The notes beneath the pieces were generated by a model that saw only the letters and a program-made list of their open reading frames with translations, was not told the DNA's origin and did no database searches. Below are positions 1 through 34,192 of a DNA stretch of 34,192 nucleotides, piece by piece. Made by a program: the position numbers and the translations under genes. The stretch's first letter is position 1. Every line of letters begins with the position of its first letter. This DNA comes from an uncultured Gammaproteobacteria bacterium (GTDB taxonomy: Bacteria; Pseudomonadota; Gammaproteobacteria; SZUA-229), in contig CAJXZZ010000028.1 of assembly GCA_913065105.1 (NCBI GenBank), positions 1 through 34,192 on the forward strand. Direction: 5' to 3'.

Positions 1-20
1 TGAGGGGTAACTAAGAAAAT

Positions 21-70
21 ATTAACCGCAGAGGTTTATTGTTCTTGGCATCTCTGCGGTTAATGTTTTT
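21..70 (+). terminator. Rho-independent terminator of the gene left of the window
   Basis: A perfect 13-base-pair inverted repeat (21-33 against 52-64) encloses an 18-base loop and is followed by a T-rich run at 65-70. It lies before the FNR-type promoter of the next gene, so it most likely ends a transcript entering from the left. The long loop is less compact than usual. Confidence 0.6.
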
Positions 71-109
71 AGTTTTGATTGTTCATTCCTTACCACTATT
101 TAAGCGAGC

Positions 110-152
110 TTGATATGAATCAAATTGGTCTATTAGTAAACAATGATACAAT
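110..152 (+). promoter_or_regulatory. FNR/Dnr-type box and -10 element for the cytochrome b fusion operon
   Basis: TTGATATGAATCAA at 110-123 matches the FNR/Dnr consensus TTGAT-N4-ATCAA at every specified base. TACAAT at 147-152 is a good -10 element, 23 bases after the box. This puts the box centre near -42 from a start of transcription at about 159, the usual class II activator position. The same box-to--10 spacing occurs at 29718-29760. If the promoter is right, the ATG at 143 lies upstream of the transcript and cannot be the start codon. Confidence 0.7.
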
Positions 153-184
153 TTCGACCCTGTCTACTTTTGGGATTTCTTTCA

Positions 185-1759
185 GTGCTAGTTAACCCCG
201 TCAAGCGAGCCTATCTGGCTCTGGAATCCTGGTTTAATCTTTCATTCGGTACTGAATGGAATCCCATGTACCATCTGGGTACGCTGTCATTTTTTCTGTT
301 CTGGATAATACTGGTTACTGGTATCTATCTCTTTATCCCTTTTCACGGCAGCATTGACGGCGCTCATGCCTCGGTCGAGTACATAACGCATGATCAGTGG
401 TATGCCGCTGGCATTATGCGCAGTCTGCATCGATATGCATCGGATGCGGTGGTCGTTACCGTTTTATTGCATATGTTTAAGGAATTTGCTTCTGGCCGTT
501 ACCACGGCTTTCGCTGGTTTTCATGGGTTACCGGTATACCCAATCTGTGGACAATCGTCACACTAGGCATCACTGGCTACTGGCTGGTCTGGGATGAACT
601 GGCACAGTATGTCGCGGTAGGCTCAGCGCGATTGATGGATGCCATTCCGTTATTGTCCGGTGCTATGACGCGTAACTTTGTCGCCGGTGAGATGACCGAC
701 CGCTTTTTCATCCTCATCGAGTTCCTTCATCTGCTGGGGCAACCACTGGCACTGGCGTTTTTCCTGTGGTTACATGTGAAACGTTTATCCGATGTAAAGA
801 TCAACCCGCCACGCGGTCTTGCTATAGGCACACTGCTGGCTCTAACCGTTCTGTCGTTAATTAAACCAGCGCTAAGCCATGCACCTGCTGATCTCAGCAA
901 AGTACCGCAGGTGATCGAACTCGACTGGTTTTACCTGAATATTTATCCATTGATCGATATCTGGCCAGAAGGCCAGGTGTGGATTCTGGTATTAGGTATA
1001 ACCTGGTTTATAACCTTAATGCCGTGGATGACGTTCCAAAAGGATGGCGCTAAAGCAGTGGTCGATCTTGATCATTGTAACGGTTGTGAACTTTGTTTCG
1101 ATGACTGTCCGTTTGATGCTATTACGGTACAGGCACGCACCGACGGTGCCAAGTTTGATAAAGAAGTAGTGGTTAATCCGGATCTATGTGCTGCTTGTGG
1201 TATCTGTGCTGGTTCCTGTCCATCATCGAACCCGTTCCGTTCGCGTAAAGAAGAATTAAAAACCGGTATCGATATGCCACAACAACCGGTCGATAAGATG
1301 CGTTCACAGACCAATGAAGCGATAGCCTCACTTGAAGGTGATGTGAAGATTATCGTCTATGGTTGTAACCATGGTCTGAATGTGGAACGACTGGACACTA
1401 AAGACACCAAAGGTGTGAAGCTGATCTGTAGCGGTATGCTGCCACCGACACTGGTAGAGTACGCATTAAAGAACGGCGCCGATGGTGTCATGGTTACTGG
1501 TTGTCGTCATAATGATTGCTTCTACCGTTTTGGTAACCGCTGGGTAAAACAACGTTTTGCCGGTGAGCGTAAACCTATCCTTCGTGGTCGTGCAGACCGT
1601 GATCGCATCCGTGTTCACGGTGGTGCAGAGACTGACAAAAATAGAATTGAGAATGATCTGAATATCTTCCGGGCTGATCTGTTGAAGAAAAAACAGGCTG
1701 AAGCCCAGGTCGAAGAAAACGCCCAACAGGAAGAAGCTTCACAAGGGGAGGGCAGCTAA
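185..1759 (+). CDS. Cytochrome b / 2x[4Fe-4S] ferredoxin / MvhD-type iron-sulfur fusion protein
   Basis: Membrane electron-transfer protein with three fused modules. Numbering is from the ATG at 143; subtract 14 for the GTG start. Residues 40-300 are a cytochrome b-like core with about six membrane helices; His96 and His110 in one helix and His195 and His211 in another are the likely ligands of two b hemes. Residues 308-362 hold two [4Fe-4S] motifs (CNGCELCFDDCP and CAACGICAGSCP). Residues 402-510 match the MvhD/FlpD [2Fe-2S] domain, with Cys407, Cys429, Cys454 and Cys459. The tail is charged and Gln/Glu-rich. GTG 185 is preferred over ATG 143 because the inferred transcript begins near 159 and GGGA at 172-175 can act as ribosome site. 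MvhD normally links hydrogenase to heterodisulfide reductase; here it is tied to a likely quinone-reactive cytochrome, so exchange between the quinone pool and a soluble partner is my inference. The partner is unknown. Confidence 0.75.
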   Translation: MLVNPVKRAYLALESWFNLSFGTEWNPMYHLGTLSFFLFWIILVTGIYLFIPFHGSIDGAHASVEYITHDQWYAAGIMRSLHRYASDAVVVTVLLHMFKEFASGRYHGFRWFSWVTGIPNLWTIVTLGITGYWLVWDELAQYVAVGSARLMDAIPLLSGAMTRNFVAGEMTDRFFILIEFLHLLGQPLALAFFLWLHVKRLSDVKINPPRGLAIGTLLALTVLSLIKPALSHAPADLSKVPQVIELDWFYLNIYPLIDIWPEGQVWILVLGITWFITLMPWMTFQKDGAKAVVDLDHCNGCELCFDDCPFDAITVQARTDGAKFDKEVVVNPDLCAACGICAGSCPSSNPFRSRKEELKTGIDMPQQPVDKMRSQTNEAIASLEGDVKIIVYGCNHGLNVERLDTKDTKGVKLICSGMLPPTLVEYALKNGADGVMVTGCRHNDCFYRFGNRWVKQRFAGERKPILRGRADRDRIRVHGGAETDKNRIENDLNIFRADLLKKKQAEAQVEENAQQEEASQGEGS

Positions 1760-2283
1760 TGTCTTGCTGGAGTGAAGGTGTTGATAACAAATTCGTGCGT
1801 TATAGTCTGCAGGCAGTCAATTACACCATTTTTATGGCATTGATCTGGTATTTCGCCACTTCACCATCGATTCACGTTATCGAAGAAGATCAGGCCATGG
1901 TAACCGTCGCCTTTGCACATGCCGGCGAAACGCGCGAAGCCTGTCGCACGCTCAGTCAGGAAGAGCTGATGAAGTTGCCGCCAAATATGCGAAAACTCGA
2001 TGATTGCCCGCGTGAGAGATCACCCATTATCATCGAAGCGACACTGGACGGAAAGGTGATTTACAGTAAGACATATTTACCACCGGGTATATTTAATGAC
2101 GGCAGTGTGAATCTTTATTACAACAGCAAAGTACCTGCTGGAACGCACAAGTTTGAAATAAAAATGGATGACAGTGTCCGTAAAGAAGGCTTCGATTATA
2201 AATTCGAACAGGATGTAACCATTAGTCCCCAGCAGATCCTGCTGGTTGAGTTCACGCCGTTAACTGGCTTTGTTATTAAATAG
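1759..2283 (+). CDS. Single-pass membrane protein, partner of the cytochrome b fusion
   Basis: I do not recognise the family. The ATG overlaps the stop of the preceding gene by one base (TAATG), so the two are probably translationally coupled and work together. The 174-residue product has a short N-terminal segment, one membrane helix at about residues 18-36, then a domain rich in predicted beta strands on the far side of the membrane. That domain contains two cysteines (about residues 61 and 77) 16 residues apart that could form a disulfide. No heme or cluster motif is visible. It could be an assembly or anchoring subunit of the fusion protein. A terminator follows directly, so the operon appears to have just two genes. 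Confidence 0.6.
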   Translation: MSCWSEGVDNKFVRYSLQAVNYTIFMALIWYFATSPSIHVIEEDQAMVTVAFAHAGETREACRTLSQEELMKLPPNMRKLDDCPRERSPIIIEATLDGKVIYSKTYLPPGIFNDGSVNLYYNSKVPAGTHKFEIKMDDSVRKEGFDYKFEQDVTISPQQILLVEFTPLTGFVIK

Positions 2284-2310
2284 TAAAAGTAATTAATCGT
2301 TACATGATAG

Positions 2311-2338
2311 CGGCAGTCTTTATGGCTGCCGTTTTTTT
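2311..2338 (+). terminator. Rho-independent terminator
   Basis: CGGCAG at 2311-2316 pairs with CTGCCG at 2326-2331; two further pairs (one G-T) can close the stem to a five-base loop. Seven T residues follow (2332-2338). It ends the cytochrome b fusion operon. Confidence 0.85.
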
Positions 2339-2523
2339 GTTTGTATTTTTCGAGACTGTAATTAGCCGCCTTAATTTGCCGCTACAAATTAAGGAATATG
2401 TCGCAGCATAAGGTAAGCGATATGCGTCTTTCGCTGACAAAGTGGCATATTAATTTTTTTTAGGCCTATTATGATATAGAGTTATGATTCTTTATCTTCA
2501 ATATTGTAAACGGATTACATGAG

Positions 2524-5037
2524 ATGTTAGTTAATACTGTATCACTAAGCGGAAATGAAATTCCTCGTAAATCAGATTTCGAATATATTGAACAATTCTC
2601 ATCCATTCTTATCCAGGTGTTTTCTGCAACAGAAGACCTTGAATATCTTCAGCAAGTTTTAGATAAGATTGCTGAATACCTGCCAGATGCAGTTGTTATC
2701 GGTACATCCAGTGATGAGGCAATAGATGCCGCCATCATTCGTTCAAATCAGAATATAGTTTTATCCATCATCGGTTTTACGACGACGACACTGCTACTGG
2801 CTTACACTGAAGACTCTGTGGATAGTAGCGCTGCTGGCAACCAGCTGGCTAAAAAAGTAGTTATGCCTGACACGCAGTTATTGATAAGTTTTTGTGACGC
2901 GGCATCGATGAATGGTGAGAAATTCCTGGATGGTGTATCTGAATACAGGGAAAATCTGCTCATAGCAGGGGGGATTGCCGCCACACCAAGTTTCACAGAT
3001 ACTTATGTCATTGCCGGTACAAAGATTATTTCACATGGCGCAGTCATGATAAGCCTGAATTCTGAAATGCTGGAGGTTTATCGGGATAATTCATTTGGCT
3101 GGCAGCCGGTAGGTCAGGAATTTACCATTACAAAATCAAAAGATAATCTTGTAGAAAGCATATCAGATCAAACACCGCTAAGCCTGTTTAGCCACTACCT
3201 GGGCAAGAATATTGCAGATTCATTACCTGGTATAGGTTCAGCGTTTCCTCTGATAATAAAACGTGATGATTTTATGTTCGCCCGGGGAATAATAGGGCTT
3301 GATGGTGAATCGTTTATAGTCTCCGGTAATGTCCGTGAAGGTGACAGTGTCTATATCGGTTACGGTAACCCTGCAAGTATCCTCGAAAATAATTTATTGC
3401 CAAGCAGCATTATCGAAAATATCGGTACACCAGACGCCATACTCTCGTATTATTGTGAAGGCCGTAAACTGTTTTTGCCACGTAATGTCGTCGAGTATGA
3501 AATAGAATCACTGAGTAACCTTGCACCATGCTGCGGTTTTTTTACACTGGGTGAATTCTATACCAGCGATAAAAAACACCGGTTCCTCAATTTTAGTTCA
3601 ACGATTATTGCTTTAAAAGAAACCAAAAAAGCTAAACGGTCTACTTCCATCAAAGCGTTGACGACGCCAGAACCTGAATTTTTTGAGCTTGTCTCTGAGG
3701 GGCTTTTCAATTTTATTGACGTCCGCACCAAAGAACTTTCTCACCTTGCTTTTCATGATGAACTTACTGAATTACCCAACCGTAATTATCTTAATAATAA
3801 GTTGCTATACGCGATAGAAAAAGCAAAAGTTCGTGGAAAAAAGTTAGCTCTATTGTTCATCGGTATCAATGAACTCAAAGATATTAACGATATGGTCGGT
3901 TATAGCTATGGTGATGAGATTTTAAAAAGCATCAGTGGTCGGTTGAAAACAGATCTTGGCATGCATGATACCCTGGTAAGGTTTAATGAAGACGAATTTG
4001 TTCAACTTATCGAGAATAGCGGTGCCAGCAAAGAAATCGCAGATAAGACAGAGGGTATACTTAATAATTTTGAGCACCCCGTTACGGTAAATTTACAAAA
4101 GTCTTATATCACCGCCAGTATAGGTATAAGCCAATACCCGCAAGACGGGCTCGATACAGAAAGCCTGATAAAAAATGCACATACCGCTAAAAACCTGTTG
4201 CAGGAAGGGTGTCAAAATTGTTACCAGTTTTATGAAGATGAGATGCAGCAACATCTCATCAAGCGAAAATTTTTAGAACAGGGATTAAGAGTAGCACTTA
4301 AAAATAATGAATTTGTTGTCCACTATCAGCCCAAGATAAATATACTCACGGGTCGAATTATCGGGGCTGAAGCCCTGATAAGATGGGATCATCCAGAAAA
4401 AGGAATCATACCTCCGGCAGAATTTATTTCTGTGGCAGAAAAAACCGGGTTTATCCTGGATATAGGTGAGTGGGTATTAAAAACAGCCTGTACACAGGCT
4501 AAAGAATGGTTTGAAGGATATTCAAAAGACTTCAGGATCGCCGTTAATCTCTCTGCCAGGCAGTTGGAGAAAAGAACTCTGGCGACAGATATCGTTGAAA
4601 TGTTAAAGCAGGTCGGCCTGCCTCCAGAATCTCTTGAACTGGAAATAACAGAAAGTATGATCATGAAAGATTTAGACAAGAAGAACCTTAACTTCGATGT
4701 GTTCAATGAGGCAGGTATATCATTATCGTTAGATGATTTTGGAACAGGCTACTCATCGCTGTCCTATTTAAAGCAGTTGCCGATAGGTCATTTAAAAATA
4801 GATAAATCTTTCGTTTGTGATATCAGTAATAACGTCGATGATCAGGCAATTACATCGGCTATTATTTCGATGGGACACAACCTTGGTATTACTGTGATAG
4901 CCGAAGGTGTAGAAACTGATGCTCAGTTGAATAAGTTAAAGGAACTCGATTGTGATGAGGTACAGGGTTATTACTTTAGCCATCCGGTAACGAGTGAAGA
5001 ATTCACCCGTTTACTGAAAACAAGTGTTAAACATTAA
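2524..5037 (+). CDS. FIST-sensor c-di-GMP phosphodiesterase with degenerate GGDEF
   Basis: Cytoplasmic signalling protein of 837 residues. Residues about 25-365 fit the FIST N and C domains, thought to sense small ligands. A GGDEF domain covers about 405-570 (HDELTELPNR at its start), but its signature at 488-492 reads NEDEF, so cyclase activity is doubtful. An EAL domain covers about 585-832 and keeps the expected elements: EAL 616-618, NLS 675-677, ITES 708-711, DDFGTG 737-742, Lys758, Glu794 and the final Q-G-Y-Y-F segment. The likely activity is therefore hydrolysis of c-di-GMP, controlled by the FIST domain and perhaps by GTP binding to the inactive GGDEF. No membrane helix is seen. It stands alone, between a terminator and a gene with its own FNR-type box. 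The Shine-Dalgarno sequence before ATG 2524 is weak. Confidence 0.88.
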   Translation: MLVNTVSLSGNEIPRKSDFEYIEQFSSILIQVFSATEDLEYLQQVLDKIAEYLPDAVVIGTSSDEAIDAAIIRSNQNIVLSIIGFTTTTLLLAYTEDSVDSSAAGNQLAKKVVMPDTQLLISFCDAASMNGEKFLDGVSEYRENLLIAGGIAATPSFTDTYVIAGTKIISHGAVMISLNSEMLEVYRDNSFGWQPVGQEFTITKSKDNLVESISDQTPLSLFSHYLGKNIADSLPGIGSAFPLIIKRDDFMFARGIIGLDGESFIVSGNVREGDSVYIGYGNPASILENNLLPSSIIENIGTPDAILSYYCEGRKLFLPRNVVEYEIESLSNLAPCCGFFTLGEFYTSDKKHRFLNFSSTIIALKETKKAKRSTSIKALTTPEPEFFELVSEGLFNFIDVRTKELSHLAFHDELTELPNRNYLNNKLLYAIEKAKVRGKKLALLFIGINELKDINDMVGYSYGDEILKSISGRLKTDLGMHDTLVRFNEDEFVQLIENSGASKEIADKTEGILNNFEHPVTVNLQKSYITASIGISQYPQDGLDTESLIKNAHTAKNLLQEGCQNCYQFYEDEMQQHLIKRKFLEQGLRVALKNNEFVVHYQPKINILTGRIIGAEALIRWDHPEKGIIPPAEFISVAEKTGFILDIGEWVLKTACTQAKEWFEGYSKDFRIAVNLSARQLEKRTLATDIVEMLKQVGLPPESLELEITESMIMKDLDKKNLNFDVFNEAGISLSLDDFGTGYSSLSYLKQLPIGHLKIDKSFVCDISNNVDDQAITSAIISMGHNLGITVIAEGVETDAQLNKLKELDCDEVQGYYFSHPVTSEEFTRLLKTSVKH

Positions 5038-5140
5038 TAACCGTTTCTATTCATCAACCAGGTGTAACTGACCTTTTCAGACGATCACTAATCTATATAG
5101 TATCCTGAGTATTGCTTATCTATCTTTACATTATCCGCCT

Positions 5141-5154
5141 TTGATTTTAATCAA
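5141..5154 (+). promoter_or_regulatory. FNR/Dnr-type box upstream of the small coiled-coil gene
   Basis: TTGATTTTAATCAA is a perfect match to TTGAT-N4-ATCAA. A class II arrangement would put transcription start near 5189, about 45 bases before the ATG at 5235. The -10 candidate (TACTCT at 5177-5182) is weak, which is tolerated at activator-dependent promoters. Confidence 0.6.
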
Positions 5155-5234
5155 GATTGCTGCTAAGTAACCGTATTACTCTAACCCTGCGATGTCTGTA
5201 CAAATAAACAAGAGAAATAAATGTGAGGTGTATT

Positions 5235-5501
5235 ATGTCAATTAAAAATGAATTTGAAGATTTATTAGAAAAACTTAAAGTAGAGCGCGATAAAGTAAAT
5301 TTAAAGATGCACCTGGCTTCAATGGAAGCTAAAGAAGAATTTGAAGAGGCAGAAAAGAAATGGGTGCATGTGAAAGCCAAAGCCGTTGAAATAGCCGACG
5401 ATACTAAAGAAGCTTCTGAAGAATTTATAGCTAAGGCCAAGATAGTTAGTGAAGAGCTTAAGGATACTTACTACCGTATCAACAAGCGTCTTTCTAAATG
5501 A
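5235..5501 (+). CDS. Small charged coiled-coil protein
   Basis: The 88-residue product is almost entirely alpha-helical by composition: Glu, Lys and Ala dominate, with Leu/Ile/Val at heptad-like spacing and no Pro, Gly or Cys. It has no signal peptide or membrane helix, so it should be cytoplasmic. I do not recognise a named family. A GTG at 5223 would add four residues, but ATG 5235 is preferred because GTGAGG at 5223-5228 makes a good ribosome site six bases ahead. A perfect FNR-type box at 5141 suggests production under low oxygen or nitrogen-oxide conditions, as for the cytochrome b fusion and the nir operon. A structural or stress role is possible; nothing in the sequence fixes it. Confidence 0.7.
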   Translation: MSIKNEFEDLLEKLKVERDKVNLKMHLASMEAKEEFEEAEKKWVHVKAKAVEIADDTKEASEEFIAKAKIVSEELKDTYYRINKRLSK

Positions 5502-5897
5502 AATTAACTTAAATGTCCGTAGATTAGCTGCAGATGCTACTGCGTTATGCAGACTCGAAGGTCAGTAGCCAGGATGTCTGACCTTCGTAAAAATTAATGT
5601 TATGGTGGTGTCGACCCATAACAGCCGTTGGTAGGAATAGTGTTTAGAGACTGTTTACACCTCAAAGCTGACCTCCAGGAAGAATGCCCTATCGAGAAAA
5701 AATGACCTTTAAGAGACGGTCATGGAAATTTTCTCAAGTTCTGTTGTCACCACAAAGTAGCCATTAAGAAATAAGGCCTTTAAAGAATCAACCACCATAA
5801 AGGCGATCCTGGGAAAATATCCCAGGTAGAGACGACTCGACCCGATCATAACAACACTCTCAGTGATACCAGCTACAAACGCAATCTAATATTCGTA
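5502..5897. other. Non-coding, hairpin-rich intergenic region
   Basis: No convincing open frame is present. Four perfect inverted repeats are visible: CGAAGGTCAG 5556-5565 with 5578-5587 (10 pairs), TGTTATGG 5598-5605 with 5616-5623 (8), ATGACC 5702-5707 with 5718-5723 (6), and CCTGGG 5808-5813 with 5821-5826 (6, loop of seven). None has a clear T-run. The first may end the coiled-coil gene transcript. The segment 5609-5627 resembles 15621-15639. A structured small RNA or a decayed repeat element are both possible. Confidence 0.4.
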
Positions 5898-5951
5898 TTG
5901 ACAACTATGTAACTAATTAGTTAATATTTCTCAAAATTCAACTAATTAGTT
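5898..5951 (+). promoter_or_regulatory. Sigma70-type promoter overlapped by twin TetR-type operators
   Basis: TTGACA at 5898-5903 and TTAATA at 5921-5926 are separated by 17 bases. The palindrome AACTAATTAGTT occurs twice, at 5911-5922 (extended to 14 bases by flanking T and A) and at 5940-5951. Their centres are 29 bases apart. The first covers the spacer and -10, the second the start of the transcript. The TetR gene at 8456 lies in the operon this promoter drives, so autorepression relieved by an exported compound is the likely logic. Confidence 0.8.
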
Positions 5952-5971
5952 ATATTTTCAGGCGAAACAAG

Positions 5972-8446
5972 ATGGTAAATAAAGACTGGCGATCCCGCGC
6001 CGAAGGCAAGTTCGAGCATTTCTCAGATGCTGTTTTTGACAATAAATTCAAGGTGTTATTCGCCATTATAGTGATGGTTGTCGCACTTGCTGTTAACCTG
6101 CCAAAAATCACCTTTGATACCTCCACAGAAGGTTTTTTATATGAAGATGACCCGCAAATTCTTGCCTACAATGATTTTAGAAACCAGTTTGGTCGGGATG
6201 AAAAGATCATCATTGCCATTAAAACCAACGATGTCTTTGAACCAGGATTTCTAAAAACTTTATTCTCTCTACATGATGATATTGAGAATAACGCACCATA
6301 CATCAAAGAGGTCAACTCTTTAAAAAATGCCCGCAAGACCACGGGAAATGAAGATGAATTAATCGTAGAAGATCTTTTTGACGATGGCGTTCCCACCGAT
6401 GCCGGGCAGTTGCAGGAAATCAAACAGTTTGCCCTGTCTAACCCCATCTATGAAAACCTGTATCTCAGTGAAGATGCGACTTTTACCACTATCATGATTA
6501 CCACACAGACGTATACATCTATCGGTGTAGTAGTCGAGAGTGAAAGCGATATGCTCGAGAGTGGTTTTGATGATTATGCTAATGATGAAACCGACTTAAG
6601 TGAAGATGGCTTTGAGGAATCTGCCAGCGAAGACCTGACCAGTGAAAATCTGGAATTCATAAACGTGCTTGAAACCAATGAATTGATCAAGGCGGTTGAA
6701 GATATCCTTCAAAAATATGAAAGCGATGATATGGACATCTATATTGCGGGTTCACCGATCGTCACAAAAAACCTGCAAGCTTCTCTGATCAAAGATATGT
6801 CGACCTTTATTCTATACGTCATTTTAACCATCGCCTTTTTATTGATGGTTATGTTTAAACGACTAAGCGGCATTGTTTTACCATTATCTGTCGTCGTTTT
6901 AACATTACTCTCCACCGTTGGTTCGATGGCGCTTGCAGGTATACCTATTACTGCCATGACACAGATTTTGCCGTCATTATTGCTGGCAGTCGGTGTTGGC
7001 GCTTCGGTACACCTGTTGGCGATGTTCTATAAAAAGTATGACCAGGTGAAAGATAAAAAAGAAGCGATGGCTTATGCATTGGGACACTCTGGTCTTGCCA
7101 TCTTGATGACATCGTTAACAACGGCAGCTTCACTTGCAGCGTTTTCTTTTTCTGATATCGCGCCGGTGGCTTACCTCGGCATATTTGCAGCTTTAGGTGT
7201 CAGCTATCAATTAATATTGACACTGGTCTTTTTACCCGCGTTGATTAGTTTTTTACCGGTAAAAGCTAAACAGCATTCAATTGATGAAAAGCCAATGCTG
7301 CTTGATCGTTTAGTACACAACCTTGGCGTGTTTTCGATCACTTACCCAAAAACAATCGTAAGTGTTGCTGCGTTGATCATCGTGGTATCGGTATCACTGG
7401 CTTCGACCATGCAGTTTTCTCACAACCCGCTGCACTGGTTCGCGGCTGATAATGAAGTACGTATAAATACTGAAACCATCGATAGAGAATTAAAGGGTTC
7501 TATTACTATCGAAGTTATCCTCGATACACAAAAAGAGAATGGTGTTTACGAACCCGAATTTTTAAATACCATCGAACAGGTCACTGAAGAAATATACACT
7601 TACAAAGGTGAAAACTACTTCATCGATAAAATAATTTCGATCAATGATGTTATCAAAGAAATAAACAAGGCTCTCAATGAAAACAAACAGAGTGAATATC
7701 GCATCCCCCAGGATAAGAATCTAATCGCACAGGAGTTTCTGCTTTTTGAAAACAGTGGCAGTGATGACCTGGAAGAGATCGTCGACTCGCAATTTTCTAA
7801 AACCCGGTTATCGATAAAAGCACCCTGGGTCGATTCTGTTGAATACGTGCAATTAATGGACGACCTGGAAATCCTGTTAGGTGAGGCGTTTAAAGAGACA
7901 GCAACAGTGTCTATTACCGGCACGCTGCCGATCTTGTCAGACACCATTACCAAATCGATAAAGAGTAGCATCGAAAGTTACATTATCGCTTTTGGCGTAA
8001 TCGCCATCTTGATGATCATACTGTTAGGCAGTTTCAAGCTCGGCCTTCTCAGTATGTTCCCGAACCTGACGCCTATCATGATCGGTATCGCTTTCATGGT
8101 GGTGTTTGATATGCCGCTTGATATGTTCACCATTTTAATCGGTGCTATCGCTATCGGCATGGTGGTCGATGACACTATCCATTTTATGCACAACTTTAGC
8201 CGCTATTACTCGCAGACAAATGATGTCGATGAAGCCATCTTGCTAACCATTAATTCGACGGGCCGCGCTATCTTCATTACCTCGATCGTGCTCAGTTCCG
8301 GCTTTTTAATCTTCATGTTTGCCAGCATGACCAACCTGTACAACTTTGGCCTAATCACCGGCGTTATCGTCCTGGTAGCGATGGCTTCTGATCTTGTTTT
8401 AGTGGGTGCGATGATGAAACTCATCATCAGACCAAAGAAAAGCTAG
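5972..8446 (+). CDS. MMPL/RND-superfamily exporter
   Basis: Inner-membrane transporter of 824 residues with the two-fold RND layout: helix 1 at about 28-47, a large periplasmic loop, a block of five helices at about 274-430, a second single helix at about 460-480, a second loop and a final block at about 668-815. The family moves hydrophobic or lipid-like substrates using the proton gradient. Paired Asp at 733-734 (VVDD, followed by TIHF) are the likely proton-relay residues; the matching place in the first half (VGVGASVHL) has none. The first loop carries a very acidic insert at about 188-231. First gene of the operon with TetR, LolA-like and barrel genes; ATG 5972 sits just after the second operator. 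The cargo is unknown. HpnN-like hopanoid exporters and mycobacterial MmpL are distant relatives. Confidence 0.85.
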   Translation: MVNKDWRSRAEGKFEHFSDAVFDNKFKVLFAIIVMVVALAVNLPKITFDTSTEGFLYEDDPQILAYNDFRNQFGRDEKIIIAIKTNDVFEPGFLKTLFSLHDDIENNAPYIKEVNSLKNARKTTGNEDELIVEDLFDDGVPTDAGQLQEIKQFALSNPIYENLYLSEDATFTTIMITTQTYTSIGVVVESESDMLESGFDDYANDETDLSEDGFEESASEDLTSENLEFINVLETNELIKAVEDILQKYESDDMDIYIAGSPIVTKNLQASLIKDMSTFILYVILTIAFLLMVMFKRLSGIVLPLSVVVLTLLSTVGSMALAGIPITAMTQILPSLLLAVGVGASVHLLAMFYKKYDQVKDKKEAMAYALGHSGLAILMTSLTTAASLAAFSFSDIAPVAYLGIFAALGVSYQLILTLVFLPALISFLPVKAKQHSIDEKPMLLDRLVHNLGVFSITYPKTIVSVAALIIVVSVSLASTMQFSHNPLHWFAADNEVRINTETIDRELKGSITIEVILDTQKENGVYEPEFLNTIEQVTEEIYTYKGENYFIDKIISINDVIKEINKALNENKQSEYRIPQDKNLIAQEFLLFENSGSDDLEEIVDSQFSKTRLSIKAPWVDSVEYVQLMDDLEILLGEAFKETATVSITGTLPILSDTITKSIKSSIESYIIAFGVIAILMIILLGSFKLGLLSMFPNLTPIMIGIAFMVVFDMPLDMFTILIGAIAIGMVVDDTIHFMHNFSRYYSQTNDVDEAILLTINSTGRAIFITSIVLSSGFLIFMFASMTNLYNFGLITGVIVLVAMASDLVLVGAMMKLIIRPKKS

Positions 8447-8455
8447 ATTAATAAT

Positions 8456-9067
8456 ATGGCTAAGATAAAAACATCCCAGAAAATTTTAGACTGCGCGACA
8501 AGCCTGTTTGCATCGTATGGTTATGATGGCACCATCATGGACGACCTTGCAGAGCAATGCGGCGTAAATAAAGCCAGCATCTATTATCACCATAAAGATA
8601 AAGCGACACTCTATGAGAATGCGCTTACCGCACTTTTTACGCCGATTGCAGATGCTGTAACAGAAGCCGTTGAATCTGAAAGAGATCCGGTCAAAAAGCT
8701 TGAAGTTCATATCAAAACATTTGCCAAAGCCAACGCCGATAATCCGAATTTTTCTGCCATCCTGATGCGGGAGATGGCATCAGGTGGCGCAAACATGCCC
8801 GCACGCGCGCGCGAGCAGATGCAGCGCATTCTTTTCTTGCTCAATAAAACACTGGAACTTGGCGCAGCACAGAAGGTATTTAAATCCTCCGACCCGTTGA
8901 TCATTCACTTCATGATAATCGGGACGGTTAATCTTTTTGTGGCGAGCATCCCGTTACGAAATTCACTGCCTGAAACTGACCGATGCAATCAACTGAAAAA
9001 TTCAGATATTGAATCTGCTTCTGATCAAATTTCAAAAACAATTATTGCTTCGCTATTACTTAATTAA
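8456..9067 (+). CDS. TetR-family transcriptional repressor
   Basis: Cytoplasmic regulator of 203 residues. The N-terminal helix-turn-helix spans about residues 8-53, including MDDLAEQCGVNKASIYYHHK, typical of TetR; the rest is an all-helical ligand and dimer domain. It begins nine bases after the exporter stop codon and precedes the LolA-like gene, so it is co-transcribed with its probable targets. The two AACTAATTAGTT palindromes at 5911 and 5940 are the obvious candidate operators. The inducing ligand is probably the exporter's cargo or a related molecule, which is inference. Confidence 0.88.
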   Translation: MAKIKTSQKILDCATSLFASYGYDGTIMDDLAEQCGVNKASIYYHHKDKATLYENALTALFTPIADAVTEAVESERDPVKKLEVHIKTFAKANADNPNFSAILMREMASGGANMPARAREQMQRILFLLNKTLELGAAQKVFKSSDPLIIHFMIIGTVNLFVASIPLRNSLPETDRCNQLKNSDIESASDQISKTIIASLLLN

Positions 9068-9098
9068 TTATCCAGAAAAATTCTCACCGGGACTAATC

Positions 9099-9887
9099 AT
9101 GAAAACTAAATTTATTTTATTAATCGGCTCTCTACTGTTTCCGATCAGTCTATTTGCCATCACAGCAGATGAGATTGCCAAACAGGTAGATGAGCGTGAC
9201 GTCGGCGATAAATCAATCTCGACCATGGAAATGATATTGATCGACAAACATGGCAATGAACGTATCCGAAAAATGAAAAATTACACTATGGATAAAGGTG
9301 AAGACACACAAACAGTGATATTTTTTCTGTCGCCTGCTGATGTTAGAAACACGGCTTTCTTGACCTACGATTATGATGACTCATCAAAAGATGATGACCA
9401 GTGGTTGTACTTGCCTGCGCTTAAGAAAACGAAACGCATTGCCTCAAGTGATAAGAGCAGCTCCTTCATGGGTTCCGACTTTACCTATTCGGATATGACT
9501 TCACGTGATATCAACGACTATACCTATCGCATCGCCAAAGAAAGCAAGGTTCGCGATCATAAAGTATGGGTAATGGAGAGCATTCCTAAAACTGAGAAGA
9601 CTATCGAAGAGACCGGCTATACCAAGTCCTATATGTTTGTTCGACAGGATAATTTTGTTGTCGTTCGCGCACTTCATATACTCAAAGAAAACGGCAAGAA
9701 AAAATACCTCGATGTAAAAACACTGGAAAAGATCGACGGTATCTGGGTAGCAACCGAGATCGAGATGAAAACCACTAAAGATAAAAAAACGTTGCACAGA
9801 ACTGTTCTCAAACTTGATAATATGAAGTTTAATCAAGACCTGGATGACGCTTTCTTTAGTGTAAGACGTATCGAGAAAGGTATCTAA
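9099..9887 (+). CDS. LolA-like outer-membrane lipoprotein-sorting family protein
   Basis: Periplasmic protein of 262 residues. Residues 1-20 are a signal peptide ending near LFA. The mature part resembles the LolA-like family often annotated as outer membrane lipoprotein-sorting protein, with the recurrent W-L-Y-L-P-A-L-K-K-T-K-R-I segment near residue 100 and a GSDFTYSDM motif near 125. These proteins have a hydrophobic half-barrel that carries lipid-like molecules across the periplasm. I chose ATG 9099, after ACCGGGA and at the signal peptide, rather than a longer frame from 9009 that overlaps the TetR gene. Together with the exporter and the barrel it would form an inner membrane to outer membrane route. 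True LolA is encoded elsewhere as a rule, so this is a paralogue with its own cargo. Confidence 0.8.
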   Translation: MKTKFILLIGSLLFPISLFAITADEIAKQVDERDVGDKSISTMEMILIDKHGNERIRKMKNYTMDKGEDTQTVIFFLSPADVRNTAFLTYDYDDSSKDDDQWLYLPALKKTKRIASSDKSSSFMGSDFTYSDMTSRDINDYTYRIAKESKVRDHKVWVMESIPKTEKTIEETGYTKSYMFVRQDNFVVVRALHILKENGKKKYLDVKTLEKIDGIWVATEIEMKTTKDKKTLHRTVLKLDNMKFNQDLDDAFFSVRRIEKGI

Positions 9888-9888
9888 A

Positions 9889-11427
9889 ATGAAAACGAAA
9901 GCGTTCGTTTTAGCGCTCTCACTGTGTACTCTGCTCACCGGCAACCTTGTCGCGGATGAACTTGAAGACGCGCTTAGCGGCTTTGATGATTTTGATAAAA
10001 CGTCAACGACCAATCCTGTTAATACAGCAGGTGATGATCTAGGCGATTTAGATGAAAGTGGTTTTGATACAACGCCTGCAGACCTTGCAGGTGTTGATAG
10101 TTCCGACATATCTTTAGTAGAGCAAGAACCTGCCTGGTATAGCTTCAGCGGTTACACATCTTTGTTAGGTGCCTATAACTACGCTCAAAAAAGTGAAAGC
10201 ATCGTCGCGCCGGGCGATATGCCGATGGACTTTAGCGGTCTGTCGCGTGCCAGGGCGAAAGGTGGCTTAACACTGGAGATGAAGCATGGCGATAACTGGC
10301 GCTCTAAATTTGATGTTATCGCTTGGTATGACGCATCGTGGGCGATAAACGGCAGAGAAAACTATACCCAGGATGTTCTCGATGTTTATGAATCTTTTTT
10401 CGATATTAAAGATGCCTATGTTCAGGGCTCACTGACACAAAGCCTGGATCTTAAATTTGGCCGACAGGTTGTTATCTGGGGCAAATCGGACTCCATACGC
10501 ATCACCGATGTTATCAACCCTCTGGACAATCGCGAAGCGGGTATGGTCGATATCGAAGACCTGCGTCTGAGCGAAGTAATGACACGGCTCGACTATTACT
10601 TTGGCGACTGGGGATTAAGTGGCATCATCATCCACGAACCACGCCTTGAGATAGAAGCTGCGTTCGGCAGCGATTATCGCCCCAGCAATATATTTGGTCC
10701 GCCAATCCCCTACGACAAATTCCCGGACAGGGTTGAGCCCGACTGGAACATCGATAATACTCAGTACGCTATGAGTTTAGATGGCCGCTTCAGCGGCTGG
10801 GACATCTCTTATTACGCAGCACATGTTTACGACAATCGCTTCGATATAGAATTTGTAGATACCACGCCCATCCGTTACTACGACAAGATAAATATGATCG
10901 GCGTCGCAGGAAATGTCGTTTCTGGCAGCTGGTTATTTAAAGCAGAGTCAGCTTTTATCAATGATATCAATTACCGCAGCACAGACAGGAAAAACCGTCT
11001 TGATGCGCTCATCGGTTTTGATTACATGGGCATCAAAGACACGGTGATCTCATTAGAGCTGGCGGATCGCCACATTTTTGATTATGAAGAAAAGATGCTG
11101 ACAACAACGCTGCCTGAAGCTGTCGCACAAGGCACATTCCCCGATTTTGTGCGAGAAGATAGCATACAAATTGCATTTCGCACGTCCTATAGTTTCGATC
11201 ATGACAATGCCACAGTCACCTACCTGTTATCACTGGCAGGAGGCAATGGTCCCGGTGACAGTTTTGACGGTGGCTTTCAACGCCTGTGGCTGGATTATAA
11301 ATACACCGATGCAATATCTTTAAATACGGGCATCGTCGATTACATAGGCGGCGATGGCATCATTCCTTTTTACAGAGCGATCGAAGACAACGACCGTTTG
11401 TTTGCTGAAATTCAATACAGCTTTTAA
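9889..11427 (+). CDS. Outer-membrane beta-barrel protein (DUF1302-like) with acidic N-terminal segment
   Basis: Exported protein of 512 residues: signal peptide 1-22, an acidic low-complexity stretch at about 23-80 rich in Asp, Ser and Thr, then many short amphipathic strands with aromatic residues. It ends in F-A-E-I-Q-Y-S-F; a terminal Phe is the outer-membrane barrel assembly signal. It resembles the DUF1302 family, which commonly occurs with MMPL exporters and LolA-like or DUF1329 proteins. It starts two bases after the LolA-like gene. The acidic stretch repeats an S-G-F-D motif that also occurs in the acidic loop of the exporter (about 6561-6578), which could mean a shared docking or metal-binding role; this is speculative. 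The probable role is the outer-membrane end of the export route. Confidence 0.75.
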   Translation: MKTKAFVLALSLCTLLTGNLVADELEDALSGFDDFDKTSTTNPVNTAGDDLGDLDESGFDTTPADLAGVDSSDISLVEQEPAWYSFSGYTSLLGAYNYAQKSESIVAPGDMPMDFSGLSRARAKGGLTLEMKHGDNWRSKFDVIAWYDASWAINGRENYTQDVLDVYESFFDIKDAYVQGSLTQSLDLKFGRQVVIWGKSDSIRITDVINPLDNREAGMVDIEDLRLSEVMTRLDYYFGDWGLSGIIIHEPRLEIEAAFGSDYRPSNIFGPPIPYDKFPDRVEPDWNIDNTQYAMSLDGRFSGWDISYYAAHVYDNRFDIEFVDTTPIRYYDKINMIGVAGNVVSGSWLFKAESAFINDINYRSTDRKNRLDALIGFDYMGIKDTVISLELADRHIFDYEEKMLTTTLPEAVAQGTFPDFVREDSIQIAFRTSYSFDHDNATVTYLLSLAGGNGPGDSFDGGFQRLWLDYKYTDAISLNTGIVDYIGGDGIIPFYRAIEDNDRLFAEIQYSF

Positions 11428-11451
11428 TAACGTCATTGCTTAATAGATCAC

Positions 11452-11472
11452 GAAGCTATGCTTCATTTATTT
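11452..11472 (+). terminator. Possible weak terminator of the exporter operon
   Basis: GAAGC 11452-11456 and GCTTC 11460-11464 form a five-pair stem with a three-base loop, followed by a T-rich stretch. It is short, so termination may be partial. Confidence 0.35.
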
Positions 11473-11501
11473 CTAATATTTAAATTTGGTAAACAGTAGG
11501 T

Positions 11502-11951
11502 ATGAAAATGATTTACATCAATAGAAAAACTCTGATTGCAGGAATTGCGGCCATCATTGCTAGCAGCCAGGCATTTGCCGAAACCAATTCTGAACCATTG
11601 GTACTACAAAAAATCATGAAAGATATGGGTAAAAACATGCAGGTTATTGCTGATGGTATTTCTCGAGAGGATTGGAAGCTGGTCGAAAAAACCGCACCAC
11701 TGATTGCCGACCATCCACAACCGCCAGTGGTTGAGAAGGTGAAAATCCTTGCATATGTCGGCACCGATGCAAGCAAATTCAAAGGCTATGATAGAAAAAC
11801 ACATGAGGCGGCAGGTGTGCTTGGCGAATCTGCTGCACGTGAAGATGGTTATGCGATAATCTCAGATTTCGCAACGCTGCAAAATACCTGTTTGATGTGT
11901 CACCAGAGCTTCCGTAAAAAATTTCAGGAACATTTCTATGGCAAGCTTTGA
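11502..11951 (+). CDS. Cytochrome c'-like monoheme periplasmic protein
   Basis: The 149-residue product has a signal peptide (about 1-26, ending AFA) and a single heme-binding CLMCH near the C-terminus (residues about 135-139). A C-terminal CXXCH after a helical bundle is the cytochrome c' / c556 arrangement, as is the total length. Proteins of this class bind gases such as NO or act as small electron carriers in the periplasm. ATG 11502 follows AGTAGGT; a second Met (codon 3) is also possible. It has its own upstream gap and no FNR-type box was found there. No close functional partner is adjacent, so the specific role is unknown. Confidence 0.75.
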   Translation: MKMIYINRKTLIAGIAAIIASSQAFAETNSEPLVLQKIMKDMGKNMQVIADGISREDWKLVEKTAPLIADHPQPPVVEKVKILAYVGTDASKFKGYDRKTHEAAGVLGESAAREDGYAIISDFATLQNTCLMCHQSFRKKFQEHFYGKL

Positions 11952-12021
11952 GATAAATCATCGCATTGTATTATCTAATGTGATTTTCCTCCTGTATACA
12001 TCCTGAATAAATGAGCATCTT

Positions 12022-12492
12022 ATGAGGCATAAGAATTATTTTTTAGTCTTGTCTTTGTTTTTGACAGCTTGCGCAAGTAACCCGTGGGAATCTTCAGAAG
12101 TGGCTGAGGTATTTGTTACAGATATTAAATCTAGTGGGCTTAAAACATTTAATTACAGCCTGACAAGAAACACACCTCAAGCTGGCCGCAGTGATAAAAA
12201 CAGCAATGGTGGGAAAGGCTCTGGAAGTCATGGCGGTCGCGGAGGTAAAGGTGGTGGCAAAGGTAGTGGTCATGGTGGCATAGGTGGTGGTAAATCTGAC
12301 AGCGGTTCCAGTATGAAACAATATTTTAATGAAATGCTAGAAGCAAAACTAAAAAGCTCAGGTTACTGCCGGGAAGGCTATATCGAACTTGATAGTTACT
12401 TAGGAGGAGGGAAGTTACAAATGAGGGGTGAATGTGAGGAAGTTGCTACAGAAGAGGATCAAATAAATTTTGTTAATAAGGAAAGCACATAA
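12022..12492 (+). CDS. Glycine-rich putative lipoprotein
   Basis: The 156-residue product begins with a lipoprotein signal: hydrophobic residues 5-14 then the lipobox LTAC, with Cys17 as the lipid-modified residue. The residue after Cys is Ala, so Lol sorting would send it to the outer membrane. Residues about 60-97 are a Gly/Lys/Ser/His repeat region (GGKG, GGRG, GSHGG), probably disordered and basic. The C-terminal part (about 100-140) is an ordinary folded segment with two Cys (about 118 and 137). I do not recognise a family. It lies 70 bases after the cytochrome gene with no terminator visible, so they may be co-transcribed. Confidence 0.6.
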   Translation: MRHKNYFLVLSLFLTACASNPWESSEVAEVFVTDIKSSGLKTFNYSLTRNTPQAGRSDKNSNGGKGSGSHGGRGGKGGGKGSGHGGIGGGKSDSGSSMKQYFNEMLEAKLKSSGYCREGYIELDSYLGGGKLQMRGECEEVATEEDQINFVNKEST

Positions 12493-12778
12493 CAAATACA
12501 GCCCTCGACTTTATTTGTCGGCGGGTGATCGTTTGAGGTAGAAGCTGAAGATTTGATTAAAGCGTTTAGAGAGAAATCAAAAAATTAGTTTGCGTGAAAC
12601 TGCTTTGCTAACGACTCAGCTGTAATGACTCAAACGCGACCTGACAAATTGAAATACTGAATTCGAAATGTCCTGACAGTTGGCAATGGTTCAAACTTGC
12701 TAATAAGCAGACGCAGGTAATTTTTAGCTCAACTTCCGCCATCCATAATGGACACTCAGGTATTACTACAAATCATAT

Positions 12779-13891
12779 TTATCTTGATGGACAACACTCA
12801 TCGTAATTTTTTATACCTTCAGGTTTTTCATACCAGCCAACGGTTGAATTAACCACGCGAACAACCAGTAACATCACTGGAACTTCGATTAGTACGCCAA
12901 CAACCGTCGCTAGTGCTGCGCCGGATTCAAAACCAAATAAAGCAATGGCAGTCGCTACAGCTAATTCAAAAAAATTACTTGCACCGATAAGCGCGGAAGG
13001 CCCAGCGACACAGTGTGGTGATTTCACTGCGCGGTTGAGTAGGTAAGCAAGACCTGAATTAAATACCACCTGTATCAGAATAGGCACTGCTAATAATACT
13101 ATAACCAGTGGTTGTTTTAATATCTGCTCACCCTGAAAACCAAACAGTAATATTAATGTTGCCAGTAATGCGCTGAGCGACAAGGGGTGTAATGTTTTTA
13201 GGGTGCGTTCCAGTTTTTGCTGGCCATTATTGCGGCTTAGCAAGAATCTGCGCCATAAACTGGCAATGAACAATGGCACAACAATGTAGAGCAAAACTGA
13301 CAATAATAAAGTGTTCCATGGAACGATAATGGATGACAATCCAAGCAATAATGCAACTATCGGTGCAAACGCAAAAACCATGATGATGTCATTAAGCGCC
13401 ACCTGTGAAAGAGTGAAGTGTGGTTCGCCACGCGAGAGATTGCTCCAGACAAAAACCATCGCAGTGCAGGGTGCTGCTGCCAGTAAAATAAGACCGGCAA
13501 TATAACTGTCTATCTGTTCTTCGGGTAGCCACCCGCGAAACAGGTAACCAATAAAGAACCAGCCTAATACCGCCATGGAAAAAGGTTTAACGCCCCAGTT
13601 AACAAACAGCGTAACGCCGATACCACGCCAGTGCTTGCCTACACCTTTAAGCGCTTTCAAATCAATCTTGAGTAGCATCGGTACGATCATCATCCAGAGT
13701 AAAATCGCCACTGGCAGATTGATCTGTGCTATTTCGAGGCGTCCGACATTTTGAAAAACTTGTGGTATCAGATGACCTAATCCAATGCCGGCGACAATGC
13801 AAAGTGCTACCCACAATGTCAGGTAGCGTTCAAAAAATCCCATCGCTATACCTGCTGATTTTTTGGCTGTGGTTTCACATTGAATAGACAT
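12779..13891 (-). CDS. acr3: ACR3-family arsenite exporter
   Basis: Inner-membrane carrier of 370 residues with about ten helices, exporting As(III) as anion using the proton gradient. Family markers are visible: the hydrophobic start after about 20 residues, AAAPCTAMVFVWS with the essential Cys in the fourth helix region, and GASNFFELAVATAIALFG in the ninth. It is not the larger ArsB type. It is the last gene of arsR-arsC-acr3, six bases beyond arsC, so As(V) reduction and As(III) export are encoded together. The right-to-left transcript has no obvious terminator after the stop. Confidence 0.92.
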   Translation of the reverse strand: MSIQCETTAKKSAGIAMGFFERYLTLWVALCIVAGIGLGHLIPQVFQNVGRLEIAQINLPVAILLWMMIVPMLLKIDLKALKGVGKHWRGIGVTLFVNWGVKPFSMAVLGWFFIGYLFRGWLPEEQIDSYIAGLILLAAAPCTAMVFVWSNLSRGEPHFTLSQVALNDIIMVFAFAPIVALLLGLSSIIVPWNTLLLSVLLYIVVPLFIASLWRRFLLSRNNGQQKLERTLKTLHPLSLSALLATLILLFGFQGEQILKQPLVIVLLAVPILIQVVFNSGLAYLLNRAVKSPHCVAGPSALIGASNFFELAVATAIALFGFESGAALATVVGVLIEVPVMLLVVRVVNSTVGWYEKPEGIKNYDECCPSR

Positions 13892-13896
13892 ACTGG

Positions 13897-14334
13897 TTAA
13901 GTGCTTTTTGAATTATTCAAACGTTGCAGTAATTCTTTTACACGTGCTTCGATGTCATCACGGCTTGCGCGAAACTGTTGCATAATTTCTTCTTCAGTAC
14001 CTTGTGCTTTGGCTGGGTCATCCAGTGGCCAATGTTCTTTTTTAGTCCCTGGCGGTAGTACCGGACAATGCTCATCGGCGTGACCACACACTGTCACTAC
14101 AAGGTCAGCTTGCGCGAGCATATCATCGCTTACTTTGGTTGATTCCTGATCAGAGATATCTACACCAGCTTCTTTCATTACGGCTATCGCCCGTGGGTTC
14201 TTGCCATGAGTTTCAATGCCGGCAGAATGGATTTCAAATAATGATCTGCCATACCATTTGGCCCAGCCTTCAGCCATCTGTGAGCGGCAGGAATTACCGG
14301 TGCATAGAAATAAAACATTAAATGGTTTGTTCAT
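13897..14334 (-). CDS. arsC: Arsenate reductase, low-molecular-weight phosphatase / thioredoxin type
   Basis: Cytoplasmic enzyme of 145 residues that reduces arsenate to arsenite. The P-loop CTGNSCR (Cys11 to Arg17) has the catalytic cysteine, and Cys83 and Cys90 ([13 protein letters not shown]) form the redox relay of the thioredoxin-coupled ArsC family of Staphylococcus pI258 type. Its length agrees with that family (about 130-145). It lies between arsR and acr3 in one operon and would be induced through ArsR. Confidence 0.93.
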
Positions 14335-14359
14335 GATGAATTATCTGGGGAAAATGTAT

Positions 14360-14713
14360 TCAGGCACAGCAGACTTGCCCAGGTCTATCCGCCATAGTAT
14401 CGAGTATTTTTCTATCAGAAATAAAAGGTTCTGTTTTACGCACACCATCGAGTGTGGCCTGCAGAATATCAAGTGCCCAGCCCTGTAAATCTGGATTAAT
14501 ACGGTAGTTCATCCAGGTACCGTTGCGTCTGGCGACCAGTACACCCGCTTCACGCAGATGTGCGAGGTGACGTGAAATTTTTGGCTGGGACAGATTTAGT
14601 GCATGAGTGAGTTCACATACACATAATTCACCTTCAGCCTGCATTAACAACAGGCAGCGCAATCGCGTACTGTCTGCCAGCATTTTAAAAAAAGTATCGG
14701 TATCATTTAACAT
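14360..14713 (-). CDS. arsR: ArsR-family arsenic-responsive repressor
   Basis: Small winged-helix repressor of 117 residues. The metal-binding ELCVCEL motif (Cys31 and Cys33) lies in the recognition region, followed by LNLSQPKISRHLAHLREAG as the DNA-binding helices. A Met at 14749 would add 12 residues, but it lies inside the -35 of the inferred promoter; ATG 14713 begins the conserved domain. The -10 element ends only seven bases before this ATG, so the message is probably leaderless or nearly so. First gene of arsR-arsC-acr3. Confidence 0.9.
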   Translation of the reverse strand: MLNDTDTFFKMLADSTRLRCLLLMQAEGELCVCELTHALNLSQPKISRHLAHLREAGVLVARRNGTWMNYRINPDLQGWALDILQATLDGVRKTEPFISDRKILDTMADRPGQVCCA

Positions 14714-14760
14714 GTGGCTAAATATACGTATAAACATATATATGGTCAAGCATATATATT
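14714..14760 (-). promoter_or_regulatory. arsR promoter and probable ArsR operator
   Basis: Read on the minus strand, TTGACC (14749-14744) and TATATT (14726-14721) are separated by 17 bases. Transcription should start about 14714-14715, at or next to the ATG (14713). CATATATATG at 14735-14744 and a partner at 14751-14759 form AT-rich inverted repeats across the -35, fitting the ArsR-type operator pattern (ATAT-based palindromes). Confidence 0.7.
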
Positions 14761-14841
14761 GCTAAAGCAGGAATCAATTGAATTTAATTAGAGAGAAGGT
14801 AGGTTATTAGCCGTATTTTCTCGAACAATATAGTGATTCGA

Positions 14842-14900
14842 CAGGGTGAAACCGACCCTGAACGGACTGTCATAAGTTTTTACTCTGGCCCCAAATATTC
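14842..14900 (+). repeat. Short dispersed repeat, copy A
   Basis: A six-pair hairpin (CAGGGT 14842-14847, ACCCTG 14855-14860) is followed by GTCATAAG and then TTTTTACTCTGGCCCCAAAT. A similar unit of hairpin, GTCGATAG and TTTTTACTCTGACCCAAAT lies at 15623-15669. The two flank the small exported gene in the same orientation. Confidence 0.5.
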
Positions 14901-14917
14901 TTAATTAGTCATAATTC

Positions 14918-14931
14918 TTGAGATAGGTCAA
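14918..14931 (+). promoter_or_regulatory. Possible degenerate FNR-type box
   Basis: TTGAGATAGGTCAA matches eight of ten conserved positions of TTGAT-N4-ATCAA. It lies about 90 bases before the ATG at 15022. No convincing -10 element follows at the class II distance, so the assignment is weak. Confidence 0.3.
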
Positions 14932-15021
14932 TGCAACCACATGCTTTTGTGTGCTCCACTGATGAAGACGGCAAAAGTAAGACTGCCACTTCTAGCGATT
15001 ATTCCACTTTGGAGAATTATA

Positions 15022-15438
15022 ATGAGTCTAAAGCAAATAGTTTCAATTATGGTTGGGTTGATGTTTGGAGCAAGCACTTTTCTAGGAGCGACTGCCCATG
15101 CCGCGGATAAATCTATGGACCTTCCTGTCTATGATGCGTCAGCGTATACAGAATTCACAGAAGACAAGATGAAAAAGCTTGATAAACTGTATCTCGAGTT
15201 TTGTGGTACATGCAATTCTGACGCATCAAAGGCTGCGAAAGCAAGGCAAGAGTTTCTTACTACCGTCCGTGATTTGACGCAACATATGAATGCAAAATTT
15301 GACAGTTTGGACCCCAAAAAAGGTGCAGCTCTCTCGCCCACGGAAACACTTGTAAGTATTCATGTGCTCACAATGTTAGTCGACATCTTGACGCAAACTC
15401 AGATTCAACAAATGACAGATAATCCGGTATATCCATAA
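15022..15438 (+). CDS. Small exported protein of unknown function
   Basis: The 138-residue product has a clear signal peptide (about 1-30, ending ATAHA) and a mainly helical mature part with one CGTC pair near residue 62 that might form a disulfide. No heme motif or family is recognised. An in-frame ATG at 14941 would add 27 residues, but ATG 15022 has GGAG ten bases ahead and starts the signal peptide. It is a single gene, read away from the ars operon and ended by a strong terminator. A degenerate FNR-type box lies upstream. Confidence 0.65.
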   Translation: MSLKQIVSIMVGLMFGASTFLGATAHAADKSMDLPVYDASAYTEFTEDKMKKLDKLYLEFCGTCNSDASKAAKARQEFLTTVRDLTQHMNAKFDSLDPKKGAALSPTETLVSIHVLTMLVDILTQTQIQQMTDNPVYP

Positions 15439-15522
15439 TCTAACCGACTTTCAACGTATGAGCCGTATGCAGGAAGCTCTGCAAGATTCTTGTATATTTC
15501 TCATAATAGTTATCTAAATTAA

Positions 15523-15546
15523 GCCCCGCAATCGCGGGGTTTTGTT
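15523..15546 (+). terminator. Rho-independent terminator
   Basis: CCCCGC 15524-15529 and GCGGGG 15534-15539 form a GC-rich six-pair stem with a four-base loop, followed by TTTTGTTT. It ends the small exported gene. Confidence 0.9.
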
Positions 15547-15620
15547 TGCCTGAACGTCCGTTATTGGCCGACAGCAGTCAGTCGAGTGATTTAGCCTGGC
15601 TTTACGTTCTGAGGGTCTCT

Positions 15621-15669
15621 TGTCGACCTGAAACAGCCGGTCGATAGTTTTTACTCTGACCCAAATTTT
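15621..15669 (+). repeat. Short dispersed repeat, copy B
   Basis: TCGACC 15623-15628 pairs with GGTCGA 15639-15644, followed by TAGTTTTTACTCTGACCC. The last part matches copy A (14875-14896). The first part, 15621-15639, matches 5609-5627 at 16 of 19 positions. On the minus strand it reads GGGTCAGAGTAAAAA just after atpG. The motif resembles short repeats scattered in many gammaproteobacterial genomes, possibly linked to REP-type elements; that link is from memory and unproven. Confidence 0.5.
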
Positions 15670-15735
15670 CACACTGATTGATATAATAAAAGCTGTTTAT
15701 TTATTCTTGTTTTTTATTCGCTATCCCTGAAATGA

Positions 15736-16590
15736 TTACTCGTCAAGACTGATAGTACTTAGCAGTATAACTTCAATTTCTTCTATGATTTCTTCCTGGC
15801 GTAAAATATTGCCCTGGCGATGCAGTTCTTCAGATTGTTCATCCAGGTGTTGAACTGCGCCTTCAAGATGCGCTACGCGCTGATGGCTTTCTGCCATAAG
15901 AGAGGTGTACAGAACCTCATATAACACAACGAACAGATAGTGATAACTCAGATCAAGTAAAAATTTTTTAGGTTCAATATTCAACTCTGGAGCATGCGGT
16001 TGTTTTGGCTGATGGTTGAGCAGGTTTTGAAAAGGAGGCAGCAGCTGCAGATTAATAAGCTGATGTTCATCATCATGATAAAGCACATATAAATTCATTG
16101 TGCCATAGTGTTCCTGTATAGAAGCCAGTTGATTAACAATCTGATTGAGGACATCTCCAACTTCTTCCGCGACACTGGCGCCATCGATAAATATTATTGC
16201 CTGTTCATCATTCTCCAGAAGCGTTTCTAGTTTATGACCTACAGTGATGAGACGCAGTTTATCCATGGTATGTGTTATTTGCATGGTTTCAAAGTGGCGT
16301 AACAAAGCATGATTAAAATCACCGCAAAACCCACGTTCGGCACCGATCAAAAGATACACATTAATATCATCGTCAACAGGCGTGTCTGTATTTTCTGTTA
16401 GCGTCTCGGGATAGAAGCTGAGGAAATCTGCAGCGACTGTTTCAATGTGTTTGACCACGGCATGTTGTACATCAAGAAAATCGCTAATCTTGCGCGTTTC
16501 CATATAAGACAGGTTTTTCATCGCATTCATGATGTTGCGAATTTCATCGAGACTGCGACCATGTTTTTCAATGTCGCGGCGGCGGGTCAT
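15736..16590 (-). CDS. atpG: N-ATPase gamma subunit
   Basis: Central stalk protein of 284 residues that turns inside the alpha/beta hexamer. It has the family's N-terminal coiled-coil helix (residues about 1-55, with [10 protein letters not shown] in place of the usual start), the [11 protein letters not shown] segment near residue 83 (standard form S-D-R-G-L-C-G-G-x-N) and the C-terminal helix with [19 protein letters not shown]. Its ATG overlaps the atpA stop by four bases (ATGA). It is the last gene of the operon, in the position typical of N-ATPases. Sequence is diverged from housekeeping gamma, as usual for this class. Confidence 0.9.
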
Positions 16591-18083
16591 GCTTGATTTT
16601 TCTCTTCACGACAGCTCAAGCAACTGGCGATCAGCTCTGACCACTTTTCTCTGGGGCTATCAAGTGTCAGGCCAGTGTGCCGTGTATGCTGGACCAGGAT
16701 ATCGAATTGTTTCGCTACGTCTTCGGGATCTACGCCGTCAAAACAACCGTCATTGAAGGCCACTAACCAGGCCAGCTGAACGGTTACTGGCAGGGGCATC
16801 AATCGGTCCTGCTTAAAAATTTCTCGTAACACCCGGCCACGTTTAATGGTTGCTTCCATAGACGCTTCAAGGCGTGCACCGAAACGTGTGAAAACTTCCA
16901 GTTCAAGAAACTGCAGATAGTCTAGTTTTAAACGCCCGGCTTCTTCTTTGATGCGACGATGTTGTGCATCACCGCCGATACGGGAGACAGAGCGGGCTAT
17001 ATCTATCGCCGGGCGAAAACCGCTGACAAAAAGTGTGTGGTCGAGATAAATCTGGCCATCGGTAATGGAGATCAGGTTAGTGGGAATATAAGCGGCTATT
17101 TCTCCCTGGTTTGTTTCGACAATAGGCAGTGCGGTCATACTGCCACCGCCATGTGCAGCATTAAGACAGGTGGCACGTTCAAGTAATCTGGCATGAACGG
17201 AAAAAATATCACCGGGAAATGCTTCCCGTCCGGGCGGTCGGCGTAACAGTAATGAAAGTTCGCGGTAGGTTTTGGCGTGTGTCGTCAGGTCATCATAAAC
17301 CACCAAAGTATCATGCCCCTGCTGCATCCAGAATTCGGCGATGGCACAGCCGGCGAAAGGGGCTAAATGTTGCAGGCCGGGTAGTCCACTGGCTTCGGCG
17401 ACCACCACCGTGGTGTAGTCCAGCGCATTGTAATCACGCAGCGTATTAATAATATTCACCACCTTGCTGCGCTTCTGACCTATCAGCACATAGACACAGC
17501 GAACATTCTGACCCTGCTGGTTAATCACCGTATCTAGCGCAATCGAACTGCGGCCAAGGCCTTCATCACCGATAAGTAACTGACGCTGCCCCTTACCGAT
17601 GGGGATTAATGTATCGATAATTTTAATGCCGGTGTAGATGGGCTTACGCACAAAATCACGCGCCATGATGACAGGTGATTTCGCCTCCAGGCGCTGCCAT
17701 GGCAGGTGGGGTGGTAAGGATTGATCATCAAGAGGGATGCCCTGCGGATCAATCACCCTGCCTAGCAGGCTATCACCGACTGGCACACTTAACAGCTTAC
17801 CGGTAAGACAGACCGTGGTACCAGCGGTTAACTGGTTTGTCTGGTGCAGGAGCACGGCACCGACCTGGTTCTCCGTCAGGTCAAACACCATGGCCCGACT
17901 GCCATCCTCAAAAGCCAGTATGTCATCGATTGCCGCCATGGGCAGGCCGCTGATCCAGGTAATGCCATCACCGATTGAAATCACTTTGCCCTGTTCTTTG
18001 ATGCGTATTGATGGACGATAGTCTTTTAGCCAGTCGGCCTGTCGGTTAATTAACTCGGCTGTTTTGAGATCAGTGTTCAACAT
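16587..18083 (-). CDS. atpA: N-ATPase alpha subunit with altered P-loop
   Basis: Non-catalytic nucleotide-binding subunit of 498 residues. The family regions are all there: [11 protein letters not shown] near the start, [14 protein letters not shown], the YDDL segment, [12 protein letters not shown] and the SVSRIGG arginine finger. Unusually, the P-loop reads GDEGLGRSS where alpha subunits normally have GDRQTGKT: the nucleotide-binding Lys is Arg (codon at 17550-17552). That may weaken or change nucleotide binding at the non-catalytic sites. The start is ATG 18083 after GGAGTGTG, overlapping atpF by 14 bases; a longer frame from 18116 lies within atpF. Confidence 0.92.
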
Positions 18084-18825
18084 GGGCACACTCCATGAAG
18101 CCCTGCAATTCATCACGCACGTTCAATTGCAGCACCCAGGCACCGATGGTGATGTTCAACCCGGCCAGTAATTCGGCATCCTGTTCATAGTGCACAGGGA
18201 CTGTCAAACCGATTACTCTGGATAAAGTGTCTTCTAGCCGATGGCGTTTATCGTCTGCCAGCGGGTAAGCACTGGTGACCAGGATACGTTCAGGTGACTC
18301 GCCCCATTTATTAGCGAGCACACTGATTTGATCAGCAGACATCACGCTCAGGCCATCTAACAATAAATCAAATAAACGGTTTTCGAGTTCCGGCCCCGCT
18401 GCCTCGGCAAGCAGTCGGGAGGCAAATTCTGCACCCTGTTGCAATGCGCGCTGTTCAATTTCCCGTATGACCTGTTTATCTCGTCGTGAACTGGCGACAC
18501 GGTTTTTTTCTTCTTCCTGAGCAAGTTCTGTCTTCAGGTTTTCCAGTTGTTGAAGTCGGTTTTCTTCAATTTCATGCAGTAATTTATCCATGGCTTTCTG
18601 ACGTTCCTGCTCCCAGTCGGCCAGACGATGTTCATACTGTTCTTTTAAGGCATCGGCATCGACGTGATGTTGCTCAGCTTCTGCCAGCTGGTTTTCAATA
18701 GCGGCACGACGTCGCGATATGACATCCAGTACCGGCTGATATAAAAACCGTTTCAGGATCCAGACCAGAACCAGAAAATTGAAAATTTCTAACAGAAAGG
18801 TGGACCAGTTAAGTTCCAATGTCAA
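18070..18825 (-). CDS. atpF: N-ATPase b subunit with fused delta-like C-terminus
   Basis: Peripheral stalk protein of 251 residues, much longer than the usual b subunit (about 156). A single membrane helix covers about residues 8-24, followed by a long charged coiled coil to about 145. Residues 180-245 resemble the C-terminal part of delta/OSCP ([11 protein letters not shown], then [15 protein letters not shown] near 218-232). There is no separate delta gene, in keeping with the N-ATPase class, so this protein probably does the work of both b and delta. It lies between atpE and atpA, overlapping the latter. Confidence 0.88.
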
Positions 18826-18868
18826 AACTCCTTTTGTTGATTTTACTTACCATAATTATTGCAGCTGG

Positions 18869-19826
<958 letters not shown>

Positions 19827-19830
19827 TGCG

Positions 19831-20103
19831 TTATTCCTTAATAATGTAATAAACGTTAAACATGCCGATGAACACCCCAAGCAGGATCAGACTAATCGTC
19901 CAGCGAATCGAATAACCGGATGCCATAGCATCAAACCAGCGGCCTAAATAAGCACCGCCCACCACTGGCAGCACAAACATCAATCCCAGTGTACCGATAT
20001 AAATCGTTTGTCCGATCAGGGTGGGCCGGTCCTGTTCCGCCTGCTTCATGCGTCGGGCCTGTTGCTCGACCTGTTTTCGAAGTTGCTGTTGCTGATTCAT
20101 CAT
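19831..20103 (-). CDS. atpQ: N-ATPase AtpQ (AtpI-like) membrane protein
   Basis: Small inner-membrane protein of 90 residues: a Gln-rich basic N-terminus (1-25), two membrane helices (about 28-48 and 65-86) and a G-x-x-L-G-R-W-F-D segment between them. It matches the ATPase gene 1/AtpI-like family, thought to help c-ring assembly or magnesium supply. It starts one base after the atpC stop at one of two tandem ATGs (20103 or 20100), both within range of GAAGGG. Confidence 0.85.
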   Translation of the reverse strand: MMNQQQQLRKQVEQQARRMKQAEQDRPTLIGQTIYIGTLGLMFVLPVVGGAYLGRWFDAMASGYSIRWTISLILLGVFIGMFNVYYIIKE

Positions 20104-20104
20104 A

Positions 20105-21912
<1,808 letters not shown>

Positions 21913-22076
21913 TTAGATTGTTATCTGTATTTGTATTGGATGTTTTGTACATACGCTACAATTGTAATCCAGATAGGTTGAAAAAAAAGGCCTGTTTACA
22001 CTAAATACTGGATATAGATAATGCGTCGTGATTACAGTCGTCGCTTAAACACGGCACTAAATTTATGGAATCTGGA

Positions 22077-23027
22077 ATGCATATACATACACTAGAGAAT
22101 TGGCAGCATAACCATGACTTTTCAGTCAGGAATGATAAAGGTGAGCGACGGACAAAATATGTCCTGATTCTCACGGCTATAACAATGATTGTGGAGATAA
22201 TTGCAGGAAGCATCTTCGGGTCTATGGCCTTGCTTGCAGATGGCTGGCACATGGGCACACATGTAGCGGCATTCATGATTACGATCTTTGCATATCGTTA
22301 TGCGCGTAAACATGCAGATAATCCGGCATATGCATTTGGTACTGGCAAGGTCAGTGTGTTGGGAGGTTTTGCTAGCGCTATCGCCTTAGCTGTCGTCGCT
22401 CTGGTCATGTTAATCGAATCGATGCAAAGGATTGTTGACCCTCATACTATTCATTTTAATGAGGCCATTGCCGTTGCTAGTCTTGGTTTGTTTATTAATA
22501 TCGTTAGCGCATTCCTGTTAAAAGATGATCACCACCATCATCATGAGCACAGTCATGAACACCACCATCATGACCATAATTTGAGAGCAGCTTATATGCA
22601 TGTGTTAGCTGATGCTCTGACATCGCTGCTCGCTATAATTGCGTTAGTATCAGGGAAATATTTTGGCTGGAATTGGCTGGACCCTGTAATGGGAATAGTT
22701 GGTGCAATTATTATTACACGTTGGTCTTATGGTCTGTTGAAGCAAACGAGTCCAATTCTTTTAGATGGAAGCATTGAGGAAGAGTATCAATCAGCGATTA
22801 CGAAAACGATAGAGGAAGATTCTGATAATCGTGTTTCTGACATCCATATATGGAAAGTTGGTGCAAATCATTATGCAGCAATAATTTCCTTAGTCACACG
22901 CTATCCAAAATCTACTGAATATTACAAAGGTTTATTGAATGACTTCCATAAACTATCTCATACTACAATCGAAGTGAATGTATGTGAAGGTGATCTTTGT
23001 GTCATACCAGACGCAACTAGCACCTGA
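22077..23027 (+). CDS. dmeF: Cation diffusion facilitator, DmeF-like Co/Ni/Zn exporter
   Basis: Inner-membrane metal/proton antiporter of about 316 residues with six helices. LADGWHMGTH in helix 2 and HVLADALTS in helix 5 hold the metal-site His and Asp residues. Between helices 4 and 5 lies a very His-rich loop (about residues 151-167), as in DmeF/ZitB types. A cytoplasmic ferredoxin-like domain follows (about 215-300). The N-terminal MHIHTLENWQHNHDF matches the DmeF style, so ATG 22077 is preferred to ATG 22065, which would add four residues. The metal cannot be told from sequence alone; cobalt or nickel is likeliest. Confidence 0.87.
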   Translation: MHIHTLENWQHNHDFSVRNDKGERRTKYVLILTAITMIVEIIAGSIFGSMALLADGWHMGTHVAAFMITIFAYRYARKHADNPAYAFGTGKVSVLGGFASAIALAVVALVMLIESMQRIVDPHTIHFNEAIAVASLGLFINIVSAFLLKDDHHHHHEHSHEHHHHDHNLRAAYMHVLADALTSLLAIIALVSGKYFGWNWLDPVMGIVGAIIITRWSYGLLKQTSPILLDGSIEEEYQSAITKTIEEDSDNRVSDIHIWKVGANHYAAIISLVTRYPKSTEYYKGLLNDFHKLSHTTIEVNVCEGDLCVIPDATST

Positions 23028-23031
23028 GGTC

Positions 23032-23054
23032 GATGCCGCACTGATGACGGCGTC
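23032..23054. terminator. Possible bidirectional terminator between convergent genes
   Basis: GATGCCG 23032-23038 can pair with CGGCGTC 23048-23054 (seven pairs, one G-T). It lies exactly between the stops of the convergent exporter and small membrane genes. There is no T-run, so the call is weak. Confidence 0.3.
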
Positions 23055-23282
23055 CTAATTCGTAGCTGGTGTGTCTTGCGGTAATGATGACGTTTGAGGT
23101 GGTTCACCAACTATACGGTCAATCATTTCAAACGAACCAACGGCAAGCACCATGATGATCACAAAAAATATAACTGATCGGTACTCAAAACGTTTGCCAT
23201 AGTGGGTTTCGATTTTGTTGAGTATCCAGTCTGAAAGCAGGTAGAGCAGAACAGCGGTAACGGTGTAGTAGAGATATGCCAT
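23055..23282 (-). CDS. Small two-helix membrane protein of the nir cluster
   Basis: The 75-residue product has two predicted membrane helices (about 3-20 and 35-54) and a Pro/Thr/Gln-rich tail. No family is recognised. It begins 12 bases after the DUF420 gene stop and is last in the minus-strand series after nirJ, so it is probably co-expressed with heme d1 genes. The tail would face the periplasm if the loop between the helices, which is basic (His, Lys, Arg), is cytoplasmic. A heme or cytochrome assembly accessory role is possible but unsupported by motifs. Confidence 0.55.
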   Translation of the reverse strand: MAYLYYTVTAVLLYLLSDWILNKIETHYGKRFEYRSVIFFVIIMVLAVGSFEMIDRIVGEPPQTSSLPQDTPATN

Positions 23283-23294
23283 AAGTTTTAACCT

Positions 23295-23735
23295 TTATAT
23301 TTCTGGTGTATAGATGTGAAAGCCGAGAACGTAAATAATTACCCCGGATACCGATACATAAAACCACAGTGGCAATGTCCAGCGTGCAATGCGCGGGTGT
23401 TTATTGAAGTTGCCGGTGACTGCAAAATATGCCGTTGTTAGTACCATCGGTACGATGATGGCGGCAAGAATAACGTGGGAAGCAAGCAGGGTGAAATAAA
23501 ACGGACGGATGATTCCCTCTCCGGTAAATGGTGTGTAGCCAACTTCTGCGTGGTAGGTCAGATATGAAACCATGAATACTGTTGATATCACCAGTGCAGT
23601 AATCATGCATTTTTGATGTGCATTTCGATTATTGTTTTTTATATAGTAATAACCTGTTGCCAGCAACAGCGCAGCGCATGTATTCAGTATTGCCTGAAAG
23701 TGCGGCAGGTAGGGGATTATTTCGTCTAGAGTCAC
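23295..23735 (-). CDS. DUF420-family membrane protein
   Basis: The 146-residue protein has four to five membrane helices and matches the DUF420/YozB pattern: LPHFQAILNTCAALLLATGYYYI at the start (positions about 10-32), a YLTYHAEVGYTPFTG segment near 60, and HVILAAIIVPM near 87. The repeated His residues (about 12, 62, 87, 113) at helix ends are typical and could bind heme or copper. Members often sit by terminal oxidase or nitrite reductase assembly genes. It follows nirJ after a 101-base gap, so it may belong to the nir transcript or have its own promoter. Confidence 0.75.
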   Translation of the reverse strand: MTLDEIIPYLPHFQAILNTCAALLLATGYYYIKNNNRNAHQKCMITALVISTVFMVSYLTYHAEVGYTPFTGEGIIRPFYFTLLASHVILAAIIVPMVLTTAYFAVTGNFNKHPRIARWTLPLWFYVSVSGVIIYVLGFHIYTPEI

Positions 23736-23836
23736 GGTAGTCAGTACTTGTTATGGTTTTTGGATGATGCGGAATTATACTGACTAAAGTGAATAGTTAA
23801 TAGTGAGCAGTGAATAACGGTAAACAGGTTTACATT

Positions 23837-25084
23837 TCAAATTGTGGTTTTGGTTTCTGGCGTGGCGACTGTTTGTGTTTTCTTACGTGACCACGGTGTT
23901 ACCTGTAAACGTTCCTGATCATCATCGACACCGATCTCGCTGTTGCTCAGGTAACAGCCCGGATCTTCGGCCCAGAAATTACCACTTAACGACCAGGCGC
24001 GTGTACGCGAGTTGCCGCCGCAGATATTGATGTACTGACAGCTTGCACAACGGCCTTCGACGGGGCGCGATTTAAGTTTGAGACCGGCCATCAAGGGATC
24101 AGACGTGTCCATCCATATGTCGGAGAATTTACCTTCTTTGACATTGCCGATGGTGTAATCCCACCACATGGTATCCGGATGTACGTTACCGATATTATCG
24201 ATATTTGAAATGTTTACCCCTGAAGAATTACCGCCCCAGTTATTTAACATGGCTTCGATCTGTTCGGCGTACTCGGGAAGATTTTCTCTTGCCCATAACA
24301 ACAGGTAAACCCCATCGGCATCGTTGTTGCCAGTTACAAACTCACGCTGTTTGCCAGTTAAGGCATCATTCCAGCAAGTCTGGAATAACAGGTTCATGGC
24401 TTCACGGGTCATCTGATGATGCAGGTCATCACCCCGGTTTTTATTGCCGCGACCGGCATAATTTAAATGTGACAGATAGAATTTGTCGATATCTTCATCG
24501 TCCATCAATTGCAGCAAAGCGGGTAAGTCCTGTTTGTTATCCTGGGTTAGGGTAAAACGCAGACCGACTTTAATGCCGGCATCGCGGCACAGGCGTATAC
24601 CGCGCAAGGCTTCATCATAGGAACCCTGTTTACGGCGGAATTTATCGTGGGTCTCGCGTGTGCCATCAATGCTGACACCGACATAGTTGTAACCAACATC
24701 GACGATGTCTTTGATGTTGTCTTCTGTGATCAACGTGCCGTTTGAAGACAGGCCAACATAAAAACCCATGTCTTTGGCATGATGTGATATCTCGAAGATA
24801 TCCGGACGCATCAACGGTTCTCCACCTGACAGAATAAGTACCGGTACACCAAAATCTTTCAGGTCATCCATCACACTAAATACTTTATCTGTATCTAATT
24901 CGCCGGGAAAATCTTTGTCAGCAGAGGTGGCGTAACAATGTTTGCAGGTTAAATTGCAACGTCGTATAAGATTCCAGATGACCACAGGACCGGTCGGTTT
25001 GCGCACTGCAGAACCAATCGGTCGTGATGGTTTAACCCGGGGGTCTGCTTTTAGTGCATGCATGTATTGGCTTAATCGAAACAT
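23837..25084 (-). CDS. nirJ: Heme d1 biosynthesis radical SAM protein NirJ
   Basis: Cytoplasmic radical SAM enzyme of 415 residues that changes two propionate side chains of didecarboxysiroheme on the way to heme d1. The radical SAM cluster motif is Cys43, Cys47, Cys50 (RRCNLTCKHCYA). The SGGEPLMRPD motif near residue 90 follows. A C-terminal SPASM-like region has CASCQYINICGG and a further GCYL cysteine for a second cluster. It lies 18 bases after the nirG-nirH fusion gene. PqqE-like relatives and AhbC/AhbD are similar, but the surrounding nir genes make NirJ the best call. Confidence 0.93.
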   Translation of the reverse strand: MFRLSQYMHALKADPRVKPSRPIGSAVRKPTGPVVIWNLIRRCNLTCKHCYATSADKDFPGELDTDKVFSVMDDLKDFGVPVLILSGGEPLMRPDIFEISHHAKDMGFYVGLSSNGTLITEDNIKDIVDVGYNYVGVSIDGTRETHDKFRRKQGSYDEALRGIRLCRDAGIKVGLRFTLTQDNKQDLPALLQLMDDEDIDKFYLSHLNYAGRGNKNRGDDLHHQMTREAMNLLFQTCWNDALTGKQREFVTGNNDADGVYLLLWARENLPEYAEQIEAMLNNWGGNSSGVNISNIDNIGNVHPDTMWWDYTIGNVKEGKFSDIWMDTSDPLMAGLKLKSRPVEGRCASCQYINICGGNSRTRAWSLSGNFWAEDPGCYLSNSEIGVDDDQERLQVTPWSRKKTQTVATPETKTTI

Positions 25085-25102
25085 AGTAGTTATTCTAATT
25101 GA

Positions 25103-26107
25103 TTATGCGGCTAGTCGCAGTCCGGTTTTTTTCAGGATGGCAGAACTGAACAGCGTGTCGTGCGCCTTGCAGTCTTTGCCTAATAGCATTTCTATCTGTT
25201 TTACTTTTTCATTCACTTCATCTTTGTTATGACCGTGCACCATAGCGAACAGATTATAACGCCACATGGGCAGGTGTCGTGGTCGCTGATAACAGTGGCT
25301 GACAAAATCCAGCTGGCCGATAATATTTCCCAATTTTATAAGCTGGTCATCCTCAACATCCCACACGGTCATGCCGTTAGCCGTCAGGCCGAGTTTATAG
25401 TGATTGGGTACCGCACCGATGCGACGAATAATACCGCTAGATAACATCCGGGTTAATCGTTGTATAACATCTTGCTGTGTTGTGCCCATATTATTTGCAA
25501 CAGTCTGATAGGGCGAGCGTTCGATAGCAAAACCGCTCTGTGTGACACTGATCAGTTTTCTGTCTATATCATCAAGCTTGATGTCACCCACCGGGGGCTC
25601 TGTTTTATTGGGTACAGGAACCGTGGTGTGTTTGCCATCGGCGGATAGATGCAACCACAGACCAATATAAAATTCTTCTTGTTTAGGAAAGTTATATACC
25701 GTGAGACCGGTGGTTTTTTCTATAGAAGATAGCACCTGGAGAAGTTCGGCAGGGGTTTCTGTCGCTAGCACAAACCACATATTGAGCTCATGATCACGCC
25801 GGTAATTGTGTGCGACTTCGGGGTAGACGTTAACCAGCTCGGTGACGATTTCATATCTGTCTTCCGGCACAGAAATGGCTGCCAGTGTTAAACCGCCGCC
25901 AAGGCGCGCGGCATCATACAGTGGTCCAAAACGGGTAAGTAGTTTTTGATCTTTTAAGCGCTTAACGGTCTCGATTAATTCATCTTCAGAACAGTTAAGC
26001 TGTGTCGCGATGGACTCAAAGGGATGTTCCTGCAGAGGAAAACCGCCCTGAAAGTTATTGATAAAATCGCGTTCCAGCTGTGATAGTTGCATGTCTGAGT
26101 GTTGCAT
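25103..26107 (-). CDS. nirGH: Fused NirG-NirH siroheme decarboxylase
   Basis: Cytoplasmic protein of 334 residues made of two AsnC/Lrp-like units joined by a Pro-rich linker (about 161-172). The first (about 5-155) has the NirG-like LTRFGPLYDAARLGG and NYRRDHELNMW. The second (about 175-330) has the NirH-like RRIGAVPNHYKLG and YQRPRHLPMWRYNL. The complex removes two acetate carboxyls from siroheme to give 12,18-didecarboxysiroheme. In Pseudomonas the four units D, L, G and H are separate; where fusion occurs it is commonly called NirDL. Here D and L are separate and G-H fused, judged by motifs and by the F-D-L-GH-J order. Start ATG 26107 (a second Met is five codons on). Confidence 0.85.
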   Translation of the reverse strand: MQHSDMQLSQLERDFINNFQGGFPLQEHPFESIATQLNCSEDELIETVKRLKDQKLLTRFGPLYDAARLGGGLTLAAISVPEDRYEIVTELVNVYPEVAHNYRRDHELNMWFVLATETPAELLQVLSSIEKTTGLTVYNFPKQEEFYIGLWLHLSADGKHTTVPVPNKTEPPVGDIKLDDIDRKLISVTQSGFAIERSPYQTVANNMGTTQQDVIQRLTRMLSSGIIRRIGAVPNHYKLGLTANGMTVWDVEDDQLIKLGNIIGQLDFVSHCYQRPRHLPMWRYNLFAMVHGHNKDEVNEKVKQIEMLLGKDCKAHDTLFSSAILKKTGLRLAA

Positions 26108-26115
26108 AAAATCGT

Positions 26116-26676
26116 TTATCTGACCAGATGAAGTTTCGCAGTTTTGTTGTTTACTGCTGCGGTATCTTTTTGGGTATAGCTGGCGCCGCGTTGTTTGAAA
26201 CGTCGGGTACTAAATAGAATAGTATGTTTAATATTCTGCAAGCCGCATTGCTCAACGATGTCTTCAACTTTCTGTGTCACTTCATCGCGGTTACTGCCAT
26301 GCACCATGGTAAACAGATTGTATGACCAGTCGGGTAAGCAGCGGGGACGGCGATAACTGAGAGTGACGCAGTCATACTTGCCAATACACATGCCCATTTC
26401 TTCGACTTTGTCATCCGGTACGTCCCATACCACCATGCCGTTGGCGGTATAACCTAGTTCTTTGTGGCGTACGACGACACCGTAACGTTTGATGGCGCCG
26501 TTATCCATCAGCTGCTGCAGGCGTGAGATCACATCCTGCTCTGTGGTGCCCAGATTTTTTGCGATCTCGGCATAAGGGCGACTGGCGATCGGCAGGCCGT
26601 GTTCCACAGCTTTGATCAGGGCTCTATCTTCGGTGCTTATCTGCATCACCTGTTTGTTTAATTCTGCTGTGCTCAT
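26116..26676 (-). CDS. nirL: Siroheme decarboxylase subunit NirL
   Basis: Protein of 186 residues with one AsnC-like winged helix (about 15-70) and a C-terminal ferredoxin-like effector fold. KRYGVVVRHKELGYTANGMV (about 63-82) is the NirL-type motif; its Arg and His are candidates for substrate binding. YRRPRCLPDWSYNLFTMVHG follows near 108-127. The ATG overlaps the nirD stop by four bases. The basic C-terminal tail (about 155-186) is longer than the family core. It could be swapped with NirH by annotation tools since the two are close paralogues. Confidence 0.85.
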   Translation of the reverse strand: MSTAELNKQVMQISTEDRALIKAVEHGLPIASRPYAEIAKNLGTTEQDVISRLQQLMDNGAIKRYGVVVRHKELGYTANGMVVWDVPDDKVEEMGMCIGKYDCVTLSYRRPRCLPDWSYNLFTMVHGSNRDEVTQKVEDIVEQCGLQNIKHTILFSTRRFKQRGASYTQKDTAAVNNKTAKLHLVR

Positions 26677-27152
26677 TTCTGTGCGCTCGTTTTCAGTGTA
26701 AAACCAAGATCAATAAAGTAGTCTTCCAGCATAGGCAGTGACATCAGCGGGTACTCGGCATGCTGTTCGATCTCATGCAGTACGATGTCCAGATGTTCTT
26801 CACTTGATGCGGTGACGACGAACCACAAGTTGTATTCGTGTTCGCGTTCGTAGTTATGATTAACTTCAGGGAATGCGCTGACAATACGCGCCACGCACTC
26901 CAGATCCTGCTCTGCTACGGCCATCGCGGCCAGGGTACTAACACCAATTCTGTTGGGTCGAAATACCGGACCAACACGACTGATAACACCACGATCCTGT
27001 AATGACTGTATCGACTGCAATACTTCTTCTTCACTGACGTTCAGCTGTTTTGCCATGTCGGCATAGGGGGTTGCCGATAACGACATGTCGCGTTGAAAGT
27101 CATTGAGCAGATGCTGTTCCAGTGGTGTGTAATCGTTGATTGAATTAGTCAT
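26673..27152 (-). CDS. nirD: Siroheme decarboxylase subunit NirD
   Basis: AsnC-like protein of 159 residues. The winged helix covers about 10-60. SRVGPVFRPNRIGVSTLAAM (about 58-77) is the NirD-type signature, and NHNYEREHEYNLWFVVT (about 98-114) holds the conserved His and Arg residues of the decarboxylase active site. It would pair with NirL. It lies 26 bases after nirF, as in the order known from Pseudomonas. Confidence 0.85.
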   Translation of the reverse strand: MTNSINDYTPLEQHLLNDFQRDMSLSATPYADMAKQLNVSEEEVLQSIQSLQDRGVISRVGPVFRPNRIGVSTLAAMAVAEQDLECVARIVSAFPEVNHNYEREHEYNLWFVVTASSEEHLDIVLHEIEQHAEYPLMSLPMLEDYFIDLGFTLKTSAQK

Positions 27153-27178
27153 AATATTTTATCTACTCTGAAAGCAAA

Positions 27179-28342
27179 TTATAAACCTGTGCGGTGCGCG
27201 CGTGCGGTAAAGAAGATACCACTGGGTTTTTTAGCTGCAAAACTTGTTAGCTGTTCGAAGGTTTCAGTATCAAATACAGCAATGCGGTCTTCATCACGGA
27301 CAGATGCCCAGACCTGTCCACCACGTGGTTCGAATTCCATGTGTAACACACCTTTGCCGGGTGTTAGTGTTTTTATGATTTTTAATGACTGGGTATCGAT
27401 AACCTGCAAAGTATCATTATTTGGTACCGCGAAGTTCACCCAGATGTTACGACCATCAGGGCGGGCCATGACAAATACGGGTTGACCATGTACCTTGATG
27501 CGTCCTGCTTCAGACCAGTCCAGCGTGTTGATAACCAGTACTTCGTGGTGACCGACTGCGGGGACAAAAGCATAGTTGCCGGCGATCGCCCAGCCTTCAA
27601 GGTGGGGCATCTTATAAACCGGCAGTTTCTGTTCGCCTTTGCCATAACCATCAAGAATACGTTTAACGCCGGCATCGAGGTTCCATAGATCGAGCATAGC
27701 CATGCCGTCTTCACCAAAGAGACCGGCAATATAATAGCGGCCATCAGGGGTGATGAGTGCATCGTAGGGATTGAGGCCAATATCTTTGAATTTGGTAATT
27801 TTTGGTTTGCTGGTATCAGACATATCAGCCACCCAGATCTCACCGGCATCCCAAAGACTGAAAACAAATTTCTGTCCCGGTGCATCGACCAGTCCGATGA
27901 CTTTCGATTGTTGATCCTGACTGCCGTAAGTTGCCGGGATATCGGCCACCAGTTCTAATGTTTCTGCATCAAAAACTTTTACCCCACCAGGGGTGTAATT
28001 AGATACCGCAACCAGACGACCGTCCTGTGAGATAGCGCCACCGATACTGTTACCTGATTGCATGACGCGTTTAACCAGTTTTTTATTGATGATATCAATC
28101 TTTGACAGACCGCCATCACGACCGAAGATGTAGGCATATTGCTCATCGCGCGAATAGACTGCAGAGGCGTGAGATAGATCACCGAGACCTTCGATACGAC
28201 CCAGACTGGAGTTGGTGCTGGTTTCTATAACCTGTACGCTACCGTCAGCACGTTCGATAACAATGCCAAGATCACCGGTACCACGCGCCGTCGAATCTAG
28301 CGACCAAAGCAATGCCACAGAAAGTAAAATCGATCGGATCAT
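27179..28342 (-). CDS. nirF: Heme d1 biosynthesis protein NirF
   Basis: Periplasmic protein of 387 residues with an N-terminal signal (about 1-19) and an eight-bladed beta-propeller related to the d1 domain of nitrite reductase NirS and to NirN. Repeated blade segments such as TPDGRYYIAGLFGEDG and ARPDGRNIWVNFA are visible. It acts late in heme d1 formation. Some homologues are lipoproteins; no lipobox Cys is present in this signal region, so this one is probably soluble. NirN and NirS are ruled out by the absence of a heme c motif (no CXXCH). Its ATG overlaps the nirC stop by four bases. Confidence 0.9.
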   Translation of the reverse strand: MIRSILLSVALLWSLDSTARGTGDLGIVIERADGSVQVIETSTNSSLGRIEGLGDLSHASAVYSRDEQYAYIFGRDGGLSKIDIINKKLVKRVMQSGNSIGGAISQDGRLVAVSNYTPGGVKVFDAETLELVADIPATYGSQDQQSKVIGLVDAPGQKFVFSLWDAGEIWVADMSDTSKPKITKFKDIGLNPYDALITPDGRYYIAGLFGEDGMAMLDLWNLDAGVKRILDGYGKGEQKLPVYKMPHLEGWAIAGNYAFVPAVGHHEVLVINTLDWSEAGRIKVHGQPVFVMARPDGRNIWVNFAVPNNDTLQVIDTQSLKIIKTLTPGKGVLHMEFEPRGGQVWASVRDEDRIAVFDTETFEQLTSFAAKKPSGIFFTARAHRTGL

Positions 28343-28695
28343 TCTACTTTATCCCCGGCTTTCTTATTTTGGGCCAGTTCTGTTTGTTGTACGGTTCCAT
28401 TTTGTAGCTGCTCGGTTATCCAGACGGCATCACCGTGGCTGAGCATGGTTTTCCAGGGTGGCATAGCGGTATTTGGACGGCCTTCTAAAATCGTGGTCAC
28501 CAGATAGTCTGTTGGTTTGGCTGACAGTGTCTCAGGCAGTAAAGCAGGGCCCAGGCCACCTTTTAAGGTCATGCCATGACACGATCCGCAGTCGTGTTTG
28601 ATGAAATACAGCAGCTCATTTTGGCGGGCAGCAGCAAGTTCGGCGACAGCTGTTTGTGTTGCTAGAAGACTAAATATGAATAACGTTTTTTTCAT
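28339..28695 (-). CDS. nirC: Cytochrome c55x-type protein NirC
   Basis: Small periplasmic cytochrome of 118 residues: signal peptide about 1-19 (MKKTLFIFSLLATQTAVA), heme motif CGSCH at about 36-40 and axial Met in NTAMPPW near 78. NirC is thought to act in heme d1 maturation or as electron donor to NirS. ATG 28695 is chosen since it begins the signal peptide; it overlaps the end of nirE by 26 bases. A longer frame from 28737 has no better ribosome site. The C-terminal tail is polar and probably disordered. Confidence 0.85.
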   Translation of the reverse strand: MKKTLFIFSLLATQTAVAELAAARQNELLYFIKHDCGSCHGMTLKGGLGPALLPETLSAKPTDYLVTTILEGRPNTAMPPWKTMLSHGDAVWITEQLQNGTVQQTELAQNKKAGDKVE

Positions 28696-29461
28696 AATAA
28701 GCATCTTCGAGAGAGCACTGAAACCAGTCAAGTTCATCGGCTAACGATACCACTTTTCCGATGATGATCATCACTGGCGCTTGCAATTTTTTCTGACGAA
28801 TTGCATCGTCCAGTTGATCTAGTGTTGTTATCACCCGTTGCTGAGACAGCGTTGTACCGTTTTGAATAGCGGCGGCAGGTGTTGAAGCAGGCAGTCCTGC
28901 ATCGATTAATGAGTGTACGGCCAGCGGCAGGTTAGATAGCCCCATATAAATGACCAGGGTTGAATCTGGATCAGCGATAGATTGCCAGTTAAGATCCAGA
29001 GGTTCGTTATCATTAAAATGTCCGGTGATAAACTGTACTCTACGGCTCAAACCGCGATGTGTTAATGGGATACCGCTGTAGGAGCTGCAGCCAGATGCCG
29101 CGGTAATGCCGGGTACAACTTCGAAAGCGATATCGTGTTTTTTTAGTGCCAGGACTTCTTCTCCGCCACGACCGAACATGTAAGGGTCACCGCCTTTAAG
29201 GCGTACGATCTTATTCCCGGCATTTGCCAGGCTAACAATGATTTCGTTTATCTGTTCCTGCGGCACACAATGTTTACCGACTTCTTTACCGACAGAAATA
29301 CGGCTGGTATCCGTAGGGATAAGATTGAGAATATCGGCAGATACCAGTCGGTCATAAACCACCACGTCTGCCTGCTGGAGTAAACGGACTGCTTTAACAG
29401 TCATCAGGTCGGCGTCGCCTGGGCCAGCGCCAACCAGTGATACAAAGCCTTTATTACTCAT
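28670..29461 (-). CDS. nirE: Uroporphyrinogen-III C-methyltransferase NirE
   Basis: Cytoplasmic SAM-dependent enzyme of 263 residues that methylates uroporphyrinogen III at C2 and C7 to give precorrin-2, the first committed step to siroheme and heme d1. Family motifs are clear: VGAGPGDADLMTVKA at the start, VVYDRLVS, GGDPYMFGRGGEE (about 92-104) and PGITAASGCSSYSGIPLTHR (about 117-136). It has no CysG-type N-terminal domain. As first gene of the heme d1 operon it is called NirE rather than CobA. FNR-type boxes lie upstream. Confidence 0.92.
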   Translation of the reverse strand: MSNKGFVSLVGAGPGDADLMTVKAVRLLQQADVVVYDRLVSADILNLIPTDTSRISVGKEVGKHCVPQEQINEIIVSLANAGNKIVRLKGGDPYMFGRGGEEVLALKKHDIAFEVVPGITAASGCSSYSGIPLTHRGLSRRVQFITGHFNDNEPLDLNWQSIADPDSTLVIYMGLSNLPLAVHSLIDAGLPASTPAAAIQNGTTLSQQRVITTLDQLDDAIRQKKLQAPVMIIIGKVVSLADELDWFQCSLEDAYYEKNVIHI

Positions 29462-29499
29462 CTATATACGTCCTCGTTGCAATTGCCTTGTGGAAAATA

Positions 29500-29513
29500 T
29501 TGATTATTATCAA
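29500..29513 (-). promoter_or_regulatory. FNR/Dnr-type box, nir operon leader
   Basis: TTGATTATTATCAA is a perfect FNR/Dnr consensus palindrome 39 bases upstream of nirE. It is too near the ATG to activate from -41.5 with a normal leader. It falls just inside the transcript predicted from the box at 29561, where a bound protein could repress or tune expression. Confidence 0.6.
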
Positions 29514-29529
29514 AAAGGCTCAGGTAGAG

Positions 29530-29574
29530 ATGATATTGGATTGATTGGGGCTATATGTCATTGATTTAGGTCAA
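29530..29574 (-). promoter_or_regulatory. FNR/Dnr-activated promoter of the nir operon
   Basis: On the plus strand TTGATTTAGGTCAA (29561-29574) matches nine of ten conserved positions. On the minus strand a -10-like TATCAT lies at 29535-29530, 25 bases after the box, giving a transcript start near 29523 and a leader of about 60 bases. This fits class II activation by an FNR/Dnr protein. Confidence 0.6.
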
Positions 29575-29717
29575 GCTATAGTAAAGTTACTCCTGAGCAT
29601 TCAGTAACACTACAAGAAAGGTCCTGGATAACGTAACATGTATTAACGCGTAATTTTAGCCGTTGGAGCGCCAGCAGAGGCTGATATGCAGGCGTTATTA
29701 GATAATATGTTGTTGAT

Positions 29718-29760
29718 TTGACACAGATCATTTTTGTTAATGCCTGCTTGCGACTACAAT
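29718..29760 (+). promoter_or_regulatory. FNR/Dnr-like promoter of the hemerythrin gene
   Basis: TTGACACAGATCAT (29718-29731) matches eight of ten conserved positions, and TACAAT (29755-29760) is a good -10 element. The 23-base gap between them equals that at 110-152. Transcription should start near 29767. The remaining non-coding stretch 29575-29717 shows no clear signal. Confidence 0.55.
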
Positions 29761-29852
29761 GTGCGAGTCATTGATTTTTACAGCGTATTACTGTGTGTTG
29801 TGAATAGCTAAGATATTGCTTTTAACTAATGGTTTATTAAGGACTAACTAGC

Positions 29853-30437
29853 ATGAAAAATAATCTGTGCCAGAATAAAAAAATGTGTATGTTCGGTGTA
29901 TCGTTGCTTATTCTGACGTTGGTCGTGGCGGCGATACTGGGGCTACTGGCTAGCCCTACTAGTCCAGTCACATGGGCACTGATCGCTGTATTGGTGGTCA
30001 TTCCTTTTATCCATAAAAAAATGTCATCAAACCAGTTCGTTGAATGGAAAGATGAATACAGTGTCGGCATCGATTCCATCGACCAGCAACACAAAAGATT
30101 ACTCAACCTGATTAACCAGCTGCAGACGGCGATAGATTATTCAACCGGTGAGCAGTTCGAGCGCGAAGCGCTGGATGAACTGGTGGATTATACAAAAACA
30201 CATTTCACCTATGAAGAAGGCCTGATGAGAGATAATGATTATCCTGATTTTGAGCCACACAAGCTGCAACACGAAAAGATGTTTGAAAAAGTCCGGGAAG
30301 TGCTGTCTGAGTACGAACAGGATCAGGATACGGCAATGACGAATGCAGTGAATTATCTTAAAGACTGGTTGATCAACCACATCAACGGCACCGATAAAGA
30401 GTACAGCAGTTATCTTATTGGTAAAGGCGTGAAATAG
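29853..30437 (+). CDS. Membrane-anchored bacteriohemerythrin
   Basis: Oxygen- or NO-binding di-iron protein of 194 residues. Two hydrophobic helices at about 12-33 and 38-53 anchor it; residues 60-190 are a four-helix hemerythrin domain. All seven iron ligands are visible: His80, His117, Glu121, His136, His140, His176 and Asp181. Most bacteriohemerythrins are soluble and about 130-150 residues, so the anchor is an addition. AAGGA stands before ATG 29853. The FNR/Dnr-like promoter and the nearby nir operon suggest a role in handling O2 or NO at the membrane during denitrification. Confidence 0.9.
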   Translation: MKNNLCQNKKMCMFGVSLLILTLVVAAILGLLASPTSPVTWALIAVLVVIPFIHKKMSSNQFVEWKDEYSVGIDSIDQQHKRLLNLINQLQTAIDYSTGEQFEREALDELVDYTKTHFTYEEGLMRDNDYPDFEPHKLQHEKMFEKVREVLSEYEQDQDTAMTNAVNYLKDWLINHINGTDKEYSSYLIGKGVK

Positions 30438-30486
30438 ACGCCGGTTATCAGCATGCTTGTAAGGTGTTTAAATCTTTATAGGCGCA

Positions 30487-30858
30487 ATGATGCAAACATT
30501 CTTTCTACTGATAATGCTCACACAAAATGGAGCCGGTGATATCAACGCCGCCTTTGTTAATACTGAAACACTCGAGCTTTGTCAGCAAAAAGCATTAATG
30601 CTTGAAGGTGTTTTTAAAGCGTCAGAAATCCCGGTGATCGAAAGTCGCTGCATAAAAAGTGATCTACAATTTTTTGAATTTGGCCATGCCTCAACACCCA
30701 ATAAAATATTAAATTTCTACCTGATCCATTTCGATGAAGTATCGGTACAGATTTCGCCAATGCCAGAGTGGCGTGTTTGCATGGATCGACAGAGAAGCAG
30801 TGTAGAGCAGGGCAGGGTTTATTGCAGTAGTTCTGTTCAGTCACTCAGAGAAAATTAG
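30487..30858 (+). CDS. Uncharacterised small protein, probably exported
   Basis: The 123-residue product begins with a short hydrophobic stretch (about 1-15), a possible signal peptide, followed by a mixed alpha/beta domain with four cysteines (about 32, 55, 97 and 112) that could form disulfides. Family not recognised. Two in-frame ATGs (30487 and 30490) are possible. It lies 49 bases after the hemerythrin gene and 10 before the next gene, so the three probably share a transcript. Confidence 0.5.
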   Translation: MMQTFFLLIMLTQNGAGDINAAFVNTETLELCQQKALMLEGVFKASEIPVIESRCIKSDLQFFEFGHASTPNKILNFYLIHFDEVSVQISPMPEWRVCMDRQRSSVEQGRVYCSSSVQSLREN

Positions 30859-30868
30859 AGGTTTATTG

Positions 30869-31270
30869 GTGAGAAGTATAAAAGCTATTATCGCAGGTTG
30901 TGTGTTTGTGATTTTTGTTATCCTTTTACTACAGCTGGTTTATATTTTTGTGGCAGTAGGTTATAACGCGCTGGCAAAAGATTACCCATTTTTAAATGAT
31001 ATTAGTGGTTCGTTTAGATATCTAATCGGCATACCTGTTTTTGTCGCTGTTATGTTTGTCGGCGGTTATATCACTGCATATATCGCCAGTGAGAGAGTCA
31101 TACCACATTGTCTTGCTGTCGGTTTTATTACCGCCGGCGGCATGATGTATTCTGCTATGGAAAATTACAGCTTAACCACAACCGGTATCGTTGTGTTTAT
31201 ACTTGCGTTAGCCGCAACCGCTGCAGGCGGCCTGTATTGGCAAAAAGATAATAGGGCACAGCAGACGTAA
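30869..31270 (+). CDS. Small four-helix membrane protein
   Basis: The product of about 133 residues has four predicted membrane helices (about 5-30, 52-74, 83-101 and 105-122) and a short polar tail. No family recognised. I prefer GTG 30869, seven bases after AGAGG; TTG 30866 is an alternative that adds one residue. It is last in the apparent hemerythrin transcript, ahead of a strong palindrome at 31282. Confidence 0.5.
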   Translation: MRSIKAIIAGCVFVIFVILLLQLVYIFVAVGYNALAKDYPFLNDISGSFRYLIGIPVFVAVMFVGGYITAYIASERVIPHCLAVGFITAGGMMYSAMENYSLTTTGIVVFILALAATAAGGLYWQKDNRAQQT

Positions 31271-31274
31271 GCGG

Positions 31275-31305
31275 ATAAAAAAATGGCATTCATATGAATG
31301 CCATT
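31275..31305. terminator. Perfect 24-base palindrome, terminator best read on the minus strand
   Basis: 31282-31293 and 31294-31305 are exact reverse complements. On the minus strand the stem is followed by a run of T (complement of 31277-31283), making a strong terminator for leftward transcription from the cassette region. On the plus strand it lies just after the four-helix gene, but the T-run is poor. It may serve both directions. Confidence 0.65.
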
Positions 31306-31535
31306 AAACATAATTGCGCAGCCCTAAGTAGAGCTTTAACAGCTAAAGCAGGTCAGCTGGTGTTTACTACCAAACCAATAGAAATTTAAAATTATAAACA
31401 ACTCAATGAGTTTTAGAATGTAACGAGAGTCTGCTGCAGATGGCGGGTTCAACTTTTTTCTTTGAACTTCGGCTGCCAATGATAAGGCGACTTTAAACGG
31501 TTTTTTCTGACTGTAAAATTCTGATCAAAAGCAGA
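31306..31535. other. Non-coding gap next to the cassette
   Basis: No convincing gene. GTTCAA 31447-31452 and TTGAAC 31461-31466 form a perfect six-pair stem around a T-rich loop. AGTCTGCT near 31430 is the inverse of AGCAGAC at 31530-31536, so about 100 bases are bounded by short inverted repeats, the right one touching the attC end. A worn cassette or insertion-site remnant is possible. Confidence 0.3.
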
Positions 31536-31598
31536 CGTTAACGATTTGGGTAAGGCGCGCGACGCTTTTTCGCGTCGCACTTGACCCGCTTGTTAGGC
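31536..31598 (-). other. attC: Integron attC recombination site
   Basis: Read on the minus strand, the 63-base site starts GCCTAAC (R-double-prime, 31598-31592), then GGGTCAAG (L-double-prime), a seven-pair stem GCGACGC/GCGTCGC (31559-31565 and 31572-31578), CTTACCC (L-prime), a five-base spacer and GTTAACG (R-prime). GGGTCAAG and CTTACCC pair fully except for one extra base, the extrahelical base typical of attC that sets strand choice by IntI. The site starts 44 bases after the stop of the minus-strand gene, as expected in a gene cassette. Confidence 0.8.
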
Positions 31599-32812
31599 GA
31601 TTCTAGATGGACGTAATTTTTAAAATGAACTGATATCAACATTTAGATAATTACCCAATTAACAAGCTTATCCTTGTTTGCCGAATATTTTCCACCTTCA
31701 TAATATAATGTATTTGCATACTGTTGGATAAGTGCTTGTTGTTTTTGACTAAGGCCAGTCCACCATTGCTCAGAGAAGAAAGTGTTTTCACAATTAACAA
31801 AACAGTATTGAATAAAAATATCACATTTCTCAACATCAGGTAGATTATCAAAACTATCGATTACAGTATTGGCGTCTTTTGCGCCTTTTAACCATACAAA
31901 TACGATTGCACCTCCATCATCAGTATCAACAACTGAATGCGAGAGCATATCTGCGTCTAGACTTAGGTCCCACATGTCAATTAGTTTATTACCAAGAAAA
32001 TCGAACTCGCATTGAAAAACACTCGAGCTTACGACATCTAGCCTACCTTTAAAAAAATAGCATTTGCTTTCGAATGCATCATAGTTATCCTGGGCGATGG
32101 CTGCTTCAAATTTGTTTCTTATATTGCTCATCTCATCTAGAGATTTATTTTGTCCTGCAATACTTTTAATACATGAATTTTGCGTGCTTATCTGCCGATC
32201 TAAATTTAAACCGCGATCAAGGCATGTACGTTGAAACTCAAAGGATTCTATTAGTGCTTTTTTTCTATAATATTCATTACAAATATTTCGAAATGCATGT
32301 AAAACACAATGTTCATGTTCACCAGAAAAACCACCTTGTTCTATTGGGTCAAATAAGGTTGAATCATGGTATGAGCAAAAGCCGGGGAAAACTGAAGCTT
32401 TTCTCCAGCCAATTTCAGCTACATTGACTCCACCATCAGTTGAATTTGCTTCAAAATGCATTACATGATTAGTTGTATTTATTATGCGTTCTAAAGGCCC
32501 TTTTCTCTGGATAGTGTGTGAGTCAATAACTTTTCCTCTGCATACCTCTGGTGATGCTGATGGGTGCATACAACCACGTTTTTTCCAAAAAATCTTTCCC
32601 TGAAGATTCTGAATCTTTCCAATCGAGTAGGGTTTTTCTTGCTCCCTTAACATGTGACATTTTTTATACTTTTTCCCAGAGCCACACCAGCATGGTTCAA
32701 AGTGCTTTCTTTCTTTAACCGCATTTGAAACGAATGGGTCGTTGTCATCAACATAGGTTACTTTAAAGGGCTCTGAGGGTAACTTTATCATTCGTTAATT
32801 TTATGCGCCTAA
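31542..32812 (-). mobile_element. Probable integron gene cassette (1271 bases)
   Basis: The minus-strand gene at 32791 is preceded by GTTAGGC (32813-32807), with 15 bases to its ATG, and followed by attC. In a circular cassette the 5-prime end TTAGGC would join the G at 31542 to make the R-prime half; GTTAGGC is the exact reverse complement of the attC R-double-prime GCCTAAC. That match of the two ends is the hallmark of a cassette. No integrase gene or attI is visible in the window, so it may be a single cassette at a secondary site or part of an array out of view. Confidence 0.7.
31643..32791 (-). CDS. SEC-C motif protein with HNH-like zinc region, cassette-borne
   Basis: The 382-residue product starts with a SEC-C zinc motif (CWCGSGKKYKKCH, residues 34-46). 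A second Cys/His region follows: Cys74, His76, Cys84, then IDSHTIQRKGPL (89-100) and FPGFCSYHDSTLFDPIE (135-151). This C..H / C / SHTI / FC.YHD.LF pattern recalls HNH-like zinc folds in SEC-C proteins, but I cannot confirm a nuclease. The rest (about 160-382) is not recognised; it includes a Trp-rich part near 345. No signal peptide or membrane helix. It is the only gene of the cassette and is AT-rich relative to its left neighbours. Cassette genes often code for phage defence or stress functions; a defence role is a hypothesis. No Shine-Dalgarno is seen before ATG 32791. Confidence 0.75.
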   Translation of the reverse strand: MIKLPSEPFKVTYVDDNDPFVSNAVKERKHFEPCWCGSGKKYKKCHMLREQEKPYSIGKIQNLQGKIFWKKRGCMHPSASPEVCRGKVIDSHTIQRKGPLERIINTTNHVMHFEANSTDGGVNVAEIGWRKASVFPGFCSYHDSTLFDPIEQGGFSGEHEHCVLHAFRNICNEYYRKKALIESFEFQRTCLDRGLNLDRQISTQNSCIKSIAGQNKSLDEMSNIRNKFEAAIAQDNYDAFESKCYFFKGRLDVVSSSVFQCEFDFLGNKLIDMWDLSLDADMLSHSVVDTDDGGAIVFVWLKGAKDANTVIDSFDNLPDVEKCDIFIQYCFVNCENTFFSEQWWTGLSQKQQALIQQYANTLYYEGGKYSANKDKLVNWVII

Positions 32813-32920
32813 CAGTTAAATATACAGCGCCGCAAAACTCCTGATTTCAGGTAGATAGTCGGAAGCTTGGCTAACAGAGATATACAGTTCCGTATAACTC
32901 CAGTATATAGCGAGTTATAC
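32807..32920. repeat. Two direct attC-like half repeats upstream of the cassette
   Basis: A 35-base segment beginning GCCTAACAG at 32807 recurs as a 33-base segment beginning GGCTAACAG at 32869. They share TATACAG, CCG and AACTCC in the same order. GTATAACTC 32892-32900 also pairs with GAGTTATAC 32912-32920. The ends can be matched as a 114-base attC (GTATAAC at the right on the minus strand, GTTAGGC at the left, with complementary TATATAC/GTATATT arms), but pairing is poor inside. It may be a worn attC pair. Confidence 0.4.
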
Positions 32921-33000
32921 AGCCAATAATAGCGATAAGCAATGATGCTTTTGATCTAATAAGTACCAATACAAGGGATGTATAGGCTCAAATAAATATT

Positions 33001-33027
33001 TGTAAAAGCCCGCTTTAGGTGGCGGAC
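33001..33027 (-). terminator. Terminator of the csrA-like gene
   Basis: On the minus strand GTCCGC (33027-33022) pairs with GCGGGC (33013-33008) with one G-T pair, an eight-base loop, then TTTTAC. It begins 16 bases after the gene's stop codon. Confidence 0.55.
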
Positions 33028-33042
33028 ATAAAAAAGAATCTG

Positions 33043-33225
33043 CTATCCATAGGGTGGCGCATAGTAGTCTGGCAGACTTTCATAATTTTCCTCGCGGTCA
33101 ACCTTTACTTCTTCAGGCGCATATATGCCTATCTTTGCATGATTGTCTTGAATGTCCATTACGGTTATTTCAATGCGATCATCTAAAATAATTGTTTCGC
33201 CTACTTTCTGAGTCAGTACTATCAT
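33043..33225 (-). CDS. csrA: CsrA/RsmA-family RNA-binding protein
   Basis: Small post-transcriptional regulator of 60 residues binding GGA motifs in messenger leaders. The family pattern is kept: LTQKVGETI at the start (Leu4; the usual Arg6 is Gln), the central beta strands with KIGIYAPEEV, and VDREENY with Arg44, the key RNA contact. The C-terminal tail (SLPDYYAPPYG) differs from the helical tail of housekeeping CsrA. It is a single gene with its own terminator beside the cassette and is probably an accessory copy, as found on mobile elements; the main csrA is expected elsewhere. Confidence 0.88.
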   Translation of the reverse strand: MIVLTQKVGETIILDDRIEITVMDIQDNHAKIGIYAPEEVKVDREENYESLPDYYAPPYG

Positions 33226-33978
33226 TTCGCATCTTTAATTGTTGAGTGTTAATAGAACATAAGCAAAACATATGCCAAAAAATAATTTCATTGATACCTT
33301 TTAAGTAAAGGTGTAGATCAAAGCTCTTAAAAGCGATTCGTATCGGAGTTTCAGTGGATTTTAACGATTGGTTACTATTGTTGATTTTTGTGCCATCTGT
33401 TTGAACATATGCAATGGGCTGTTAATAAAAGCGTCTGATTTCAGTCATAAACCGTTATTAAAATGACATATATTTTAATTTTCAGAATTAATATTCAGAA
33501 AGGGCGAATGGGTGTTATAGGTCGACAACGCCTTATTAGCTTAGTATCTCGACCGCGAATATGGGGCCAATCGCGGACGTTAACTTATATTCTATAAAAT
33601 CATCCCATACGAGTAATAACCCTTCTCCAAATTTGTCTCCTACTATTTTTTCCTGGATAAAAAAATGGCGAAACAACAGGCTCCGAAGTGATGAGTATTT
33701 GTTCATGCATTCACATTTATCTCATAGGAGAGATGAGAGCGACAGACGTCTATTTAATAGCCTTTTAGATTATTTAAACTACCATTATTCTTATCGATCT
33801 TGCACATTTTAGATATCTCAAAATGCGATAACCGATACCGATACAGATATAGAAGGAACTTTCTCACTTATCGTCGAGGAATAGTGCAAATAGTCACCAT
33901 TCCTTAACAAATAAATTCAGGGAAGGTAGCTACTCCAATCAATTACAATAGTGGCAATAATGAATACGGTAATGTTCA
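33226..33978. other. AT-rich gap without a convincing gene
   Basis: No supported gene is seen in these 750 bases. One frame, 33561-33812 on the plus strand, lacks a ribosome site and recognisable features. GGAATAGTG 33878-33886 faces CACCATTCC 33895-33903 with one mismatch, a possible operator or hairpin before the last gene. Promoters for csrA (leftward) and the last gene (rightward) should be here but could not be fixed. Confidence 0.4.
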
Positions 33979-34192
33979 ATGAGAAGCTTTAAGAAGGAAC
34001 TAATAGAGCGGGCTAGAAAGGGTGACGTTAGAGCTGGAACTGCTTTATTAGAACAGTTCGTAGACACGGTGCTTGCAGGCGAAGAAATAGACGGGATCGT
34101 ACAGCAATACATTGCACATTGTTTACGCGACATAGTAAACGGTGAAGATACACAGATAGCCCTAAACATTAATGAACCAGTAGTAGGGCCAG
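33979..34192 (+). CDS. Hypothetical protein, cut by the window end
   Basis: An open frame of 71 codons from ATG 33979 runs off the window. The visible part is helical and charged (RSFKKELIERARKGDVRAG at the start, then IVQQYIAHCLRDIVNGEDTQIALNI). It resembles small helical proteins I recall from plasmids and genomic islands that start with a similar K-E-L-I-x-x-A-x-x-G-D run followed by Y-x-x-x-C-L-R-D-x-x-x-G; the link is from memory. No function can be given. ATG 33972 in another frame stops after a few codons. Confidence 0.55.
   Translation, partial: MRSFKKELIERARKGDVRAGTALLEQFVDTVLAGEEIDGIVQQYIAHCLRDIVNGEDTQIALNINEPVVGP

Follow-up and report, generated by a model that had tools for sequence, protein, structure and literature searches.

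The window (the whole analysed stretch of 34,192 nucleotides, which is contig C28 of the 3.06-Mb draft genome G000) carries an element that, as judged by its sequence, is almost certainly a mobile integron gene cassette. It sits alone behind a promoter-like pair and an attI-like site that has no integrase gene of its own. The explanation that we favour overall, and consider likely, is that the cassette integrated at an integrase-free promoter-attI unit, and that its gene likely serves as an accessory defence gene. The features concerned, all on the minus strand, are:

31536–31598, minus: attC site; R'' GCCTAAC at 31598–31592, R' GTTAACG at 31542–31536, cut after G31542
31542–32812, minus: whole gene cassette, 1271 bp, from the crossover G32813/T32812 to the attC R' cut at G31542
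31643–32791, minus: cassette gene, SEC-C protein of a prophage/plasmid accessory family (ORF, Pfam, alignment)
32807–32813, minus: junction core GTTAGGC between attI and cassette; complements the R'' box of the attC exactly
32814–32928, minus: attI-like site without integrase; stretches 76–98% identical in five congeneric species
32914–32942, minus: promoter-like pair directed toward the cassette; TTGCTT (32942–32937), 17 nt, TATAAC (32919–32914)
33043–33225, minus: csrA-like gene on the attI side (NCBIfam CsrA, E 2e-17, below the model's curated cut-off)

Limits of the gene cassette

The attC site, whose true orientation is minus, was evaluated using two covariance models. The first (R1), made from 10 attC sites of the host genome including the site itself, returns it as the sole match in the window at 80.2 bits (E 6e-19). 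To avoid circularity, the window attC and its near-identical copies were excluded from the second (R3), for which 22 further attC sites were used; it scores the site at 63.2 bits (E 7e-13), again as the only match in 34 kb. Across 162 kb of other loci, R3 gave one match, located at the expected attC position beside another attI copy. The folding energy (z -1.7) is weak evidence alone, and what decides for an attC here is the alignment model. A home-made hairpin scan proved too loose, and attC sites were mapped with the covariance models. The initial annotation had placed an attC at these positions, which both models bear out; its boxes and sequence are as described, but three extrahelical bases, all on one arm, are present instead of the single one reported. 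The intI genes and further attC sites that it suggested looking for beyond the window do occur in the host: two integron integrases pass the TIGR02249 cut-off, R3 detects attC sites on some 15 contigs, about 36 in all, and attC copies 97–98% identical to that of the window lie at C27:30038 and C76:1250.

At the other end, GTTAGGC at 32813–32807 is, as had been noted, the exact complement of the attC end. The window thus holds an attC with R'' and R' boxes and a hairpin, together with a start core complementary to R'', and the proposed 1271-base cassette is supported with both ends exact and a single gene inside (382 residues). No empty site was seen among 10 congeners compared by neighbouring-gene synteny, in which the flanks could not be aligned; the junction predicted for a cassette-less site is ...TTTAACTG joined directly to TTAACGTCTGC... 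We also considered whether the cassette belongs to an array cut by the assembly, and rejected this because 31 kb of ordinary genes follow on the attC side, while the attI side has csrA and no attC.

Just past the last attC, the window reads GTTAACGTCTGCTTT (31528–31542, minus), compared with GTTAATGTCCACTTT at G000:C76:1306–1320 (plus). Since GTTARYGTCYRCTTT has only these two matches in the host genome, the two downstream junctions may have a common origin.

The probable attI site and its putative promoter

Exactly at the crossover, the cassette meets a unit of ~130 bp (32814–32942) composed of the promoter-like pair and the attI site. The earlier description, right about the cassette, had overlooked this integrase-free unit at its other end. 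When congeneric genomes were searched with 32814–34192 as the query, nearly all matches began at 32814, the first base outside the G of the cassette core, and in five congeneric species the conserved stretches stop at exactly this base. The conserved stretch ends in ..CTGTATATTTAACT, followed mostly by GTTRNNY and then by DNA that differs in each genome. Of 54 family genomes, 16 contain the element according to a sequence model (R2). The presence of several copies per genome, at different places, would also suit an unrelated MITE- or REP-like repeat whose 115-bp element happens to end at the cassette, a coincidence that we regard as very improbable: nearly every good copy ends ..TTTAACT before GTTRNNY and different DNA, and the element is found adjacent to intI and with attC downstream.

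The adjacency to intI is clearest on G005:C201, where the gene directly beside the element encodes an intact integron integrase (463 residues; TIGR02249, 413.8 bits) and is transcribed away from it. On G032:C31 the element lies beside a broken integrase, intI is likewise broken on G025:C15, and integrase remnants flank the element on G032:C1, G025:C50 and G025:C20. This layout, seen in G005, G032 and G025, is that of an attI. In the G005 integrase (L106, 5826–7217), the IntI domain is preceded by an N-terminal extension of about 150 residues, and integrases of similar length occur in G044, G017, G030, G023, G039 and others.

On element-bearing loci, R3 places attC downstream of the element and on the same strand. 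The first core is the exact complement (7/7) of the R'' box of a downstream attC at five loci (the window, L138, L141, L146 and L107; by contig, the window, G032:C31, G025:C50, G038:C93 and G006:C120). All five cores differ, and the chance of all five being correct by permutation is 1/120; at L108, L110 and L139, a search for such a pairing found none. Because relatives carry the element beside an integron integrase, and because of the exact pairing at five loci, we propose that the stretch 32814–32928 is very probably an orphan attI, with a GTT-core crossover that receives varying downstream cassettes. Off-target insertion at an attG-type genomic site, with no attI involved, is a documented route for cassettes (cited in PMC12901181 and PMC12444791). 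At this locus it is improbable in the extreme, given that the 115 bp upstream of the cassette are conserved from species to species and, in relatives, lie directly next to intI.

A separate observation concerns L110 (G006:C206, 1323–3286), where the first cassette gene at the attI copy encodes a protein-kinase fragment resembling the MADS kinase MAD6 (E 2e-12) and is followed by another uncharacterised gene; as judged by this similarity, it is perhaps a second defence-like cassette at such an attI.

Most of the attI-like site is spanned by an imperfect tandem repeat (32869–32901 and 32807–32841), each copy of which ends in a GTT core (GTTAGCC and GTTAGGC; 32807–32901, minus strand). Shorter versions of this repeat occur at G014:C173 and G016:C192. 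The promoter-like pair is a weak consensus match, below detection by a generic scanner. Similar hexamers with the same 17-nt spacing are present in eight integrase-free copies (TTGCTT, TTGCTA or close variants upstream, then TATAAC, facing the cassette), and the stretch that the integrase-free copies share runs from the -35 hexamer to the crossover and then stops.

Integrases and the origin of the locus

No integron integrase adjoins the element in the window, on the 220-kb contig G012:C5, in G016, G014 or G038, on G044:C224 or on G032:C56; a different integrase, itself interrupted, lies about 8 kb from the last of these. Integrase-free copies with both a cassette and attC are those of the window, G038:C93, G012:C5 and G006:C120. 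In the window, intI is absent between the attI-like site and the contig end, 1.4 kb past the attI side, and the arrangement of a complete integron, intI next to attI, is thus not found there. The stretches read of the overlapping contigs C103 and C128, joined to the window as inferred from shared end sequence only, also contain no integrase. Positions 33570–34192 are repeated at 95% on C128:1–625, and C103 begins with exactly the final 127 bases of the window; the window ends at an assembly branch point inside an uncharacterised gene (MRSFKKELIERARKG...). An integrase of the matching type is absent from the draft host assembly G000 and from G014, G016, G012 and G038, assemblies that are partly incomplete. 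The two integrases of G000 show 46–48% identity to the G005 enzyme, and the attI regions belonging to them have nothing in common with the window element. In G044, contig C9 encodes an intact integrase of the matching type (81% identity), and a separate copy of the element, on C224, has no integrase beside it.

The attC, the exact cassette ends, the identity of the attI through its relatives and the lack of an adjacent or matching integrase in the assembly can be read directly from the sequences. We propose that a cassette of the host's own attC type would have been recombined by an integron integrase into a stand-alone chromosomal attI, which has its own promoter and no integrase gene; that this promoter would drive the cassette gene; and that the integrase either acted in trans or was lost later. 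Two readings compete on this last point, and both accept the orphan attI itself.

According to one, to which we give about an even chance, the locus is the relic of a once-complete integron in which intI and the upstream DNA decayed, leaving the promoter, the attI and the first cassette, inactive now. The decay stages described above, from the intact integrase of G005:C201 through broken genes to remnants, are consistent with such a course, and integrase loss with cassettes kept is common in Xanthomonas (PMC12444791). However, the integrase-free copies have a common and different upstream promoter, TTGCTW-N17-TATAAC, with no remnant of intI, and conservation that extends from the -35 hexamer to the crossover and then stops is as for a selected unit.

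According to the other, which we advance only tentatively, promoter-attI units are dispersed and served in trans by a distant integron integrase, with one expressed cassette each. The coexistence in G044 of an intact matching integrase and an integrase-free copy points this way, as do the cassette attC, which is of the host's current type, and the ability of IntI1 to act at non-classical sites (PMC12901181). The lack of a matching integrase in the five, partly incomplete assemblies listed above argues against it, and cassette exchange was not seen in the available genomes.

The cassette protein

SEC-C (PF02810, E 6e-9) is the sole significant Pfam domain of the 382-residue product, in agreement with the SEC-C motif annotated earlier, and the zinc motif CxC..S...C[HC] is present. 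The protein comprises an optional SEC-C, a domain with conserved Cys and His residues and a C-terminal domain. Since SEC-C is missing in some members, the family core is the remainder of the protein. Members without SEC-C were observed in the viral contigs L234, L239, L242, L245 and L251–L258. In the family alignment, C74, H92, C139, H142, D143, E151, R168 and N336 are invariant and C84 is near-invariant; from their spacing, C74, C84, C139 and H142 are plausible zinc ligands.

The Cys/His region had been called HNH-like. Its Cys and His residues are indeed family-invariant, but the HNH label is unsupported: no match to an HNH or His-Me finger was obtained with Pfam, PDB sequences or Foldseek, and the confident AlphaFold (AF2) model (pLDDT 88, pTM 0.85) has no Foldseek match at E ≤ 0.001, either in the PDB or among viral models. 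The protein may still be a divergent metal-dependent nuclease. Full-length and domain profiles compared with PDB sequences retrieved SecA zinc tails or chance matches only.

The gene is AT-richer than its surroundings (36.5% versus 44% G+C). A close homologue is present in one of the 192 other genomes searched, with 66% identity; it belongs to another bacterial family and lies elsewhere in the genome, with no recognisable attC. Between the two genes, pN is 0.21 and pS is saturated, values by which the cassette gene is under constraint. A scan of genome contigs gave mainly matches to the SEC-C stretch only.

Genomic context and the defence question

Plasmid-borne homologues were found in alpha- and gammaproteobacteria, Lactococcus and Enterococcus. 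Further homologues are present in E. coli (92 of 5426 genomes) and at 52 loci in viral contigs, a few of the latter being SEC-C-only matches. Those of E. coli lie in P2-like prophages, between gene D and ogr, or in an integrase-bearing island; others lie at prophage ends after umuDC. At individual loci, the neighbours include an Abi gene with an AAA-ATPase/helicase pair resembling Gabija, AbiH and an ABC-three-component system, and several homologues lie in ordinary surroundings with no defence neighbour.

Based on this company, the cassette gene is on balance a probable candidate for an accessory gene of mobile elements that provides defence on its own. The optional SEC-C zinc motif would be a binding module and the conserved Cys/His and C-terminal domains the effector, which could be a nuclease, although we hold this to be less than an even prospect. 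A lesser but real possibility is that the protein has an accessory role in housekeeping or metal handling and is unrelated to defence, as SEC-C is found in many unrelated proteins and some homologues have no defence neighbour; its patchy presence, its carriage by prophages and plasmids and the defence genes beside it speak against such a role.

The search of defence profiles that the initial annotation had recommended (PADLOC 2023) gave no full-length match, E2 and PDC-S12 matching the SEC-C stretch only. Identity with PDC-S12 was rejected on that account, and the prophage-encoded Salmonella defence gene GiPD474 was rejected because it has an ATPase domain. The open papers contained nothing relevant linking SEC-C with phage defence or integrons.

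Elsewhere in the window we observed a heme d1 type cluster (23837–29461) with a NirJ radical SAM protein, a fused AhbA/AhbB-like siroheme decarboxylase, a siroheme methyltransferase and a NosZ-like beta-propeller. Genes for ATP synthase alpha and beta subunits (16587–21903) also score high on alternate F1F0 ATPase models.

Comparison with known systems

Like a CALIN (IntegronFinder, PMC9024848), the locus has a cassette with attC and no adjacent integrase, but it contains one attC in 34 kb, whereas at least two are usually required, and it retains a promoter and attI that a CALIN need not have. Insertions at attG, as cited in PMC12901181 and PMC12444791, likewise place a cassette outside an integron array, at a degenerate genomic site rather than at a conserved attI-like one. 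In the Delta-attI cassettes of class 1 and 2 integrons (PMC12901181), attI is also separated from intI, but there a truncated attI replaces attC at the cassette 3' end, whereas here attI is upstream and the attC is normal. SEC-C or 'YecA family' proteins of P2-like prophages are homologous over the whole length at about 27–30% identity, as phage accessory genes with no attC found by R3.

Biological significance

Vibrio integrons are established carriers of phage-defence cassettes, and there the position of a cassette in the array limits its expression; cassettes deep in chromosomal integrons are believed to be largely silent, and how those for defence come to be expressed is an open question (PMC12409362). 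The cassettes of sedentary chromosomal integrons that carry phage-defence genes (Darracq 2025 and Getz 2025, as reviewed in PMC12409362) resemble the present one, which is likewise chromosomal, single-gene and a defence candidate. Unlike those, the window cassette is not part of an array but stands alone and first behind a promoter, and the silent-array problem would therefore not apply to it.

Members of the protein family range from Enterobacteria to plasmids of Lactococcus. Neither the databases nor the open papers searched describe a function for it, and no relative of its fold is known, which makes it a concrete candidate for a new defence protein encoded by a single gene. That the bacterial family maintains integrase-separated promoter-attI landing pads, served in trans, which would draw single cassettes (some for defence) out of silent arrays and allow their expression at fixed genomic positions, is a less likely extension of these results. 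More simply, a cassette alone behind a promoter at an integrase-free attI may represent one possible route to the expression of a defence cassette.
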